NCBI RefSeq assembly: GCF_026342405.1 | Contig: NZ_JAPEMU010000005.1 | Coordinates: forward strand, 1-64,000 | Source of the DNA: Kitasatospora sp. NBC_00240 | GTDB lineage: Bacteria > Actinomycetota > Actinomycetes > Streptomycetales > Streptomycetaceae | DNA: 64,000 nucleotides | Direction: 5' to 3' | Shown here: positions 1 to 64,000 of the stretch, piece by piece | How the letters are laid out: each line of letters begins with the position of its first letter | How positions within the stretch are numbered: position 1 is the first letter of the stretch | Program-made: the position numbers and the translations under genes | The notes under the pieces: generated by a model | Told to the model about the DNA's origin: nothing | Seen by the model: only the letters and a program-made list of their open reading frames with translations | Database searches by the model: none

Positions 1-2
1 CC

Positions 3-74
3 CGGAGGTTGCTTCGGAGGTTGCTCCGGGCGTTGCCTCGGGCGTTGCTCCGGAGGTTGCTTCGGAGGTTGCTT
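3..74. repeat. 12-bp tandem repeat, six units
   Basis: Six consecutive 12-bp units begin at 3, 15, 27, 39, 51 and 63, with consensus CGGAGGTTGCTY; two units carry GGGC in place of GGAG. Twelve is a multiple of three, so the array could encode a four-residue protein repeat in a gene cut by the window edge. No start or frame can be fixed from the bases visible. Confidence 0.75.
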
Positions 75-326
75 CGGGTTAGTGGCCTCGGCGGGGTGTT
101 CTGGCTGGTCAGGGTGCGGGACAACCGGGGTGCGGGAGGGCCGACTACTTCTGTGGGAAGTAGTGCCCGCTCGGGTTCCGTACGCCCGTGGTGTTGGTGG
201 AGTCGCGGGCCGCGGGCGGGGCCGGGCGGCCGGTGGGCGGCCCGGCCGGGCGGGCGGGCCGGCGGAGCGGCGGGCCGGGGCGGGGCGGGGCGGGGCGGGG
301 CGTCGGGCGGGGCGTCGGGCGGGTGC
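75..326. other. G-rich non-coding stretch with GGGGC tandem run
   Basis: No convincing gene is visible. From about 276 to 304 the plus strand repeats GGGGC five times and then runs into GGGCGGGGCGTC repeats, a composition that can form G-quadruplex or slipped structures. It lies just past the stop codon of the minus-strand gene ending at 327 and may act in transcript termination or may simply be composition drift. Confidence 0.4.
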
Positions 327-1196
327 TCAGCGCAGGCTCAGGCCCCGCTGGAAGGCGTTGACGACGGCCAGGGCGGCGAGTTGGGCGGTGGCGTGGCGCT
401 GGGGGCGGTCGAGGAAGTCCAGGAGGTGGATGGGGTCGCCGGCGGGGCGCAGCAGGATGGCGGACCAGTGGGGGCCGGTGAGGCCGTATTCGACCCAGCC
501 TTCGGGGTCGGGGAAGAGGCTGCGCAACTTGACGAGGTGGACGGTGGGGCGCTCGCCCAGGCTGCTCCAGGTGCGCAGTGTCCAGGTGGGGCCGGCTTGG
601 GGCAGGGGGTGTTCGGTGTCGGTGGGGCCGTGGCGGTCGGTGGGCAGGGTGGGTGGGGGTGGTGGGGCGGTGGGGGTGTCGTCGAGGAGGGAGGCCCACT
701 TCTCCCGGTTGGCCGGGGAGCGGTCCGGCCCGGCCTGGGCGGCTTGGGCGGCGCGGTGGGGTGTGGGAGGGCGGCTGGCGGGTGGAGTCGCGGCGCTGGC
801 GGGCTGGGCGTGCTCGGCGTGGGCGAGGCGGGCCTGCTCCAGGAGGCGGTCGAGGACGGCGGGCCAGTCCTGGTGGAGGTCGGCGAGCAGCTGCTCGGCG
901 TCGTCGGCGTCGCCGTGCTGCAGGGCGTCGAGGTAGAGGTGGACGTCGTCGGCGAGGGCCTCGGCGATGGCGGGCAGTTGCTCGCTCGGTGTGCCGGTGA
1001 TGTTCGGCAGGACCATGTCGGCGGTGGCGGTGGCGGTGGCGGCGGCCGGTGGCGCGGTGCGCCGGCGCCGGTAGGCCGCGGACCGGCGGGCCGTGTCGCA
1101 GTAGGCCCGCGGGCGGCCCCGGCCGGAGGGCGGCAGGTGCTTGCCGCAGGCCGCGCGTCGCGGGGCCGGATCGGGGCCGTGCTGATCGGGGATCAC
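327..1196 (-). CDS. Degenerate zinc-ribbon plasmid protein of unknown function
   Basis: About 289 residues. Near residues 17-45 is a basic segment, AACGKHLPPSGRGRPRAYCD followed by AAYRRRR, resembling the zinc-ribbon/arginine-rich heads of the proteins at 6390-7658 and 30828-32072, but only two of the expected four cysteines remain. A proline-rich linker follows, then a globular C-terminus (PTWTLRTWSS to the end) with tryptophan-rich strands. A role in DNA binding is inferred only from the basic head. The frame stays open to a GTG at 1277; the GTG at 1196 is preferred because the zinc-ribbon-like segment follows it closely. Codon use looks genuine on this strand, and overlapping frames on the other strand are shadows. 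Confidence 0.6.
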   Translation of the reverse strand: MIPDQHGPDPAPRRAACGKHLPPSGRGRPRAYCDTARRSAAYRRRRTAPPAAATATATADMVLPNITGTPSEQLPAIAEALADDVHLYLDALQHGDADDAEQLLADLHQDWPAVLDRLLEQARLAHAEHAQPASAATPPASRPPTPHRAAQAAQAGPDRSPANREKWASLLDDTPTAPPPPPTLPTDRHGPTDTEHPLPQAGPTWTLRTWSSLGERPTVHLVKLRSLFPDPEGWVEYGLTGPHWSAILLRPAGDPIHLLDFLDRPQRHATAQLAALAVVNAFQRGLSLR

Positions 1197-1350
1197 CTGA
1201 TCCAGCGTACGGCGGCACAAGGTCGTGACGGCCGGTTTCGTGATCCGTGACGCGGACCCGCAGCGCGGCCTCCCCACCTGGGCAAACGGGGGGTGGATGT
1301 CCTAGGACACAGGCCTGGGACAGCCCTTCGCCGTCACGAAAAGCAGCCGG

Positions 1351-1514
1351 GCGTGGCCGCGGGCGCCGGCTCGATGCCGTCCGGCCCGGGGCCGGTCCCG
1401 GGCCGGGCTGCGCGGCGATCCGCCAAGGTCGGTGCCTGACTGTAGGCCCGCGGCTACCGTCGGCTCATGACTATGGACTTTTCGCTGCTGGCCCGGGATC
1501 TGATCACTCGCACG
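1351..1514 (+). repeat. Imperfect direct repeat, copy A (promoter and 5' end of small gene)
   Basis: This segment matches 4831-5010 at roughly 80% by eye. Shared landmarks are GCCGGCTCGATGCCGTCCGG, then CTACCGTC followed by GCTCATGA, then a coding start reading M-x-MD-x-SLL-x-RD. It covers the leader and first 15 or so codons of the gene at 1467. The two copies bracket the AbiE module and the gene at 4245. Confidence 0.8.
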
Positions 1515-1709
1515 GAGGCGGCCGTCGAGAGCGTCGCCCGCCTGGCGGTGGACACCGGGGTGACGTTCACCGTCGGCGACATCGTGGACGCGGTGGAGCG
1601 CGCACTGCCCGCCGACTACCCGTCACCGACGACGGGCGAGGTGACCCGGCGGGACACCATCGAGCAGACGGCGCTGGCCATCCTCAGCGGGGAGATGTAC
1701 GAGGGCTGA
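1467..1709 (+). CDS. Small conserved-looking hypothetical protein (80 aa)
   Basis: An 80-residue acidic helical protein beginning MTMDFSLLARDLITRTEAAV and ending in SGEMYEG; no membrane segment or metal motif. The pattern TRTEAAVESVARLAVDTGVTFTVGDIVDAVERAL suggests a small helical bundle. Function is unknown. It is probably a real gene because its leader and first codons recur as a truncated copy at 4963-5052, where the rest of the gene is missing. The start codon has no strong ribosome site in front of it; a second in-frame ATG lies two codons on. Confidence 0.65.
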   Translation: MTMDFSLLARDLITRTEAAVESVARLAVDTGVTFTVGDIVDAVERALPADYPSPTTGEVTRRDTIEQTALAILSGEMYEG

Positions 1710-1860
1710 CGCCCCGGCCTGCGGCGGGCCCGGACGGGCGCCGGCTGGCGGGGCCGGGGTCGGTCGCGTACGGGCGCCCTGCTGGCCTCGCCGGGTCGGC
1801 AGGCTGGCGCTGTCCTTGACTTGGTGCTCCCCGTGGTCGACCCCGGCGGCGGTAGGCACG

Positions 1861-2784
1861 TCAGGCGTCGGGCGGCAGCCATTCGCCGAGGTGCGGGTCC
1901 CATCGGCCGATCGCCTCGTCGGTGAGCAGGGGAGTGACGAAGGCGTGGGCCGCGGCGGTGGCCGTTTCGAGGGTCCGGCATCCGTTGAGGCCGATGACGA
2001 GCGCTGCGGCCTGACGGTAGGCGGCTGCGGTCCACGTAGGGTCGGGGATCTCGAAGCGCTCGGCGGGCAGCTTGAGTTCGGTGCCGAGGTTCCGCCGGCG
2101 TTGCGCCTCGTTGTGCAGCACGACCCGGGCCGTCTTGCCGTCGATGGTTTCTTGCTGGCTCATCAGGAGGAGGTCGGCAAGGTCACGGAAGCGGTTGGAG
2201 GGGGCGCCGTTGTGGCGTTCGTACATCGCGCAGATCTTGTCGGCGATGTGGTCGAGCACCGGGTAGAGGCGGACGGTTGGCCATTCGTCCGGCCATTCCA
2301 TGGGAACGGCAGGGCTCAGTGAGCGCAGCTCTGGTGTGCCGGCGAGGGGGCGGCCGACGACAACGTCGACCTTGATGTGTACGGCCTTGCGGGCGCCGAC
2401 GTAGACGTCGAAGTGCTGGGCGCCGCCGCGCTGTCCGTCGGCGTGAGGCTCGTACTTGCCTGGGGTGAACTTGAGGAAGTCGTCGAGGTCCATGCCGGCG
2501 GCGGTGATGAGGGCTTGGCGGGCCTGCTCGGCGTCGCGGTCGGGGTCGAGGGACTGCAGGTCGATGTCCTGGCTGAGGCGGGCGTTGGCGTAGCGGACGA
2601 GGAGGGCCTGGCCTCCTTTGATCATCCAGCCGTCCGGGTCGTGGGTGAAGACCCGTGCTACGAGGCGGCTGAAGTAGAAGATCCGGATCAGGTCGGCGAC
2701 GGGCATGCCCTGCTGCTTGGAGGTTTTGAGCGCGACGCTTTTCAGGGCGGTGTCGAAGTGCTTCGGGTGCGCGTACTTGCCCAT
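1861..2784 (-). CDS. abiEii: AbiEii-type nucleotidyltransferase toxin
   Basis: 307 residues with the DUF1814/AbiEii nucleotidyltransferase signature: MIKGGQALL at 54-62, then SQDIDL at 71-76 supplying the D-x-D metal ligands, a further acidic strand HIKVDVVVGRP, and the helical motif KICAMYERHNGAPSNRFRDL. In the studied AbiE family this subunit is the toxin of a type IV toxin-antitoxin and phage abortive-infection system and is thought to modify a nucleic-acid or tRNA target. It lies downstream of the antitoxin gene on the same strand with a 90-bp gap, the usual antitoxin-first order. Length and motifs are intact, so it should be functional. Host specificity cannot be read from sequence. Confidence 0.9.
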   Translation of the reverse strand: MGKYAHPKHFDTALKSVALKTSKQQGMPVADLIRIFYFSRLVARVFTHDPDGWMIKGGQALLVRYANARLSQDIDLQSLDPDRDAEQARQALITAAGMDLDDFLKFTPGKYEPHADGQRGGAQHFDVYVGARKAVHIKVDVVVGRPLAGTPELRSLSPAVPMEWPDEWPTVRLYPVLDHIADKICAMYERHNGAPSNRFRDLADLLLMSQQETIDGKTARVVLHNEAQRRRNLGTELKLPAERFEIPDPTWTAAAYRQAAALVIGLNGCRTLETATAAAHAFVTPLLTDEAIGRWDPHLGEWLPPDA

Positions 2785-2874
2785 GGGGTCTCCGTTCGCC
2801 GGGCTGTGCGCCGACTGTAGGCCCCATGTCGTTTGCGGTGCCGGGAAATATTACGTTTCGTCCCAGGAGGCCAC

Positions 2875-4128
2875 CTACTGCTGGTCTTCGTCCGTGTCCG
2901 TCGGCTGCCCGTCGTGCCCCGCGGGGAGCGGGTTCGGGGCCTGCGCGAGAGCGTGGCGAATGAACTGCTGGCCTTCCAGTCCCTGCTGAAGCTGGAGGTC
3001 CCTGAGCGTGCTGTGCAGCCCGCTGTTCGAGGTGAGTTGCCGGACAGCCTCCGACAGAGCGGGGGAGGAGGAAAGAGTCTTGATCGCGTCCTGCACTACA
3101 CCGCTGTTCGAGTAGTTGGTGAGCTGCCGAATGGACTCCCGCATGGCGGGAGAGATCAAGCTCGCCTGAACGTCGGCAAGGTTCCTGATCGCGTCCTGCA
3201 CGCCCGAGGTGCCGAGCTGCCGAATGGACTCCCGCAGGGCAGGCGAGAGGACCAGGTTCCTGATCATGTCCCGCTCTGTCTGGCTGGACCCGCCGAGCTG
3301 CTGGAGAGTCCCCCGTCCGACAGCAGAGAGCGGCACGGCGCCGACCTGGTGGTCGGCCAGACGGGAGACCTCCCCGGAGACGAGATCGGGGTTATCGCGT
3401 GTGTGGCCGGGGTGTCCTGCGAGGAGCCAGCCGGCAACGATCCCGTCCTGGGTGGCCCGTGCGACTTCTTGGGAGTGGAGGTGGTCTCCGGCCTGGGCGA
3501 CGAGGTGTTCCACCAGGGCGATGCCGTCGTTCTGCGGCAGTCCGTAGCGCTTGGCGAAGCGGGCCACGTGGGGGGCGAGACTCTGTGCGGAGACCAGGTC
3601 GCGGCGGTCGGCCTCTGCGATCACGCCGCCCACGTGGCCGCCGTCGGTGTGCTGGCGCAGCAGATCGACCACGGTGCGCGTGACGGTGGTGACGGGAAGC
3701 CCGTCGACCGTCACGACGTTGTCGGGTTCCAGGGCTGCGATGTGCAGTTTCACGAAGGGCTCGCGGGTGACCCTGCGGCGCGGCACGGTGAGTTCGACCT
3801 CGCCGGAGGGGATGTCGCCCAGGCCGTGGAGCAGGCAAGCGGAAGCGTGGGAGACCACGGCCGAGTCGGGGTCGTCCGCGCGCCGCTCCCATGCGGGAAC
3901 AGCCGGCTGGAGGCGCAGCCAGGCCACCGCGATGTCCAGGTGGGCGGGGTAGCCGCTGCCGGTGAGCAGGTAGACGCCCCGGCTGATGCTCTCCAGCAGG
4001 CCTGCGTCGGTCAGTCGCTTCATGTGGACGCCGCTGAGGCCGGCCTTCTTGGCCTGGGCGGCGGTGATCAGCCCCCATTGCTGGGCGGCGATGTCTCCGA
4101 TGGCCACCATCTGCTCCGCGCGGTTCAT
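2875..4128 (-). CDS. abiEi: AbiEi-type antitoxin/autorepressor with repeat extension
   Basis: 417 residues. The first 200 or so form the AbiEi antitoxin: a winged-helix head (ITAAQAKKAGLSGVHMKRLT, about 21-40), LLESISRGVYLL, then a body with VVSHASACLLHGLGDIP and VTRTVVDLLRQ. In the family, AbiEi represses its own promoter and neutralises AbiEii without a stable complex. The C-terminal third is unusual: about three repeats of a helical unit built on SPALRESIRQL and SGVQDAIRNL, encoded partly by a 23-bp exact DNA repeat at 3121-3143 and 3214-3236. A three-fold palindromic operator lies 8 bp upstream of its ATG, so autoregulation is likely. It is divergent from the gene at 4245. Confidence 0.88.
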   Translation of the reverse strand: MNRAEQMVAIGDIAAQQWGLITAAQAKKAGLSGVHMKRLTDAGLLESISRGVYLLTGSGYPAHLDIAVAWLRLQPAVPAWERRADDPDSAVVSHASACLLHGLGDIPSGEVELTVPRRRVTREPFVKLHIAALEPDNVVTVDGLPVTTVTRTVVDLLRQHTDGGHVGGVIAEADRRDLVSAQSLAPHVARFAKRYGLPQNDGIALVEHLVAQAGDHLHSQEVARATQDGIVAGWLLAGHPGHTRDNPDLVSGEVSRLADHQVGAVPLSAVGRGTLQQLGGSSQTERDMIRNLVLSPALRESIRQLGTSGVQDAIRNLADVQASLISPAMRESIRQLTNYSNSGVVQDAIKTLSSSPALSEAVRQLTSNSGLHSTLRDLQLQQGLEGQQFIRHALAQAPNPLPAGHDGQPTDTDEDQQ

Positions 4129-4135
4129 ATCAACG

Positions 4136-4191
4136 AAAGTAACACCGACCTGAGCTGGACGACAGCGAAAGTTACCCTCAGGCGTAACTTT
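4136..4191. promoter_or_regulatory. Candidate AbiEi operator (three half-sites)
   Basis: A perfect inverted repeat AAAGTTAC (4168-4175) / GTAACTTT (4184-4191) has an 8-bp spacer, and a third copy AAAGTAAC sits at 4136-4143, immediately ahead of the abiEi start at 4128. AbiEi proteins are known to bind inverted repeats in their own promoter. These AT-rich half-sites stand out in the surrounding GC-rich DNA, and the position also allows control of the divergent gene at 4245. Confidence 0.75.
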
Positions 4192-4244
4192 TGCTGCGCC
4201 CTCCTTTGCTTCCTGTGCAACAAACGCTGTAGTGGAGTGGGACC

Positions 4245-4706
4245 GTGACTTCCGCTCCGCCTGGTCGTTCGTTGATCATGAGCGCGCCCAGCATCTCCCC
4301 CGACCTTCTCCTCCCAGAACTGCGTCGGAGTGTGGACGACCTCCTGTGTGCCGAAAAGCTGCGCAGGAGCGCGGAGGAGGACTTCAGGGAGCAGCTGGGC
4401 CGGGCTGTTCGGGCCGGGGTGGGGATCCAGGCCATCACCGCCGAGGTGAACCGCTTGGCGGCCTTGCAGGTGGCCCCTGCGGTTCCGCCCCAGCGGGCTT
4501 CCGGTGATGCCCTCGGTGAGCAACTGGCTGCCTGCCGAACGAAGCGGGAGCAGGTCGAGGTTCTGTGCAGGCTCCGGATCCGGCCGGACGATCCGCGGAC
4601 CCACAACGCCATTGCCGGGGCCTTGCTCGAAGAGCTGCTCGCCCACGGCATCCGGCTCGACCGCGGAGCGGCGAACCGCTACATCAAGCTCTTCCGGGAC
4701 CTCTGA
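4245..4706 (+). CDS. Helical hypothetical protein divergent from abiE
   Basis: 153 residues, all-helical by composition, with a charged N-terminal half (LLLPELRRSVDDLLCAEKLR) and a C-terminal ITAEVNRLAALQ region ending RYIKLFRDL. No family recognised. A GTG at 4245 is preceded by GGAG eight bases upstream; an ATG at 4278 is an alternative with a weaker site. It shares a 116-bp intergenic region, including the AbiEi operator, with the antitoxin gene, so it may be co-regulated. It lies inside the segment bracketed by the 1351 and 4831 direct repeats, suggesting it travelled with the AbiE module. Confidence 0.6.
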   Translation: MTSAPPGRSLIMSAPSISPDLLLPELRRSVDDLLCAEKLRRSAEEDFREQLGRAVRAGVGIQAITAEVNRLAALQVAPAVPPQRASGDALGEQLAACRTKREQVEVLCRLRIRPDDPRTHNAIAGALLEELLAHGIRLDRGAANRYIKLFRDL

Positions 4707-4830
4707 GCGCAGCACCGCTTGTACGGCCCGGCCGGGTGGGGCGGGCGGCCGGCCCCACCCGGTCAGGAATAGGCCGCCGGGGGCGGGGCTGGAAGGATCG
4801 GCGCAGCGGTGCGCGCCGCATCACCTGCCA

Positions 4831-5010
4831 GACGTGGCTGCGGCCGCCGGCTCGATGCCGTCCGGCATGACGACCGGTCCGGGCCGGCTCCGGGCAATGC
4901 CGGGCTGAGCCCGACCAGCCAAGTCGCTGGCTGACCGTGGGAGCCACAGCTACCGTCTGCTCATGATCATGGATGCTTCGCTGCTGGTCCGGGATCCAAT
5001 CAGCCGCCGA
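4831..5010 (+). repeat. Imperfect direct repeat, copy B
   Basis: Second copy of the 1351-1514 sequence, in the same orientation and about 3.5 kb away. Similarity begins near GACGTGGCTGCGGCCGCCGG and ends a few codons into the truncated reading frame at 4963. The rest of 4707-5186 holds no convincing gene. Confidence 0.8.
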
Positions 5011-5052
5011 GGGGTTGTCGGCATCCTCGGAACCGGCCATACAGGGCCCTGA
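4963..5052 (+). pseudogene. Truncated copy of the 1467-1709 gene
   Basis: Starts MIMDASLLVRDPIS, closely matching MTMDFSLLARDLIT of the gene at 1467, then diverges after about 15 codons and stops at codon 30. The conserved leader extends more than 100 bp upstream. This is best read as the leftover end of a duplication or recombination event that inserted the AbiE region. Confidence 0.7.
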
Positions 5053-5186
5053 ACCGCCCTGATGGGCCCTTCCTGGCAGGTGATCCCGTCGGGCGCTCGT
5101 CGGAGGGCCTCCGGAACTTCCGACAGCCCCTGCCGGGCCGGGCACACCTTGATATCCGGTCCCAGCCCTGACCTAGCGACGGCCGG

Positions 5187-5402
5187 TCACTCCCCCGAGA
5201 TCAGAATGGAGTCGTCGTAGTACCGGTCGCTCAGCTCGTCGAATGTCAGGGGGGCAGGTTCGGCCGTCAAGTGTCCTCCCGCGACCGTCGCTCCTGGCAG
5301 TACGCCCAAGCTTGGGAGAGACTCCACTGCCGTCCCAGCGTCTGGGTGCTTGGCATCTTGGCTCGGACCGAGCCGTCCAAGTAGTCCGGTCAAGTAGCTC
5401 AT
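5187..5402 (-). CDS. Small acidic hypothetical protein downstream of membrane protein
   Basis: 71 residues beginning MSYLTGLLGRLG and ending FDELSDRYYDDSILISGE. It starts 14 bp after the stop of the four-TM protein gene at 5417-6055 on the same strand, with AAGGG upstream, so the two likely form an operon. No known family. The acidic tyrosine-rich tail could be a partner-binding segment. The same frame is open upstream to 5654 but that part overlaps the membrane gene, so the internal ATG is preferred. Confidence 0.5.
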   Translation of the reverse strand: MSYLTGLLGRLGPSQDAKHPDAGTAVESLPSLGVLPGATVAGGHLTAEPAPLTFDELSDRYYDDSILISGE

Positions 5403-5416
5403 CAAGTCGGCCCTTC

Positions 5417-6055
5417 TTAGGCGTACGAGGCCGCCCCGAGTCCTCCTACGACCAAGGCTACGCCCAAGAAAACAACGGCTGCGGTGAGACAGTGCTTCTT
5501 GGGCTTGATCACGTAGTCCGACGTATAGCGGAAGAGTACCCCCACCGTTGTGAAGATGATCTCCTCGCTGCGTCCCGGCGGGTTGGCGAGGTGCGGCGTC
5601 ATACCAGCCGGTGATATCGAGAATGTCCGCCGAGGGAAGGCTCGGCAGTACCACTTGGGTCGTTCCTGCCTGGCTGTGGGCTTCTTCGCAGGAACGACGA
5701 AGTCGATGAGCGAGAGCAAGATTGTGATCATGCTGAAGCCTAGAGCTGACATGGCAGCCAGCTTCCAGTTGGGCCCGGTCGTGACCTTGAGGCCTGTCAC
5801 AGCTAAGACGGCTTCAAAGCCGAGCAGAGCAGCCGCAAGTGTGTTGAGCCCGGCCACAGCGGCGGTCTGGTGAGCTCGTTCCTGCAAAGCCACATCAAGG
5901 CACAGACTCCGAGACGGGTACTCCTCAACCGCCTGAAGTGGCTCAGCCTGCAGCACCTCAGGCGACCCACGGGCCCCTGGCGAATGCGCTCTCAACGCCC
6001 AAACCAACCAGGTAATAATCAGCGCCATCGGCAGGGCAAAGATTCCCCTTCTCAC
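5417..6055 (-). CDS. Four-TM integral membrane protein, unknown
   Basis: 212 residues with hydrophobic segments at about 5-23, 67-90, 98-120 and 188-210. Between TM1 and TM2 is a soluble stretch with HQTAAVAGLN; a 60-residue loop with basic patches (RQERPKWYCRAFPRR) separates TM3 and TM4. The gene begins at a GTG at 6055 and is followed closely by the small gene at 5187-5402. The low-GC leader (6010-6120) is unlike its surroundings, hinting at separate origin. Small multi-TM proteins paired with short soluble partners often act as membrane-disrupting effectors, but nothing in the sequence proves that here. Confidence 0.65.
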   Translation of the reverse strand: MRRGIFALPMALIITWLVWALRAHSPGARGSPEVLQAEPLQAVEEYPSRSLCLDVALQERAHQTAAVAGLNTLAAALLGFEAVLAVTGLKVTTGPNWKLAAMSALGFSMITILLSLIDFVVPAKKPTARQERPKWYCRAFPRRTFSISPAGMTPHLANPPGRSEEIIFTTVGVLFRYTSDYVIKPKKHCLTAAVVFLGVALVVGGLGAASYA

Positions 6056-6389
6056 ACTTCAATCATCCCGCCTCCAACCACGCCTCGCCCCCCGCCGCAG
6101 AAACACCCGCTTCCAAGCTCAGCCTGTGGGCGGCGCGGCCTCCCGGCCAGGGAAACGGAGACCGATTCGCAGTCTCCTGCCGTGTCGTGCCACGAAGCCG
6201 AACCGCCGACCAGCGCCCAGGTACGTCGCGGGACAATCAGCGGGCGAGTGCGCGCCGCACACCATTGCCCGCGGCGCGCACCGCCTTCACGTCACCGGCC
6301 GGGTCGGCGCGCGAGGCTGCGCCTGGCGGACGGTGCTGGCCGCCAGCTCCGGGCTCGCGTCGAGCGGCAGCACGGAGCCGGTCGGGGCG
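6056..6389. other. Intergenic stretch without a supported gene
   Basis: Upstream of the membrane-protein gene (its promoter must lie here) and downstream of the stop at 6390. The first 120 bases are lower in GC than average. No strong palindrome, operator or ribosome site was seen. Confidence 0.35.
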
Positions 6390-7658
6390 TCAGGTGCTCC
6401 GTAGGTCCAGGGCGGCCTGGAGCAGGGAGACGGCGTGCTGCGGGTCCTGGGAGAGCCAGGGCTCGCCGTCGGCGGCGTCGACGACCTGGCGCCCGTCGAC
6501 GAACGTCCCCCAGCCACCTCCGTCGTCGGCGGCGGCGACCCAGCCCACCAGCCGGCGGTCCGGGCGCCGCACCGCGAACAGGCCCGGATCGGCGTCCCAG
6601 CCCTCCACCACCAGGTCGCTGTCGGACACGCTCCAGATGTCGCTAGGGGCGCCCAGGCCGCGGGCGAGCGGCGAGGTGGAGGTGCGCTCCTCGGCGAGCG
6701 CCAGGCGCAGCTGCTCGGGGACCTCGGCCACCACGGGCTCGGGTGCTGCACTGCGCAGCGGGCCGGCGGGCGCCGCGGTGGACGGCCGGGTCACGGTGCT
6801 GCGCGAGGGGCGGTCGGCGGTGAGCAGCAGCTGGTGCGCAACGCCGAGCAGGGGGCCGGGGGTTTCGACGCGCGGGGAAACGCTGGGCCCGGGGGCGGGA
6901 GCGAGGGCGGCGCGGTCCGGAACACCCCGGCCCGGGGTCGGGACGAGCGGCGGGACGACGCCGGCGCCGGGGCGATCGGCTTCGACGCGCGTCGGAACAA
7001 GGTCTGCGCCCGGCCCTGCTGTTACGACGCGCGTCGGAACAAGGTCGACGGCCGGTCCTGCCGATTCGACGCGCGTCGGAACAAGGTTCGCATCCGGCCC
7101 GGCCGGCGGTGCGGCGGGAGCGGTGCCGGCCGGTCCGACGGGTGCGGCCGGGCCGGGTGCGGCGGTCGCGGCGGCGCGCTCGACCCGGAGGCGGCCGGCG
7201 GTCATCTCGTGGCGCAGCACGTGGGCCTGGCGCAGCAGGCGCTGGGTGGCGCCGGTGACGGCGGCGTCCAGGCGTGCCAGGGCCTGGTTGCAGCGCGGGT
7301 CGTCGCCTTCGCCGCGCTGGGCCCGGTCGAGTTGTTGGAGGTAGCGGGCGGCGGCGCGCTGGACGGCGGCGGCGAGGTCCAGCAGTTCCTGCCGGCCGCC
7401 GTCGGCGTCGGCGGGGATTTCGACGCGCGAGGAAACAAGGGCGTCGGCGACGGCGTCCTGCTGGCCCTCGGCGCGGCGCCTGCGGTACGCCTTGGAGGAG
7501 CAGGACCTGGAGCAGTAGACGGGCCGGCGGCCGGGGCCGGAGGTACGCAGCGCGATGCCGCACTCCGGGCAGCCGGGCGTCTCCGGCGACGCTTTGATTC
7601 CTCGCGCGTCGATTCCACCGGTGGCCTTGATTCCGCGCGCGTCAAAACTCTGATCCAT
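6390..7658 (-). CDS. Zinc-ribbon, arginine-rich plasmid protein carrying DNA-site repeats
   Basis: 422 residues from ATG at 7658. A zinc-ribbon head, CPECGIALRTSGPGRRPVYC followed by SRSCSSKAYRRRR (about 26-60), is followed by helices rich in arginine and alanine, then a long Pro/Ala/Gly linker, and a C-terminal domain (SDIWSVSDSDLVVEGWDAD onward) resembling the C-terminal half of the protein at 327-1196. The linker contains a 14-residue repeat around LVPTRVE. The DNA encoding these repeats, and the N-terminal FDARGIKA repeats, is the same sequence in opposite orientations (see the repeat entry). DNA binding is likely from the ribbon; the biological role is unknown. No clear ribosome site precedes the start. 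Confidence 0.7.
   Translation of the reverse strand: MDQSFDARGIKATGGIDARGIKASPETPGCPECGIALRTSGPGRRPVYCSRSCSSKAYRRRRAEGQQDAVADALVSSRVEIPADADGGRQELLDLAAAVQRAAARYLQQLDRAQRGEGDDPRCNQALARLDAAVTGATQRLLRQAHVLRHEMTAGRLRVERAAATAAPGPAAPVGPAGTAPAAPPAGPDANLVPTRVESAGPAVDLVPTRVVTAGPGADLVPTRVEADRPGAGVVPPLVPTPGRGVPDRAALAPAPGPSVSPRVETPGPLLGVAHQLLLTADRPSRSTVTRPSTAAPAGPLRSAAPEPVVAEVPEQLRLALAEERTSTSPLARGLGAPSDIWSVSDSDLVVEGWDADPGLFAVRRPDRRLVGWVAAADDGGGWGTFVDGRQVVDAADGEPWLSQDPQHAVSLLQAALDLRST
6863..7646. repeat. Seven-copy DNA site inside a coding sequence
   Basis: The motif TTCGACGCGCGTCGGAACAA and close variants occur on the plus strand starting near 6864, 6981, 7023, 7065 and 7419, and on the minus strand around 7591-7613 and 7624-7646. 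Copies at 6981, 7023 and 7065 are spaced exactly 42 bp. The core GACGCGCG and the CAAGG flank are conserved in both orientations, although the two orientations translate to unrelated peptides (LVPTRVE and FDARGIK). Conservation is therefore at DNA level, as expected for protein-binding sites. Confidence 0.85.
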
Positions 7659-7891
7659 GATCAGGAGAGTAGCCGCACCCCCCGAACGCCGCCGCACGCG
7701 GCATCCGCCGGCCCGACCCTTCGCGGATGCGCAAGGCGGCCGGCCCGCACCATTGCGCAGCGCACCAACCGCCTGCGCAGGTCCGACCGGGCCGCCCTGC
7801 GCAGTCACCCTCCCCGGGTGCGGAAGCGGGCTACGGGCTGCGTGGCGATCCGCAACAGCACCCCGCCGACGGCGCCGCAGTGCGCGGTCGG

Positions 7892-8122
7892 TCAGCGGGT
7901 GGCTCCGGCGGCCGGGAAGGCGGCGCCGCCCGGGCCCAGGCGCCGGCGGCCGGCCTGCGGCTGGGCGCACTGCGGGGCGTCGTCCTTGTCGGCGGGGGCG
8001 GGCGGCTCCAGGAAGGGGGCGCGCTCCACCGGGAGCAGCCGCTCCCCGTCCTCGGCGGGCAGGGGGGCGTGGACGGGGGACGAGGAGAACGGGCTGTGCA
8101 GCGCGCGACGATCAGAACTCAT
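7892..8122 (-). CDS. Possible small proline-rich protein
   Basis: 76 residues starting MSSDRRALHSPFSSSPVHAP, rich in Pro, Ala and acidic residues, with a cysteine at CAQPQ. GGAAG lies in the leader before the ATG, and the frame begins 43 bp after the stop of the 8166-9353 gene on the same strand. No homologue recognised, and the composition makes a chance frame possible. The remaining bases between 7659 and 8165 hold nothing else supported. Confidence 0.4.
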   Translation of the reverse strand: MSSDRRALHSPFSSSPVHAPLPAEDGERLLPVERAPFLEPPAPADKDDAPQCAQPQAGRRRLGPGGAAFPAAGATR

Positions 8123-8165
8123 GGTGATCAGTCTTCCAGCTCCGCCCGACTGGCCTGCTGCCCCG

Positions 8166-9353
8166 TCAGGCGGTCGGCTTCTGGGCGGGTACCACGGTGC
8201 TGGGCGCCTCTGCCGCTGGGTCGTCGGGAGTCTCCGTCCCGGTGGAGGCCGGACGAGCAGCCAGGATCTGTTCCTGCAAGGCGGCGAAGGCGCGGTCGGC
8301 GTAGGCGCGGATGCTGTCCCAGGCCGCTCCGTAGTCGCGGACGGGGAAGGCGAGGCCGAGGCTCTGGTAGGCCTCCAGCAGGTCGGCGTTGGGCTTGGTG
8401 TGGATGTTGGAGTTCCGCAGGACCCGGATCTGGTCGAGTGTGTGCACCGCCCGCTCGACGGCGGCCCGGTCGATCCCTGGCAGCGCCTTCGTGAGGTAGT
8501 CGGTGATCCGGCCGAGCGCGTGCGGCGGGTTCTTCTTCGGGATGTCGAGCCGTGCGAGGAGTTCATTGAGGGCCGAGAGACTTGCCAGGAACTCGGCCTC
8601 GGTCGCGACGTCCAGGACCAGGCGGCCCGATTGCTCCAGGGGCGGGCGCTCGACCAGCGGGCGCCGGATGACCAGCTCGCAGGTCACGTCGAAGAAGCCG
8701 ATCGATCGCACCAGGGCCCGGGGGTCGGTGTAGGGCAGCTCGGCGGGGTGGTCCGCAGGGGTGAGGGCGGCGACCACCGCGGCGAGGTAGTCCTCCACCG
8801 TGTCGAAGTCCGCCTCGGGCAAAACCCCCAGCCTGCCAATCCCGTTACCTTCCCCCTGGTCTTGAAAACGAAGACCGGGCCACTCGCGGTCTGCAACACA
8901 GGCGATGGCTTCCCAGGGAATGAGCCCGGGATCCATTCCCGGCTGCCGGGCCACCACAGTGTCACGGAGTTCCCGCTCGGGAAGCTCACCCTCGAAGTCA
9001 AAAGGGTCCTGGAGGAACCAGTCCTGGGCCTTCGTCAAGGCACGCATGTATTCCAGCAGCACGCTGATGATCGGCGCTGCCTGGGAATCCCGGACATGGC
9101 GCAGTCCGGCGAGCGTCAGCCACACCGGGCCGTCCGTAGGGCGGGGGCGGAACATGTCTGCCGCCCGGTAGCCCGACTCCCCGCCCAGCGCCGGGAAGCT
9201 GTTCAGCACCGCCACGGCGTTGTGGCCGGCGCGTCGCATGACCAACTCGACGTAGCGGAAGGACGGGAACTTCTGAGCCTTGGCGAACTGCTCCCAGACC
9301 GTGTCCACCAGTAGCTGCTGCGGCTCGTCCAGCGGATCCATGAAGCTGCTCAC
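8166..9353 (-). CDS. Hypothetical protein with candidate HEPN R-x4-H motif
   Basis: 395 residues, soluble. The C-terminal third reads like a HEPN helical bundle: VERAVHTLDQIRVLRNSNIH, where R313-NSNI-H318 fits the R-x4-6-H catalytic motif of HEPN ribonucleases, followed by an amphipathic helix ending FAALQEQIL. The N-terminal two thirds (FAKAQKFPSFRYVELVMRR, then a helical body) are not assigned. HEPN proteins commonly act in toxin-antitoxin, abortive infection or RNA-processing roles; that assignment here rests on the motif and general pattern only. It stands alone, downstream of a non-coding stretch, and may be co-transcribed with the small frame at 7892. Confidence 0.6.
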   Translation of the reverse strand: MSSFMDPLDEPQQLLVDTVWEQFAKAQKFPSFRYVELVMRRAGHNAVAVLNSFPALGGESGYRAADMFRPRPTDGPVWLTLAGLRHVRDSQAAPIISVLLEYMRALTKAQDWFLQDPFDFEGELPERELRDTVVARQPGMDPGLIPWEAIACVADREWPGLRFQDQGEGNGIGRLGVLPEADFDTVEDYLAAVVAALTPADHPAELPYTDPRALVRSIGFFDVTCELVIRRPLVERPPLEQSGRLVLDVATEAEFLASLSALNELLARLDIPKKNPPHALGRITDYLTKALPGIDRAAVERAVHTLDQIRVLRNSNIHTKPNADLLEAYQSLGLAFPVRDYGAAWDSIRAYADRAFAALQEQILAARPASTGTETPDDPAAEAPSTVVPAQKPTA

Positions 9354-9816
9354 ACCATCTCCTACGTCGCATCAGGAGGGGCGAGCGTACTGCGGTCCCG
9401 AGCCGGACCGCACACCAATATGACCGGCGCTGGCGCCCAGGTCCAACGGGGAGTCGGGGCGGCGTGTCGCGGCGCGGCGAGGTGGTGGAGCGGGTGGGGG
9501 CGGGCAGGGTCTCGGCATGTCCGAGCGTCGAAACCGTCGTCGTAGCCGTGCCCGGGCCCTGGCCCTTCCCCTCGGCCTGGTGGGGCCGAGGGCCGTGCCG
9601 CAGGATCGCCCCGCGCGGCCAGCGCCGGGTCCAGCGTCGGTTGCTGCCGCGCCGCCGGGGGTGGGCGGCACCGTCGGGACCCGGGCGAGAGCGGTGGCGG
9701 CGGGGGGCTGCTGTGCGGTCGTGCGCAGCCGTGAGGTGCGTGAGGGCGGCGGCGTGATCATGTGGACGAGGCACGCTGCGGGGTGCCCGGTCTGGTCGGC
9801 CCGCTGAGCAAGCAGG

Positions 9817-10105
9817 GCGGCGCACGGGCGGGACCGGGCCGGCGAACACACTCGCCGGGCCCGGCGAGCGAACCTTCGGGGCCCTCTCCCTACGGTTCGC
9901 GCGGCGTCCGCCTCGCCCGGCGGACGCGTACCATCCCTGTCTGACCAGCGTACGACCCGACCCGGCTCCCGGCCGGACAAGCAGCCGGCCCGCGGCCGGC
10001 CCTCCCCGACCGCCTCCCCCTCGCGAACCACCCCCGCGGGCAGCACCCGGACGCCGGCGCAGCATCCGGGCCGACAGGTGCGGAACGGCAACCCGCTACC
10101 CCGCG
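9817..10105. repeat. Imperfect direct repeat, copy 1
   Basis: Matches 11361-11637 in the same orientation. Shared landmarks include GCGCACGGGCGG, CGAACCTTCGGG against CAAACCTTCGGG, TACGGTTCGCGCGGCGTCCG, CCCTCCCCGACCGCC and a shared terminal CCGCTACCCCGCG. The copies differ by several small insertions and deletions. The rest of 9354-10220 holds no supported gene. Confidence 0.8.
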
Positions 10106-10220
10106 ACGGCCCGGTGGCGTTGCCGGCCACGTCGCCTTCAGCTGCTCTACCAGGGTCGGCAGGGCCGTGGCCGGAGTAGGGGGTGGCCGGGTCTGTGCTC
10201 ACGCCGACCGGCACTGCTGT

Positions 10221-11129
10221 TCAAGCGCGAAAGGTTGCCGGCACGTCCTGGACCGGTCTCACTGGGGCTTCCCAGGCGAGCTTCCTTGCCCGGGTTGTGT
10301 ACAGGTCGAAGGCGCTGAACGTCATGCGCAGCGCCGCCATTGTGAAGAGGACCAAGGCCGGTACGGAGCCAGTGAACTGGACTGTTGCTACTTTGCCGTC
10401 ACTGCGAGCGGTCTCACGGTCAAGTACCGCGAGGGTGCCGGACAGATCCCCATGTGCCAGGGAGCTGCAAGCTTTCCAGAAGAGTCGGACGTGGGCATCG
10501 CCGATATGTGTCCCAGCGTCAGCGACCATGACTTCATACCCGGGGAACTTTAGGACGCGTCTCTGCGCCTGCAGTAGCTGATCAGGGGGCAGGCCAGCTG
10601 GGGTCAGGCCGGCTGCGGCCAACAAGCTGCGGATCTGCGCCCGACGGCTCTCAATGTTGGCCATGTGCTTGGGATCGGGGCCGGTCTCTGCGGAGATCGC
10701 TAGCACTTCGGCCAACTTCTGGCTGTTCACCAGGTCAGCAAGGTGCAAGGCCAGGACGCGCTTGATCCGGTCGTCCCGGCTCTTCGGTCCGAGCAGCCAG
10801 ACCGCTCGTGCCGCGTTCTCCAGCGCGGCTCGGATAAGTGTGAATTGGGCATGGGTGTGGATCAGCACGTCTTGGCGGTTGTCCGCGCTGGAGCCTTTGA
10901 TGCTGGAAGCCAGAGCCTGAAGGTGGTCGACGGCCACGACGAGGGCGAGGTGCGCGCTATGGGAGAGCCGATAAGGATGAGTCTTGGCGTCGTCGGCAGC
11001 CAGCGGGCTGGAATCCGCGACTTCCCAGCCGTCCCAATCAGTGGTGGTCCGCTCAGCCAGCTGTGCGACCTGGTCGAGCGTACGGACGAGCCGTTGGAGG
11101 TCTTCCTGTTCGTCCTGGTTTGCCGTCAT
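10221..11129 (-). CDS. Hypothetical helical protein, HEPN-like, in a repeat-flanked cassette
   Basis: 302 residues, soluble and mostly helical. The segment LIRAALENAARAVWLLGPKS with a later SSLAHGDLSG resembles large HEPN-like families in which a helix carrying ENAA/RAVWL is paired with an S-x-AHG helix; canonical R-x4-6-H is not obvious. It is the only gene between two roughly 280-bp direct repeats. GC content is visibly lower than in the flanks, consistent with acquisition. Function unknown; a nucleic-acid or defence role is a guess. Confidence 0.6.
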   Translation of the reverse strand: MTANQDEQEDLQRLVRTLDQVAQLAERTTTDWDGWEVADSSPLAADDAKTHPYRLSHSAHLALVVAVDHLQALASSIKGSSADNRQDVLIHTHAQFTLIRAALENAARAVWLLGPKSRDDRIKRVLALHLADLVNSQKLAEVLAISAETGPDPKHMANIESRRAQIRSLLAAAGLTPAGLPPDQLLQAQRRVLKFPGYEVMVADAGTHIGDAHVRLFWKACSSLAHGDLSGTLAVLDRETARSDGKVATVQFTGSVPALVLFTMAALRMTFSAFDLYTTRARKLAWEAPVRPVQDVPATFRA

Positions 11130-11360
11130 ACGGGGAGGCTAGTGGTCCTTAACCGCGAGGGCGACTGTTTTGTCAGGTGGGCCGAGCAGGCGGCTGACGG
11201 ATGCAAAGAACAACGAGCATGGCCGGACTGCGGATCCGTTCCCGCCAGAAAGGGCGACTTCCCACAGGTTGGTGTTCTCGAACCCACCCGGACGCCCAGT
11301 TGGAACTACGACCAGGATCCGCAGCAACACCAGTGGCAGGATGGGCCGCCCAGCCAGTGG

Positions 11361-11637
11361 GCGGCGGCGCGCACGGGCGGACCGGGCCGGCGAACTCCTG
11401 GGTGCACACCCACGGCAACCTCGTCGGGGCTCGCCGGGCCCGGCGTGCAAACCTTCGGGACCCTCTCCATACGGTTCGCGCGGCGTCCGCCTCGCCCGCC
11501 GAAACGGGCTCCGCTGGCCCGCGGCTGACCCTCCCCGACCGCCTTCCCCCTCGCGTCCGGCCCCTGCGGGCAGCACGCGCACGCGCCAGCGCAGCGTCCG
11601 GGCCGACGGACGCGGGACGGAGACCCGCTACCCCGCG
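11361..11637. repeat. Imperfect direct repeat, copy 2 (3' flank of the 11628 gene)
   Basis: Second copy of the 9817-10105 sequence. It overlaps the last codons of the gene at 11628-11960; copy 1 retains a trace of those codons (GCCACCGGGCC), so the duplicated unit was the 3' end of that gene plus its downstream DNA. The remaining bases 11130-11360 contain no supported gene. Confidence 0.8.
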
Positions 11638-11960
11638 TCGACCGGCTCGGGGGTAGGCCCGGTGGCACGGAACAGCGCCACATCGGTCGCCGCCCAGCAG
11701 CCCTCCGCCAGCGCCCGCGCCATCGTCGGATGCCGGCGCACCGCCAGGACGGCCGCGTCGCGTGCCGCGCGCAGCTCGGCCAGGCGCTCGCGCTGCTCCG
11801 GCTCCCACATGGCGCGCACGTCCGTCTGCTCGGGGTCGGGGTACTGCTCCCGGCGCAGAGCCTCAACCTCGGCAACGTAGGCGTTGAGCTCGGCCCAGGC
11901 CGCGTCGCGGGCACGGCGCAGGGCCAGGAGGTCGGCGGGGATGGGCAGTGCGTCGGGCAT
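11628..11960 (-). CDS. Small helical protein, second gene of a LexA-boxed operon
   Basis: 110 residues beginning MPDALPIPADLLALRRARDA, almost entirely a charged helix or helical hairpin (WAELNAYVAEVEALRREQ, then ERLAELRAARDAAVLAVRRH). The ATG is preceded by AGGAGG at a good distance. It begins 12 bp after the stop of the 11973-12371 gene, so it should share that gene's SOS-type promoter. No family recognised; a coiled-coil partner of the upstream protein is a reasonable guess. Confidence 0.65.
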   Translation of the reverse strand: MPDALPIPADLLALRRARDAAWAELNAYVAEVEALRREQYPDPEQTDVRAMWEPEQRERLAELRAARDAAVLAVRRHPTMARALAEGCWAATDVALFRATGPTPEPVDAG

Positions 11961-11972
11961 GGGCTGATCCTC

Positions 11973-12371
11973 CTAGGTTCGGTGCGGGCCCGGCCCGCGG
12001 CGCGCGCCAGGCGTTCGGGTGTCGTCCCGGCCGGCCACCGGGGCGCCCTGGCGGCCAGCCGCGACGGCGGCCTGGGCCGTGGGTGCGGGGTGGAGCAGGA
12101 CCGCCGGGCGCAAGCTCCACGGGGTGTGGAGGACCCAGGCGGCGCCGTAGGCACCGGGGCTCCAGCGGACGTGGCCGGCCCAGCCGAGCGGCAGTCGGCG
12201 CCAGGCACTCAAAACGCCCGGCCGCCAGGTGCCGTTCACCCGCACCTCCACGACCCGCCACAGCGGCGGCCCGTGGTCCGGCACCCCGGCCACCGCCACG
12301 TCCGGCAGCAGCCGGGCGGCCAGCTGCGGCGCGCATTCCGGCGGCGGGATCGGACGAGGACGGGACGACAC
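11973..12371 (-). CDS. SOS-controlled small protein, paralogue of 27408-27872
   Basis: 132 residues. The core, LWRVVEVRVNGTWRPGVLSA, then WRRLPLGWAGHVRWSPG and AAWVLHTPWSLRPAV, matches the pattern of the protein coupled to the Y-family polymerase relative (WRRVEVRLGGRWRPAVVERW, AWVLYDPATVRQ). Tryptophan- and arginine-rich beta strands suggest a small SH3-like or nucleic-acid-binding fold. GTG at 12371 is chosen because a perfect LexA-type box sits 10 bp upstream. It is followed by the helical gene at 11628. A frameshifted third copy lies at 22098-22378. Confidence 0.7.
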   Translation of the reverse strand: MSSRPRPIPPPECAPQLAARLLPDVAVAGVPDHGPPLWRVVEVRVNGTWRPGVLSAWRRLPLGWAGHVRWSPGAYGAAWVLHTPWSLRPAVLLHPAPTAQAAVAAGRQGAPVAGRDDTRTPGARRGPGPHRT

Positions 12372-12380
12372 CCCCCATTA

Positions 12381-12396
12381 TCGAACACAAGTTCGA
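12381..12396. promoter_or_regulatory. LexA-type SOS box
   Basis: TCGAACACAAGTTCGA is a perfect match to the actinobacterial SOS box TCGAAC-N4-GTTCGA. It lies 10 bp upstream of the GTG at 12371, a position where bound LexA would block transcription of the 11973/11628 operon. Confidence 0.85.
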
Positions 12397-12647
12397 AACG
12401 ATGCAAGATCCGGCCTGCTCACGAGGGGGTTGACTCGCCAATTCCCGCGTGTACCCTCCGCCGGCCCGCCCGCCCGGACGGCGCCCGTCACGGCCCCGGA
12501 AACCGGCGGCCGGACCCCCTTGACCCGCGCTCCCACGCCCGTACCGTCCAGCACCGCGGACCCCAGGAGAAGACCCGCGGCGCTTGTCCCGCCGCCCGCC
12601 TCCTGTGCCCGGACCGCCCACCGCGCGACCACACCAGGAGGACCACC

Positions 12648-12887
12648 ATGACCAGGACGACGCCGCCCTCCACCGGCGGCAGCAGCACCCCGGCGCGGCC
12701 GGCCGAGGACGACACCACCGGCCCGGCGACCCCAGGGGCGGGGACGGGAGAGCGGTCCGTGCCGGCCTGGCTGGACCCGCGGCACACCACCGGCGCCCTG
12801 ATCGTCGGCACCGTCACCCGGACGACCAGCCGGATCCTCGCACCGAAGCTCCTGGCCCTGTGGGAGCTGCTGCGCGACCGGGAATAG
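12648..12887 (+). CDS. Small hypothetical protein (79 aa)
   Basis: 79 residues: a Thr/Pro/Ser-rich N-terminal half and a C-terminal helix (HTTGALIVGTVTRTTSRILA, then LLALWELLRDRE) of amphipathic or weakly membrane-associated character. AGGAGGACCACC precedes the ATG, one of the best ribosome sites in the window. It is transcribed away from the LexA-boxed operon and followed by a hairpin at 12901. Function unknown. Confidence 0.6.
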   Translation: MTRTTPPSTGGSSTPARPAEDDTTGPATPGAGTGERSVPAWLDPRHTTGALIVGTVTRTTSRILAPKLLALWELLRDRE

Positions 12888-12900
12888 CCGAAACGAACCT

Positions 12901-12938
12901 GGGGCGGCCCCGAAGTCGTAAGACCCCTAGGCCGCCCC
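12901..12938 (+). terminator. Stem-loop after the 12648 gene
   Basis: GGGGCGGCC (12901-12909) pairs with GGCCGCCCC (12930-12938) across a 20-nt loop, 13 bp after the stop codon. There is no U-tract, which is common for streptomycete terminators. Confidence 0.5.
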
Positions 12939-13128
12939 ACGGACAGGCGAACGTGCCGGGCCGTCACCGACGCCCCGGAGGCCCTTCCCCGGCGGTGCCG
13001 TACGCGACCGGACCGGCGGACATGGCCGCCCGGTCCGGGCAGTGGAGAACACGCGCCAGACTGACGTCCTGTCACGCCATACAGAGATCTGGTTTGACCG
13101 TACAAAACAGCGGTGACACGATACGGCT

Positions 13129-13854
13129 ATGACTTACAAGCCAGACAACGACCACCTGCCGGAGCCTGGCTGGCTGCCGAACGGGCACCTGCTGGGAATG
13201 GCCCGGCTGGAGGATGCCCGAGGAGCGGAGCCGGGGCAGCACGTCCGTCACGCCGCCCGCCTCGTGGAACAGGCGAACCAACTCCTGGCCCAGGCCGTTG
13301 TGGCCGACCGGGCCCGCGGCAACTCCTGGGACGAGATCGGAGCGGCCCTCGGTGTAACCCGGTCGACGGCCCACGGCCGGTACGGCACGACGTACCGGCG
13401 CTGGGCCAAACACCCGGTGGCCGGGGTCGACCAGGTCGCGGAGGCTGTCTGGGAGCTAGACCAGCTCTGGGACGGAATCCAGGAACTTGCGGCAGAGCAT
13501 GGCCTACAGGTGAACATCCCCGGTGCCCACCAGCCGTCCGAGACCTCCGCCGTCACCTTTGCCGGCCACACCGACCGCGAGGCGGAGCAGCACGACGTCG
13601 TCGTGCACCGCCCCGACGGCAAGCCCATCTTCATGGTGCAGCTCAAGCACCAGACCAATCCCTCCGCTGCCCTGACGGACGTCTGGCGGGCCCACCACGA
13701 ACTCGCCGTCCCGTGGCCGGCGCCCGCGGTGAGCCCACAGGATGAGCGCCTGGCAGCGCTTGAGGCTCGCGTCAGGCGCATCGAGGACGAGATGGAACAC
13801 CACGGCACCCAACAGGCTGCCGCGGAACGCTGCCACCGGCACACCGACGGGTAG
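13129..13854 (+). CDS. Helix-turn-helix protein upstream of zeta toxin
   Basis: 241 residues. Residues about 64-86, GNSWDEIGAALGVTRSTAHG, form an HTH similar to sigma-region-4-like domains of small streptomycete regulators; the same core, GSSWEEIAAALDTPAAAVRG, recurs in the protein at 58138. The middle contains VVVHRPDGKPIFMVQLKHQT and the C-terminus is a coiled coil (ERLAALEARVRRIEDEMEHH). TTGACC lies 30 bp before the ATG and no ribosome site is visible, so the transcript may be leaderless. It precedes the zeta toxin by 145 bp on the same strand, so it could regulate it, but it lacks resemblance to epsilon antitoxins. Confidence 0.65.
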   Translation: MTYKPDNDHLPEPGWLPNGHLLGMARLEDARGAEPGQHVRHAARLVEQANQLLAQAVVADRARGNSWDEIGAALGVTRSTAHGRYGTTYRRWAKHPVAGVDQVAEAVWELDQLWDGIQELAAEHGLQVNIPGAHQPSETSAVTFAGHTDREAEQHDVVVHRPDGKPIFMVQLKHQTNPSAALTDVWRAHHELAVPWPAPAVSPQDERLAALEARVRRIEDEMEHHGTQQAAAERCHRHTDG

Positions 13855-13999
13855 CCGCCGGGAGATCAGGGGGCGTTGTTCCCTGCCCGCCCGACCGCCC
13901 GCGGGCGGTCCTTCAAGTGCCCGAGCGCCGTCCGCACGGCCTCGTCCCCGCCCCAGCGAAAACCGATCAGGAGCAACTCGTGCCCGCCCAGGAGTACCG

Positions 14000-15823
14000 G
14001 TGAGAGAACGGGACGTCGTCCCGGCGGCTCTCTCCGACACCGAGAGCCGCCAGATCCTGGACCGGGTGATCCTTCCGGCCGGAACCGGAGGCACCACCCC
14101 GCAAGAGCGGCCTGTCGTCGTCTTCGTCGCCGGCCAGCCTGGCAGCGGGAAGACCACGCTCGCCGACCTCGTACAGGCGTCCCTCGCCGCACGAGGCGGT
14201 GCCGTGCGCATCGCCGGCGACCTGTACAAGACCGCGCACCCCCGCTATGCCGCGCTTCTCGCGGAGAACCCCCGGACAGCCGGGGTGAAGGTCCGCCCCG
14301 ACACCCGCCGCTGGCAGGCCGCCACGGAGTCACACGCCCGGGAGCACCGCTTCGACGCCGTCGTCGAAACGGCCCTGACTGACCCGGACGAGGCCCGCGC
14401 TGCGGCCGCCAACTGGCGGCGGGCCGGCTACCGGATCGAGGTCGCGGTCCTGGCCGTCCCCGAAGCGTGGAGCCAGCTCGGCGTCATGGACCGCTACCTG
14501 GACCAGGCCCACGCCGCGGGCGGGCGCTACGTGTCGTGGGAGAACCACGACGACTGCGCGGCCTCGTTGGTCACCACCCTCGCTGTCGTCGAGGCGGAGC
14601 AGCTCGCCGACCGCGTCACCGTCCTGCGGCGCGGCGCCGAGGCGCTCTACTCCAACGACCTCACCCCCGACGGGCACTGGCGGCGCCCGACTGGCGCGGC
14701 CGCCACCGTCGCCGCCGAGCACGTCCGCTGGTGGAACGCCCGGGAAAGCGCGCAGTTCCGCCTCCAGCTGGCCACCGCCGACCGCCGTAGCCACGCCGGT
14801 CTGCTCCAGGCCGACCATGCTCTGGCGGTCACCCGCGACGCCGAGCGGGCCTTCGCTCTCTCGGAGCCGGTGCGCCGGATCGCGCAGCCACGCCGGGAGC
14901 CTCCGGGTGTCGACTACCACCGCCTCTCCGAGCGCGAGCACCGCTGGTTCTTCGAGAACGTGGTCGTCCCCGACCTCGGGGAGATCATCCCTCGGGAGCA
15001 ACCCGTGGTGGTGTTCGTGGTGGGTCAGCCTGGTGCCGGCAAGACCGATGTCGCCAGTGACGTGAAGGCGAACATGCGGGCGGGGGCGACCCAGCTGGTG
15101 GGCGACGACTTCAAGGATGTTCACCCCGACTATCGGCAGCTGCTGCGGGAGAACCCTCGCGGCGCGGGCGAGGCGATCCGCGCGGACTACCGTGCCTGGC
15201 TCACCGCCGCCGAGGCCTACGTCCGCGAGCACCGCGGCGACGTGGTCATCGAGATGGCGCCCGGCAGCGCGAACAGCCTTCTGCGCCGTGCCGAGGTGTT
15301 TCACCGGGACGGTTACCGCGTCGAGCTGGTGGTCCTGGCCGTGCGGGCGGCCGACAGCCGGCAGGGCACCGCGCTGCGCTATGTACGGGCCCTGGCGAAA
15401 GGGCGCTCCGCCCGGTTCACGTCTGCCGCCGGGCACGATGTGTGCTTCTGCGCGGTGGCTGAGGGGCTTCAGGTCGCCCAGGGTCACCCGGCAGTGGACT
15501 CGGTGCTGGTCGTCGACCGGGACGGCGTGGCTCTTGGCGACCCGTCGGGCGGTGCAGGCGGCCGGTCGGGCGCGGCGGAGAGGCTGGCGGCCGAGCGGGT
15601 GCGGCCCTACACGCAGGAGGAAGCCTCGTGCTTCCTCGCTCGCCACCGGGCGCTGTACAAGGCGCTGTCCCGGCACCGGGAGGAGCTGGAGCAGATCATG
15701 ACGATGGCCAGGCCATTGATGCGTACCGATGTGCCGGGTCCCGGGCCGAAGGCCCTGGCCGGTCCGCAGGACGTCACCGTGTCCGCGCCGGCGGAGGCCT
15801 GTTCAGGTCGTCAAGTCCTGTAG
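14000..15823 (+). CDS. Tandem two-domain zeta toxin family protein
   Basis: 607 residues from GTG at 14000, with AGGAG nine bases upstream. Two complete zeta-like P-loop kinase domains occur in one chain. Domain 1 has VVVFVAGQPGSGKTTLAD (about 40-57), GDLYKTAHPRY and FDAVVETALTDPDEA. Domain 2 has VVVFVVGQPGAGKTDVAS (about 336-353), GDDFKDVHPDY and VVIEMAPGSANSLL. Zeta toxins phosphorylate UDP-N-acetylglucosamine and related nucleotide sugars, blocking wall synthesis. Each domain keeps the Walker lysine and the D-x-x-K-x-x-HP substrate loop. No epsilon antitoxin is recognisable; neighbours are the HTH gene at 13129 and the convergent gene at 15803. The twin arrangement probably arose by internal duplication. 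Confidence 0.85.
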   Translation: MRERDVVPAALSDTESRQILDRVILPAGTGGTTPQERPVVVFVAGQPGSGKTTLADLVQASLAARGGAVRIAGDLYKTAHPRYAALLAENPRTAGVKVRPDTRRWQAATESHAREHRFDAVVETALTDPDEARAAAANWRRAGYRIEVAVLAVPEAWSQLGVMDRYLDQAHAAGGRYVSWENHDDCAASLVTTLAVVEAEQLADRVTVLRRGAEALYSNDLTPDGHWRRPTGAAATVAAEHVRWWNARESAQFRLQLATADRRSHAGLLQADHALAVTRDAERAFALSEPVRRIAQPRREPPGVDYHRLSEREHRWFFENVVVPDLGEIIPREQPVVVFVVGQPGAGKTDVASDVKANMRAGATQLVGDDFKDVHPDYRQLLRENPRGAGEAIRADYRAWLTAAEAYVREHRGDVVIEMAPGSANSLLRRAEVFHRDGYRVELVVLAVRAADSRQGTALRYVRALAKGRSARFTSAAGHDVCFCAVAEGLQVAQGHPAVDSVLVVDRDGVALGDPSGGAGGRSGAAERLAAERVRPYTQEEASCFLARHRALYKALSRHREELEQIMTMARPLMRTDVPGPGPKALAGPQDVTVSAPAEACSGRQVL

Positions 15824-16093
15824 GAGCGCGGCGTAGGCGGTGGCAATCTGCTCCGCCTCCTGCGGGCCGGCAGCCCGCACACGGGCCAGATCGCCGTGCA
15901 CGGCCCGGCGTGCGGCCTTCAGCTCCTCGATGCGGAGCGTATCGGGCTCAGTGCGCCTGATCTCCACGAGGAGTTGCTCGGCGTACCAGGCGAGAACCTC
16001 TCGCACCATGTCCAGAGCGTGCTGCCTCTCACCACCGTGCCCCGCGAGGTCGGAGAAGTCGGAAGGATCCGGCGGTCGTCGCTGGTCGGACAC
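15803..16093 (-). CDS. Small helical protein convergent with the zeta toxin
   Basis: 96 residues, strongly helical and charged (HALDMVREVLAWYAEQLLVE, then RIEELKAARRAVHGDLARV). It overlaps the last 21 bp of the zeta toxin gene on the opposite strand. Function unknown; a small helical partner of a toxin is possible, but convergent orientation is atypical for an antitoxin. Its upstream region holds two palindromes shared with the divergent STAND gene. Confidence 0.6.
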   Translation of the reverse strand: MSDQRRPPDPSDFSDLAGHGGERQHALDMVREVLAWYAEQLLVEIRRTEPDTLRIEELKAARRAVHGDLARVRAAGPQEAEQIATAYAALLQDLTT

Positions 16094-16131
16094 GCCTCCC
16101 CCTCTCGATCCGAAGAATGCGCGCCGTTCCT

Positions 16132-16186
16132 ATTGCGCGCGCAATTGCCTGCATGAATGTTTACACACGGTCGCAGCCGTGTGTAA
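16132..16186. promoter_or_regulatory. Two palindromes between divergent genes
   Basis: ATTGCGCGCGCAAT (16132-16145) is a perfect 14-bp palindrome, and TTACACACGG (16161-16170) pairs perfectly with CCGTGTGTAA (16177-16186). Both lie between the starts of the 15803 and 16286 genes, so they are candidate operators for either. Confidence 0.55.
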
Positions 16187-16285
16187 GTCAGCGCCCCGCA
16201 CGGGCTTCACGCAGGTCAGGGACCCTACATCGCTGGTCCCGCTGCTGCGGACCTCTCGGTCGCGATACCGTCCGGACGTAAGTAG

Positions 16286-19003
16286 GTGACTGGTGATCAA
16301 CAACGTGGGGGCGTCGTGGCTGGCCGTGACCTGAGGGCTCTGTTCAGCTCGAACGACCGTCAGCTGGGCGCGGACGAGGCGTTCACCAACCGCCAGGGCC
16401 AGTGGCAGGCCGTCGCGGCCTCCCTCACCGGGCACCTGCGGCGCACCAGCGACCCGAGCTTCGACGTGGAGGACCTGGAGGCGCCCCGCCGCAACGTCCT
16501 CGGCTTCCACGGCGTCGGCGGCATCGGCAAGACGACGCTGTCGCGCAAGCTGGAGGCCGCCCTCACCGACGCCGGCCAGCGGCCCGCGCAGTGGGGCGAG
16601 CCCACCTGGCCACAGAGCCGGATCCTGCCGGTGCGCATCGACCTCGCCCGCTCCGCCGGCACCGACTTCGAACAGATCGTCCTCACGATCCGCCTCGCCC
16701 TCGCCGACCTCGCACGCCCCCTGCCGGCCTTCGACATCGCACTGCGCCGCTACTGGGAGCACCAGCACCCCGGTGAGAGCCTGGAGGAGTACCTGCGGCG
16801 CAGCTCGCTGGCGAGCCGGTTCGGCAAGGCGCTGCCGCAGCAGATGCAGTCCGCGCTGGGTGACGTAGCCCAGGCGCTGCTGCTGCCCGGGACCGTCGGG
16901 ACGGCCCTGGGGCAGGTGACCGGCACGCTGGTGCGGGCCCTGCGCGAGCGGCGGCAGTCCGTGCGGGCGCTGGCCGGGTGCGTGCGGCTGGCGGACCTGC
17001 TGGAGGCCGAGCCGGACCTGGACGCGCTCTCCTACTACCCGCACCTGCTGGCGTGGGAACTCGCACAGCTGCCCGAGGGCAAGCGGCTCACCCCGGTGAT
17101 CCTGCTGGACACCTTCGAGGACACCGGCGACCGCACCCACCGCGACCTGGAGCGCCTGATCCAGCGCGTGGTGTGGCTGATGCCGAACGCGTTGTTCGTC
17201 ATCACCGGCCGCAACCGCCTGCAGTGGGCGGACGACGCCCTGCAGGGCCAGCTCGACTTCACCGGCCCCGCTGCCTGGCCGGCCCTCGCCGCGCCCGCCG
17301 TCCCGCACGCCCGCCCCGCCACGACCCTGGTCCCGCCCGGTGACGGTGGCGGGCAGGTACTGATCGGGGACTTCTCCGCCGAGGACTGCGACGACTACCT
17401 CGCGCGCCGCCTGGTGCGTGACGGCCAGGCGCTCATCGCACCCGAGCTGCGCGCCGTCATCACCGCCCGCTCGCACGGCCTGCCGCTGTTCCTGGACCTC
17501 TCGGTGATGCGCTTCCTGGAACTGCGCCGCACCGGCCGCACCCCGGCCCCCGCCGACTTCGACCACGACTTCCCCGCCCTCATCGCCCGGACCCTGCAGG
17601 ACCTCACCGCGGAGGAGCGGCACGTCCTGCGCTCTGTCACCCTGCTGGATGCCTTCGACATCCCCCTCGCCACCCGGGCCGCTGGCCTCGCCCACGACGC
17701 GGCCGCCCAGCGGCTGACCGAGCGGCCGTTCATCGGCGAGAACACCTTCGGCCTGTGGCCCTTCCACCTGCACGCCCTCATCCGCTCCACCATCCGTGGC
17801 GCCGACGACCAGGCGGACGACCGCTGGTCGCAGCGCGACTGGCGCCGCGCGGCCGAGCGAGCCTTCGCCGGCCTCGGCGAGCAGTGGACCTCCAGCACTG
17901 TGCAAGACCGGATGCTGCTCATCGGTTGCCTGCGCCAGGGCCTGCGCCTGGCCCGCGACTTCCGCCTCAACCTCGGCTGGCTCTCCGAGGCGACCTGGCG
18001 CTACATCGGCGACTCCGTGTGGGAACCCCTCGCCCCGCCCGAGCCCCCCGGCCCGGACACCCCGGCGCTGCGCACGCCGGCCGACGCGCTGGTCGAGGCC
18101 CTCAGCGCCCTGGCCCGCCGCCAGCACGAACACCGTGAGCGCACCGCCGCGCGCCTGGGCGCCGTCGTCGACACCCACCTGCTGCCGCCCGACCTGCACG
18201 ACATGACCGTCTACTACCTCGCCAAGGCACAACGCGACCTCGGCCTCAGCGACGCCTCCCGCCAGGGCATGCAGCACGTCGCCGCCGGCCAGGGCCGGCT
18301 CGCACCCGCCGCACGCCGCGGGCTCGCCCACCTCGCCCGCCTGGCCGGCGACTTCCCGACCGCCCTCACCACCGCCCTCACCCTCGGCTGGGCCGGACGC
18401 CACCACCGCGTGGAGGGCGACGTGTGGTGGGTCCAGGGCGCCATGGACCGCGCCGCGGCAGCCTACGAGAACGCCCGTCTGGAGGCCGAGCAGCACAACG
18501 TCGCCGGGGAGCGCGCCACCGCCCAGGCCCAGCGTGCTTTCGCCCTCGCCTTCACCGACCCGCGGCAGGCCGACGACGAACTCCATCTCGCCGAGCAGCT
18601 GCTCACCGGACTCGACCTGCGCGCCACCACCCTCACCACCCGGATCGCCGCCCTCATCCGCGACGCCGGCACCGCTGGCCAGGACGTAGAAGACCGGGCC
18701 GCCCTCCTGCGTACCGAGAGCGTCACGGCTGGCATCGTCGCCGCCCAGGCAGCCCTGGAACTCGCCCTCGCCTTCCACCACGCCGTCCGCGACGACCAGC
18801 ACCAGCTCGCCGCCGCGACTGAACGCCTGCGGGAACTCAGCTCAGGCGGCGACTACGCCTACTACACCGACATCACCCACTACATGGCCGGCCTCCCCCT
18901 CGACACCCCCTCCAGCGCCAGGTGGCTCGACGGCCCCGAGACCACCCGGCACCACTGGCACACCCTGGTCACCGAACGACGCGCCTACGTTCGCGGACAC
19001 TGA
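16286..19003 (+). CDS. STAND-type NTPase with helical repeat C-terminus
   Basis: 905 residues. A P-loop, NVLGFHGVGGIGKTTLSRKL (70-89), and a Walker B strand, TPVILLDTFEDTGDR (about 269-283), followed by the sensor strand ALFVITGRNRLQWAD, mark a STAND/NACHT-like ATPase. A winged-helix-like region (LTAEERHVLRSVTLLDAFDI) follows and the last 350 residues look like TPR-type helical repeats. STAND proteins serve as regulators or as phage-sensing defence ATPases (Avs-like); no nuclease or other effector domain is seen at the short N-terminus. Alternative GTG at 16316. Strong GC3 and full length suggest it is active. The IS element lies 95 bp downstream. Confidence 0.8.
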   Translation: MTGDQQRGGVVAGRDLRALFSSNDRQLGADEAFTNRQGQWQAVAASLTGHLRRTSDPSFDVEDLEAPRRNVLGFHGVGGIGKTTLSRKLEAALTDAGQRPAQWGEPTWPQSRILPVRIDLARSAGTDFEQIVLTIRLALADLARPLPAFDIALRRYWEHQHPGESLEEYLRRSSLASRFGKALPQQMQSALGDVAQALLLPGTVGTALGQVTGTLVRALRERRQSVRALAGCVRLADLLEAEPDLDALSYYPHLLAWELAQLPEGKRLTPVILLDTFEDTGDRTHRDLERLIQRVVWLMPNALFVITGRNRLQWADDALQGQLDFTGPAAWPALAAPAVPHARPATTLVPPGDGGGQVLIGDFSAEDCDDYLARRLVRDGQALIAPELRAVITARSHGLPLFLDLSVMRFLELRRTGRTPAPADFDHDFPALIARTLQDLTAEERHVLRSVTLLDAFDIPLATRAAGLAHDAAAQRLTERPFIGENTFGLWPFHLHALIRSTIRGADDQADDRWSQRDWRRAAERAFAGLGEQWTSSTVQDRMLLIGCLRQGLRLARDFRLNLGWLSEATWRYIGDSVWEPLAPPEPPGPDTPALRTPADALVEALSALARRQHEHRERTAARLGAVVDTHLLPPDLHDMTVYYLAKAQRDLGLSDASRQGMQHVAAGQGRLAPAARRGLAHLARLAGDFPTALTTALTLGWAGRHHRVEGDVWWVQGAMDRAAAAYENARLEAEQHNVAGERATAQAQRAFALAFTDPRQADDELHLAEQLLTGLDLRATTLTTRIAALIRDAGTAGQDVEDRAALLRTESVTAGIVAAQAALELALAFHHAVRDDQHQLAAATERLRELSSGGDYAYYTDITHYMAGLPLDTPSSARWLDGPETTRHHWHTLVTERRAYVRGH

Positions 19004-19097
19004 CCGCCACCCCAGGGCCCTTCGTCGCCAAGCTGCCACCGGACGTCGGGTTACCGAAAGACCCCGCCGCCCCAACCACTCCTTGCCGTTCCCAGGT

Positions 19098-21062
19098 CCT
19101 GAGTTCCGCAGTTCGTGGGCACGTACGGGCTTGCCGGGCGGTGTCGGTGCAGGTCACGGTGTTGCCCGTGAAGTTGGGTCAGCGGAACATGTGGGCACAC
19201 GTTTTCTGAAGTGAGGGTTGAATCCTCCTGGGAAGATCGTTCATGCTGTGGGCATGTACTTGCGGACCACCCAGCGGAAGAAGAAGGACGGGACGGCGGT
19301 CCGCTACGTGCAGCTCGCGCACAACCACCGCGTGGGCGGCAGCACTCAGGCCGAGGTGCTGCACAACTTCGGCCGCGAGGACCAGCTCGACACCGACGGT
19401 CTGCGCCGCCTGGTCACCTCGATCAACCGCTACCTCGGCGAGGGCGGTGACGCGGCGGCACCGGTGGTCGGCGGCGGCCTGCAGGTGACCGGCTCGCGTC
19501 CCCTGGGAGCGGTCTGGCTGCTGCAGGGCCTGTGGCGGCAGTTGGACATCGACGCCGCACTCACGAAGATCCTGGGCCCGCGCCGGTTCCGCACCGACGT
19601 CGAGCGCGTGCTGTTCGCCCTGGTCGCCAACCGCGCCGTCGCCCCGGCCTCGAAGCTCTCGGCCGCCGAGTGGGCCGGCCGCGACGCGGCGATACCGGGC
19701 CTGCAGGCGATGGACGAGGACCAGGCCTACCGGGCGATGGACCTGCTGGTGGAGGCCGACGCCCAGGCCGAGGTCCAGGAAGCGGTGTTCTTCGCGGTCG
19801 CGAACCTCCTCAACCTCGAAGTCGACCTGCTGTTCTTCGACACCACCAACACCTACTTCGAACGCGACGAGCCCGACGCGGGCGAGAACCCGTTCCGCAC
19901 TTACGGCAAGAGCAAGGACCACCGCGACGACCTGCCGCAGATCACCATCGGCCTGGCCGTCACCAAGGAGGGCGTGCCGGTTCGCTGCTGGTGCTGGCCC
20001 GGTGGCACCAGCGACCAGGCGATCCTGCCGCAGGTCAAGGACGACATGCGCGACTGGAAGCTGGGACGGGTGATCACCGTGGTGGACCGCGGCTTCTCCA
20101 GCGCGGACAACCTGGCCTACCTCACCCGCGCCGGCGGCCACTTCATCGCCGGGATGCGCATGCGCGACGGCAACGACCTCGCCGAGGCCGCCCTCGCCCG
20201 CCAGGGCCGCTACCAGAGCGTTCGCGACAACCTGCGGGTCAAGGAGGTCAAGCTCGACCAGGCCCCTGGTCGACGCTTCGTCATCTGCCACAACCCCGCT
20301 CAGGAGGAACGCGACCGCCACCACCGCGAGGAGGCGATCACCCGCATCGAGGCCGAACTGGAGCGCATCCGCACCCAGCGCGAACGCGACGCCAAACGCC
20401 TGACCACCGCGAAGGCCCGCGAACGCGCGGAGGCCACGCACGTGCGTGCCGAATGCGCACTGATCGAACACCCCACCTTGAAGCGGTGGTTGAGGACGTC
20501 GAAGAGCGGACGCCTGGCGATCGACCGTGCCAAGGTCAAGGCCGAGGGACGCCTGGACGGCAAGTACCTGCTGACCAGCTCCGACCCGCACCTGACCGCC
20601 GAGGAGATCGCGGTCGGCTACAAGGCGCTCCTGGAAGCGGAGCGCGGATTCCGCGACCTGAAGACGGTGCTGGAACTTCGGCCGGTCTTCCACCGCCTCG
20701 AACACCGCATCCGCGCGCACGTGCTGCTCTGCTGGCTCGCCCTGCTGCTGATCCGCGTCGCGGAACGCCGCACCGGTCAGACCTGGAACCGGATCAGCAC
20801 CGAACTGAGCCGCGTCCACGAGGTCACCCTCACCGGCGACGCCGGACAGCTGACCCAGACCACCCCGCTCACCAGCGAGCAGGCCACGATCTACCGCGAC
20901 TGCGGCATCCAACCGCCACCCCGGATCACCGCCGCAGACCCCGCCTGACCAGCCACAACGCAACCGCGTGGGCACACGCCCACCCGGCCACATTCCGCAT
21001 GTTCCCGCAGCTCAGCCCCCATATCGGCCGCCTCCGCATGCCTACCAACTGCGGAAGTCAGG
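19098..21062 (+). mobile_element. Intact IS1634-family insertion sequence
   Basis: 1,965-bp element. The left end, CCTGAGTTCCGCAGTTCGTG (19098-19117), and the right end, read inward as CCTGACTTCCGCAGTTGGTA (21062-21043), are imperfect terminal inverted repeats. The 5-bp direct repeat CAGGT occurs at 19093-19097 and again at 21063-21067, a target duplication showing a recent insertion. One full-length transposase is encoded. It separates the STAND NTPase from the DUF3800 gene. Three copies of a 10-bp motif, TTTCTGGGCG/TTCCTGGGCG, follow directly at the insertion site. Confidence 0.9.
19254..20948 (+). CDS. IS1634-family DDE transposase
   Basis: 564 residues from the ATG at 19254 (MYLRTTQRKKKDG, the usual family start). 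The catalytic triad is visible: the first Asp in LLFFDTTNTYFE, the second in GRVITVVDRGFSS, and the Glu in EAERGFRDLKTVLE with the conserved R-x-x-x-V-x-H-R pattern following. The insertion-like helical region ERDRHHREEAITRIEAEL is family-typical. The frame is intact, so the element is probably active. A TTG 36 bp upstream also lies in frame but adds residues not typical of the family. Confidence 0.93.
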   Translation: MYLRTTQRKKKDGTAVRYVQLAHNHRVGGSTQAEVLHNFGREDQLDTDGLRRLVTSINRYLGEGGDAAAPVVGGGLQVTGSRPLGAVWLLQGLWRQLDIDAALTKILGPRRFRTDVERVLFALVANRAVAPASKLSAAEWAGRDAAIPGLQAMDEDQAYRAMDLLVEADAQAEVQEAVFFAVANLLNLEVDLLFFDTTNTYFERDEPDAGENPFRTYGKSKDHRDDLPQITIGLAVTKEGVPVRCWCWPGGTSDQAILPQVKDDMRDWKLGRVITVVDRGFSSADNLAYLTRAGGHFIAGMRMRDGNDLAEAALARQGRYQSVRDNLRVKEVKLDQAPGRRFVICHNPAQEERDRHHREEAITRIEAELERIRTQRERDAKRLTTAKARERAEATHVRAECALIEHPTLKRWLRTSKSGRLAIDRAKVKAEGRLDGKYLLTSSDPHLTAEEIAVGYKALLEAERGFRDLKTVLELRPVFHRLEHRIRAHVLLCWLALLLIRVAERRTGQTWNRISTELSRVHEVTLTGDAGQLTQTTPLTSEQATIYRDCGIQPPPRITAADPA

Positions 21063-21191
21063 CAGGTGTTTCTGGGCGTTCCTGGGCGTTTCTGGGCGTT
21101 GCTTGCCATCGCTAGCACCATCGGCGATGATTGACAGGCAAGGTCCCATGCGTTCGTTTGAGAACGCCCAGGGGATCTTGCACCTCGTGGG

Positions 21192-21215
21192 CCCCCGGTT
21201 CTCCGGGGGTTTCTG
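21192..21215 (+). terminator. Hairpin with T-rich tail downstream of the IS
   Basis: CCCCCGG (21192-21198), loop TTCT, CCGGGGG (21203-21209), then TTTCTG. In plus orientation it would stop read-through from the transposase; it lies 22 bp past the stop codon of the minus-strand DUF3800 gene. Confidence 0.55.
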
Positions 21216-21230
21216 CGTTTCTGAGAGGCC

Positions 21231-21998
21231 TCAGGCTCCCGACGGCGGCGTCTTCCAGACAATGCCCTCACCAGCGGGATCGCCGAGCCAGCGCTCGGCA
21301 AGACGGCGGTAGGACCGTGACATCAGCCCAATCGGCGTGATTTTGGGCCAGAGAGTCGCATCGCCGCAGGCCAGGTGATGGAAAGCGGCGTAGGCGACCA
21401 TGTCAGCCGCCTGGATGAGCTGGCTGTAGGCACTGTCCTGCATCACCGGGTCCTCCAGAACCCGTCGTGAGGCCAAGGGAAGCCCCCTGTGCGTACCCCG
21501 GTAGGGTGCCGCGTTGCGGACAGCCTGCCGCCAGGCGTCCGCTGCCTCCTCCGCGCTCAGGCTGTCGGTGTCGGCGGGACCGGGGTTACCGTCCAGAACC
21601 ACCATGACGTGGGTATCCTGCGCGGCAGCCCACTCCTCAAGGTGCTCGACAAAGCAGGCATAGACATCGGGCAGGACCTTGGTCCGGCATGCCACCGTCG
21701 TGACGATCAGGTTCTCGCACCGTGCCAGGCGCTTGAGCAGCATCTCGTGCGCGGCGATCCGGCTCTTGCTGTGGAAGTTGGCTTCCTGCTCGGGAGTGGG
21801 GCAGTACCGTCCCCGTCCCTTGACGAGCTTCACCGCGTGGAGCTCCGCGTTCTTGGGGACGCCCCAGAGCGCCTCGACGTCCCGGCGCCCCTCCAGCCAG
21901 CCGTGGAGGAGATCACCCCAGCCGGCCGCCGGAACAAGCAGCCCGGTCAGGGTACGGACGCTGTCCGTTCCCGAATCATCCACGTAGCACAAGTACAC
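21231..21998 (-). CDS. DUF3800 domain protein
   Basis: 255 residues. It begins MYLCYVDDSGTDS, the acidic first strand of DUF3800, and carries the C-terminal acidic helix SAYSQLIQAADMVAYAAFHH; the middle has THVMVVLDGNPG. DUF3800 proteins adopt an RNase H-like fold with conserved carboxylates (here D7, D8 and the late D of QAAD) and often occur in mobile or defence contexts; no enzymatic activity is established for most. It sits between the IS and the large PD-(D/E)XK protein, transcribed away from the latter. Confidence 0.85.
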   Translation of the reverse strand: MYLCYVDDSGTDSVRTLTGLLVPAAGWGDLLHGWLEGRRDVEALWGVPKNAELHAVKLVKGRGRYCPTPEQEANFHSKSRIAAHEMLLKRLARCENLIVTTVACRTKVLPDVYACFVEHLEEWAAAQDTHVMVVLDGNPGPADTDSLSAEEAADAWRQAVRNAAPYRGTHRGLPLASRRVLEDPVMQDSAYSQLIQAADMVAYAAFHHLACGDATLWPKITPIGLMSRSYRRLAERWLGDPAGEGIVWKTPPSGA

Positions 21999-22097
21999 CG
22001 TCGGAATATACGGTCTACCCCTCCACCGCAGCCAACCTCCTCCCCTTCTCGCTCCTCAGGCCCACCACAGCGGTCCAGCACTGGCAGCGAACGAGCG

Positions 22098-22378
22098 TCA
22101 GGTGCCCTCGCCGGGGTGCAGGAGAACAGCGGGCCCGCAGGCTCCACGGGGTGTAGAGGACCCACGCGACGCGGTACCGGCCCGGCGACCACCGGACATG
22201 CCGGCCAGCCCAGCGGTAGACGCCGCCACACGCTCAGCACTCCCGGCGTCCAGAAGCCCTTCACCTGCACCTCCACCACTTGCCGAACCGGCAGGCCGTG
22301 ATCGGACACGCCCGCGACCGCGACGTCCAGCAGCAGCCGCGCGCCCAGTCCGCCAACCAGGCCCGGGACAGGCTGCAC
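22098..22378 (-). pseudogene. Frameshifted third copy of the SOS small-protein family
   Basis: Reading leftward, LLLDVAVAGVSDHGLP, VVEVQVKGFWTPGVLS and WRRLPLGW match the 11973-12371 protein. After GW the frame is lost by a two-base deletion, and the match resumes in another frame as RHVRWSPGRYRVAWVLYTPW. No LexA-type box is present upstream. This is a decayed paralogue. The rest of 22001-22462 is non-coding and must hold the promoters of the flanking divergent genes. Confidence 0.75.
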
Positions 22379-22462
22379 GCCATAAGCAACGCCACCTGAG
22401 ATGGCAAGTTGATGCGGGTGGCACGCCTACTCGTGTCGCCCAGCTGTGACAAGGTGACGGCC

Positions 22463-24631
22463 ATGAATCCTGGCGATGAGACAAGCTATGGAGCGGTGTT
22501 CACGGCTGCGGTACGCCCAGGCCGCGCCGTCTACCTGATCGGCGAGGGCAGTACTTCTGGCTTCCGTCGCGCCGTACAGGAGGCCAGCACACGATGGGCG
22601 GGTGCGTGCGAAGTCATCGTCGAGATTCGACCCGACGGTTCCATGAGCGACGAACATCGACGGGCGGTGGAACTGTCCGGCCCGGACGGCGCGGTGAACG
22701 TCGACGCACCGCAGGACGCCAGCACGATGGCTGCGAGCACGCTCGGGCTCGACCTCATCTCCATCGACCAGATCGACTCTGACGGTTGGACATCCTTCTC
22801 CTGCCCGCCGGCCTGGCTCGGACAGCCACCGACTGTCGACGGTTCCAACGGCCACGTGATCGCGTCAGCGGACGGCAGTCTGTGGGAAGTAGCTGCGGCA
22901 GGTGACCTGAGTGCCGAACGGGAGAGCGAGCTGCGATGGGACACACTCGCGATCCGACGTCCGTCCTCGACCGGGGAAATCGGCCAGGCACAGCTATGGC
23001 AGCACACCCTGTTGGACCGGACTGTGGCCCACTTCAGCGAGCACACGGCGACGGGAGGTGTTTCGGACGGCCCGACCATCCTGTGGCTCACCAGCGAGGG
23101 GGGTGAACTCGCCGACTGCCTCGGCTTTTGGAACGTGCGGGCTTTGCGGCCACTGCGCTTCGGAACGGTGCCGATGTACCTGCTGCCCGCGACGGGCCTG
23201 AAGGACTGGGTCGGGTTCCCTGAGCAACTGGCCGATCAGCTGCGGCGGCCGGAGGAGATCTCGCTGGACGTGCTGGTGGCAAGCCGTACCCTCGGCCCGG
23301 AGGTCCTGGACGAAGTTGCTGAGTACTTCGGTCTTGAGGAGAGTGCCGAGACAGACTTCCAGGCCGTCGTGAGGTTCCCGCCGGGTGACCGAATGCGGAC
23401 CGCACCGTTCAGCTACCGGAAGTCCATGGGCACCACCAGATTCTCTGCTTTCACGCGGACCTACGGCGAGACGACCCAGGTGGATGTGCCGGTGGTTCGG
23501 GAAAAAATCACCTTGCGGTTCCCCAGCCCGGTCCCGTTCACGGCATGGGTCGACGTACTGGTCGGTGTCACCTGTGAGCCGTTCGCAGCCTTCCCCAAAC
23601 GGGACTCTGTGGCCAAACTCGTCGACAAGAAAGCCCGTTGGCGCAATGAGGCCATCGAGGTAGCGACCTCGATGAGACGCGAAGTCCGAATCGAGCTCAA
23701 CGTGCCGACCCTTGCCACCGTGGCGAACACCCTGCTCGTGGAGCAAGCGGAACGCCATGAGACCTCGGAGAAGGGCGCTGTAGGGGTGGGCCTCATGGAT
23801 GAGACCAGCATGGCGGCGCTCGGCGAGGCCGGCGTTCTGGAGACAATCCAGAAGCTCACTACTCCGCGGACCAGCCACATGGTGAGGGCGCTGGAGCGCT
23901 TGCGCGGCAAGGAGGATCCGCTCAGCGATGCCGAGCGGGAGTTCGCCGCCCGCTGGGGTGGACGAAGCGAGCGCGTCTTCAAGTCCGCGGCCAAGCTCGG
24001 GCACGGAACCGTAGAGGCGGCGTCCGCCGCCCTGGAACGTCTCGCGGATGTCGGGTGGGCTGAGCGCGGGCTGGAGATCAAGTGCGGCGCCTGCGGCATC
24101 ACCACCTTCCTCCCGCTGTCCGGGGTCCCGGAGCGCGGGGCGGCCCGATGCCCCGGATGCGGCACGCTCGGCGGCTACACAGGCGCTGGCCAAGGCCCGT
24201 CGCTGGTGTACCGGCTCGACTCCCGAATCGACCGCGCCAGCGACCAGGGAGTCCTGCCTCATCTGCTGACCATCGCCGCTCTGCAGCGCCGCTACACCCG
24301 CAGCTGGTTCCTGCCCGGCGTGGACCTGTGGTTTCCCGGGAAGACGAACAAGATGGAGGCGGACCTTTTCGGAATCGCCGACGCGAAGGTCATCACCGGC
24401 GAGGTCAAAGCCAGCGGCGAGGAGTTCACCAAGCCGGGCCAGATCGAGAAGGATGTCAGCATCGCCGTCAACCTCGGCGCCGATCTCTACGTCATGGCCG
24501 CCATAACCACCATCCCTGAGGCAGCGCAGGAGGCCGCCAAAGTGCTGTGCCAGGAGCATGGGGTGGACATCCTCGTACTGGGACCGATGGAGCTCCGAGC
24601 CCAGACTTCGGGCAGAGCATCTGCGTCGTGA
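22463..24631 (+). CDS. Large protein with zinc ribbon and PD-(D/E)XK-like nuclease motif
   Basis: 722 residues from ATG at 22463 (MNPGDETSYG). The first 500 residues have no recognised family. Around 540-573 is a four-cysteine ribbon, CGACGITTFLPLSG followed by AARCPGCG. At about 631-650 the segment EADLFGIADAKVITGEVKAS has the D-(x)n-E-x-K spacing of a restriction-endonuclease fold, followed by a helix ending QIEKDVSIAVNLGADLYVMA, as in nuclease domains that sort DNA by a C-terminal core. GC content is lower than the core plasmid genes. With STAND, DUF3800, IS and zeta genes nearby it is a good candidate anti-phage or anti-plasmid nuclease, but that is inference. Confidence 0.7.
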   Translation: MNPGDETSYGAVFTAAVRPGRAVYLIGEGSTSGFRRAVQEASTRWAGACEVIVEIRPDGSMSDEHRRAVELSGPDGAVNVDAPQDASTMAASTLGLDLISIDQIDSDGWTSFSCPPAWLGQPPTVDGSNGHVIASADGSLWEVAAAGDLSAERESELRWDTLAIRRPSSTGEIGQAQLWQHTLLDRTVAHFSEHTATGGVSDGPTILWLTSEGGELADCLGFWNVRALRPLRFGTVPMYLLPATGLKDWVGFPEQLADQLRRPEEISLDVLVASRTLGPEVLDEVAEYFGLEESAETDFQAVVRFPPGDRMRTAPFSYRKSMGTTRFSAFTRTYGETTQVDVPVVREKITLRFPSPVPFTAWVDVLVGVTCEPFAAFPKRDSVAKLVDKKARWRNEAIEVATSMRREVRIELNVPTLATVANTLLVEQAERHETSEKGAVGVGLMDETSMAALGEAGVLETIQKLTTPRTSHMVRALERLRGKEDPLSDAEREFAARWGGRSERVFKSAAKLGHGTVEAASAALERLADVGWAERGLEIKCGACGITTFLPLSGVPERGAARCPGCGTLGGYTGAGQGPSLVYRLDSRIDRASDQGVLPHLLTIAALQRRYTRSWFLPGVDLWFPGKTNKMEADLFGIADAKVITGEVKASGEEFTKPGQIEKDVSIAVNLGADLYVMAAITTIPEAAQEAAKVLCQEHGVDILVLGPMELRAQTSGRASAS

Positions 24632-24673
24632 ACCGAGGGTCTGGACCCCTTCGGCTCACGACGCAGATTGCCT

Positions 24674-24925
24674 CTACAGGTAGGCGGCGACCGCGCCCGC
24701 GACGCCCGCAAGAGCCGCGACGGCGGTCCAGAAGAGCATGCTCATCCAGAGGGGGCCGCCCTCCTTCTTGGAGTGCGCTTCGGGAGCGTTCACGGCTGCG
24801 TTGCTGGTGGACTGGTGGTCGGTGGCGCCCATCGGCGTGACAAGGCTGAGCTGCGCGTTTCCCGTCATGCTGATGTTGATGACGGGTGCCTCGTGGCCAG
24901 TACGCGCGTTACGGTTGGCGCTCAA
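24674..24925 (-). CDS. Small single-TM protein with TTG start
   Basis: 83 residues from TTG at 24925, chosen because AGAAGGAGAAACCAC gives a strong ribosome site at correct spacing and no ATG or GTG fits. The N-terminal 55 residues are soluble and beta-like (INISMTGNAQLSLVTPMG); the C-terminus is one membrane helix (MSMLFWTAVAALAGVAGAVA), giving a C-tail-anchored topology. It follows the winged-helix gene at 25084 on the same strand. Function unknown. Confidence 0.65.
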   Translation of the reverse strand: MSANRNARTGHEAPVINISMTGNAQLSLVTPMGATDHQSTSNAAVNAPEAHSKKEGGPLWMSMLFWTAVAALAGVAGAVAAYL

Positions 24926-25083
24926 GTGGTTTCTCCTTCTGGGGCTCTGCTTGGAGCCGGGGCAGCTCTGCTTGGTCGCGTGGTGCCTCGGCGGTTGTGT
25001 GCTCGGCGGGGCGCAGTTGCTGCTGCGCCCCGCCGGCGTCCTGACGCGTGCGGGGTGGTCGTCCGGCGCAAGCGGAAGCTTGG

Positions 25084-25881
25084 CTAGGACTTGGTCTCTG
25101 GGTCGGAAGCCCCGGAGCCTCTCCGGTGCAAGTACGGGGGGAGCAGGGTGTATCGGTTGCAGAGTGTGTAGCCCTTGGGTGCCAATGGGGCCACTTTGGA
25201 GGACTTCCTGGCGTCCGCCAGACCCTTCTTCACGAGCTCCTTGAGGCCGCGCTCGGCGGTGTCGGCTGACCATCCGTACCACTTGGGTGTGCGCTCCAGA
25301 GGCAGCTCGACGTCTGGGCGTTCACAGCTCAGGACGAGGAGCATGGCGAGTGCAGGTAGACCGAGAGTGTGGATCAGTTGGTCGTCCCAGACCTCATGGG
25401 GGATCTTGAAGTAGGCGTCGCGGTTGTCACGTCCGGGACGTGTGTAGGAGTCCCCGCTTCCGTCCTCGCGGAGAAGCGTCACCTGGATGCGGTGGTTACC
25501 GGGGACTCGTTCGTAGGTGATGAGACGACGGTCCTGCAGGCGGGTGAGGATCTTTGTCACTGCAGCGCGGGCAGCGTCGTCCTCGGCGGTCTCAGTGGCG
25601 TGAAGGGCCCGCGCCCATACCGAGCTGTTCAAGGTGGTAGTCCAGCCGTCGTCGCCCGAACTGGTGATCGCAATGATGAACAGGTAAGCCCGCAGGGCGC
25701 GGACGTCCCGGCCCTTGACGAACTCGGCAAGCACGCTCTTACGGTCCTTGACCCTGGGCGGCCGTTGCACGAAGTCCCTACGGACCGGCACGAAGGCGCG
25801 GATGGCTTTCTGAGCCAGGAGCACCTTCTGGGTCTCCAGAGCGGACGCTCGCTCTGGCTTCTCTGATGTCGCGGTGGTCAC
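25084..25881 (-). CDS. Winged-helix DNA-binding protein, unknown role
   Basis: 265 residues. Two helix-rich modules look like tandem winged helices: RALRAYLFIIAITSSG through ILTRLQDRRLITYERV with a wing IQVTLLRED, and LGLPALAMLLVLSCE through WYGWSADTAERGLKELVKKG. The basic stretch VRRDFVQRPPRVKDRK precedes them. The layout recalls plasmid replication initiators or phage-like regulators but no family can be named. It precedes the tail-anchored protein gene on the same strand. Two direct GACTGTTRCGT repeats lie upstream. Confidence 0.6.
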   Translation of the reverse strand: MTTATSEKPERASALETQKVLLAQKAIRAFVPVRRDFVQRPPRVKDRKSVLAEFVKGRDVRALRAYLFIIAITSSGDDGWTTTLNSSVWARALHATETAEDDAARAAVTKILTRLQDRRLITYERVPGNHRIQVTLLREDGSGDSYTRPGRDNRDAYFKIPHEVWDDQLIHTLGLPALAMLLVLSCERPDVELPLERTPKWYGWSADTAERGLKELVKKGLADARKSSKVAPLAPKGYTLCNRYTLLPPYLHRRGSGASDPETKS

Positions 25882-25920
25882 GGTGGCGATACTGGCAGGC
25901 TCGGCCCGGCGACCTCAACT

Positions 25921-25945
25921 GACTGTTACGTAAAGACTGTTGCGT
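25921..25945. promoter_or_regulatory. Direct repeat upstream of the 25084 gene
   Basis: GACTGTTACGT (25921-25931) and GACTGTTGCGT (25935-25945) are 14 bp apart, about 40 bp upstream of the 25881 start. They may be operator half-sites for the winged-helix protein. The region is AT-richer than its surroundings. Confidence 0.5.
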
Positions 25946-26062
25946 CAGCGGTAGCTATGGAATGACCTCGTAATAGCTGCGATGTGTATGACGCTAGCGA
26001 CGTCGATGCGACATCCACGATGTCGGACTGGGCGCGCGGCCCCTCAGCGAAGGAAGACCTCC

Positions 26063-26335
26063 ATGCCGGCGAAGGTCTTACCGTCGAAGAGCGGTTGCAA
26101 GCGCGTCGTCTTGCCTGATTTTGGCCAAGTCATGGACCGGCACGCGGCCGACGAGCAGGCGCTGGCCATGACTTGCGGGGAGTGCCGGCAGCTGACCGAC
26201 TGGAACCCCACGTCGTTCTGCGGCTGGGCCTGCTACGACGCTCGGCCGCGCGATCCGGCGAGCGCGCCGCTCGCCCTCTCCTACTTCTTCGGCCTCGGGC
26301 CGCCCACCCTCCTGGAGCACCCCCGCGACCCCTGA
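26063..26335 (+). CDS. Small four-cysteine protein
   Basis: 90 residues from ATG at 26063, preceded by GAAGGAAG. The core CGECRQLTDWNPTSFCGWAC provides a C-x2-C / C-x3-C set able to bind zinc. The C-terminus (ALSYFFGLGPPTLLEHPRDP) is hydrophobic and proline-rich. An upstream in-frame start at 25982 lacks a ribosome site. No family recognised. Confidence 0.55.
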   Translation: MPAKVLPSKSGCKRVVLPDFGQVMDRHAADEQALAMTCGECRQLTDWNPTSFCGWACYDARPRDPASAPLALSYFFGLGPPTLLEHPRDP

Positions 26336-26385
26336 CCGCCCGGCCGCCGCCCAGGCGGACCGCCGGGAGGGCCGGCGTGGGCGGC

Positions 26386-27411
26386 TCACGGTGCGGCCCG
26401 GTGGCGGGCCAGCCCGGCCGGCCGGGCCTTCGCCCTGGTGAGGGCGCCCGGGTGCACGGTGCCGCTGCCCCAGCGCCGGTTGGCCCGGTCGATCACCGGT
26501 TCCAGCACCCGCCTGTCCTCCGTCGTCGCGTCCAGGGTGAGCTGGACGAAGGCACGCTCGGCCGCCACCAGGGTCCCGACGCGGGCGGTGACGGCGCGGA
26601 TGCGGGCCCGCTGCAGAGCGAGCGCCCCGTACAAGGCGTACAGGGTGTCCTGGAGGACGGGGGTGTGAGCGGTCGGTTCGCGCAGGGTCCGGGAGCGGGT
26701 CGTCGTGCTGCGGTCCGCGTAGATGATCTGCAGCTCCACCGTGCGGGCGCTCCTGCCGGCGACGCGCAGCCGGGCGCCGAGGTCGCCCGCCAGGGCAAGG
26801 AGTGCCTGGCGGACCTGATCGGGATCGAGGACGTCGTGCTCGAAGCGGCGGGTGGCGGCGATGCTCGCGGGCGGGCCGGCCGGCGCGACGGTGCGGAGGT
26901 CGATGCCGTGCGCGCGCTGGTGCAGGAGGCGGCCGGTGCTGCCGCCCGCGACCCGCTGGAGGGTTGCAGGCGGCAGGTCGGCGAGGTCGCCGACCTGTCC
27001 GATCCCGTAGCGGCGAAGGCTGCGGGCGAGCACCGGGCTCACCCCCGGCAGGGTCTCCACCGGCCGCGCCCGCAGGAACGCCTCGACGGCCGCGGGGTCG
27101 GGGTCCAGGACGTGGACCTCGCCCGGGGCGCAGGTCTCGGCGGCCATCGTGGCCAGCATCCGGTTCGGGCCGGCGCCGATCGCCGCGGTGAGGCCGTAGC
27201 GGGCGAGCAGCCGGGTCTGCAGCAGATCCGCAAGGCCCGCCGGGGTCCGGCCGAAATACGCGAGGGCGCCGGTGACGTCCATCAGCGCGCCGTCCGGCGG
27301 CAGGGCCTGCACCACCGGCGAGACGTCCGCCAGCACCGTGAACAGCTGCCCGTACACCTCGAACGACACCCCGGGGACGCGCAGGTGCAGGATCGCCCGG
27401 TCGCGGGTCAT
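26386..27411 (-). CDS. Fingerless, probably inactive Y-family polymerase relative (ImuB/DinB-like)
   Basis: 341 residues. The palm-thumb part of a Y-family polymerase is recognisable: ALMDVTGALAYFGRTPAG (the DinB LDVT strand), YGLTAAIGAGPNRMLATMAA (the DinB ...GIAPNKFLAK motif), then the helix-hairpin-helix region ETLPGVSPVLARSLRRYGI with VGDLADLPPATL, and a little-finger-like end. The N-terminal fingers region of about 60-70 residues is missing, including the first catalytic Asp, and the S-x-DE motif reads PPDGALMD, with Glu replaced by Gly. The protein should therefore not polymerise, as in ImuB, which is an adaptor that needs the sliding clamp. The start overlaps the stop of the 27408 gene (ATGA), so the two are translationally coupled and share the SOS box. 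Confidence 0.85.
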   Translation of the reverse strand: MTRDRAILHLRVPGVSFEVYGQLFTVLADVSPVVQALPPDGALMDVTGALAYFGRTPAGLADLLQTRLLARYGLTAAIGAGPNRMLATMAAETCAPGEVHVLDPDPAAVEAFLRARPVETLPGVSPVLARSLRRYGIGQVGDLADLPPATLQRVAGGSTGRLLHQRAHGIDLRTVAPAGPPASIAATRRFEHDVLDPDQVRQALLALAGDLGARLRVAGRSARTVELQIIYADRSTTTRSRTLREPTAHTPVLQDTLYALYGALALQRARIRAVTARVGTLVAAERAFVQLTLDATTEDRRVLEPVIDRANRRWGSGTVHPGALTRAKARPAGLARHRAAP

Positions 27412-27872
27412 CCCGCCCGCCCCGCACCGCGCCGCAGGCCGGCCCCCGCATCGGAGCCCACGCGTCCCGCAGGGACGCCCGGGCCCCCGATGGCGCTGTG
27501 GCTGTCCGCCGGTCGCGCCCCGGAGCGCGGCACCCCGGAAGTCCCGCCCCGGGTACCGGCGAGCGCGTCCGTGGAGCGGGGCGCTTGGCGGACGGTTGCC
27601 GGGTCGTAGAGCACCCAGGCCCGCTCGCCCGACCCGGCGCCCCAGCGGAGCAGCGCGATCCAGCGGGTCGAGCCGTGGTGCAGGCGCCAGCGCTCCACCA
27701 CCGCCGGCCGCCAGCGGCCGCCGAGCCGGACCTCCACCCGCCGCCAGCGTGCCTCCGCCGCCCAGGTGCGGCCCGGCCCGGACAGCAGCTCCCGCGGCGC
27801 GAGCACCACGTCCGCCGACTGCGGCTCGGGGCGGCCAGGGCGGGGGCGGGAAAGCGGAACGGAGGTGGTCAC
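27408..27872 (-). CDS. SOS-controlled small protein coupled to the polymerase relative
   Basis: 154 residues from GTG at 27872, chosen because a LexA-type box ends 11 bp upstream and would otherwise be inside the gene. The core RWRRVEVRLGGRWRPAVVER, then IALLRWGAGSGERAWVLYDP, is shared with the protein at 11973-12371. The C-terminal third is Gly/Pro/Arg-rich. The stop overlaps the start of the downstream polymerase-like gene by 4 bp. An accessory role in an ImuA/ImuB-like mutasome is inferred from coupling; no RecA-like fold is seen, so it is not ImuA. Confidence 0.75.
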   Translation of the reverse strand: MTTSVPLSRPRPGRPEPQSADVVLAPRELLSGPGRTWAAEARWRRVEVRLGGRWRPAVVERWRLHHGSTRWIALLRWGAGSGERAWVLYDPATVRQAPRSTDALAGTRGGTSGVPRSGARPADSHSAIGGPGVPAGRVGSDAGAGLRRGAGRAG

Positions 27873-27882
27873 CAATCCAGTA

Positions 27883-27898
27883 TCGAACATGCATTCGA
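27883..27898. promoter_or_regulatory. LexA-type SOS box (one mismatch)
   Basis: TCGAACATGCATTCGA differs from TCGAAC-N4-GTTCGA at one position. It sits 11 bp upstream of the GTG at 27872 and 150 bp upstream of the divergent ku start. Confidence 0.8.
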
Positions 27899-28047
27899 AC
27901 GAGGGCAAGTGCCTTACTCGGCGTGTCCTCGCAGGTCACAGGGCGGAGCGGGGCTGGCGCGCGGCGGTCCGGGGTGGCACAACTGGAGAGGAGGGGGATC
28001 CCGCCACGGACGCCGGCTGCCGGTGTCCCGTTCGAGAGGAGAGCGCC

Positions 28048-29235
28048 GTGGCGCGTCCCATCTGGAGCGGGATCCTGAGCTTCGGCCTGGTCTCCGTCCC
28101 CGTCTCGCTGTACGCGGCGACCGAGAACCACACCGTCGCGTTCCGGCAGATCCAGCGCGGCACCTCCGACCGGGTGCGCAACAAGCGGGTGAACGAGCGC
28201 ACCGGCGAGGAGGTCGCCTTCGGCGACATCGTGAAGGGCTTCGAGCTCGCCGAGGGCGAGTACGTCGTCGTCGAGCCGGACGAGCTGGACCGGATCACCC
28301 CCGGCCGCTCGAAGACGATAGAGATCACCGGGTTCGTCGACCTGGAGCAGGTCGAGCCGATCTACTTCGACACCACCTACTACCTCGGCCCCAAGGGCAA
28401 GGAGTACGGCAAGGTCTACACCCTCCTGCAGCGCGCCCTGGAGAAGGCCAACCGGGCCGGCATCGCGATGTTCTCCATGCGCGGCAAGGAGTACCTCACC
28501 GCCGTCCGCTCCGAGAACGGCATCCTCACCGCCCACACCATGCACTTCGCCGACGAGGTCCGCGATCCCCACTCGGAGATCCCCACCCTCCCGGCGGCCG
28601 GCAGCGACACCGCCGAAGTTTCCGACCGGGAGCTAGCCATGGCCGAGCAGCTCGTCGACATGCTCGCCGTCGAGTGGAAGCCGGAGGACTACCGCGACAC
28701 CTTCGAGGAGAAGGTGCACGAGCTGATCGCCGCGAAGCAGGCCGGCCAGGAGGTCACCGCCCCCGAGGCGGCGCCGGCGCCGAGCAACGTGCTCGACCTG
28801 ATGGACATCCTCGGCCGCAGCCTGGAGAGCGCCAAGACCGCCGGCAGCGGCAGTGCGGCCAAGGCCGACGATGCCAAGGCGGTCGCCGGGGCCGGCGCGA
28901 AGAGCGCGGCCGCGAAGGCGAAGAGCCGCGCGGCGGAAGCCGGGAGCAAGGCCGGCGCCGCAGCCGACCGTGCCTCCACCGGGCACCGGCCCAAGGACAC
29001 CGGGGGCAAGAAGAGCACCTCCACCCGGGCCCGGCCGGCGACCAGCGCCACCGGCAAGAAGACCGGCACCGCGGCCGGCCGCCGGAAGGAGGACCTGTCC
29101 GGGCTGACGAAGAGTGAGCTGTACAAGAAGGCCACTGCCGCCCACCTCCCCCACCGCTCCACCATGACCCGCGACCAACTCCAGACCGCCCTGGAAAAGA
29201 CCGGCCACGGCCGACACCTTCACAGCGCCTCCTGA
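28048..29235 (+). CDS. ku: Ku homodimeric DNA end-binding protein
   Basis: 395 residues from GTG at 28048, with GAGAGGAGAG upstream. MARPIWSGILSFGLVSVPVS is the standard bacterial Ku start, followed by IQRGTSDRVRNKRVNERTGE, the bridge region YLGPKGKEYGKVYTLLQRAL and VDMLAVEWKPEDYRDTFEEK. After about residue 255 an Ala/Lys-rich low-complexity tail leads to a SAP-like end (LSGLTKSELYKKATAAHLP). Bacterial Ku binds double-strand ends and recruits LigD for end joining; no ligD is present in the window. Lysine-rich tails help DNA threading and ligase stimulation in mycobacteria. A linear replicon would give Ku an obvious job. It is divergent from the SOS operon. Confidence 0.95.
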   Translation: MARPIWSGILSFGLVSVPVSLYAATENHTVAFRQIQRGTSDRVRNKRVNERTGEEVAFGDIVKGFELAEGEYVVVEPDELDRITPGRSKTIEITGFVDLEQVEPIYFDTTYYLGPKGKEYGKVYTLLQRALEKANRAGIAMFSMRGKEYLTAVRSENGILTAHTMHFADEVRDPHSEIPTLPAAGSDTAEVSDRELAMAEQLVDMLAVEWKPEDYRDTFEEKVHELIAAKQAGQEVTAPEAAPAPSNVLDLMDILGRSLESAKTAGSGSAAKADDAKAVAGAGAKSAAAKAKSRAAEAGSKAGAAADRASTGHRPKDTGGKKSTSTRARPATSATGKKTGTAAGRRKEDLSGLTKSELYKKATAAHLPHRSTMTRDQLQTALEKTGHGRHLHSAS

Positions 29236-29343
29236 CCACCGGCCGGCCCGGCCGGTATTGCCCGCCCGGGCCCGGCCCGCTGCGACGCTGTACTTGTCGC
29301 TGGCCGGCCGTGACCGGCACGGGTTCGGGCGGGTTGAGCAGGC

Positions 29344-29862
29344 ATGACGAACGAGGACCCTAGCCCCGACCGCGGCCCCCTCCCGCCGGCCCGCACCGCG
29401 ACCGCCCTCGCGGACCGCCCGCAGGACCAGGCACTGCTGGTGGTGCGCCGGGCAGCGGCGTGCGGGGAGCTGGCCGAGGAGTGGCTGCGAACCCTGGCCG
29501 GGCGGCGGCCCTGGACGGAGACGGGCGCGGTCCTCATCGACATGGCGCACGCCGTCGGCGAAGTCCTGGGGCGGTACGCCCTCACGGACCAGCCCGCCGG
29601 CCAGGATGAGACGGACAGGCTGGGCAGGCGCCTGGACCTGTACTTCAGCCCCGCAGGCTGCCTCCTCGCACCACTCACCAACCACCATGAGCCCCTGAGC
29701 GACCCGGAGCTGGCCACCGTGCTGCTCCTGACCGGCTGCGCCCGCACCGCACTCGCCATGACCACCATCGCCTGGGAGCGGGACCTGCCCGCCCTGCTCA
29801 CGGTCATGGAATTCGCCCTCGACCAGGCCGGCCCGGCCGCCGGGTGCGCTGATGGCGAATGA
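29344..29862 (+). CDS. Hypothetical helical protein
   Basis: 172 residues, soluble, helical, with a Leu/Ala-rich core (LLVVRRAAACGELAEEWLRT; ALTDQPAGQDETDRLGRRLD; AMTTIAWERDLPALLTVMEF). No motif or family recognised. It overlaps the following gene at 29852 by 11 bp, so the two should be translated together. It begins 109 bp after ku on the same strand and could be read through from it. Confidence 0.6.
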   Translation: MTNEDPSPDRGPLPPARTATALADRPQDQALLVVRRAAACGELAEEWLRTLAGRRPWTETGAVLIDMAHAVGEVLGRYALTDQPAGQDETDRLGRRLDLYFSPAGCLLAPLTNHHEPLSDPELATVLLLTGCARTALAMTTIAWERDLPALLTVMEFALDQAGPAAGCADGE

Positions 29863-30184
29863 CCTGGTCGGGCTGCCACGCGCATCGCGGGAGAACCACC
29901 CGGTGACCAGCAACAGCGCCTCCCGGCCAGGACAGCGCGGCCTGACCGCCCTCATCCCCCAACGCCCCGAGGACTCCAGCCCCGGCCAACGCGCCGCCGC
30001 CCAGATGCTGGCCCTGCGCGAGGTCACCCTGCCCGCCGCCGTCCTCGCGGCCGCCGCCGAACTCCTCGCCGAGAAACTCGACCACGAGAGCGACCCCGTC
30101 ACCCGCGAAGCCACCGCCGCCGTCCTCGCCCGCCTCCACAACGCCGTCGACCAGGTCCACCCCCGCCCAGAACACCGACGCTGA
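29852..30184 (+). CDS. Small helical hypothetical protein
   Basis: 110 residues from ATG at 29852, overlapping the previous gene by 11 bp. After a polar, probably disordered N-terminus, the rest is a helical pair: AAAQMLALREVTLPAAVLAA and AAELLAEKLDHESDPVTREA. No catalytic or metal motif. Function unknown; coupling to the 29344 product suggests a complex. Confidence 0.55.
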   Translation: MANDLVGLPRASRENHPVTSNSASRPGQRGLTALIPQRPEDSSPGQRAAAQMLALREVTLPAAVLAAAAELLAEKLDHESDPVTREATAAVLARLHNAVDQVHPRPEHRR

Positions 30185-30266
30185 CCGCCCGCCATGGCTC
30201 GGTCGCGGTCGAGGCAGCGGTGGATCACTGTCCTCGAAGGCGGGCCGGCCTCGATCCGCAGCTGGC

Positions 30267-30764
30267 CTACCTGACCGGCCTGTCGCCGTCGCCCACGGTC
30301 ATTTGCCGTCCGGCCGCCCTGGAAGCGGCGATAGCCGAAGCCGAGCGTTGCTGAGGGCGACGGGCGGGCAGGACGCGCAGCCGGCCGGTGGTCTCGGCGA
30401 TCTGCTCCTCGTCCAGTTGGAGTCCCTCCCGCAGAAGCATCTCGTCGCTGACGTCAGCAGGGATAGTCCGCAGCAGGGGCCGGACGGGGGTGGTGGCGGT
30501 GTGACGGGCGAGGTGGTGCTTGAGGAGAGGCCAGGCGTAGCCGGCGACGTTGGAGCTGGCCAGGGCTTGTCCCCAGTGGATGACGAGATCGCCGAGCGCT
30601 TTCTGGACGACGTGGTCGGCCTGGTGCTCGTCGCCGGTGTGCAGGAGGGCGTAGGAGAGGTAGCGGGGCCGGTGGAGTTCGCAGAACGCGAGGAATTCCA
30701 TGGGAAGGCTGATCGTCGCGGGGGTTCGGGAGGCGGCGGGGTCGGCGTACCGGGCGGCGTTCAT
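30267..30764 (-). CDS. Truncated sigma-factor-like (region 2) protein
   Basis: 165 residues from ATG at 30764 with GGAAGGGAG upstream. Residues 20-95 resemble ECF sigma region 2: LPMEFLAFCELHRPRYLSYA, then LLHTGDEHQADHVVQKALGD and WGQALASSNVAGYAWPLLKH. The -10 recognition helix pattern is weak and no region 4 helix-turn-helix follows; the C-terminus (ETTGRLRVLPARRPQQRS) is basic and disordered. It may be a decayed or repurposed sigma factor, perhaps binding RNA polymerase without directing initiation. It follows the zinc-ribbon/HTH gene at 30828 on the same strand. Confidence 0.55.
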   Translation of the reverse strand: MNAARYADPAASRTPATISLPMEFLAFCELHRPRYLSYALLHTGDEHQADHVVQKALGDLVIHWGQALASSNVAGYAWPLLKHHLARHTATTPVRPLLRTIPADVSDEMLLREGLQLDEEQIAETTGRLRVLPARRPQQRSASAIAASRAAGRQMTVGDGDRPVR

Positions 30765-30827
30765 GGTGGTTCTCCCTTCCTGGTGTTGGGCGGGTGCGGG
30801 CGAATCGCCGGGTGGAGTGCCTGGTAG

Positions 30828-32072
30828 TCAGCCGAAGGAGCCTGCGGGCGGCGAGCAGGCGGCGGTGCCTGTGCGGACCGCGGTGGCGTGCTCGGTAGGA
30901 GCCGGGTGGAACGTGGCCGCGGCCTGGCACTGGGCCTGATTCCACAGCGGCTGCAGGTCAGCGGACTGTCCGTGCAGGACGGTGACGACCTGGTCGACGA
31001 CGCTCCAGTCGGGAACCCGGCCGCTCTCCAGCAGGGCCGTGACGTCGCGGGTGCGCAGGCGCCCCTTTGCCATCTTGCAGATCACCGACGGGGTCGGCCG
31101 GGCAGCGGCGAGGTGGAGGTCGGAGACGATGTCGTGCAGGGTCGCCGCCGCGTCTTGCGCGCGGGCGTCGGCGCGGGGCTGGAGCGGGGTGCCGCGTGCG
31201 GCCTCCCACAGGCCGCGCAGGGAGGAGGCGTCCGCGTCGCAGGCGGCAGCCAGGCTGCGGACGACCTGCCAGGAGGGAAGGCGCTCCCCGGCGAGGAGGC
31301 GGGTGACGTAGGACGGCGAGATGCCGGCGTCGCGGGCGAGAACGCGCAGGGTTTTGCCGCCGGCGCGCTGCAGTTGTGAGAGAGCTGTCGTCAGCAGCCG
31401 GGCGGCTTCGCCGGGATTCGTCGGGGGCGGGACCTGGGATTGCTCCTGAGGGTGGGCGCCTGCACTGTCCTGGCCGGGGCCGGCGGACCCGCCGCGCTGC
31501 GCGTCGCCCGGCTGGGCCGGGGCCCGGCGCGGCTCGGCAGTCCGAGGTCGGGGTGCGCGGCGCAGGGCCCTGGCCGAGGTGGGGGGTGCGACGGGACGGC
31601 GGGGCGCGCTGATGCGCCAGGTAGCGAGGATCTTGTCGACGTTCTGGGCGGGCCAGCGCTTGCGGGCGGTGTCCTCGCTGACGAACAGCGCGGTGCCGAC
31701 CTGGGCCCAGCTCGCCTGTCGCTCGCGGGACTGCTCCACGACGGCGGCGCCGAGGGCCTCGTAGACGCTGCCGAGGTCGCGGTAGGCCTGCAGGGCCACG
31801 GTGTTAGAGGACGGCTCGGGCAGGCAGGCGAGGTCGATGAGCGCGTGCAGGCGCGCGATCATGTCCTGGCCTACGGCGGCGACCTGTCGGCCGTCGCTGA
31901 CGGCCCGGCGCACCTCACGGGGGTGGGGGCTGACGGGGGCGCCGGCCGCGCGGCTCGCGGAGATGCGGCAGTCGCGGGAGCAGAAGACGGCCGGGCGCCC
32001 GATGGTGCCGCGCGGGAACGGCTTGCCGCAGCTGCGGCACAGGGACTCGTTGGGGGCCGGTTCAGTGGTCAC
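30828..32072 (-). CDS. Zinc-ribbon plus Xre-type helix-turn-helix regulator
   Basis: 414 residues. N-terminal zinc ribbon, CRSCGKPFPRGTIGRPAVFC then SRDCRISASR (12-42), of the same type as the 6390-7658 protein. A middle helical domain contains RERQASWAQVGTALFVSEDT, an HTH-like unit. After a Pro/Arg-rich linker comes an Xre-like helix-turn-helix, LRVLARDAGISPSYVTRLLA, and then a second, related segment (TPSVICKMAKGRLRTRDVTA). Probably a DNA-binding regulator of plasmid functions. GTG start at 32072. Confidence 0.65.
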   Translation of the reverse strand: MTTEPAPNESLCRSCGKPFPRGTIGRPAVFCSRDCRISASRAAGAPVSPHPREVRRAVSDGRQVAAVGQDMIARLHALIDLACLPEPSSNTVALQAYRDLGSVYEALGAAVVEQSRERQASWAQVGTALFVSEDTARKRWPAQNVDKILATWRISAPRRPVAPPTSARALRRAPRPRTAEPRRAPAQPGDAQRGGSAGPGQDSAGAHPQEQSQVPPPTNPGEAARLLTTALSQLQRAGGKTLRVLARDAGISPSYVTRLLAGERLPSWQVVRSLAAACDADASSLRGLWEAARGTPLQPRADARAQDAAATLHDIVSDLHLAAARPTPSVICKMAKGRLRTRDVTALLESGRVPDWSVVDQVVTVLHGQSADLQPLWNQAQCQAAATFHPAPTEHATAVRTGTAACSPPAGSFG

Positions 32073-32246
32073 GGGGGTCGTCCTTGCCTGTCTCGTACCT
32101 CTGCACGAGGTACGGACACTGACGGGTGGTGTGGGGTTGTCGCCGCTGTGTCAGCGGTCGGAATGCTGCGCCGGGGACTTCGATCACCGGCGGGCGGGCC
32201 CGCGGGGCGCCGGCCAAGACGGCGCGGCGCCCTGCGGGCGCCGGTG

Positions 32247-32528
32247 TCAGCTCGCGCGGGCCCGGCGGATCGCCAGGTAGGAGCGGTCGGCGATGCCCGC
32301 TAGCGCCAGCACCAGGCCCGCCGCGGCGGCCGTCGGCTCCAGGCCCCAGATCAGGATGACGCCGATCGCGGGCAGGGCGACGAAGGCGCCCAGCGTCAGA
32401 TTTACCGCGTAGTCAACGCCGTTGGAGGTTTCCGCGCTCCCCCACTGCGGCATGTATGCCGTGTTACGGTCGGGACGGCGGTTGAGCAGCACGTTTGGCC
32501 GTCGGGCCGCACTGCGATTCAGGGACAT
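32247..32528 (-). CDS. Small two-TM membrane protein
   Basis: 93 residues. A basic, soluble N-terminus is followed by two hydrophobic helices (VNLTLGAFVALPAIGVILIW and PTAAAAGLVLALAGIADRSY), ending in RRARAS, so both ends are probably cytoplasmic. No family recognised. A 12-bp stem-loop lies in its leader at 32558-32602. Function unknown; similar small membrane proteins abound in streptomycete transfer regions. Confidence 0.55.
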   Translation of the reverse strand: MSLNRSAARRPNVLLNRRPDRNTAYMPQWGSAETSNGVDYAVNLTLGAFVALPAIGVILIWGLEPTAAAAGLVLALAGIADRSYLAIRRARAS

Positions 32529-32557
32529 GCGTTCTCCTGGGTCGGGTATCCGGTGAT

Positions 32558-32602
32558 GAGGGGCCCTGCGCTCAGTTGGTAGCTGCCGTAGCAGGGCCTC
32601 TC
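32558..32602. promoter_or_regulatory. Stem-loop in the leader of the 32247 gene
   Basis: GAGGGGCCCTGC (32558-32569) pairs with GCAGGGCCTCTC (32591-32602), one mismatch in 12, around a 21-nt loop. It could be a terminator of minus-strand transcription from upstream or a 5' leader structure. The rest of 32529-33082 has no supported gene. Confidence 0.45.
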
Positions 32603-33082
32603 AACCGGGACCTTAGCCGCCCACGCGGACTCCCTGTGCCTTTTCTGTTACGCAGCGGCATCTTTCCCGGTCTCCATATGAAAGCCAGAAAACCGGAAGT
32701 GCTGATTCCGCGACAGAAACCCGCACGTCAGCGCCCCAAGATCCAGTCCAGTAGCGGCGAAGGCCCCGTGCCTCGCTCTGGCGAAGCGCCACCAAACGCC
32801 ACCCCCCGCCACACGCACCCCTCCGGTGCCCGGCGGAACGCACCACGGCGCGGGGGCCGACCCACTGCTGAGTGCCCAGGTGCCGGAATTCGCACCGGGA
32901 CGACAGCACCCCACCGGCTTCGGCCTCCCCGCCTCCGCCGGCGGCCAGGCCGAAGCCGCCGGTCCCTTCGGGATCCGGCCGCCCATCGTGCTGGTCGTCC
33001 GCACGGTGAGCCGCCCAACCCGTCGCTGCTCGCGGGCCCTCCTGCTCCGCCGCACGACTCCCGGTGCCGGCAGGATTCCCGC

Positions 33083-33769
33083 TCACGGCGCCGGCCGTCC
33101 GAAGGCCCGCCTCCGCGCCCCGTCCCGCAGGCCCAGAAGATCGTTCAGGGCGACACCCTGTTCGGCCCAGGCGCGCAGCCGGTCGCGGTCGACCCAGTGG
33201 ATCTGGTGCTTGTCGCCCCAGGTCTTGGCATCGCGGGTGAAGGTGCCGTTGGTGACGACGACGGCGATGTCGGCGCGGTGGGCAGGGCCGGCTGTCCCCT
33301 TCACCTGGTACATCACCTGGGAGCCGACCTTGCCGCCGACCTTGGTGTGCTTGGCCTGCAGGACAATCCGTCCGCGCCGCGGGTGGCGGCCGATGACGTC
33401 GGCGGCCTGGTCGCCCTGCTGGCCGACCTGGCGGGCCGACCAGCCGTCGCGGATCAGCAGGTCGCGCAGCGCGAACTCGAACTGCCGGTCCGACAGGGCA
33501 TCGACCTCGGCCAGGGTCAGCCGAAGCCTCGCCAGCCGCTCGCCGCGCCTGCGCTGCGCCGCGGCCCGGCGCAGGCGGATCACCACAGCGACGACCAGCG
33601 CGCACCCCGCCGCCACCACAAGGAGCGGCCAAGCTCCGAGCAGAACCCGCCCCACGGCCAGGACCATGCGCAGCACCAGCACCGCGCCCGCGAGCGCGAC
33701 GATGCCGGCCGCGACGTGCTCGACAGGGCCACGCGGTCTGCGGAACCGGCTGCGGCGCCTGGTCGTCAC
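33083..33769 (-). CDS. Membrane-anchored Mrr-type restriction endonuclease-like protein
   Basis: 228 residues from GTG at 33769. Two N-terminal hydrophobic segments (HVAAGIVALAGAVLVLRMVL; LLGAWPLLVVAAGCALVVAV) are followed by a helical linker and an Mrr-like PD-(D/E)XK domain: DRQFEFALRDLLIRDGWSAR, QGDQAADVIG supplying the Asp, RIVLQAKHTK supplying Q-x-K, and IAVVVTNGTFTRDAKTWGDK with the final helix. Mrr-family nucleases often cut modified or foreign DNA; membrane-tethered versions occur in actinobacteria and could act on DNA entering the cell. The start overlaps the stop of the 33766 gene (GTGA), implying coupled translation. Confidence 0.8.
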   Translation of the reverse strand: MTTRRRSRFRRPRGPVEHVAAGIVALAGAVLVLRMVLAVGRVLLGAWPLLVVAAGCALVVAVVIRLRRAAAQRRRGERLARLRLTLAEVDALSDRQFEFALRDLLIRDGWSARQVGQQGDQAADVIGRHPRRGRIVLQAKHTKVGGKVGSQVMYQVKGTAGPAHRADIAVVVTNGTFTRDAKTWGDKHQIHWVDRDRLRAWAEQGVALNDLLGLRDGARRRAFGRPAP

Positions 33770-33984
33770 GGCGCAGCGGGTGCTGCGGCGGGGGCCGACA
33801 CCGAGGGGGCCGGCGCCGTCGGCACCGCGGTGCTCGCGTCCGAGAAGCCGAAGACCTGCCCCCACAGCCAGACGGCCGCCACCGCGCCGACGATCACCCA
33901 GCCGCTGGTCTTCTTCGCGCTCGGCCGCGGATTGCGCCGGACGTGCGACCGGACGCGGTGAAAGCCCTCGGGTACACCAGCCAT
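33766..33984 (-). CDS. Small single-TM protein coupled to the Mrr-like gene
   Basis: 72 residues: MAGVPEGFHRVRSHVRRNPR, then one membrane helix (SGWVIVGAVAAVWLWGQVFG), then an Ala/Pro/Ser-rich tail. The arrangement predicts a basic cytoplasmic head and external tail. The stop codon overlaps the GTG of the nuclease gene, so it is likely a partner or localisation factor for that enzyme. Confidence 0.65.
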   Translation of the reverse strand: MAGVPEGFHRVRSHVRRNPRPSAKKTSGWVIVGAVAAVWLWGQVFGFSDASTAVPTAPAPSVSAPAAAPAAP

Positions 33985-34964
33985 GGAAATCCCCTCCCCA
34001 ACGGCGGTCCACCGTGCGCGGACCGTCCCGGAACCTGGTGTATCAGCGGCCTCCGACACAACCGGTCCCCTCCCCAACACCCCCGGCCACCAGCGGATAT
34101 GAACCAGCCACCCCCGCAGTCCCGGCACCCCACACACGCCCGTGAATCGAACGCAAGGGCACTGACCTCGCCCACGAAATCGCTCACCCACCCATCCCCG
34201 GGACACGGGCATACCCCGTCCGGCCGAGCCGCACGGGCCGGCCGACGGCACTACCTGCGAAGCCACCTTCCCCCGCACGCGGCAACACCACCGAGAGATG
34301 GCGTGTTGCCGCCGGTGGTACAGCCAGCCGGCGCGCGCCCGCTCCAGCGCCCCCGCACTCCTAGCCACCGGCACAGTGCGAAGCCCCCGTTCGGAAACGG
34401 GGACTTCGAGATGCGGCGCCTCAGCGCGAACCGGGGCGGGCTGGTACGGGGGCCAGGCGGCGCTGGGTGCTAGAGGAACGGCCGAGGAAGCCCCAGCCGG
34501 ACCCGTCAACTCGCCGTGTCTGCGATGCCACCCGCGTTGCGGATCAGTTCACCGTTCAAATTCGGTGTGCGACGTCGGCGGGAATACGAACAGTCGGCTG
34601 TTGCCCGCCATGCCCGAACGACTTGGAAACAATTGTTTCCAAGCACGGGAGCCGGTCGCCCTGGCCGAGCTGCTCGCCCCGGTCTGGCGGGCCACTACGG
34701 ATCTGGGCTTGTGAAGTTCCGGCACGCCCGCTTGTCCTCGCTCTGGACGGCTGGGCCGACTGCTTGACGCACGCCCAGCTCTCTGTCGGCGCGGATGAGG
34801 GAGATCTGATTCCTTCCCATCCGTTCGGCGTGCTGCGGGCCCCGCCATGCGCGAGCCCCGCGCGGCTGGTCCGTGAGTGGGCGGTGGTCCATGGGCCAAG
34901 GTCTGAGCAACTATGAGGCGAGCCGGGTGCTTGCCTTCCACTTGGCGATGAGTAAGGTAGCCGC
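33985..34964. other. 980-bp stretch without a supported gene upstream of parA
   Basis: No reading frame here has convincing codon use or a ribosome site. It does hold structured DNA: a copy of the 13-mer CCTGGTGTATCAG at 34034-34046, a hairpin with arms CCCCGTT (34385-34391) and AACGGGG (34396-34402) extended by CGAAG/CTTCG, and the 22-bp palindrome at 34622-34643. The parA promoter must lie within the last 100 bp or so. Confidence 0.5.
34622..34643. repeat. Perfect 22-bp palindrome upstream of parA
   Basis: The half CTTGGAAACAA (34622-34632) is followed directly by its complement TTGTTTCCAAG (34633-34643). The centre is AT-rich in a very GC-rich region, 320 bp before parA. A dyad operator or part of a replication or partition site is likely. 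Confidence 0.7.
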
Positions 34965-36122
34965 ATGACTGCCCCTTACTCCCCAGATGATCGGGAAAAG
35001 GTAGTCGCCAAGTTGCCCGCAGGCTTGCGGCAGGAGCTGAAGATCCGCGCAGCTGAGCTGGGCGTGGACATTAAGGACGCCGTCACTGACGGCGTCCACG
35101 CTTGGCGCGCCGATTCCGTTTCCCGTCCACAGGTCGATCTCGCCGGCGGCACCTCCTTCGCCACCTACTTCCCCACCGGGTTGTACGGGGAGCTCAAGGA
35201 CGACTGCAAGAAGCGCGGGGTCGCAGCTAATCAGGGCATTGCGCAGGCGGTGCGACTGTGGCTGGACACCCATCCATCGCCGCGCCGACTGCCCCGGTCT
35301 ACCGGGGCCCGGCGCCTGATCTTCGGCAACCAAAAGGGCGGTGTGGGCAAGACCGCCACGGCGAACGGCACCGCTCAGGGCCTCGCAGAGGTCGGCAACC
35401 GGGTGCTGCTCATCGACTTCGATCCGCAGGGCCACCTGACCAAGCAGCTCGGCTACCCAATGCTCGACATCGACGAGCCGAGCCTGGCCAAGCACATGCT
35501 GGGCGAGGGCAAGGGTGAATTGCGCGACCTGCTGGTCCCGATAGAGGAAAGCGGCTTCGGTGGCCGGCTGTTCCTGCTGCCGGCCTGCCGCGACGCGTTC
35601 CTCCTGGACGCAAAGCTGGCCACCAGCCGCCACGTCCGTATCAAGGAAACCGCACTGGAGAAGGCCTTGGAGCCGCTGGAAAAGGAGTACGACTACATCG
35701 TGGTCGACTGCCCTCCGAGCCTGGGCTACTCCATGGACACCGCGCTGTACTACTCCCGCACACGGGACGGCGAGGCCAACTACTCTTCCGGCGTAGTCAT
35801 TCCTGTCTTGGCCGAGGACTCCTCCGCCGACGCCTTCGACATGCTCGCCGACCAAATCCAGGACCTCTCCGAAGACATGGGGATCGACATCGCCATGCTC
35901 GGCTTCATCGTCAATATGTACGACAGCCGCAAGGGCTACATCGCCACCTCCTCCCTCGCCGCTTGGCAGGAGATCGGCGATCCGCCGGTCATCGCCGTCG
36001 TACCTGAGCTGAAGGAGCAGCGCGAAGCCGTCCGGCTCAAGCAGCCCCTGTTGACCTACGCACCGGATTGTGAGCAGTCCGAGGCCATGCGTTCCATCGC
36101 CCAGCAGGTGATGGCAGCATGA
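34965..36122 (+). CDS. parA: ParA-family partition ATPase with N-terminal DNA-binding head
   Basis: 385 residues. A deviant Walker A, GNQKGGVGKTATANG (121-135), then VLLIDFDPQGHLTKQLG (A') and YDYIVVDCPPSLG (Walker B) identify a ParA/MinD ATPase. Residues 1-105 form an extra head with two similar units, VVAKLPAGLRQELKIRAAEL and ATYFPTGLYGELKDDCKKRG, each followed by a helix ending in a W-R/L pattern, resembling paired ribbon-helix-helix modules. Such heads let ParA bind its own promoter. ParA drives plasmid segregation together with ParB. The stop overlaps the parB start (ATGA). Confidence 0.93.
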   Translation: MTAPYSPDDREKVVAKLPAGLRQELKIRAAELGVDIKDAVTDGVHAWRADSVSRPQVDLAGGTSFATYFPTGLYGELKDDCKKRGVAANQGIAQAVRLWLDTHPSPRRLPRSTGARRLIFGNQKGGVGKTATANGTAQGLAEVGNRVLLIDFDPQGHLTKQLGYPMLDIDEPSLAKHMLGEGKGELRDLLVPIEESGFGGRLFLLPACRDAFLLDAKLATSRHVRIKETALEKALEPLEKEYDYIVVDCPPSLGYSMDTALYYSRTRDGEANYSSGVVIPVLAEDSSADAFDMLADQIQDLSEDMGIDIAMLGFIVNMYDSRKGYIATSSLAAWQEIGDPPVIAVVPELKEQREAVRLKQPLLTYAPDCEQSEAMRSIAQQVMAA

Positions 36123-37315
36123 GCGTCGCTGACCGCCTCGGTGCCGGGTCATCCTTCGGCAGCGCCCGAACCCGTAGTGCGCGAGGCCGCGCGAAAGCCG
36201 TCACCCAGGGCGACGTCCCTGAGTACGAGCTTGTCCGGCTGCGTCTCCCCGAGGTCTCTCCCACTCCGCTCAACCCCCGCCGAAACTTCGGCACCGACGA
36301 AGAGCTGACCCGATTCGGCGAAGAGCTGCGCACCGTACAGCTGGCTGCGTGCGTCGCGGTTACCCGTACCGCCTACCTCGCGCTGTGGCCCGAGCACGAA
36401 GATCGGATCGGCGCTGCCGACTGGGTGCTGGTTAACGGCGAGCGTCGCTACCGCAGCGCCGTCCACGTCGGGCTTGAAGCGATGGACTTCGTCGTGCGCG
36501 ACGACCTGGCTTCCACCCGCGAAAACTTCGTCGACCATCTGCTGAAGGAGAACCTCGAACGGGAGGACTTCGACGTCATCGAGCGTGCCCGCGGCGTCCA
36601 GCAGCTGGTGGAAGTGTGCAGCGAGGAGTACGACAAGGGTGCCCGGGCCCGTGCAGCCGAGCGCTTGGGCAAAGATCGTTCCTGGATCACCAACCAGCTC
36701 GCGCTGCTGCGCCTGCCCGAGCAGATCCAGGCGATGCTTAGCTCCGGTGAGATGCCGGAACGCGACGGCCGACTGCTGGCCAGGCACTGCAAGGACCATC
36801 CTGAGCTGGACTCGACCGACCTGATCGCCCATCTGAAGGACGTTCGGGCTCAAGAAGCAGCGGAGCGGCAAGAGGAGCGTGCCCTCCTACAGGAGGCCAA
36901 GGAGCGCCGAGGGGCCGGCGATGTGTTGTCCGCGGACAACACGCCGGCTTCAGCAGCCCACCAGGTCTCCGAGGCAAAGGCGCCCACGTTGGTGTTGTCC
37001 GCGGACAACACCAACGTGGGCGAGGCGGGCGCTCTGGAGGCCCAGCGGAGCGCAGTGGCTGTGTTGTCCGCGGACAACACAGAGACGACGGACGTTCCCG
37101 AGCAGAGAGCGCCCGCGCGGCCAGGCGTGTTGTCCGCGGACAACACAGGGACGACGGACACCGCTTCCCGTCGTAGCTCCTTCACCGAGCTCGCTGCCAG
37201 GGCCCTCGTGCACCAGTTGGGCGCCACCATCGATGAGCAGGCAAAGACGCTGGCGGCAGGAATGAACTCGGATGAGCTGGAGTCTTTGATCAGCGCACTG
37301 CACGAGTACCTGTAA
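36119..37315 (+). CDS. parB: ParB centromere-binding protein with embedded parS-like repeats
   Basis: 398 residues. The ParB N-terminal CTPase domain shows NGERRYRSAVHVG and LLKENLEREDFDVIE, followed by the HTH ARAAERLGKDRSWITNQLAL with LRLPEQIQAML. The linker (about 265-350) repeats VLSADNT four times, and the last 50 residues are the dimerisation end. The VLSADNT repeats are dictated by DNA: each is a 20-bp palindrome in the gene. ParB loads at parS and spreads, so the gene carries its own loading sites. parA-parB are coupled by a 4-bp overlap. Confidence 0.95.
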   Translation: MSVADRLGAGSSFGSARTRSARGRAKAVTQGDVPEYELVRLRLPEVSPTPLNPRRNFGTDEELTRFGEELRTVQLAACVAVTRTAYLALWPEHEDRIGAADWVLVNGERRYRSAVHVGLEAMDFVVRDDLASTRENFVDHLLKENLEREDFDVIERARGVQQLVEVCSEEYDKGARARAAERLGKDRSWITNQLALLRLPEQIQAMLSSGEMPERDGRLLARHCKDHPELDSTDLIAHLKDVRAQEAAERQEERALLQEAKERRGAGDVLSADNTPASAAHQVSEAKAPTLVLSADNTNVGEAGALEAQRSAVAVLSADNTETTDVPEQRAPARPGVLSADNTGTTDTASRRSSFTELAARALVHQLGATIDEQAKTLAAGMNSDELESLISALHEYL

Positions 37316-37351
37316 CGCCAGCCGACGTTGGTTGTTGTCCGCGGACAACAA
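36923..37351. repeat. Five parS-like palindromes
   Basis: GTGTTGTCCGCGGACAACAC occurs at 36923-36942, 36992-37011, 37061-37080 and 37127-37146, and a variant with TTG/CAA ends at 37332-37351 just after parB. Spacings are 69, 69, 66 and 205 bp. The copy at 36992 is the centre of a perfect 42-bp palindrome (36981-37022). The core TTGTCCGCGGACAA differs from the chromosomal streptomycete parS (GTTTCACGTGAAAC), so this is probably a plasmid-specific centromere. Confidence 0.88.
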
Positions 37352-37352
37352 C

Positions 37353-37386
37353 GATGGGCCCGTCCGGTACGCCGGACGGGCCCATC
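37353..37386 (+). terminator. Strong terminator after parAB
   Basis: GATGGGCCCGTCCGG (37353-37367) pairs perfectly with CCGGACGGGCCCATC (37372-37386) around a four-base loop. It ends the parAB transcript, directly beyond the last parS-like site. Confidence 0.75.
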
Positions 37387-37494
37387 TGTATCTGCACCTC
37401 GACTGATCGGCATCCACGCCAGCACCCTAGTCCTGGCGGGCACCGCCGCTTGGGCCACCGCCTCGGCAGCAAGGGACACCTTGCAAGCCCGGTA

Positions 37495-37929
37495 CTAGAG
37501 GTAGCGCTCCAGCGGCTCGGCTGCGTACGTGCCGTCTCGGAGGAGAGCATCGGTCAGTTCGAACTGCCGCCGCTGTCCGTCGATGTCTCGCGTGATGACC
37601 GTGCCGGTTCCGCGGGTGGTGTCGTGCAGAAGCGGATTTCCCTGTGCATCCACCGAGCCAAGCAGTGTGTACCGGCGCAGCTCCTTGTTGCGGCTCGCCA
37701 CAATCCGGCGGGTAGCCCATCCCAGAGCAGAGAGCAGCAGTGCTGCGAGGACCGCGCAGTAGAACTCGGTCAGCGAGGGCTGGATGTGGATCACGGCAAT
37801 GCCGACGCGCGCCTCGACAAGGTAGCCGGGGCAGAGGTATGCGATCGCATCGTTGGTGGGGAAGCGATCGCCTCCAGAGGCGGCGGGGTAAGTGGGATGA
37901 TGGCGCACTGCATGCTCCTTGGAGACCAT
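37495..37929 (-). CDS. Single-TM hypothetical protein
   Basis: 144 residues. A soluble N-terminus is followed by one membrane helix (FYCAVLAALLLSALGWATRR, about 56-75), then a cytoplasmic domain: RNKELRRYTLLGSVDAQGNP, GTVITRDIDGQRRQFELTDA and a tail ending LERYL. The C-terminal pattern is beta-rich. No family recognised. It is divergent from the Xre gene at 38027 across about 100 bp. Confidence 0.6.
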   Translation of the reverse strand: MVSKEHAVRHHPTYPAASGGDRFPTNDAIAYLCPGYLVEARVGIAVIHIQPSLTEFYCAVLAALLLSALGWATRRIVASRNKELRRYTLLGSVDAQGNPLLHDTTRGTGTVITRDIDGQRRQFELTDALLRDGTYAAEPLERYL

Positions 37930-38026
37930 CGCAGCTCCCGATGAACTGCGTGCTCAGCGAGCATCTGACTGACGTGGAGTGCTGAAGAAGTGCAGCAGGT
38001 CTGCCGATCTGTGCAGCAGGGGAGAC

Positions 38027-39871
38027 ATGGGCGACTCAAGCGAAATTGAACTGGCTTCGGCGGCGCTCCCCCCGGCGAGGGACGCGTCTTCCGAAGCTGA
38101 TCTGCGTCGACGGGTGCGTGAGGCGGCAGATGCCGCAGCCGGCGACCTTGCCCGGGAGTTACGGCGCCTGGTCGACGGTCGGCCTGAGAGTCACCGTTAT
38201 CTCGCGGAGGCCATGGGCATCAACTCGGGAACCATGTCCAAGTACATGAACGGCCAGCACGTACCCGACTGGACGTGGATCCGGCAGTTGCTGGAACTGA
38301 CGGCCCGTCTCGGATCCGAGAAGGTCACTGAGGAGACCCGGACCCGGATCTACGCTGCTCAGCAGCGGGCCCTTGAGCTGAAGCACCCGATGCGCTACCA
38401 GGTCCACACCTTGGAGATGACGTTGGAGGGCGCCGAGCAGGAGCTCCGAGGCCTGCGCAGCCGCGTGGCGGAGCTTCTCGGCGATTTGGGCGACGCCCAG
38501 CGCAAGCTTGAGGGACTGCGCGCAGAACAGGAGCAGGATCGCGAGCAGCAGGAGCAGCGGGTAGCTCAACTGCTCAGCAGCCTGGATACGGCGGTGGCGC
38601 GGATGCGCGCTCTGCGCGAGAAGTGCGCTGGTTTGGAGGAGCAGCTGAAGCTGGCTCGGACGGCGGCTGCCCGGCACTCAGTGGATCCGGACCAACCAGC
38701 GGGGATCGTCCCGGTCGAAGGTGCCTTCCAGGGCGGATCGACGGAAGCGGAGTTTCTGCAGTACGCCCAGGACTTGGTGTCCGCCTACCTGCGGGCAAAG
38801 TCCCGCGAAGAACGCCATGCCATCCGTCAGCGAACACAGGCGCTCACCCCGCAGGGGCTGGCTGCCCTGCTTGCGGTCGTGGAACGCATCGACCGGGAGC
38901 GTGGCAACGACGAACTGCTGCAGGCTTTCACCAGCACTGCGGGCGTCCACGACGATTGCGCGGACGTAGTGACCGCCTTGTTCGACCTGCTCCCAGAGAT
39001 TCCTAGGAACAGGGTGCTGCAGCACCTCGTCGCCTCGACACCTGCTCACAAGGTGGGAACGCTGGTCGTTCAGCTGCTGGCCCAGGCCAACGACCGCGAG
39101 GCGGAAGCAGTGGCCGGAGCCACGGTTCTGCGGCGCGACCTCCCCTACTGCTTTGGCGGGTTCTCCGTCGCGGGGTTGAACCTCCTCGCGGCCGGGTTGA
39201 CTGACGCCGTGCTGATCGAACATCTGCACGCCATGGAGCGAGCAGAGCCTGAGTGGATGCGAGGGCCCGTCGGCCACTACCCCCGCATCCAGATCCGCAG
39301 CATGCTGGCGCTGACGGTGCGCAGCACCCCTCTTCTGGCAGCTGCCCGCATCGAGCTGCTCAGTCCCGACTTGCGCGGGGAGGCCTTCGACGTAGCCACA
39401 TCTTCGTCGTACGGCTTTGATGCGCAGCACTTGGGCAACCTTGCATGTGCCCTGCGCCGTGGCGGCGTCCGTGGGACAGGCAAGGGCAAGTCTGACCTGG
39501 CCACCGAACTCCTCACATGTGCCGCAGTGAACATCTCGGATCAGGAAGTTCTGGCGGACTTCATCACTCACTGGCGACAAGCCGCGGAGGACCAGGCCAA
39601 GCCCAGCAGCAAGGATCTCGCACTGCTGCTCAGTGAGGTGCTTCGTTCTGGATCGTCCCAGAGGGTGCGGCAGCTACTCACCCACGCCATCGCGCTGCCC
39701 CCTGGAAGCACCTCACTGAACTGGCACGAAGGCCGCGTGCAGTGGTGGCTGGAGGCGGCGAGGGAGCTCGGATTCACCCAGCGCCGGGTCCTTCTTCCCA
39801 TTCTCGGTGACATGGAGCACCTGGCTAGTCGTGATCGGGACATCATGATCGACAATGCAAGGCGCTCCTGA
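38027..39871 (+). CDS. Large Xre-type regulator with coiled coil
   Basis: 614 residues from ATG at 38027 with AGGGGAG upstream. Residues about 45-80 are a helix-turn-helix (SHRYLAEAMGINSGTMSKYM, then NGQHVPDWTWIRQLL). A coiled coil follows (about 125-215; EGAEQELRGLRSRVAELLGD, EQEQDREQQEQRVAQLLSSL), and the last 370 residues are helical, repeat-like and unassigned (LAALLAVVERIDRERGNDEL etc.). Similar HTH-plus-long-C-terminus proteins act as sensors or regulators in actinobacteria. GC is a little lower than in parAB. It is a monocistronic unit closed by hairpins at 39890 and 39999. Confidence 0.7.
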   Translation: MGDSSEIELASAALPPARDASSEADLRRRVREAADAAAGDLARELRRLVDGRPESHRYLAEAMGINSGTMSKYMNGQHVPDWTWIRQLLELTARLGSEKVTEETRTRIYAAQQRALELKHPMRYQVHTLEMTLEGAEQELRGLRSRVAELLGDLGDAQRKLEGLRAEQEQDREQQEQRVAQLLSSLDTAVARMRALREKCAGLEEQLKLARTAAARHSVDPDQPAGIVPVEGAFQGGSTEAEFLQYAQDLVSAYLRAKSREERHAIRQRTQALTPQGLAALLAVVERIDRERGNDELLQAFTSTAGVHDDCADVVTALFDLLPEIPRNRVLQHLVASTPAHKVGTLVVQLLAQANDREAEAVAGATVLRRDLPYCFGGFSVAGLNLLAAGLTDAVLIEHLHAMERAEPEWMRGPVGHYPRIQIRSMLALTVRSTPLLAAARIELLSPDLRGEAFDVATSSSYGFDAQHLGNLACALRRGGVRGTGKGKSDLATELLTCAAVNISDQEVLADFITHWRQAAEDQAKPSSKDLALLLSEVLRSGSSQRVRQLLTHAIALPPGSTSLNWHEGRVQWWLEAARELGFTQRRVLLPILGDMEHLASRDRDIMIDNARRS

Positions 39872-39889
39872 CAACGCGAAGCATGGGGA

Positions 39890-39907
39890 GGTCAGAAATT
39901 TCTGACC
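39890..39907. repeat. Perfect 18-bp palindrome
   Basis: GGTCAGAAATTTCTGACC, 19 bp past the stop of the 38027 gene. It could be a short hairpin terminator or an operator; its AT-rich centre favours a binding site. Confidence 0.55.
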
Positions 39908-39998
39908 CCGAGGGGACAGGGAACCGAGCTGGCACCTGCGTTGGCCAAGCTTGTTTGGACCCTTTGGCCGCCGCACTTGAGAGGGCCCGGAAACGCAG

Positions 39999-40033
39999 AA
40001 GGGCTCGCCCTCCGAGATGGAGAGCGAGCCCTT
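39999..40033 (+). terminator. Terminator of the Xre gene, followed by a second hairpin
   Basis: AAGGGCTCGC (39999-40008) pairs with GCGAGCCCTT (40024-40033); a second stem, GGCCTGA / TCAGGCC, follows at about 40035-40052. On the minus strand the same structures end transcription of the long cluster that starts at 56982. Confidence 0.65.
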
Positions 40034-40091
40034 AGGCCTGATTGATCAGGCCATGTGATCCAGGCCGATCGCACAGCCGAGGCGGCGGAGT

Positions 40092-40165
40092 CCTGGTGTA
40101 TCAGCCAGCGTGCCGGCGCAGGTACTTGGTGACGCCGGAGGTGACACGCTGCCTGATACACCAGG
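40092..40165. repeat. Long inverted repeat, 21-bp arms
   Basis: CCTGGTGTATCAGCCAGCGTG (40092-40112, one base longer than the quoted limit is avoided here by noting the core CCTGGTGTATCAG) is mirrored at 40145-40165 with one mismatch, around a 32-nt loop. The 13-bp core also occurs at 34034-34046. The structure overlaps the 3' end of the 40101 gene. Confidence 0.65.
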
Positions 40166-40292
40166 TGACCGTCGTGTCGCACGCCGGACAGGTGGTGCCA
40201 GAGTCGGCGCGGCCGGTGAATTCACCGGCCGGCCACTTGGGGCGTCCGGCGCGCTGGTTGACCTGGCGGGTGCAGATGACGGGGCGGCGCAT
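40101..40292 (-). CDS. Small CxxC protein at the end of the transfer cluster
   Basis: 63 residues from ATG at 40292 with GAAGGA upstream. It contains TTCPACDTTVTWCIRQRVTS, a C-x2-C pair plus further cysteines, and ends in KYLRRHAG, giving a basic, possibly zinc-binding peptide. It would be the last gene of the long minus-strand cluster. The inverted repeat at 40092-40165 occupies the last third, so the structured DNA constrains the C-terminal sequence. Confidence 0.55.
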   Translation of the reverse strand: MRRPVICTRQVNQRAGRPKWPAGEFTGRADSGTTCPACDTTVTWCIRQRVTSGVTKYLRRHAG

Positions 40293-40397
40293 GCGGTCCT
40301 TCGGATCGGCGGTGGGAGCGGTACGGGGGAAGCAGAGGAGGCCGGGCTGCTGGTGGGAGGGGCCGGAGCGTCGGCGGGGCGTAAAGCGCGGAGGGTG

Positions 40398-41150
40398 TCA
40401 GAAGGGCGGCTCCTCTGAGTAGGTGCCCGCGAAGAGGGCCTCACGGGCCTCGGGGTCCTGGTCGTCCTCGTCGTCCAGGTCGCCGTGGTCGAGCTGCTCG
40501 CCGTCGGCGTGCTGGTCGTAGTCGAGGTCGTGCTCGGCCTGGTCGTCGTCGCTCTCCCGGTCGAGGCCCAGGCCGGCGGCGAGGCGGTCCAGCAGGGCGA
40601 CGAGCTCGGAGAGGGTGTGGACTTCGATCGGGCGCTCGCCGTCGGCGGCCAGGTAGTAGGTGCGGGCGCCGGCGCCGTAGCGGTCGCTGGGGGCGGGGAC
40701 GCAGAGCAGGCGGGCGTCGGGGGTCAGCTCGCAGCTGGCGGTGCCGTCGCTCGCGCCGGTCCAGTTGGCGGGCTGTGTGAGGCTGCCGGAGCCGTGGTCG
40801 AGGGTGTGGGCGTGGGTGGCGGCACGGTGCGCGGCGTCGACGGCGGCCTCCGCCGTGAGCTGCCCCGGTGAGGGCGCCGCCGCCGGGGAGGCGAGGGGAG
40901 CGGTGTAGCCGTAGGCGGGCAGGCCGAGGTGCCGGCGCAGGGGGCGGCGCAGCAGGGTGGTGGCCTGGTCGGCGACGCAGAAGGCGAGTGCTGTGGCGGC
41001 TCCGGTGAGGGTGAGGCGGGTCTCGGCGGGGCGGGTGGCCAAGGCCCGGTAGGTGGTGAGGCCGGCGGCGGCTGCGGCCGCGACGGTGGCTGCGCCGTCG
41101 GCGGTGTCCAGGGCGGTGGCGAGCAGGCGGGTGCGGGCGGTCTCGGTCAT
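40398..41150 (-). CDS. Hypothetical protein with acidic tail
   Basis: 250 residues. An Ala-rich N-terminal helical part (TADGAATVAAAAAAGLTTYR) with a weak hydrophobic segment near TLTGAATALAFCVADQA is followed by a beta-rich middle (CELTPDARLLCVPAPSDRYG; GARTYYLAADGERPIEVHTL) and a strongly acidic tail (DLDYDQHADGEQLDHGDLDD). The tail may mimic DNA or bind basic partners. No family recognised. Part of the minus-strand cluster, 43 bp after the 41193 gene. Confidence 0.6.
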   Translation of the reverse strand: MTETARTRLLATALDTADGAATVAAAAAAGLTTYRALATRPAETRLTLTGAATALAFCVADQATTLLRRPLRRHLGLPAYGYTAPLASPAAAPSPGQLTAEAAVDAAHRAATHAHTLDHGSGSLTQPANWTGASDGTASCELTPDARLLCVPAPSDRYGAGARTYYLAADGERPIEVHTLSELVALLDRLAAGLGLDRESDDDQAEHDLDYDQHADGEQLDHGDLDDEDDQDPEAREALFAGTYSEEPPF

Positions 41151-41192
41151 CTCGGTGTCCTTTCGGGGTGGTAGCGGTGCAGTGGTAGGTGG

Positions 41193-41531
41193 TCAGGTCC
41201 AGGCGCCCGTCGGGTCGTCGCTGAACGCCTCCGGAGCGGCCGCCGTCGGGTCCGGCGCGGGTGCCGGCTGGTTGAGGAGGGCCAGGAGGAGGTCGGCGAC
41301 CTGGAGGACGCCGACGCGGATCCACGGCTGCGGGCAGCAGTCGTACAGCCCGTCGACGTCGGCGTGGATCTGCGCGCGGCCGCGGTGGTCCTGGTCGCAG
41401 CTGGGCGCGATGGCGGGCAGGGCGTCCAGGCGGGCCAGGCGCCAGGTGCCGGGCAGCGGCCGGTCGGCGTGCCGCTCGATGACGCGCTGGGCGGCGGCCC
41501 GCAGGACGGCCAGGTCGGGGGAGGGGGTCAT
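41193..41531 (-). CDS. Small hypothetical protein
   Basis: 112 residues from ATG at 41531, preceded by AAGGAG. The middle contains APSCDQDHRGRAQIHADVDG and YDCCPQPWIRVGVLQVADLL, with three cysteines and two histidines that could bind metal. No family recognised. Within the transfer-type cluster, between the three-TM protein at 41670 and the 40398 gene. Confidence 0.6.
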   Translation of the reverse strand: MTPSPDLAVLRAAAQRVIERHADRPLPGTWRLARLDALPAIAPSCDQDHRGRAQIHADVDGLYDCCPQPWIRVGVLQVADLLLALLNQPAPAPDPTAAAPEAFSDDPTGAWT

Positions 41532-41669
41532 GACGGGGTGGCTCCTTGCTCTCGGTTGGCGGCGGCGGGCGGGCGGTGCGGACCGGGGGCGAGGGCGGTC
41601 TCGCGGGGCAGGCAAAGGCCCCCCGCTCCGGGTGGAGCAGGGGGCCCGTCCGTGGTCAGTGAAGGGTTG

Positions 41670-42080
41670 TCAGGCGGTGGTCTCGACGGCTTCGGCGGTG
41701 CGGCTGGTCCTGCGTGTCTTGCGCTTGTCCCACCAGGTCCGCGAGTTCCAGCCGGTGGCGTAGGTCAGGAGCAGGTAGGACGCTGTGGCGCCGATGGCGA
41801 GGATCGCGTGGGTCCATCCCCATTGAGGGGCGTTGAGGCCGGCACTGATGGCGTTCCCTCCCCCGGCGGCGCTGAGCACCGTGACGACGACGCAGGCGGC
41901 CCCCAGGGCAATCTCGGAGTTTTCGGTGGCGGCGTCGTTGATGCCGTGGTGGATGGTGTAGCGGATGTGGAGTGCGAGCACGGTCAGCTGGACGGCCCAC
42001 AGGGCCAGGACGAGGGCGGCGAGGCCGGACAGGGTGACGAGATGGTGCATCGGGTTCCTTACGTTGAGTGGTGCGGTCAT
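41670..42080 (-). CDS. Three-TM membrane protein of the transfer cluster
   Basis: 136 residues with hydrophobic segments at about 12-36 (LVTLSGLAALVLALWAVQLT), 57-76 (EIALGAACVVVTVLSAAGGG) and 87-106 (HAILAIGATASYLLLTYATG), ending in a basic tail DKRKTRRTSRT. The length and layout match plasmid spread (Spd-type) membrane proteins of streptomycetes, but no specific family is assignable. Confidence 0.6.
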   Translation of the reverse strand: MTAPLNVRNPMHHLVTLSGLAALVLALWAVQLTVLALHIRYTIHHGINDAATENSEIALGAACVVVTVLSAAGGGNAISAGLNAPQWGWTHAILAIGATASYLLLTYATGWNSRTWWDKRKTRRTSRTAEAVETTA

Positions 42081-42321
42081 CTTCGGTAGTGAAGCGGTGC
42101 CTGGTCAGGGAGTTGGTGACTTTCGACCGGCACGGGTGAAGGCCGCCCACGACGCCGTCCCCGGTGGCTGGGTGCAGCACCAGCTGAGGCGGCTCCGTGC
42201 TTCCGGTGGGCGGTGCCAGCCGGGCGGCCGCGCCGCGCACCGGCGCGCCCCGCCGGTCCGGCTGGGTGCCGGGGGCGGGGCGCGGGCCGGTGGGCAGCGT
42301 GAGTGCCCGGAAAGGGGGAGG

Positions 42322-42558
42322 TCAGCGTGCGGTGAGCACGACGAGCAGGACGAGCACGGTGATGGCGATCAGCACGGCGGGGGAGCAGCCGGTGGAGCCT
42401 TCGAGCTGCTTGATCTCGGCGTAGATGGCGTCGCACTCGGTCTGCAGGCCGGTGTGGGCGGCGCTGCCGGGGGTGAGGTTGGCGAGGGTGGCGGAGCGGT
42501 CGTGCAGGAGTTGGCGCAGTTCGGCGAGGCGGTTGTCGCGGGATATGGACCAGGGCAT
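42322..42558 (-). CDS. Small tail-anchored protein
   Basis: 78 residues: a charged coiled-coil-like head (DNRLAELRQLLHDRSATLAN; AIYAEIKQLEGSTG) and one C-terminal membrane helix (AVLIAITVLVLLVVL) ending in TAR. Tail-anchored topology is predicted. Typical of small proteins in conjugative clusters; function unknown. The 240 bp between it and the 41670 gene hold no supported gene. Confidence 0.6.
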   Translation of the reverse strand: MPWSISRDNRLAELRQLLHDRSATLANLTPGSAAHTGLQTECDAIYAEIKQLEGSTGCSPAVLIAITVLVLLVVLTAR

Positions 42559-42648
42559 GCGGCGGGTTGGCCTTCCGTTGGGTGCGGCGGGACGGGGCGG
42601 GGCGGGGCCGCCGCGCGGGATTCGCGGCGGCCCCGGGGGTCGTGGGTG

Positions 42649-43389
42649 TCAGTGGTCCTGGTCGTCGTCGCCGGTGAGGCGGCGGCCGTTGATGTCGACC
42701 TGGAGGGTCTGGACGTCGACGACGACGGCCTCGATGCGCGGCGCGGGGACCTCGACGGTGACCGGCACGACCGGCGCCGGGGCGGCCGGCGCGGGCGCGG
42801 GGGGCTCGTTGATGACGGTGGTGTGGGTGGTGATCCAGGAGCCGGTCAGGGCGAGGGCTGCGAGCACGCCCCACGCGAGGGCCGCGAGGCCGGCGGCGAC
42901 CGGCTTGCCGGGGCCTTCGGTGCCCTGCCAGACCATGGCGACGCTCAGTGCACCGAAGAGCGCGGCGCCGAGCTGGACGCCGACGGTGGCGCCCTGGCGC
43001 AGCGCCAGCAGCAGGATCACGGCGCCGGCCAGGCCCCAGAAGGTGAACAGGGTCCGCGGTCCTGCGGGCAAGCCAGCCGAGTGGGTCTGGAGGTAGTAGT
43101 AGATGGGGTCGTTGACGGTGTGCCACAGCCGTCCGGCCGGGACGGTGGAGTGCGCGGGCTGCGCGATCCACTGGAGGGCGTGCAGCAGGTGCGGGCCCAC
43201 CGCGATCGCAAGCACGATCAGCACGAACAGCGAAACGGTGGCGAGCGCGACGGTGGCGGCCATGCTGGGCGTGCCGTAGGCGTCGCGGATCAGCCAGCGG
43301 CGGGTGGGCGGGGTGTGCCAGATCAGGTCGGGCGCCTGCGCGTCGTCCTGGTCGGTGGTGGTGTGCGGGGCGGTGTGGTGCTGGGACAC
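42649..43389 (-). CDS. Multi-TM membrane protein of the transfer cluster
   Basis: 246 residues from GTG at 43389 with GAGGAGAG upstream. A polar N-terminus, then hydrophobic segments at about 45-70 (AATVALATVSLFVLIVLAIA), 112-130 (LFTFWGLAGAVILLLALRQG), 132-150 and 163-182 (AAGLAALAWGVLAALALTGS), and a soluble C-terminal domain rich in Pro/Val ending VDVQTLQVDINGRRLTGDD. The long external loop HTVNDPIYYYLQTHSAGLPA lies between TM1 and TM2. Possibly part of the transfer channel. Confidence 0.6.
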   Translation of the reverse strand: MSQHHTAPHTTTDQDDAQAPDLIWHTPPTRRWLIRDAYGTPSMAATVALATVSLFVLIVLAIAVGPHLLHALQWIAQPAHSTVPAGRLWHTVNDPIYYYLQTHSAGLPAGPRTLFTFWGLAGAVILLLALRQGATVGVQLGAALFGALSVAMVWQGTEGPGKPVAAGLAALAWGVLAALALTGSWITTHTTVINEPPAPAPAAPAPVVPVTVEVPAPRIEAVVVDVQTLQVDINGRRLTGDDDQDH

Positions 43390-43475
43390 GGGGACGCTCT
43401 CCTCGATGGTGGTGCGGTGTGTGCGGGAACGTGGGGCCGCCCCGCCCGTGGTGTGCGGGGCGGGGCGGTGGCGGG

Positions 43476-44681
43476 TCAGCCGGAGATGCGCACCGGCATG
43501 AGCAGGTGCAGGTAGGAGTCGCCGATGTCGCCGCCGGCGCGCAGGACGGCGGACTTGGTGGGCTGGCGCAGGTCGAGGCGCGCCTCGGAGGTGCCCAGGG
43601 CCTTGAGCCCGTCGGTGAGGTAGACCGGGTTGAACGCGATGACGTACCGCTCGGCGCCGTCGCCGGCGGCGCTCTGCGGGTCGCCGTCGAGGATGTTCAT
43701 CGGGATGCGGTCCGAGGCCTGGGCGTCGTCGCCGGAGCCGCCCTCGACGATCAGGTGCTCGCCGGTGCTGTCCAGGACGAGGCGGATGGGGGTGTTGCGG
43801 GTGGCGACGAGGGCGACGCGCTGCACTGCGGCGATGGCCTCGGCGACCGGGAGGGCGATGGTGAAGTCGGCCGCCGTGGGCAGCAGGGCGTCGATCTTCG
43901 GGTACTCGGCGCCGAGCTGGCGGGTCATGTAGGTGCGGCCGGGGATCGTGAGGGCGAACAGGGCGTCGCTCCAGTGCAGGGTGACGGTGTGTTCGCCGGT
44001 CAGTGCGCGGGCGGCGTCCGCGAGCGTCTGGCCCGGGACGAGTACGGCGCTGGTCTCGGCGGCCGGGTCGGCGCCCTCGTCCGGCTCGGGCTTGCGGCGC
44101 TTCTTGGCCGGGGCGGGCAGGGTGCCGGTGGGGTGGACGGTGATCTCGCGGCGCCCGACGCGGTAGCGGTCGCTGGCGGCGAGCACCAGGAGAGCGCCGG
44201 TGAGCCGCAGCTGGATGCCGGTGAGGGCGGGCAGCGTGTCGTCGCGGCCGACCGCGACGGCCACCTGGGCGACCGCGTCGCCGAACGCCTCGGCGTCGAG
44301 GCGCGCGACCGCGTCGGGGATGGCCGGCATCGCCGGGTACTCCTCGATGGGCAGCAGCGGCAGGGTGAACCGCGCCGAGCCGCACAGCAGGGTGAGGCGG
44401 GCGCCGTCGGCCTCCAGGTCCACCTCGGCGCCCTTCGGGAGCTTGCCGCAGATGTCGTTGAACAGTCGGCCGGGGACGAGCGCCTGGCCGTCGGCGGCGA
44501 TCTCGGCGGACAGCGTCGCCGACGTGTACACCTCGCCGTCGGCCGCCGACAGGCGCAGGCCGTTGTCCCCGGTGGTGAGGAGGATCCCGGCCATGACCGG
44601 GACCGGCGGCCGGCTGGGGAGGGCCTTGGCGGTGTAGGAGACGGCGTCGGCCAGGACACCGGCGAACAGACGGATCTTCAC
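43476..44681 (-). CDS. dnaN: DNA polymerase III sliding clamp (beta subunit) paralogue
   Basis: 401 residues from GTG at 44681. Three clamp domains are recognisable: MKIRLFAGVLADAVSYTAKA and GLRLSAADGEVYTSATLSAE; LPALTGIQLRLTGALLVLAA with SDRYRVGRREITV; and VALVATRNTPIRLVLDSTGE with a C-terminal SYLHLLMPVRISG in place of the chromosomal YVLMPMRL. An acidic insertion (KPEPDEGADPAAE) is not usual. The chromosome must carry its own dnaN, so this is an accessory clamp, possibly used during conjugative or plasmid replication or with the ImuB-like protein. It is embedded in the transfer-type cluster. Confidence 0.92.
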   Translation of the reverse strand: MKIRLFAGVLADAVSYTAKALPSRPPVPVMAGILLTTGDNGLRLSAADGEVYTSATLSAEIAADGQALVPGRLFNDICGKLPKGAEVDLEADGARLTLLCGSARFTLPLLPIEEYPAMPAIPDAVARLDAEAFGDAVAQVAVAVGRDDTLPALTGIQLRLTGALLVLAASDRYRVGRREITVHPTGTLPAPAKKRRKPEPDEGADPAAETSAVLVPGQTLADAARALTGEHTVTLHWSDALFALTIPGRTYMTRQLGAEYPKIDALLPTAADFTIALPVAEAIAAVQRVALVATRNTPIRLVLDSTGEHLIVEGGSGDDAQASDRIPMNILDGDPQSAAGDGAERYVIAFNPVYLTDGLKALGTSEARLDLRQPTKSAVLRAGGDIGDSYLHLLMPVRISG

Positions 44682-44794
44682 AGCGGACCTCTTTCGGCAG
44701 GGCGGTGCAGGGCGGCAGGGCAGGGCAGGGGGCAGCGGCGCCGGCCCCGGTGGGTGGGGCCGGCGCGGGCCGGACTGGCAGGCGGGCGGGGACG

Positions 44795-45328
44795 TCAGCA
44801 GTCGTCGTCCTCGTCGTCCTCGTCCTCGTCCTCGTCGGGGGTGCCGGTGTACGGGGTGTAGAGCTGGAGGGCGCCGCCGTAGTCGGCGTCCTCCAGCGCG
44901 TCGCCGTCGACGGTGACCGGCGCGAAGTCCGGCACGTCGGCCAGGTGGACGCGCAGCTGGCCGACGGTCAGGAGCGCGGTGCGGGCGCTGCGCCACACCG
45001 ACGCTGGGGTCGCGGGGCGCAGTTCGGCGCCGGGCGCGGGCGGGGCGGTGCGGGCGGTGTGCAGGCGGACGGTGCCGTCGTAGCCGGCGGCGGTCAGCAG
45101 CTCGTCGTCGACCATCACCGGGGTGGGGTCGGGCAGGTCCGCCAGGCGGGCCAGCAGGTCGCCGGCGTCCAGACGCCCGCTGCGCCAGGAGGCCTCGCGC
45201 AGCCGCCCGGTCGGGGCGCTGTACCGCTCTGCGGCGGCCTGGACGGTCTCGGTGATGGCGGCGGTCGCGGCCGTGGCCACCTTGGCGGGGTTGGTCGGGT
45301 CGGCGGTGAGGGTCACGGTGATGCTCAC
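44795..45328 (-). CDS. Hypothetical protein with two similar beta units and acidic tail
   Basis: 177 residues starting MSITVTLTADPTNPAKVATA. Two related units, LARLADLPDPTPVMVDDELL and LRVHLADVPDFAPVTVDGDA, each followed by a Tyr-Gly-containing strand, suggest an internal duplication. The tail GTPDEDEDEDDEDDDC is almost all acidic with a terminal cysteine. It is immediately upstream of dnaN in the same operon, 113 bp away. Confidence 0.6.
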   Translation of the reverse strand: MSITVTLTADPTNPAKVATAATAAITETVQAAAERYSAPTGRLREASWRSGRLDAGDLLARLADLPDPTPVMVDDELLTAAGYDGTVRLHTARTAPPAPGAELRPATPASVWRSARTALLTVGQLRVHLADVPDFAPVTVDGDALEDADYGGALQLYTPYTGTPDEDEDEDDEDDDC

Positions 45329-45453
45329 GACGTCCTCCGGGCGGATCGCGGTGTCGGCCGGGCGGCCGGCCCCGTCCCCGGGAGCGCCGCCGCCCGCCCT
45401 GCCTGGAGCGGCGGGGCGGGCGGGCGTTGCCGGGGGCGAGGCCGGGCGCCCGG

Positions 45454-45687
45454 TCAGGCGACGCGGGCGGCGTCGGTGTCGGCCTCGACGGCGTCGACGC
45501 GCTCGCGGTAGCGGGACAGGAGGTCGACGTCGAGCAGCTCGCCGTCGTACAGCCAGTCGAGGGTGGTGGCGCGCCCGGCCTGGATGTCTTCGGCGGCCTG
45601 GCGCAGACCCTCGGCCAGGGCAGCCAGGTCAAGGGCGGGCGCCGGGGCGGGGCGGAGGGCGGGGAACAGGCGGCGGAGAACAGGTAT
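45454..45687 (-). CDS. Small helical protein with apparent ATA start
   Basis: About 77 residues: IPVLRRLFPALRPAPAPALD then LAALAEGLRQAAEDIQAGRA, then LYDGELLDVDLLSRYRERVD. GGAAGGGATCCACC lies in the leader exactly where a ribosome site is expected, and the cluster's usual CCGTC-start spacing points to ATA at 45687 (with GTC before it); no ATG, GTG or TTG is suitably placed. Either a rare near-cognate start is used or a point change has weakened the gene. Confidence 0.5.
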   Translation of the reverse strand: MPVLRRLFPALRPAPAPALDLAALAEGLRQAAEDIQAGRATTLDWLYDGELLDVDLLSRYRERVDAVEADTDAARVA

Positions 45688-45812
45688 GACGGTGGATCCC
45701 TTCCGTGCGGTGGTGTCGGCCGGTCGGCCGGTGGCGCCACCGGACGCGCCCCGCCGGCCCGTCGGTTGCGGGTGGCGGGGCGCGGCTGGGGACGGGGACC
45801 GGTCGGCCGGGT

Positions 45813-46034
45813 TCAGGAGTCCTGGGCGCCGACCTGGCGCCGGGCGGCGGCGGCCAGGAGCCGCTGGACGGCGGGGTCCGCACGCCAGGTGCACCAGTCG
45901 GGCTCGCCCTCCGGACCGGGGGCCGGCGGCTCGGTGCCGGCGGGCAGGTAGACGCTGGGCAGGTCGTCGGCGGGCCACACCGGGGCGGGGCGGCGGGTCA
46001 GGCGCCGCACGAGACGGCGAACGGCGGGGTGCAT
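45813..46034 (-). CDS. Small basic hypothetical protein
   Basis: 73 residues from ATG at 46034, with AGGAGG at good spacing. Arginine-rich N-terminus (MHPAVRRLVRRLTRRPAPVW), Pro-rich middle, and WCTWRADPAVQRLLAAAARR near the end. It follows the 46059 gene by 24 bp. Unknown function; nucleic-acid or membrane-surface binding is possible from charge alone. Confidence 0.6.
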   Translation of the reverse strand: MHPAVRRLVRRLTRRPAPVWPADDLPSVYLPAGTEPPAPGPEGEPDWCTWRADPAVQRLLAAAARRQVGAQDS

Positions 46035-46058
46035 GGGCGGGTCCTCCTGGAGGGTTTG

Positions 46059-46703
46059 TCAGCCGTTGTTGTTGGTGATGCCGCCGCGGCCCCAGGCGGT
46101 CTGCTTGCCGATGCTGGTCTGGTGGGTGCGGTGGACCAGGGCCAGCACGGTGCCGGTCGCGCTGGCGCCGTCCCCGCTCGCGGTCGCGGACGCCCCGGTG
46201 CCGGTGCCGGTGCCGGCGACGACGGCGCGGAGCTTGCCGAGCAGCGCGGCCACGCCGACCACGACGGTGGCCACCGCGATGGCCGCCCACTTGAGGACCG
46301 TGCCGAGCTGGTCGGCGTGCGGGGCGACGTCCCCGACGGCGGCGCCGACCATCCACACGCAGCCGCCCGCGGCCAGGGCCGCGGCCGAGCCGTAGAGCAC
46401 GCACTGGCGCACCGCGCGGGGCAGGCCCGGGTCGGCGGCCGGCTGCGCGGGGGTGGCGGGGGCCGGGGCGGGCTGCGCCTGCGGGGCGAGGGCGGCGAGG
46501 GGGTTGTGGACGGGGACGGCGATCACGCGGCCGTCGACCAGGGCGGGGATCAGCGCCGGGGTCGCGGGGCCGGGGTGGAGCGGGACGGCGACGACCTGGC
46601 CGTCCAGCGAGGCAGGCACGTAGCCGGGCTCCAGCAGGTAGGCGTTGAGGTCGACCGCCAGGTCCGGGGAGGTACTGGCGGGGGTCTCGTGGACGCTGCT
46701 CAC
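46059..46703 (-). CDS. Two-TM spread-type membrane protein
   Basis: 214 residues. A soluble N-terminus with two short repeats (LDGQVVAVPLHPGP; VDGRVIAVPVHNPL) is followed by hydrophobic helices at about 112-132 (CVLYGSAAALAAGGCVWMVG) and 143-166 (VLKWAAIAVATVVVGVAALL), and a Gly/Thr-rich tail ending RGGITNNNG. The general layout resembles Spd proteins of streptomycete conjugative plasmids, which aid intramycelial spreading; homology cannot be confirmed by eye. Confidence 0.6.
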   Translation of the reverse strand: MSSVHETPASTSPDLAVDLNAYLLEPGYVPASLDGQVVAVPLHPGPATPALIPALVDGRVIAVPVHNPLAALAPQAQPAPAPATPAQPAADPGLPRAVRQCVLYGSAAALAAGGCVWMVGAAVGDVAPHADQLGTVLKWAAIAVATVVVGVAALLGKLRAVVAGTGTGTGASATASGDGASATGTVLALVHRTHQTSIGKQTAWGRGGITNNNG

Positions 46704-46772
46704 GGCAGTCTCCTTCGGGGTGCGGGGCGGGCGGCCCCCGGAGAGGCCGGGAGAGGGGATCGTGAGGCCTGG

Positions 46773-47249
46773 TCAGTCCTCGGTGCGGGGGTGCTCGCAG
46801 ATGGTGACCTCGCCGTGGACGTAGTGGCGGCGCAGGGCCGGCGGCCAGGTGGCGGCGGTCATGCCGAACGTGGTGAGGGTCGTTGTGACTGCGGCGGTGC
46901 GGCCGGTGGCGGCCAGGCGGTGCAGGAGGCCGGCCGTCTCGGTGTCGCGCAGGACGGGCTCGGCGCCGTCGATGACGATGCGGATGTGCGGCTCGGCCGC
47001 GGTGGGCTCGTGGTCGCGGCCGCGGGCGGTGCGCTCGGCGACGACGGTGAGGGCCTCGGTGAGCAGTTGAGCGGCCTGGTCGACATCAACGGTGCGGTCC
47101 AGGCCGGCCAGACGCTGGCCGGTCGGCTCGATGCCCCAGACGGCGACGGCCGGTCCGCAGGCGGCCTTCTCGGCGGCGATCAGCTGCTCGATGGTGCGGG
47201 TCTTGCCGGAGCCGGCGCGGCCGACGATCAGGCGGTGGGTGACGGACAT
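46773..47249 (-). CDS. Small P-loop NTPase next to the TraB-like motor
   Basis: 158 residues from ATG at 47249. LIVGRAGSGKTRTIEQLIAA (7-26) is a clear Walker A and HIRIVIDGAEPVLRD an appropriate Walker B strand; the core stays compact, ending EVTICEHPRTED. It looks like a cut-down FtsK/HerA-like ATPase, with no DNA-binding tail. It lies 95 bp downstream of the large motor gene on the same strand. A helper in DNA transfer is inferred. Confidence 0.7.
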   Translation of the reverse strand: MSVTHRLIVGRAGSGKTRTIEQLIAAEKAACGPAVAVWGIEPTGQRLAGLDRTVDVDQAAQLLTEALTVVAERTARGRDHEPTAAEPHIRIVIDGAEPVLRDTETAGLLHRLAATGRTAAVTTTLTTFGMTAATWPPALRRHYVHGEVTICEHPRTED

Positions 47250-47344
47250 GGTGGCCTTCTCTCTCGCGTGTGGTGGGAGGGATGGGTGTGCCCGCCGCCC
47301 GGGTTGGGCGGCGGGCACGATCAGGGGTGCGGGGTGGGGGTGAG

Positions 47345-49471
47345 TCAGGCGGCGGCGAGCTGGGCGGAGCCCCACTTGCCGTGGCCCAGGTCCAGGGCCT
47401 CGCCCTTCTCGGCAGCCTTGCGCAGGGTCTGGGAGACCGTGGAGGGGGAGACGCCGAGGTGGGCGGCGATGACGCCGCTGGTGCACTCGCCGCGCTCGTC
47501 GAGGTAGGCGAGGATCGCGCGCTTCTTCTCGCCCCGGGCGGGGGCGTTGGCGGCCGTGACGAGGTTGGCGAACTCGGCGGCGGACGCCGAGGTGGTCTGG
47601 GCGGGGATACGCTCGGCCGGCTTGACCATGCCGGCCTTCCCGCCAGCCTTGGCGGCCTGCGGCGCCGCACCGGCGCTCTCGTCCTTGCCCTCGCCGTCGA
47701 AGGGGATGTCGACGCCGGGAACCTGCGGCGTCTCACCGCGCCGGCGGGCCGCCAGGCGCTCACGCCAGTCGGTGTAGGCGCTCCCGCACACCGCGCGGGA
47801 CTCCTCGCCGAGGGTGCCGGGCCGGCCGCCCTTGGCCCAGCGCGTCGCGGTCTCCTTCTTCTCCGGGCGCCAGCCGCGGAAGACGGCGGCGCGGGCCTCC
47901 ACGGACTTGATGAACCCGATGCCCGTCGTGGTGGAGCCGGGCTTGCCGGGCCAGGTGGTGGGCAGGTCGTTCGGGTCGGCGGGCAGGTTGATGACGTGCC
48001 CGGCGCTCTTCTCGGTGGTGCGCAGCGCGATGATGTTGCCGCTGGTGAGGGGCTGGCGGAGCTTGGGGGAGCCGACGGAGTCGAGGGTGGGCAGGTGGGT
48101 GATCAGGCGCAGTTTGATGCCGCACTTGCGGCCGAGGATGGCGATGCGTACGGCGATGTCGATGGCTTCGGGGTAGGCGCCCCAGACGTCCTGCCATTCG
48201 TCGATGGTGATGACGAGCAGCGGCTCCTGGACGGTGGGGACGAAGTCGGTTTCGCCGTACATGAGGTCGCCGTCGGCATCCGTCCAGGTGGCGAACGCAC
48301 TGGCTTTGGAGCGGCGGTCGAGTTCGGCGTCGGCGGCCAGCAGCATGGCGAGGCACTCGTCGACGCCGGGGGCGAAGTAGTCGAGGTAGTCGGCCCAGTA
48401 GCCGAAGGACTTGCCGAACTGGGGGTCGCCGCCCCAGGAGCAGATCAGGCCGTCCGCCCAGCGTTCGATCGCGAACAGGGAGGTGACGACACCACTCTTG
48501 CCGGAGCCGGTGGCGCCGGAGATGTGGTCGTGGACCGCGCCCCAGCCGGGGCGCCACATCTGGTAGAGGGCGGGGCTGCCGTCGATGTGCGGGCCCAGGA
48601 CGGCGATGCCGGTGGTGGTGTCCAGCGCCGTCTCGACGGGGCAGTGCGGTACCTCGATGAGCGGGTTGGTCTCGTAGACGAGCAGGGTGGCCTTGTCGTT
48701 GGTGCCGTCGGCCGGCGCGTCGACGGCGACGGAGGCGATCGGCACGCCCAGGGCGCCGGCGATGCGGCCGGTCATCATGCGGGCGTCGGCAGTGGTGTGC
48801 CGCTCGGCGTCGAGGATGATGTCGGCCGCCCACGCGCCGGCCACCTCCAGCTCGCGGACGTTGGCGAGGACGGAGCCGGGCAGCGCCCCGCGTGAGGAGC
48901 CGATCTTCGCGGCCCAGCGGGCGGCCCGCTCCTCCTGGCCCTCGGGCTGGTCCTGGGCGGCGCGGATGCGCCGGCGCCACCACCACGGTCCGGCGGTGGC
49001 CGGCAGCCACGCGAACCACAGCCAGCCGGCGATCGGCGCCTCGAACGGTCCGGTGTGCATCAGCGGCATCGCGGTGACCAGCGCGCCGGCCGCCACGGTG
49101 GCGGCCGAGGTGCGCAGCAGTTCGCCGCGGCGCATCGGCCGGTCGGGCGGGGTGGGCAGCGCCCGGTGGGCGTGCAGGAAGCGCGCCGCCCGGTTGGTGT
49201 AGGGCTTCTTCTTGCGCCAGGCCCGCAGGCCGGCGACGCCGGCGGGCAGCGCCAGGTCCGCGGCGAGGGCGCCGACGCCGCCATGCGGGGCCAGGGTGAT
49301 CGCCTGGCCGTAGGCGGCGAGCGCCGCCGCGCTGTACAGCGGGGCGAGGTGGCGGCGGTGACGCCAGGCCCGGCGGTAGGCGCCGCGGGCCAGCCGCACC
49401 GACAGGGGGCCGGTCTCGGTGGGGACGGCGGTGGTGTCCGCCCCGGACGGGGCGGGGTTGGTCTTGCTCAC
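47345..49471 (-). CDS. FtsK/SpoIIIE-type DNA translocase, TraB-like
   Basis: 708 residues from GTG at 49471 with GGAAGG upstream. The N-terminal 170 residues contain about four membrane-spanning segments (e.g. LAPLYSAAALAAYGQAITLA; SAATVAAGALVTAMPLM; IAGWLWFAWLPATAGPWWW). The motor domain has HDHISGATGSGKSGVVTSLF (Walker A, near 315-335) and EPLLVITIDEWQDVWG (Walker B). The C-terminus is a winged helix (RAILAYLDERGECTSGVIAA, HLGVSPSTVSQTL), comparable with FtsK gamma. TraB proteins move double-stranded plasmid DNA between hyphae after binding 8-bp repeats through the winged helix. It is the centrepiece of the minus-strand cluster. Confidence 0.88.
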   Translation of the reverse strand: MSKTNPAPSGADTTAVPTETGPLSVRLARGAYRRAWRHRRHLAPLYSAAALAAYGQAITLAPHGGVGALAADLALPAGVAGLRAWRKKKPYTNRAARFLHAHRALPTPPDRPMRRGELLRTSAATVAAGALVTAMPLMHTGPFEAPIAGWLWFAWLPATAGPWWWRRRIRAAQDQPEGQEERAARWAAKIGSSRGALPGSVLANVRELEVAGAWAADIILDAERHTTADARMMTGRIAGALGVPIASVAVDAPADGTNDKATLLVYETNPLIEVPHCPVETALDTTTGIAVLGPHIDGSPALYQMWRPGWGAVHDHISGATGSGKSGVVTSLFAIERWADGLICSWGGDPQFGKSFGYWADYLDYFAPGVDECLAMLLAADAELDRRSKASAFATWTDADGDLMYGETDFVPTVQEPLLVITIDEWQDVWGAYPEAIDIAVRIAILGRKCGIKLRLITHLPTLDSVGSPKLRQPLTSGNIIALRTTEKSAGHVINLPADPNDLPTTWPGKPGSTTTGIGFIKSVEARAAVFRGWRPEKKETATRWAKGGRPGTLGEESRAVCGSAYTDWRERLAARRRGETPQVPGVDIPFDGEGKDESAGAAPQAAKAGGKAGMVKPAERIPAQTTSASAAEFANLVTAANAPARGEKKRAILAYLDERGECTSGVIAAHLGVSPSTVSQTLRKAAEKGEALDLGHGKWGSAQLAAA

Positions 49472-49671
49472 GGGTGGTCCTTCCGGGGCAGGGTGAGGGC
49501 GGGTCAGCAGAAAGCGGAAACGGGGACGGGGACGGCGAGGCCGGCACCTCCTCGGCGTGGGGAATCGGATGCCGGGGTGCGGCACCTCGGCCGGACACCG
49601 GACCGCCCGCCCCCGGCGCGGTGCCGGGGGCGGGCGGTGCGGTGTGCGACCGGGACGCGACAGGTCCGGGC

Positions 49672-50067
49672 TCAGAGCCGGTTGTTGTACGCCTCGCGGT
49701 TGGCAGCCGGTACCGGCGCGGAAGCGACGGCGGCGTCGATGCTGCCGTGGCGCAGCTGCACGTTGCGCCCGGCCTGGTGGGCGGCCGCGTTCAGCTCGAT
49801 CGCGCTGTTGGCGGCCTCCATCACGGCGGTGGCCTGGCCGACGAGCGACTGGCCGACCTGCTGGATGTCGCCGAGCGTGAACGGGTCGAACCCGAGCATG
49901 CGCACCGCGTGGTAGGTCCGGTCGGCGTCGGCGACCTTGGCCGCGACCCGCTCGAAGCGCTGACGGGCGGCGTGCTCCTCGGCCAGCGTCGCGGCGGCCA
50001 GGCGCGCCAGCGTCTCCAGGACCTGGCTGTAGCTGATCTCCGCCGGGCGGCGGGTGAGCTCTCCCAT
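49672..50067 (-). CDS. Helical protein sharing a C-terminal motif with the 50093 gene
   Basis: 131 residues, nearly all helical (QVLETLARLAAATLAEEHAA; ERVAAKVADADRTYHAVRML), ending GRNVQLRHGSIDAAVASAPV. The tail is shared with the protein at 50093-51346 (EGNVQMRHGAINEAVAAAPV), showing common descent. It begins 26 bp after that gene. Unknown function; the paired helical proteins could form a scaffold of the transfer apparatus. Confidence 0.65.
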   Translation of the reverse strand: MGELTRRPAEISYSQVLETLARLAAATLAEEHAARQRFERVAAKVADADRTYHAVRMLGFDPFTLGDIQQVGQSLVGQATAVMEAANSAIELNAAAHQAGRNVQLRHGSIDAAVASAPVPAANREAYNNRL

Positions 50068-50092
50068 GAACGGCTCTCTTCTTCTCGGTGGG

Positions 50093-51346
50093 TCAGTCGC
50101 CGTAGGTGGTGGACTCGGCCATCTCGACCGGGGCCGCGGCCACGGCCTCGTTGATCGCGCCGTGGCGCATCTGCACGTTGCCCTCGGAGACGGTCGCGTT
50201 GTGCGCGGCCAGCTCGGAGGACTGCAGGTCCTTCTCGCGGGTGGAGCGCAGGTGGCCGAGCTGGTCGACGATCGCCGCCAGCTCGCCCAGCGTCGCCGGG
50301 TCGTACTTCGCGCCGGCCGCCGCCGCGTACGCGGCCTCGGCCTTCGCCTGCAGATCCGCGATCCGGGTGAGCGCTGCCTGAGCGTCCTCCATCTCCAGCT
50401 GCGCCCAGCCGTGCATCTGGCGCAGCCACAGCTGGAGGGAGTCGACGCCGTTCACCTCGACGGTGGCGGCGCCGGCCGAGGCGGTGGGCAGGTTGGTCAT
50501 GCTGCTCCTCGGGGTCGCGGCCCCGCCGGTGGCGGGGCCGGGCGTGGGGGCGGGTGCGCCGGCGGGCGGCGGGTCCTTGACCAGGTGCAGGCCGGGTCCG
50601 GCCGCCGTGGGTGCGGCCGGGTCGGCGACGGCGCCCGTCGGGTCGTCGTCGAAGAGCCAGTCCGGGAGTTCGTCCGGCGCGACGGTCCCGGCCGCGGTGG
50701 GCTCGGGCCGGGGCGCCGGCACGGGTGCGCCAGCAGGCGGGCGGGCGGGCTTGGGCGGCACCGGCCGCCCGCCACCAGAGCCGCCGCCGCCACCGGTGGT
50801 GGTGGCGGCGGGCGGGGTGGGGTCGGTGACGACGTGGACCCGGATCGTGGCGTCGGCGCTCGCGGTGGCGGCCGCCGCCTCGGCCTCGGCAATCCTGTCC
50901 GCACTCGGCGCGATCGGGCCTCCGGTGTTGACCGGCTCGTCGTCCTCGATGATCTCCGCGTCGACGATCTCCGGCTCGCCCTTCGCGGCCGTCCCGGCCG
51001 GCGCACCCTTCGCGGCCGTGGGGGCCTTCGCGGCCGTCGGGGTGGTGGCCGGGCCGGCGGGCGCGTTGCGCTCGGTCTTGGCGGCCTTCACCGTCGCGCG
51101 GCGCTCGGCGATCGCGGTCTTGGTCTCGGGCCAGGCCTTGCGCCAGCCCTCCTTCGCCCCCGACGTCCACGTGTAGATGCGGGCCACGCTGTTGATGGCG
51201 CCCTGGGCGACCTTCTTCCCGGACTCCGTCCGGTCGATCGGCTTCGGCGCCTTGGGGCTCTTGCTGTGCTCCTTGGCGGTCGCGTGCCCGGCGGTGATGC
51301 CACCGCCGAGCGCCCACGCGAGCGCCATCATGATGAGGATCTCCAT
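50093..51346 (-). CDS. Long Pro/Ala-rich protein with helical C-terminal domain
   Basis: 417 residues. A short hydrophobic N-terminus (MEILIMMALAWALGGGITAG) could anchor it to the membrane. Then a Lys/Ala/Pro-rich disordered region and an acidic patch (EIVDAEIIEDDEPVN), a Gly/Pro linker, and a 120-residue helical domain (LQLWLRQMHGWAQLEMEDAQ onward) ending in the NVQMRHGAINEAVAAAPV motif shared with the 49672 protein. The architecture suggests a membrane-tethered linker protein. Unknown family. Confidence 0.6.
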   Translation of the reverse strand: MEILIMMALAWALGGGITAGHATAKEHSKSPKAPKPIDRTESGKKVAQGAINSVARIYTWTSGAKEGWRKAWPETKTAIAERRATVKAAKTERNAPAGPATTPTAAKAPTAAKGAPAGTAAKGEPEIVDAEIIEDDEPVNTGGPIAPSADRIAEAEAAAATASADATIRVHVVTDPTPPAATTTGGGGGSGGGRPVPPKPARPPAGAPVPAPRPEPTAAGTVAPDELPDWLFDDDPTGAVADPAAPTAAGPGLHLVKDPPPAGAPAPTPGPATGGAATPRSSMTNLPTASAGAATVEVNGVDSLQLWLRQMHGWAQLEMEDAQAALTRIADLQAKAEAAYAAAAGAKYDPATLGELAAIVDQLGHLRSTREKDLQSSELAAHNATVSEGNVQMRHGAINEAVAAAPVEMAESTTYGD

Positions 51347-51379
51347 CAGGCTCTCCCCTCTCTTTCGTCTCTCCCTCGG

Positions 51380-51931
51380 CTACTTCGTGCTGAACGCGGA
51401 GCCGATGACGTGGGCGACGGTGGTGACGACCCAGGTGACGGCCACCGCGGCCGCGTGCCCGACCGGGCCGGGGATCGCCGCGAGCAGGGAGGGGATCGCC
51501 AGCGCGAGCGCCAGCGTCCTGGGCCCGGCCTTGTCCTCCTTGACGTCCTTCAGCAGGATCACCAGCGCCGCCCCCGACACCAGGAACCCGACCCCGCCGC
51601 CGACCCAGGCCCGCAGCCAGGACGCCACCAGCGAGTTCGCCCAGGTGCTCAGGTTGTTGATCAGGTGCCCCAGGCCGGTGCCGGCCAGCCCGGCCCCGCC
51701 GGTCAGGAACAGCGCGATGTGCAGACGCGGCATCTCCAACTTGGCGAGCACCGCGTTCATCGCCCCCGCCGCCGCCCCGCCGCCGGAGCGGCCCCCACCG
51801 CCGGAGCGGTGGCGCTTGCCCATCCCCGCCGTGACCGTGGACCCGCCGGCGGCGAGCACCTGCAGAGCCACCGACACACCCACACTCAGCACGCCGACAC
51901 CGGCGCTCACCAGACCGTCGAGAACTGCCAT
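51380..51931 (-). CDS. Multi-TM membrane protein
   Basis: 183 residues with hydrophobic segments at about 5-30 (GLVSAGVGVLSVGVSVALQV), 68-88 (MPRLHIALFLTGGAGLAGTG), 106-126 (RAWVGGGVGFLVSGAALVIL) and 138-175 (ALALAIPSLLAAIPGPVGHA; VAVTWVVTTVAHVIGSAF). A glycine-rich basic loop, GKRHRSGGGGRSGGG, lies between the first two. It resembles pore-type membrane proteins of streptomycete plasmids by layout. First gene of a run of tightly spaced genes leading to the motor. Confidence 0.6.
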   Translation of the reverse strand: MAVLDGLVSAGVGVLSVGVSVALQVLAAGGSTVTAGMGKRHRSGGGGRSGGGAAAGAMNAVLAKLEMPRLHIALFLTGGAGLAGTGLGHLINNLSTWANSLVASWLRAWVGGGVGFLVSGAALVILLKDVKEDKAGPRTLALALAIPSLLAAIPGPVGHAAAVAVTWVVTTVAHVIGSAFSTK

Positions 51932-52137
51932 GACTGTCCCCTCCCAAGGGGCTTGTGGATCAAGAAAAGCGACCGGCCGGCGGCCGGTCGCGACACCTGC
52001 TCGGGCCCCTTGCCATCACGGCGAGTGACCCCGTACTCTCGCGTGCGCGCCCGCGCGCCCCTACGCGTTACGGGTCCGCACATTCACGCGCGGACGTGAA
52101 TTCGGGATCGTGAAATTCACGATCTCCCCCGGACCGG

Positions 52138-52410
52138 CTACCGGTTGTGACCACCGGTCAGGCGCGTCGACAGCTGCCGCAGCACCGCCGCCAGCTGCGC
52201 CCACTCCCCGTCCCGGGCACCCTCCGGCAGGCCTGCAATCACCCTGCGGACGATGTCCCACTCGGCCTCAGCGGCGGCCTTCGCGCCGCCGGCCGCAGCC
52301 GCCGACCGCAGCCGCACCTGGTGCGCCGCGACCCGCCGTGCGCTGTCCTCCGAGCGCTTCGAATCCCTCTTGCGCCGCCAGGCCGGCGGCTGCGCGGGAG
52401 TACTCAACAT
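52138..52410 (-). CDS. Small basic helical protein
   Basis: 90 residues from ATG at 52410, preceded by GGAGGGAC. The N-terminal half is highly basic (PPAWRRKRDSKRSEDSARRV); the rest is helical (AKAAAEAEWDIVRRVIAGLP; EWAQLAAVLRQLSTRLTG). A nucleic-acid-binding role is plausible from charge. Between it and the 51931 start is a 206-bp gap, AT-richer near 52080-52130 with repeated GTGAATTC/GTGAAATTC-like elements that may be a promoter. Confidence 0.6.
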   Translation of the reverse strand: MLSTPAQPPAWRRKRDSKRSEDSARRVAAHQVRLRSAAAAGGAKAAAEAEWDIVRRVIAGLPEGARDGEWAQLAAVLRQLSTRLTGGHNR

Positions 52411-52665
52411 GTCCCTCCGAACGGGAGTCGGGCCGCCGGGCAGGTGCCGGGCGGCGTCCTCGGTAGCGGCCGGACGGCCGTGACCGCCCCCGCACCCACC
52501 CCGGGATCGGGGTGGTCGGCGACGGCTACGAACAGCCGGACGTGACAAGCGGTTTGACGTGCGGTTTCACCCCGGTGGGGGTAGTCGGCGTGGTTGGATG
52601 GACGGGCCGGACGGGGGCGATTCAGGCGCCTCCGTCCGGCACTGTCACTCCTGGGCGCCGGCCGG

Positions 52666-54408
52666 TCAGGGCCGGTAGCCGGCGGCGATGAGCTCTCCCG
52701 CCTCCAGGCGGTACTCGGACGCGGTGCTGGCGGAGGAGACCTCCAGCTCGCGCTGGATGTCGGCCAGCGGGAGGTCCGCCGGCCACACCGCGTCGGCGTC
52801 GGGGTCGGCGAGCGCGAGGATCATCCGGGCGACCTTGCGCACCGCCCGCTCGCGCGGCCGGAGCTTGGCGACGTCCTCCGCTTCGACCGCGGCCCGCTCG
52901 ATTTCGGCAGCGGCCAGCCGGATTTCGGCAGCAGCCCGAACCGCTTCGGCAGCGTCCAGGTTCGACTGCTCGACGGCGGCGAGAGCGGCCGCCTGGGCCG
53001 CCCGCTCCTCGTCCGCGAGGCGGTTCGTTTCGGCGACGGCGAGCCGGGTTTCGGCGGCGCCCTTCAGCGTTTCGGCAGCGGACCGGTTCGCTTCGGCGGC
53101 GGCGAGGCGGGCTTCGGCGATGGTCTGTGTCTCGACCGCCTGGGTCTCGGCGGCGGCGATCCGGTCGGCCTCCGCGGCCTCCCGCCGCTTCTCGGCGGCG
53201 CGCTGCTCCAGCTCTGCGGCCTCCAGGTCGAGGTCGGCCCTGGCCTTGCGCTCGGCGGCCTCCTGGGTCTGGGCGGCGGCGGTGCGGGCCTTGGCCTCGG
53301 CCATCACCGCCGTCTCCAGCGCCTCCTCCTCCGCTCGGGCGGCCCGCTCGGCGGCCGTGACCTGCGCCTGGGCGTGGGCGCGGGCCTGGCCGGTGGCGCC
53401 CTGGACCTGGGCGCGCACCGTCTCGACCTGGCCGTCCGCGCGCAGGGCCTCGGCCTGGGCCTGGGTCTCGGCGAGCCTGCGGCGGGTGTCGGCCTCCAGG
53501 CGCCGGCGCTCGGCCTCCTCCGCGCGGTCCTCGGCCGCGCGGTCCTGGTCGTCCGGCATGGCCAGCGCCCGGGCGACGGTGTAGCCGTGCGGGGCCATCG
53601 TCATCGGCAGCAGCTCGTCCTCGGTGGCCTTGCCCAGGTCGCCGCCGTGCTTGCGCTTGAGCCACACCTCGTAGGCGATGAGGTCCTGGTCCCGGCGGAC
53701 CATCTCCGGGTAGGAGTGCACGTCATACAGCCGCATCCGCCGGTAGATCCGGGGGGTTGCGATCGGGGCGAGCACCCAGCGGATCAGCGGGATGGAGTCG
53801 CGTTCCACCTGCTCAGGACGGACGATGCGGTCGATGGAGTCGCGGCCGACCTCCACCACCATGATGAACAGCACCGGGACGACACCGTGGGCGCCGGCCG
53901 CGACGTAGTCCAGCAGCCGCCAGCCGCGGCCCTGCGGGGCGGCGCTCGCGGCGTTGAGGACGACGGTCGCGGCGGTGAGCAGCCACACCGGGTAGCGGAT
54001 CCAGCCGATGGGGCGTTTGAGCCAGGCCATCAGCAGGTCGACCGCGATCATCACCATGATCCCGGTGTCGACACCGACCGCGAAGAGCTGCCCCTTGCCC
54101 AGCGAGGCGAAGTGCAGCCGGTCGAACGCGAAGGCGGCGACGTGCCCGAAGCTCAGGTAGAGGCCGATGCCCGCGAGGGCGAGCGCGGCCGCCACGATGC
54201 CAGCGGCCGCCCCCTTCTGCGGGAGGGTCAGCCGCCCGGCCGACGGCGCGGGCGAAACGGGCTCGGCCGTCTCCGAAGCGCTCCACGGTGCGGACGAAAC
54301 GGTGTCAGCTGCTCCCGAAACGGGGGCGGGCGGTGCCGAAACGGGGCCCGGCGCGGGGCGCGCCGGGCCGGGCAGGGCCGCCGTCGGCGGCATGTCGGTG
54401 ATCGTCAC
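52666..54408 (-). CDS. DUF2637-type four-TM protein with long coiled coil
   Basis: 580 residues from GTG at 54408 (GGAGG upstream). After a Ser/Pro/Val-rich head, four hydrophobic segments occur at about 58-83 (AAALALAGIGLYLSFGHVAA), 95-118 (FAVGVDTGIMVMIAVDLLMA), 127-147 and 160-178 (VVPVLFIMVVEVGRDSIDRI), the pattern of DUF2637 proteins found on actinobacterial plasmids. Next comes a globular stretch (RMRLYDVHSYPEMVRRDQDL) and a 240-residue heptad coiled coil rich in AAE (residues about 300-520), then a winged-helix-like end (LADIQRELEVSSASTASEYR). Codons for the head and coil contain 21-bp phased DNA motifs (see repeats). A structural role in transfer is inferred. Confidence 0.75.
   Translation of the reverse strand: MTITDMPPTAALPGPARPAPGPVSAPPAPVSGAADTVSSAPWSASETAEPVSPAPSAGRLTLPQKGAAAGIVAAALALAGIGLYLSFGHVAAFAFDRLHFASLGKGQLFAVGVDTGIMVMIAVDLLMAWLKRPIGWIRYPVWLLTAATVVLNAASAAPQGRGWRLLDYVAAGAHGVVPVLFIMVVEVGRDSIDRIVRPEQVERDSIPLIRWVLAPIATPRIYRRMRLYDVHSYPEMVRRDQDLIAYEVWLKRKHGGDLGKATEDELLPMTMAPHGYTVARALAMPDDQDRAAEDRAEEAERRRLEADTRRRLAETQAQAEALRADGQVETVRAQVQGATGQARAHAQAQVTAAERAARAEEEALETAVMAEAKARTAAAQTQEAAERKARADLDLEAAELEQRAAEKRREAAEADRIAAAETQAVETQTIAEARLAAAEANRSAAETLKGAAETRLAVAETNRLADEERAAQAAALAAVEQSNLDAAEAVRAAAEIRLAAAEIERAAVEAEDVAKLRPRERAVRKVARMILALADPDADAVWPADLPLADIQRELEVSSASTASEYRLEAGELIAAGYRP
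52903..53119. repeat. 21-bp phased TTCGGC motif array in the coiled-coil coding region
   Basis: TTCGG (mostly inside TTTCGGCRGC) begins at 52903, 52924, 52945, 53029, 53050, 53071, 53092 and 53113; every interval is 21 bp or a multiple (84). It corresponds to the heptads AAETLKG, AAETRLA and VAETNRL. It is the complement of the CGAAAC motif found in the upstream array, so it points the opposite way. Confidence 0.7.
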
Positions 54409-54534
54409 AGGGGCCTCCGGAAGGACTCGTTCGGGTGGTGCCGAAACGGCGGCCGGTGCTCCCGAAACGCGATCTCGCGTGTCCGAAGCCGGCCGCCGCT
54501 GTCGGCGAAGGGAAGACGGCCGGACCCGAAACAG
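54253..54534. repeat. 21-bp phased CGAAACGG array spanning the start of the 52666 gene
   Basis: CGAAACGG occurs perfectly at 54253, 54295, 54316, 54337 and 54442; one- or two-base variants begin at 54274, 54463, 54484, 54506 and 54527. Intervals are 21, 21, 21, 21, 105, 21, 21, 22 and 21 bp, placing nearly all copies on one face of the helix. Half lie inside the gene and half in the 134-bp upstream gap, so protein coding alone does not explain them. Confidence 0.8.
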
Positions 54535-54542
54535 GGCTCGGG

Positions 54543-55125
54543 TCAGGCGCGGGTGGAGGCGCTCTGGACGACGGTCAGCGCGAACTCCAGCTGCTCGGCC
54601 CAGCACCGCAGGTCGGCGGGGACGCCGGTGGCCTCCACGGCCAAGCGGCGGCTGAGCAGTTCGCCGAGGGCGGCCTCGGCGCTGCGGTGTGCCTCGTCGG
54701 CGTACACGAAGTCGGCCTCCAGAGCGGCGAGCAGCTCTCGGGCTGCTGATGCGCGTGGCCAGCAGCCGCAGGGGCTGCTCGTCGCCGTGGTCGGGGTCGG
54801 GCCGGTGCACGGTGGCGGTGGCCCGCAGGCGCATCCGCTCGGCGAACTCCTCGACCAGGGCGAGCAGGCCGGCGCGGCCCTTGGCCAGCTCCAGCTGCTC
54901 CTGGACGTCGGCGATGTGGGCGGCCGCCATCGCCAGGCTCGGCCGCCGGGCCTCGTCGTAGGCGCGGTCGGCGTCGGTGGCGGCCGCGGCCCGCTCCTTG
55001 CGCGCGGTGCGCCAGGTCAGGCGTCGGGCCGGGTCGTCCAGCCAGCGGCCGAGCTCCACCAGCTGCTCCAGCGGGTCGGGAAGGTGCTCCACGCCGAGGT
55101 GCGTGGTCCGGGTCGGCTTGCTCAC
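54543..55125 (-). pseudogene. Helical protein gene interrupted by a one-base frameshift
   Basis: From GTG at 55125 (strong AGGAGG upstream) the frame reads MSKPTRTTHLGVEHLPDPLE, a helical body (MAAAHIADVQEQLELAKGRA), then HRPDPDHGDEQPLRLLATRI. Near 54740-54742 an extra base in a GGG run breaks the frame. In the next frame the protein plainly continues as ELLAALEADFVYADEAHRSA, AEQLEFALTVVQSASTRA and a stop at 54543. The intact product would be about 193 residues. It may be a real lesion, a sequencing slip or programmed frameshifting. Confidence 0.7.
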
Positions 55126-55270
55126 GGGGTCCTCCTGTATAGGGGAGAGGCGTTCCGGCCGGAGTGGCCGGGGTGCCTGGGGAGTGCGGTGCGTCGGGCA
55201 CCGTCGAACACCGCCGCACCCGGCCCCGGACCTCGGGGGTGGGCGCGGCGGCGAACGACAACAACCGACG

Positions 55271-55402
55271 TCAGGACTCGCGGCCGTCGCGGGCGTCGAG
55301 CTCGTCCATGTACGTGGCGTACTCGGCCTGGTCGGCCTCCTCGTAGGCGGCGTGCATCCGCGCCAGGCCGGCCTGCCAGGCGTCGTACTCCTCGGTGGTC
55401 AT
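55271..55402 (-). CDS. Very small acidic protein
   Basis: 43 residues, MTTEEYDAWQAGLARMHAAY then EEADQAEYATYMDELDARDG, a single charged amphipathic helix. ATG at 55402 has GAGAGGA upstream; a GTG one codon earlier is an alternative. Part of the tight minus-strand run. No function can be assigned. Confidence 0.5.
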   Translation of the reverse strand: MTTEEYDAWQAGLARMHAAYEEADQAEYATYMDELDARDGRES

Positions 55403-55467
55403 CACGGGCGTGGTCCTCTCGGATCGGCGTCGCCGGACCGGAGCCGGCGGCGCAGGGGGGCGGGACG

Positions 55468-55635
55468 CTACTTCGAGACGGGCTGCGCGGGCGCGGGCGC
55501 CGTCGTCTGCGGCTCGCGGGCCGGGGCGGCCTCGTCGGGGCGGCGGTGGACGGTGCGGGAGGTGGCCTGCCGCGAGAGGCGCAGCATCAGGTCCGTGTCG
55601 TAGCTGGTGTTCGGGGTGTGCTGGGCGGCGCTCAC
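55468..55635 (-). CDS. Very small hypothetical protein, translationally coupled
   Basis: 55 residues from GTG at 55635: MSAAQHTPNTSYDTDLMLRL, then SRQATSRTVHRRPDEAAPAR and a Pro/Ala/Thr tail ending PVSK. The start overlaps the stop of the 55632 gene (GTGA). Too short for the usual gene-length cut-offs but supported by coupling and codon use. Confidence 0.5.
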   Translation of the reverse strand: MSAAQHTPNTSYDTDLMLRLSRQATSRTVHRRPDEAAPAREPQTTAPAPAQPVSK

Positions 55636-55754
55636 TTGCCACCGCCCTTGAGGGTGGCGGCCTTGAGGGCCTGGGCGGCCGCCTTGGCGCTGGCCTTGGC
55701 GAGGCGGGCGGCGGTCTTCGCGGCGAGGAGCTGGATCAGGGCGTCGGAGGCCAT
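55632..55754 (-). CDS. 40-residue Ala/Lys-rich peptide gene
   Basis: MASDALIQLLAAKTAARLAK then ASAKAAAQALKAATLKGGGK: one long amphipathic, positively charged helix, as in DNA-coating or membrane-active peptides. ATG at 55754 starts 5 bp after the stop of the 55760 gene, and its stop overlaps the next start. Function unknown. Confidence 0.5.
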   Translation of the reverse strand: MASDALIQLLAAKTAARLAKASAKAAAQALKAATLKGGGK

Positions 55755-55759
55755 CGCGG

Positions 55760-56179
55760 TCAGCCGGCCAGCGGGAGGGCGCGCAGGGTGGCGACGGCGG
55801 CGGAGACCGTGGCCGGGAGCGGCCGGAGCGTGCCGATCACGCTGACGGGCTCGTCGGCGATGTCGTCCAGGTCGATGACGGCCTCGCGGATCGCGTCGCT
55901 GGCAGCCGCCGCCCGGGCGCGGACCCGGCGGACCTTGTCGCGCAGCAGGACCAGCAGGCCCTCCAGGCCGCGGCGGCCCTCGGGGTAGTGGCCGGCCTCG
56001 ACCGCGTCCCAGACCTGCTCGGCCAGGTCCTCGTCAAGGTCGGCGGCGGCCGGGGCGATCGCGGCGATCTGCTCGGCGGCGGCCGCGAGCAGCCGGCCGG
56101 CGTAGCGGCCGTACAGCTCGTCGAAGTCGCCGCCGGTGTTGCTCGGGGTGCCGACGGAGAGTGCCATGATGGTGTCCAC
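55760..56179 (-). CDS. Helical hypothetical protein heading a small-gene operon
   Basis: 139 residues from GTG at 56179 with GAGAGGAAA upstream (ATG four codons on is possible). Helical: GDFDELYGRYAGRLLAAAAE, DLDEDLAEQVWDAVEAGHYP, GLEGLLVLLRDKVRRVRARA, SDAIREAVIDLDDIADEP. No known family. It is followed within 6 bp by the peptide gene at 55632 and then by other very small genes, together making an operon. Confidence 0.6.
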   Translation of the reverse strand: MDTIMALSVGTPSNTGGDFDELYGRYAGRLLAAAAEQIAAIAPAAADLDEDLAEQVWDAVEAGHYPEGRRGLEGLLVLLRDKVRRVRARAAAASDAIREAVIDLDDIADEPVSVIGTLRPLPATVSAAVATLRALPLAG

Positions 56180-56349
56180 AGGTCGTTTCCTCTCGTCTAC
56201 TGCGGTGGGTGGTGCGACCGAACGAGGCCCCCGGGTTGCATCCCTGGGGGCCTCACTGCTGCTCTGTGCTGCGTACGAGCAGCCACGGCCGCCGCCCACC
56301 CCGTCGTGCTCGGGGTCGGCGGCGGCCGTGGCGGTTCGTGCTGGTGATG

Positions 56350-56982
56350 TCAGGCGGCGAGGCGACCCTTCCGCTGCTTCCGCTGCTTCCGGGGCGGCTC
56401 CGTGGGCACGCCGTCAGGCAGGGGCAGCGAGAAGATCGGGCCCTTCGCGCCGTACAGCGGGTGCTGGCGCAGGGCGTCCGTGACGAGCACGTCGACGCGA
56501 GCGGCGTCCCACTCCCGGGTGCGCCGTTTGGCGCGCTGCTTGTCGGACCCGACCGGGTCGTCCGAGCGGCGCTGCGCGATGTGAAGAACCGCGGGCGGCT
56601 GCGGGGCCTTCACCTTCTTGAGCACCGTGGTCGGACGGCGGGAGGCCACCTCCGCGACGGCCTCGGCGCGCCGCTGCTGCCAGACCGTGATCGGCATGTC
56701 GATCTCGAAGAGGCGGTTGGAGTTGATGCAGCGGCGGGCGCCGGGGGTGCCGGCCGGGAGGATGTGGTGCGGGACCAGCTTCCACTGCTTGGTGGTCTTG
56801 TCGGTGGTGAGCGGGCACCACGTGTTGCAGTCGGGGCAGGCCAGGTGCTCGGCGCGGGGGGTGAGTTCGACCAGCGTGGGGGGCAGCTCCGAGAGGAGGA
56901 GGGCCGGCCTGCAGCTGATGTTCTTCGTACAGGTCTGACGCTTGCGCGGCTGAGCGGTGGGGATCGCGGTCCTGGTGGTCAT
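56350..56982 (-). CDS. First gene of the transfer cluster: zinc-binding-type protein
   Basis: 210 residues from ATG at 56982 with GAGGAG upstream. It contains CTKNISCRPALLLSELPPTL and the CxxC-x3-C segment LACPDCNTWCPLTTDKTT, then HHILPAGTPGARRCINSNRL, which together supply Cys and His for metal binding, and a basic C-terminal end (PPRKQRKQRKGRLAA). An HNH nuclease is not evident. It faces the GntR operators at 57190-57308 and is probably repressed by the regulator encoded at 57336. Confidence 0.65.
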   Translation of the reverse strand: MTTRTAIPTAQPRKRQTCTKNISCRPALLLSELPPTLVELTPRAEHLACPDCNTWCPLTTDKTTKQWKLVPHHILPAGTPGARRCINSNRLFEIDMPITVWQQRRAEAVAEVASRRPTTVLKKVKAPQPPAVLHIAQRRSDDPVGSDKQRAKRRTREWDAARVDVLVTDALRQHPLYGAKGPIFSLPLPDGVPTEPPRKQRKQRKGRLAA

Positions 56983-57189
56983 GGAGGGCTCCTCGGATGA
57001 TGCGGAGGTAGATGAGGCTGCATGGCGGTGCCTTGTCCGCCCTCCAGGCCGCCCGAGAGATCCCGGTGCCTGACGAGGGGACAGCGCATCGGCGCTGCGT
57101 GGCAGTCGCGAGGGTTTGGTGGAGCTACCCAACGCCCACTCGGGCGGCGACTACCTGCGGTTTCGTACTGCGCGGCAAACTTCACCAAC

Positions 57190-57308
57190 TTCACTGGTGA
57201 ACTTCGTCACGGAATGAAGGTACGCAGCAACCCTCAGTCGAGTCAAGAGCTTCACTGGTGAAGTCTGAGACTTTTCACCAGTGAAGTAGCGTCAGGATCA
57301 CTGGTGAA
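57190..57308. promoter_or_regulatory. Four GntR-type operators between divergent genes
   Basis: TTCACTGGTGAA at 57190-57201 and 57251-57262, its complement TTCACCAGTGAA at 57274-57285, and ATCACTGGTGAA at 57297-57308; a half-site TTCACCA begins at 57181. The last copy lies about 28 bp before the gntR ATG with TAACCT (57324-57329) as a candidate -10, so the gntR mRNA may be leaderless and self-repressed. The others can control the minus-strand transfer cluster. Confidence 0.85.
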
Positions 57309-57335
57309 ATGTCGAAAGTGAGCTAACCTAGCGCC

Positions 57336-58148
57336 ATGACGACACCGCCCGACCCGCGCCCAGCATCCCGACGGATCGCCGATGACCTGCGGGCTGCCAT
57401 CGACTCGGGCGACATCGCCCCTGGCGAGAAGTTGCCGACAACCAAGCAGCTCGTCGCGCGCTACGGCGTCACGCCGGAGACAGTGCGGCAGGCCGTCCTG
57501 CGTCTGAAGTCCGCCGGCGTCGTCACGAGCCGCCAGGGCGGCGGCGTGTACGCGCGTGAGCAGCTCCCACTGAAGCGCCTTGGCATCCAGCGCTACGACA
57601 AAGCCAAGTGGCGCGACCGCGGCGAGGTGGCCTTCATCGCCGACCGAGTCGCCAGCGGCCGCGAGTACAACCGGAACGACCAGACACAGGTGGTCTCCCG
57701 CCTACCGGCGTCCCGGGCTGTCGCGGCGGGACTCGGCGTACCTGAAGGAACCGAGGTTGTGAGTCGGGCCCGTCTGGTCAGGGAGGCAGGAGTCCCTACA
57801 CACACGCTGACCAGCTACTACAAGGTGCAGCATGTCGAGGGCACACGGCTGGAGGACCCCACCCCGGGGCCGGCAGGCAAAGGCGGCGGTTTCGGAGTGT
57901 TTCTCGAACTGGGCCTGGAACCGCACCAGATGACCGAGGAGCTCTACGCGCGGATGCCGACGCCAGCCGAATCTGCGGAGCTCGAACTGCCCACTGGGGA
58001 GCCCGTCATGGTGCTCCAGCGGACGACTTACACCGCAGATGGCACTGTGATCGAGTACGCAGTCGGCGTGCACTCGGCCAGCCGCTTTTCGTGGGAGTAC
58101 AACTTCCTCATCCCTGACTCTGCAGTAGGAGACTCGCATGCCCAGTGA
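57336..58148 (+). CDS. GntR-family (HutC/UTRA) transcriptional repressor
   Basis: 270 residues. The winged helix is at about 10-75: ASRRIADDLRAAIDSGDIAP, GEKLPTTKQLVARYGVTPET, VRQAVLRLKSAGVVTSRQGG. The rest is a UTRA effector-binding domain (SRARLVREAGVPTHTLTSYY; MVLQRTTYTADGTVIEYAVG). KorA/TraR/KorSA repressors of streptomycete conjugative plasmids belong to this subfamily and prevent lethal tra expression. Its four operators sit between it and the transfer cluster. The gene overlaps the next by 11 bp. Confidence 0.88.
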   Translation: MTTPPDPRPASRRIADDLRAAIDSGDIAPGEKLPTTKQLVARYGVTPETVRQAVLRLKSAGVVTSRQGGGVYAREQLPLKRLGIQRYDKAKWRDRGEVAFIADRVASGREYNRNDQTQVVSRLPASRAVAAGLGVPEGTEVVSRARLVREAGVPTHTLTSYYKVQHVEGTRLEDPTPGPAGKGGGFGVFLELGLEPHQMTEELYARMPTPAESAELELPTGEPVMVLQRTTYTADGTVIEYAVGVHSASRFSWEYNFLIPDSAVGDSHAQ

Positions 58149-58482
58149 AGGCCGCCCGCGCGCCATTGACACGGCACACATCGCAGCGCCTGCCGACGTG
58201 CCGCCAGTCGCGCTCATCTCGATGGTCCACCGCCGAGACGCCCACGTCGCGCGTGTGCTCGGTCGCCGGCAGGACATCGGTCCCACGACCGCAGCCGACC
58301 CTCTCGCGGCGCTAGCGCTTGGGGTCGCGATCACGCGGGGGGTCCTACAAGAACAGGGTCTGCTCGTACAGGCCGCAGTAGAGCAGGGCAGTTCCTGGGA
58401 GGAGATCGCTGCCGCTTTGGACACACCTGCGGCCGCAGTGCGGGGCACGTTCACCAGCCCGGCAGATGAGCAGGCCAAGTGA
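58138..58482 (+). CDS. Small HTH-like protein in the GntR operon
   Basis: 114 residues, starting MPSEGRPRAIDTAHIAAPAD. The C-terminal half has a helix-turn-helix-like region, GSSWEEIAAALDTPAAAVRG, resembling the domain in the protein at 13129. The start overlaps the gntR stop and its stop overlaps the next start, so the three genes are one coupled operon. Possibly a co-regulator. Confidence 0.65.
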   Translation: MPSEGRPRAIDTAHIAAPADVPPVALISMVHRRDAHVARVLGRRQDIGPTTAADPLAALALGVAITRGVLQEQGLLVQAAVEQGSSWEEIAAALDTPAAAVRGTFTSPADEQAK

Positions 58483-59150
58483 TGGTGGGAACGCGTCCGG
58501 ACATCTCACAGGATGCCTGGGACGATGCTCAGTTGCTGTGGGACTACCACCAGCTTCACCACAAAATCCGACCGTGCTCGGTGATTATCGGTCTGGGTAG
58601 CCACGACCTTGGCGTGGCCACACACTCCGCACAGCTCTACTTCGAGAAGATGGCACCGCTCATCGTCTTCAGTGGCTCCAACAGTCCCACCACCGTGAAG
58701 CGCTTCCCTCGTGGGGAGGCGGTCCACTACGGGGAGCATGCAGTATCGCTCGGCGTTCCCCGCTCGGCGATCCTCTTGGAGACGCGTGCGACCAACACCG
58801 CCGAGAACTTTCGGTTCTCGCGCGAGGTTCTGCAAGCCGCTGGTGCACCAGTAACCTCCGTCCTGCTCGTCTCGAAGCCATACGAGCAGCGCCGGAGTCT
58901 CGCCACCGCAATGAAGACGTGGCCAGGGGTAGATGTGGTGTGCGCTTCTGAACCAGTGACCCTGAGCGAATACGTTGACAGGATCGGAAGCGTCAAGACC
59001 GTCGTAGACATGCTCGTGGGAACGCTTCAACGCCTGGTCGAGTACCCGAAGAAGGGATTCATCGTCAGGCAGGATGTATCCGCTGCGGCAGTTGGGGCCT
59101 ATGAACGGCTCCGCGCCCGCGGCTTCGACAGCAGGGTGATCCCAAGTTGA
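58479..59150 (+). CDS. YdcF/SanA-like (DUF218) protein
   Basis: 223 residues. SVIIGLGSHDLGVATHSAQL, then LIVFSGSNSPTTVKRFPRGE, and ILLETRATNTAENFRFSREV are the three DUF218 motifs (acidic/His pocket, F-S/T-G-G-like turn, and the T-x-x-N helix). No signal peptide is seen, unlike membrane SanA/ElyC. DUF218 proteins may bind nucleotides or envelope precursors; GntR-HTH-YdcF gene trios recur in actinobacteria. The biochemical role here is unknown. Confidence 0.85.
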   Translation: MMVGTRPDISQDAWDDAQLLWDYHQLHHKIRPCSVIIGLGSHDLGVATHSAQLYFEKMAPLIVFSGSNSPTTVKRFPRGEAVHYGEHAVSLGVPRSAILLETRATNTAENFRFSREVLQAAGAPVTSVLLVSKPYEQRRSLATAMKTWPGVDVVCASEPVTLSEYVDRIGSVKTVVDMLVGTLQRLVEYPKKGFIVRQDVSAAAVGAYERLRARGFDSRVIPS

Positions 59151-59257
59151 TGCCAGCCTGCAGACACGCCGCGAAAGCCAGCGAGCCCACCCCCTAGCAG
59201 GGATAGGCTCGACAGGATGTCCACTCTGTGGTCGTCACCCAGTCCAGAAAACGCGAA

Positions 59258-59290
59258 AGCGGCCCCACATCCGCCAAGATTTGGGCCGCT
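59258..59290 (+). terminator. Stem-loop after the GntR operon
   Basis: AGCGGCCC (59258-59265) pairs with GGGCCGCT (59283-59290) around a 17-nt loop, about 110 bp downstream of the YdcF-like stop. The remainder of 59151-59570 is the leader of the rep-like gene, with no iterons visible. Confidence 0.5.
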
Positions 59291-59570
59291 CCGCTTGCCG
59301 TATACAAGCCCCTTGCAGGGGGCCGTTGTCTGTTCGACGGTACCAGGCTTCCCCGGTTCGGTGCGAGAGACACCCATCTCTCATCCGACCGGGCGAACGA
59401 CTTCTGGTACGGGCGGGCCGGCAGCGGCGGAGAGGTAGAGCAACCCGCTTGCGTACCACCGTCACTCTGCGGAATGGCCATGTCACTCTGGCCCGTCCTA
59501 CAATCCCCACCTTGCCCGCTGTCCAGGCCGAGCTGCTCCTGATGCCCGCCGCCGGATCGGCGGTGGCTCT

Positions 59571-60767
59571 GTGAAGACGAGCACGACGCGCCAGGGCTTC
59601 ACTGGTCGGATTCACCGTGGGCCGATGGCGGCCGACATCATCCAGCGTGACTTCACCCGGGTCTACAACCGGGCCATCCGTGACAAGCGGATCAGCCGGC
59701 GGGCCCGGGGCCTGCTGGTGGAGATGATGAGCCACCAGGACGGCTTCGGGATCTCGATGGCGGCGCTGATCGCCGGAGGCCCGGAGAAGAAGGACGCCTT
59801 GCAGACCGCTCTGTGGGAGCTGGAGAAGTACGGCTACCTGCACCGGGACCGGGCTCGCAACGAGCTGGGGCAGCTCGGCGAGACCCTGTTCTTCATCACG
59901 GACATGCCTGACGGGATGTCTCTGGAAGCCCCCGCGCCCTGGTCCAGCCAGGCCCCCGAACCCGCCCCTGACGACCAGGCGGGCGCCCCTGGGGCGCCCG
60001 AACCGGCCGATCCGCAAAACCGCAGGTCAGAGCCAGGGACGGAAAATCCGCCTCTGGATGGTCCCGGACAAACGCCCAGGTCAGAACCTAAGACGGATTT
60101 CCCTGCGCAGGGTTTTCCTGCGCAGGGAAATCCGCCGCATAAGAAGACCACTTCCTCCTCACGGAGTGAGAAGACTCTCTCTCCTCCCGCCGATGTGCAG
60201 GAGCCGCAGGTGGCTCCGGCGCCTCGGACGAGAGAGATCGCTGCTTCGCAGGACCACAACGACCCGGCTGCGCCGGCGCCCGCCGACAACGGCGACACAG
60301 CCGCGCCCGTTCCGGCGCAGCGCGCGCAGGACATGGCGGCTTCGCCCACGGAGCAGGTGCTGGCTGCCTACGAGGCGGCTCTCGGCGGCGTGGCGCTGGA
60401 CCGGGCCAAGCTGCTGGCCCAGGCCGAGCAGCTGCTGGCGGTTCGGCCGCTGTGGTGGGTGGTGGACCGTGCCCGGGAGCTGCCGCAGTGGGGCGACGAC
60501 CTGAAGCTGCACGCCGGCAAGTCGAAGGTGCCGTTCACCAAGCCGAAGCCGGCGGCCCGGCCGCAGGGTGTGCCGCCGGTGGATCCGACCCGGAAGAAGG
60601 CGCCGATGCCCGCGCACATCGCGGCGCTGCGGGCCTCGGTCCAGGCCGGTCAGGCTCCGGCGCCCGCCGCCGGGCCGGCTGTACCGCCTGCGGCCGCGCC
60701 GCCGGACGGCGCACCGGCCCGGTCCGTGAGTGACCTGCTGGCGAGTCTGGCCTCGCCGAACATCTGA
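59571..60767 (+). CDS. Rep-like winged-helix protein with candidate origin in its linker
   Basis: 398 residues. The first 110 form a winged-helix replication-initiator type domain (DFTRVYNRAIRDKRISRRAR, then GLLVEMMSHQDGFGISMAAL, ALWELEKYGYLHRDRARNEL). Next is a long Pro/Ser/Ala linker, then a C-terminal helical domain (VLAAYEAALGGVALDRAKLL) with a basic KPKPAARP tail, in the layout of DnaD-like or Rep proteins that load helicase. It lies 82 bp upstream of dnaB. In linear streptomycete plasmids such as pSLA2 the origin lies within the first of two rep genes; the repeats at 60024-60133 fit that plan. GTG start at 59571. Confidence 0.75.
   Translation: MKTSTTRQGFTGRIHRGPMAADIIQRDFTRVYNRAIRDKRISRRARGLLVEMMSHQDGFGISMAALIAGGPEKKDALQTALWELEKYGYLHRDRARNELGQLGETLFFITDMPDGMSLEAPAPWSSQAPEPAPDDQAGAPGAPEPADPQNRRSEPGTENPPLDGPGQTPRSEPKTDFPAQGFPAQGNPPHKKTTSSSRSEKTLSPPADVQEPQVAPAPRTREIAASQDHNDPAAPAPADNGDTAAPVPAQRAQDMAASPTEQVLAAYEAALGGVALDRAKLLAQAEQLLAVRPLWWVVDRARELPQWGDDLKLHAGKSKVPFTKPKPAARPQGVPPVDPTRKKAPMPAHIAALRASVQAGQAPAPAAGPAVPPAAAPPDGAPARSVSDLLASLASPNI
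60024..60133. repeat. Candidate replication origin: inverted repeat and direct repeats
   Basis: GGATTTCCCTGCGCAGG (60095-60111) is perfectly repeated in reverse as CCTGCGCAGGGAAATCC (60117-60133) around GTTTT. AGGTCAG motifs precede GACGGAAAATCCGCC and GACGGATTTCC at 60024 and 60078, 54 bp apart. This AT-richer patch sits in the disordered linker of the rep-like protein, where coding constraint is low. Confidence 0.65.
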
Positions 60768-60848
60768 CCGCACGCAGACGGCGGCCGGGGACCCCTGAGA
60801 AGGCCCGGCCGCCGCGATGAACCCGATCCATTCGAAGGAGAGTTCCCC

Positions 60849-62552
60849 ATGAGCGTACCCAGCCAGAGCACCGCCGAGCCGCACGACTGGAGCGACACCA
60901 CCGCCGAGCCGGACCCGCAGGACGATCCGGCCCAGGAGCCGACCCCGGCGCCGCGCCGCCGCGCCCGCAAGAAGGCCGGCCCCGCCGACGCCCCCGAGCC
61001 CCAGGCCGCCTTCGAGCGGGTGCCGCCCGGCGGCAAGCCCGAGCACCTGGACGCGGAGCAGGCCGTCCTCGGCAGCCTCCTGATGAGCAACGACGTCCTC
61101 GCGGACGTCACCGACATCCTCAAGCCAGACGACTACTACCGCCCCGCCCACGGACTGATCCACCACGCGGTCCTGGCCGTCGTGGCCAAGGGGGACCCGG
61201 CCGACCCCATCACCGTGGCCGACGAACTGCGCAAGCGCGCCGAGCTGGACCGTGTCGGCGGACCCGCCTACCTCCACACCCTCGTCAACTCCGTGCCCAC
61301 CGCGGCGAACGCCGAGTACTACGCGGAGATCGTGCGCGAGCAGGCCGTGCTGCGCCGCTTGGTGGGAGCCGGTACCCGCATCGCCGGCATGGGCTACGCC
61401 GCGGAAGGCGAAGTGGACGAGATCGTCGCGGCCGCCGCCGCCGAGATCGCCCAGGTGATGGAGACCCGCGGCCGCGAGGACGACTTCGAGCTGCCGGACC
61501 AGACCATCGGCGCCACCCTCGACGAGATCGAGGCCGCCGGCAGCCGGCAGGGTGTCTACGGTGTGCCGACCGGCTTCGCCGACCTGGACGCCCTCACCCA
61601 CGGCTGGCAGCCCGGCCAGGTCATCATCGTCGCCGCCCGCCCCGGCATCGGGAAGTCCACCCTGGCCCTGGACTTCGCCCGGGCCTGCACCATGCCCCGC
61701 ACCAGCGCCGGCCGGCCCGTCGACGGCACCGGCCGCCCGGCCGCCTTCATCAGCCTGGAGATGAGCACCACCGAGCTCAACATGCGCGCCCTGTCCGCCG
61801 AGGCCCGCGTCAGCCTCGCCCACCTGCGCGCCGGCACCCTCACCGACAACGAATGGGAGCGCCTGGCCCCCGCCGTCGAGCGCTACCGCGCCGCCCAGCT
61901 CCACATCAACCAGAGCGCCAAGGGCCTGCCCGAGATCCAGGCCAAGCTGCGCCGGCTCAAGACCCGGGTGCCCGACCTCGCCCTGGTCGTCATCGACTAC
62001 ATGCAGCTCATCGAGGGCGGCAGCAAGAAGCGCAGCCAGGACAACCGCCAGCAGGAGGTCTCCGACATCAGCCGCTGCCTCAAGCTGCTCGCCAAGGAAC
62101 TGCAGCTGCCGATCGTGGTGCTTGCCCAGCTCAACCGCGGGCCCGAGCAGCGCAACGACAAGAAGCCGGCGGTCTCCGACCTGCGCGAGTCCGGCAGCAT
62201 CGAGCAGGACGCCGACATCGTGATCCTGCTGCACCGCCCCGACGCCTACGAGCCGGAGTCCCCGCGCGCCGGCGAGACCGACCTCATCGTCGGCAAGCAC
62301 CGCAACGGCCCCCAGGCCACGATCTCGGTCGGCGCGCAGCTCCACTACTCGCAGTTCGTCGACATGGCCCGCGACACCGAGACCAGCGACCGCAGGCCCA
62401 CCACCGCCCTCCACGGCACCGGGGCGATCGGCCTGGGCACCATCTCGGCCGAGCGCGGCACCGAACTCGGCTGGGACGACGACGGCCAGGACGACACCGA
62501 CACCCGGGGATGGTCGCGCACCAGCAACCTGGGATCCGAACTCGGCCTGTAG
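60849..62552 (+). CDS. dnaB: Replicative DNA helicase DnaB
   Basis: 567 residues, full length. After a Pro/Glu-rich N-terminus the DnaB N-domain starts at KPEHLDAEQAVLGSLLMSND (about 63). The RecA-like motor has VIIVAARPGIGKSTLALDFA (Walker A, about 257-276), AAFISLEMSTTELNMRALSA (H1a/H2), ALVVIDYMQLIEGG (Walker B) and IVVLAQLNRGPEQR, then DLRESGSIEQDADIVILLHR. All helicase motifs are intact. It unwinds DNA ahead of the fork and, being next to the rep-like gene, is plausibly the plasmid's own helicase (as rep2 in pSLA2-type plasmids). Confidence 0.95.
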   Translation: MSVPSQSTAEPHDWSDTTAEPDPQDDPAQEPTPAPRRRARKKAGPADAPEPQAAFERVPPGGKPEHLDAEQAVLGSLLMSNDVLADVTDILKPDDYYRPAHGLIHHAVLAVVAKGDPADPITVADELRKRAELDRVGGPAYLHTLVNSVPTAANAEYYAEIVREQAVLRRLVGAGTRIAGMGYAAEGEVDEIVAAAAAEIAQVMETRGREDDFELPDQTIGATLDEIEAAGSRQGVYGVPTGFADLDALTHGWQPGQVIIVAARPGIGKSTLALDFARACTMPRTSAGRPVDGTGRPAAFISLEMSTTELNMRALSAEARVSLAHLRAGTLTDNEWERLAPAVERYRAAQLHINQSAKGLPEIQAKLRRLKTRVPDLALVVIDYMQLIEGGSKKRSQDNRQQEVSDISRCLKLLAKELQLPIVVLAQLNRGPEQRNDKKPAVSDLRESGSIEQDADIVILLHRPDAYEPESPRAGETDLIVGKHRNGPQATISVGAQLHYSQFVDMARDTETSDRRPTTALHGTGAIGLGTISAERGTELGWDDDGQDDTDTRGWSRTSNLGSELGL

Positions 62553-62623
62553 AGCCGCAGGGATAGGGTCCTGACGGCCCCTCTGGCGGTCGCAGGACCC
62601 TCCTGGCTCCAACGACCACTCCG

Positions 62624-62660
62624 GGCCCGTGATCGCCCCCGCACGGGGCGATCACGGGCC
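62624..62660 (+). terminator. Terminator after dnaB
   Basis: GGCCCGTGATCGCCCC (62624-62639) pairs perfectly with GGGGCGATCACGGGCC (62645-62660) around a five-base loop, 72 bp beyond the dnaB stop and before the gene at 62688. Confidence 0.75.
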
Positions 62661-62687
62661 TCGCAGGCTTCTCAAGATTGGATCAAG

Positions 62688-63161
62688 ATGGAATCGGTGC
62701 CACCCATCAGCGCCATCACCACGGACAGTGGCGGGGACTACACCCTTGTCGTGTCACACACCCCCATCACCGACCGCCGCCTGTCCCTCGCTGACCTGGG
62801 TCTTTATGTGCGGTGCCGGTGGTTGAACGACGTGTGCGACGACATCGGCGACGTGGAGTGGTTCATCCGGGAGTTCGACATGCCAGCCGACGAGACGCGG
62901 GCCGGGCTTCGACGTCTTGCTGATGCCGGACACATTGAGGTCGTGGGACCGGAGTTCGTGGAGGCGAGGCGGGCATACGAGCGGGCCCAGGCCGTCGCCA
63001 CGGCTGCGGAGGAAAGCCGGAACCTGTTCAGTGAGGCCGAGGCCGTGGTCGTCGCCCGCTTCGTCGCACTGGCCAATGAGCGCTCCGAGCGCGCGTCGCA
63101 AGCCTCAGCCTTGATCGCACGGTTGGAGATCGAAGCCACCTATCAGGCCCCTGACTCCTGA
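62688..63161 (+). CDS. Small helical protein downstream of dnaB
   Basis: 157 residues. The N-terminal half suggests a winged helix (RLSLADLGLYVRCRWLNDVC, then ADETRAGLRRLADAGHIEVV), the C-terminal half a coiled coil (YERAQAVATAAEESRNLFSE; ERSERASQASALIARLEIEA). A replication or regulatory role is guessed from position after dnaB; no family recognised. A terminator separates it from dnaB, so it has its own promoter. Confidence 0.6.
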   Translation: MESVPPISAITTDSGGDYTLVVSHTPITDRRLSLADLGLYVRCRWLNDVCDDIGDVEWFIREFDMPADETRAGLRRLADAGHIEVVGPEFVEARRAYERAQAVATAAEESRNLFSEAEAVVVARFVALANERSERASQASALIARLEIEATYQAPDS

Positions 63162-63903
63162 ACGGCCCGCGGAAGGGTCGGGCGCGATAGGGCCCGTGCA
63201 GCTTCCATCCGCCCGGTGACTGAACCCCCGCCGCCTTCAAGCGGGTCTGCACGGGCGATCCGGGGCCCGTGGTCCGTGGGCTCGGTGCGGATCGTCGTGG
63301 CGTTCGATGCTGTCCGGGGCGGCCCCTGCCGTCGGTGCTGACGCGGCCGGACGGCGGGCCAGAGCGTTGTGGTGCGGCAGGGAGCACCGGGAGATGTGTG
63401 GTGCCGTGGGCAGGTGGCTAGGGGATCATGCCGCCCGGTGCTGCCCGGCCCGCAGCCAGCAGGGGCTGACCCCGTGCCGGCTGGGGTTGTTCTGCTGGGT
63501 TCGGACCGGAAGTTCAGGTAACGGACCGTGTGGCCGGCAGGTCCCGACCATGGCGACTGCTGGGTATGGGTGGTGTGCTTGCCGTGCCGCGGGCTGGCCT
63601 CTTTAGGTAAGAGGGGCGGGAGCGGAAAGCCGCTCTGACCTGCGAGCTTGGAATTTCAAAGGTTGCTGCCCACCGACACTAGGCACCTTTGGATGCCACG
63701 GGAGGCCGACATTACGACCCAATGTTTCGCAGCATTGCGAAGCATTGGGTCGTGTTCGTAGCCTCAGGTGCGCCCACCGACTGCCCAGGGCCGGACTCCA
63801 ACGGCACCCCCTGCGACACGTCCTTCGCACACGGGTGCAGCATCCTTCGCACCACTGCGAAGGACGTGTAGCCTGCTGCCACCACTAGCAAAGGATCAAG
63901 GCC
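63162..63903. other. 740-bp non-coding region with nested hairpins
   Basis: No supported gene. From 63714 to 63869 it carries strong structure: arms 63714-63731 and 63736-63753 pair with one mismatch in 18 around GCAT, and ACACGTCCTTCGCA (63816-63829) pairs with TGCGAAGGACGTGT (63856-63869); a second TCCTTCGCA at 63843-63851 makes an inner hairpin with TGCGAAGGA. These lie 30-190 bp ahead of the gene running off the right edge. Confidence 0.6.
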
Positions 63904-64000
63904 TTGGCGGAAGCACAGCGCGCACCCGGCACCCGGCGTAGCCCGCAGCCCGGTCGCAGGCCGAGGCTGGAGCCCGCCGGCGTTCAGAACCAGCGCGACC
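63904..64000 (+). CDS. Start of a gene cut by the right edge
   Basis: A TTG at 63904 follows AAAGGATCAAGGCC, a good ribosome site, and opens a frame beginning (M)AEAQRAPGTRRSPQPGRRPR. Thirty-two codons are visible, all Pro/Arg-rich; the product cannot be named. The hairpins at 63714-63869 lie in its leader. Confidence 0.4.
   Translation, partial: MAEAQRAPGTRRSPQPGRRPRLEPAGVQNQRD

Follow-up and report, generated by a model that had tools for sequence, protein, structure and literature searches.

The DUF2637 membrane-protein gene in the 64-kb stretch of DNA analysed here (the window) carries two inverted arrays of a short, helically phased repeat, one across its start codon and the other in the part encoding the coiled coil. 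The arrays are conserved at the DNA level in related loci, and the motif type is linked to the C-terminal helix-turn-helix tip of the encoded protein. From these sequence comparisons, the array is probably a cooperative binding site for the protein of its own gene, which would autoregulate this gene and tether the plasmid.

Two inverted arrays in the window

The window is a contig of a conjugative-type plasmid, encoding a TraB-like motor with a winged helix (47345-49471), and it also encodes a replication-initiator-like protein (59571-60767) and a DnaB helicase (60849-62552). The 5' array (54253..54534, + strand) was composed of ten CGAA(A/G)C-type copies about 21 bp apart. The coding N-terminus contained five of them (54253-54344), and the other five were in the intergenic gap (54442-54534). 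On the + strand, the coding copies were 54253 CGAAACGG, 54274 CGAAGCGC, 54295 CGAAACGG, 54316 CGAAACGG, and 54337 CGAAACGG, and the intergenic copies were 54442 CGAAACGG, 54463 CGAAACGC, 54484 CGAAGCCG, 54506 CGAAGGGA (weak), and 54527 CGAAACAG. The steps between successive copies were 21, 21, 21, 21, 105, 21, 21, 22, and 21 bp; an earlier note on this DNA had described ten positions in steps of about 21 bp, including one of 105 and one of 22, across the start codon, and all were found again at the same places. The intergenic region between the stop codon of the upstream gene (54545-54543) and the DUF2637 start spans 54409..54542, and since the upstream gene ends at 54543, the five distal copies of the 5' array are intergenic. 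Neither a sigma-70-type promoter nor a terminator was found upstream of the DUF2637 gene.

The upstream gene (54543-55125, - strand) is apparently a single gene interrupted near 54755 by a change of frame, with a GTG start at 55125 preceded by AGGAGG, and its other frame ends in ...LEFALTVVQSASTRA with the stop at 54545-54543. The frame change is either a sequencing error or a frameshift, and the 819-aa open reading frame 52666-55125 is an accidental read-through.

The 3' array (52880..53116, - strand), which was not part of the earlier note and makes the feature larger than first described, contained the same motif on the opposite strand in a single 21-bp phase, formed by GCC GAA codons in DNA encoding the Ala-Glu heptads of the coiled coil. 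Its copies were 53111-53116, 53090-53095, 53069-53074, 53048-53053, 53027-53032, 52943-52948, and 52880-52885.

For CGAAACGG with at most one mismatch, the window-wide enrichment was not significant (68 copies vs 62 +/- 8 expected), so the unusual features are the phasing and the clustering of the copies. All 21-bp pairs of CGAARC or GYTTCG in the 64-kb window were located within the DUF2637 gene region, six in the 5' array and four in the 3' array. Genome-wide (10.4 Mb), 40 such pairs were present, of which 10 lay within this 1.5-kb stretch and the others were scattered singles.

The DUF2637 gene and its protein

The gene (52666..54408, - strand) encodes 580 aa, starts with GTG at 54408 behind a clear GGAGG ribosome site, and was assigned by its Pfam match to PF10935 (E 1.9e-20; 73.8 bits vs a cut-off of 22.8), by hydropathy, and by sequence. 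The protein consists of N-terminal Pro/Val/Ser heptads, hydrophobic helices, a long Ala/Glu coiled coil, and a predicted C-terminal helix-turn-helix. In the Kyte-Doolittle profile, the membrane part (53848..54210, - strand) contained hydrophobic segments at residues 67-85, 108-126, and 169-187.

The C-terminal helix-turn-helix, at about residues 515-577 (52678..52866, - strand) and ending in ...LPLADIQRELEVSSASTASEYRLEAGELIAAGYRP, is the proposed reader of the array and was delineated by AlphaFold2, fold comparison, and family alignment. For the last 91 residues, AlphaFold2 gave a pLDDT of 88 with helices at 29-44, 59-66, and 71-86, a layout predicted to be a helix-turn-helix. Foldseek returned nothing strong with this model. 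In VIA-align, the best row was the DeoR DNA-binding domain on its operator, a weak match with no sequence match (Z 5.2 over 51 residues), and the top rows included other DNA-binding domains; the fold comparison of the modelled tip is supportive and not proof. Searches of Pfam, NCBIfam, and PDB sequences gave no assignment for the C-terminal domain.

Each of the 70 genomes sampled from the window's genus contained DUF2637 proteins. The family occurs on hundreds of actinomycete plasmids, 294 plasmid records matching the window's DUF2637 protein. No function of DUF2637 was found in the literature searched, where the one paper naming the domain is a genome report.

Conservation and codon choice in related loci

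The locus was shared at the DNA level by 134 plasmid records; 22 loci were read in detail, together with 56 more from genomes of the family, and for distant loci a rule was used to assign the start codons. The earlier note had proposed looking for the same phased motif at DUF2637 genes of related plasmids, and the layout recurred in 31 loci of the window's group. In these loci, the gene strand carried GYTTCG at about -82, -61, and -40, often also at -103, -188, and -209, and in the coding part at +45, +66, +87, +108, and +129. The spacing across the start codon was 85 or 106 bp in most of the 31 loci, so that the intergenic copies are usually out of the reading frame of the coding copies.

The helical phase of 259 copies gave a mean resultant of 0.94 at 10.6 bp and 0.30 at 11 bp, and that of the intergenic copies alone gave R = 0.965, in agreement with the earlier claim that the array is a phased, sequence-specific DNA element. 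Upstream of the start, conservation was 0.96 in the motif columns vs 0.73 in the neighbouring columns.

The codons at the motif sites were also distinctive. In counts that pool related and hence non-independent sequences, Val of Val-Ser in the first 60 residues was encoded by GTT in 104 of 105 cases vs 44 of 1044 for Val elsewhere, and Glu of in-phase Ala-Glu-(Ala/Thr) was encoded by GAA in 180 of 195 cases vs 36 of 193 off phase in the same context. The preference had the same direction in 31 of 31 loci, indicating from sequence that the motif dictates rare synonymous codons at its coding sites. The intergenic copies, the frame-breaking steps, and the retention of rare codons together argue that the array is selected at the DNA level and not through the protein. 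The view in the earlier note that the array is more than heptad coding therefore held, half of the 5' array being intergenic and rare codons lying at the motif sites; chance or a heptad artefact as origin was ruled out by the intergenic conservation and the codon tests.

In eight genomes with triple matches and no DUF2637 protein with a matching helix-turn-helix, the matches were confined to short, isolated runs, of which many were coding-like repeats. In viral contigs, no protein relatives were found, and among 85 triple-motif stretches the longest chain was 5 and the full layout was not seen. Phage VWB gp24 contains DUF2637 with a different C-terminus and had no array.

The motif type follows the C-terminal helix-turn-helix

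No array was found with DUF2637-type proteins of unrelated C-termini (loci L004, L005, L014, L016, L017, L019, and L020). In L008-L010, the membrane domain belonged to a divergent subfamily, and the motif and the helix-turn-helix were retained. Compared with L002, these three loci kept the N-terminal heptads, the coil, and the C-terminal domain despite the divergent membrane domain, a pattern of modular exchange.

Loci of another group, in which the C-terminus was related to the window's yet different (VPLSTIMDVLNVKQTAAGDIRRAA and relatives), used GCTCCG in the same 5' geometry; these were L013, L015, L018, L094, and, at the 5' end, L112. An example is L015, which had copies at -120, -99, -78, -57, -36, +48, +69, and +111. 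A de novo search for inverted phased 6-mers recovered GTTTCG/TTTCGG in the window's group and GCTCCG in the other group; scores of the same-strand control were mostly much lower, and some loci scored similarly low. The 3' array of the GCTCCG group was inseparable from ordinary Ala-Glu codon use and was not counted as support.

In the helix-turn-helix tree, the GCTCCG users formed one clade with support 80, whereas the membrane-domain tree split them between two places with starred branches in between, since L112 joins a distant membrane domain to a GCTCCG-type tip. On this sequence comparison, which includes one or two switches, the motif type appears to follow the protein's own helix-turn-helix tip; with so few evolutionary switch events, the co-variation of motif and tip could come from shared descent. 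L104, L113, and L117 have a recognisable relative of the tip, yet no GYTTCG, GCTCCG, or other array was found there, and a search for a third motif in these three loci and in the L016/L122/L124 group gave none that was convincing.

In the GCTCCG group, the DUF2637 gene is followed by a convergent helix-turn-helix gene (L013 6460-7044; L015 6498-7049; L018 6192-6734), and this neighbouring gene could encode the reader of GCTCCG there.

Candidate readers of the arrays

The earlier note had offered the TraB-like motor and the GntR repressor as readers of the array, and neither suggestion was sustained. As a plasmid clt, the array would be an 8-bp recognition cluster read by the winged helix of the TraB-like protein (47345-49471) and used for loading in double-stranded transfer. 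The gene neighbourhood is indeed a transfer region, TraB of pSVH1 reads 8-bp repeats (PMC5133688; PMC4170104), and in pWTY27 the clt contains repeats and extends over the end of a gene (PMC3583192). However, the Kitasatospora indigofera plasmid NZ_CP108210.1 encodes a TraB-like protein 83% identical to that of the window, whose winged helix differs by one V-to-I, and no 21-bp pair of the motif occurs in the complete plasmid (58,557 bp), which has a different protein at the DUF2637 position. The motors of the plasmids that do carry the array were mostly less than 60% identical to the window's or not detected, the compared ends differed, and their winged helix was divergent or not recognisable, so that clt is an unlikely identity for the array. 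Use of the array as an operator by the nearby GntR repressor, or by another soluble regulator such as WhiB or a host protein, would agree with the copies just upstream of the gene start and with the GntR genes near many of these loci. UTRA/GntR proteins generally bind palindromes, but the motif is a direct repeat. In addition, L020 has a GntR 90% identical to the window's (87% in the DNA-binding part) and a DUF2637 gene without an array, the GntRs of array-bearing plasmids are only 25-34% identical to the window's, and a host regulator would leave the plasmid-specific motif switch unexplained, all of which makes an operator of this kind very unlikely. These comparisons indicate that the TraB-like motor and GntR are unlikely binders; they bear on these binders and not on a role in transfer.

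Direct repeats of about 21 bp on one helix face and partly over a promoter are typical of iterons and parC sites, and the array has this spacing and helix-face arrangement, as expected if a replication or Par protein of the plasmid used it for replication or partition, as iterons or as a parC-like centromere. Against this, the array goes with the DUF2637 gene in plasmids and integrated copies whose replication genes differ, neither a Rep nor a Par gene lies beside it in the window, and a second, inverted array is hidden in coding DNA, leaving such a function a low probability. The array might also be a by-product of protein heptads and recent duplication of a 21-bp unit, the coding copies encoding Val-Ser and Ala-Glu heptads, but half of the 5' array is intergenic, the 85- and 106-bp steps break the codon frame, and diverged loci retain the rare codons at motif sites only; the probability of this origin is negligible.

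Proposed self-recognition by the DUF2637 protein

Under the preferred reading, in which the array is bound by the product of its own gene, the DUF2637 helices would hold the protein in the membrane and the long coiled coil would reach into the cytoplasm. The helix-turn-helix tip would read CG(T/C)TTCG (= CGAA(A/G)CG), one motif per two turns, with neighbouring molecules side by side cooperating on one DNA face at every second turn. The occupied sites would be the array over the promoter and start and its inverted counterpart in the coil-coding part, about 1.2 kb farther downstream, and the membrane-held coiled coils may bridge these two arrays, forming a loop. Binding would dampen transcription of the protein's own gene, and the plasmid would be docked at the membrane or septum, within the transfer/spread apparatus or for partition. 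Binding, looping between the arrays, autoregulation, and tethering are steps that we infer from sequence.

In most plasmids, the DUF2637 gene is located between the GntR-side genes and the transfer motor genes, and on some large plasmids an array-less DUF2637 gene directly follows parA-parB (L017 4926-6617; L019 4812-6491), a neighbourhood hinting at a link of the family with partition. Given these two settings, transfer/spread and segregation are both candidate roles. More tentatively, the system may be a membrane-embedded centromere or transfer anchor, that is, a membrane-protein family with an interchangeable DNA-reading tip and two inverted phased self-arrays written in synonymous codons, which would serve transfer, spread, or segregation by docking the plasmid at the membrane or septum. 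If such an anchor exists, gene, DNA site, and protein specificity would travel as one unit.

The proposal would give one DUF2637 family a concrete, testable job, in which a membrane protein binds DNA sequence-specifically at a defined site. The proposal would also supply a cis site and a trans factor for the membrane contact of Streptomyces-type linear plasmids, a long-standing gap beside the well-studied TraB. In addition, the locus would be a clear example from nature of protein-coding DNA that also serves as a putative binding-site array, with synonymous codons held by DNA recognition.

Comparison with known systems

A self-recognised repeat site on a plasmid is already known, and the new elements here are the proposed membrane-anchored reader and the codon-embedded sites. 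SpdA2 of pIJ101 is a plasmid DNA-binding protein that recognises repeats (sps) within the gene encoding it, and its effect is on stability and not on transfer (PMC4170104). The SpdA/SpdA2-sps systems of pIJ101 and pSVH1 resemble the window in that the DNA-binding protein of a spread/stability gene has repeated sites inside or at the start of its own gene; however, the sps repeat is palindromic, 12 bp long, and present in 2-3 copies, and SpdA2 is small and without DUF2637 (PMC4170104). The two inverted arrays of the window, in contrast, contain about 10 + 7 sites that are short, direct, and helically phased, and the protein has membrane helices and a coiled coil. Membership of the SpdA/sps system was rejected, the motif CGTTTCG not being palindromic and the protein being a DUF2637 protein.

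The TraB-clt sites of Streptomyces plasmids are repeats of 7-9 bp (PMC3583192; PMC5133688). With their 8-bp TRS repeats, they are like the window array in being short repeats clustered near or within the transfer genes of a conjugative plasmid, but the window motif is CGAAAC-type and not GACCCGGA, is strictly phased at two turns across a start codon, and does not follow the TraB-like winged helix. SpdB2, as cited in PMC4170104, is a membrane protein that interacts with TraB and binds DNA non-specifically. It is like the DUF2637 protein in being a membrane protein of the transfer/spread region with DNA binding (proposed for the DUF2637 protein), and unlike it in that the binding of SpdB2 is described, in that citation, as non-specific.

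ParR-parC and plasmid iterons are direct repeats at helical spacing over a promoter that are cooperatively bound and autoregulatory. The window array has helically spaced direct repeats over a putative promoter, and cooperative binding and autoregulation are proposed for it as well; in contrast to these systems, its proposed reader is membrane-anchored and part of its sites are placed in coding DNA through codon choice.

Short GTTTCG triplets with inverted duplicates were also observed at G295:C8:127116, G295:C12:162, and G228:C1:343186 and 345008, in genomes without a matching helix-turn-helix protein. At the DUF2637 position of two Kitasatospora plasmids (L004 7340-8944; L005 7405-9012), where no array was found, another protein is encoded. 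It has the same architecture as the DUF2637 protein, with membrane helices and a coiled coil, and its helix-turn-helix-like C-terminal end is unrelated.
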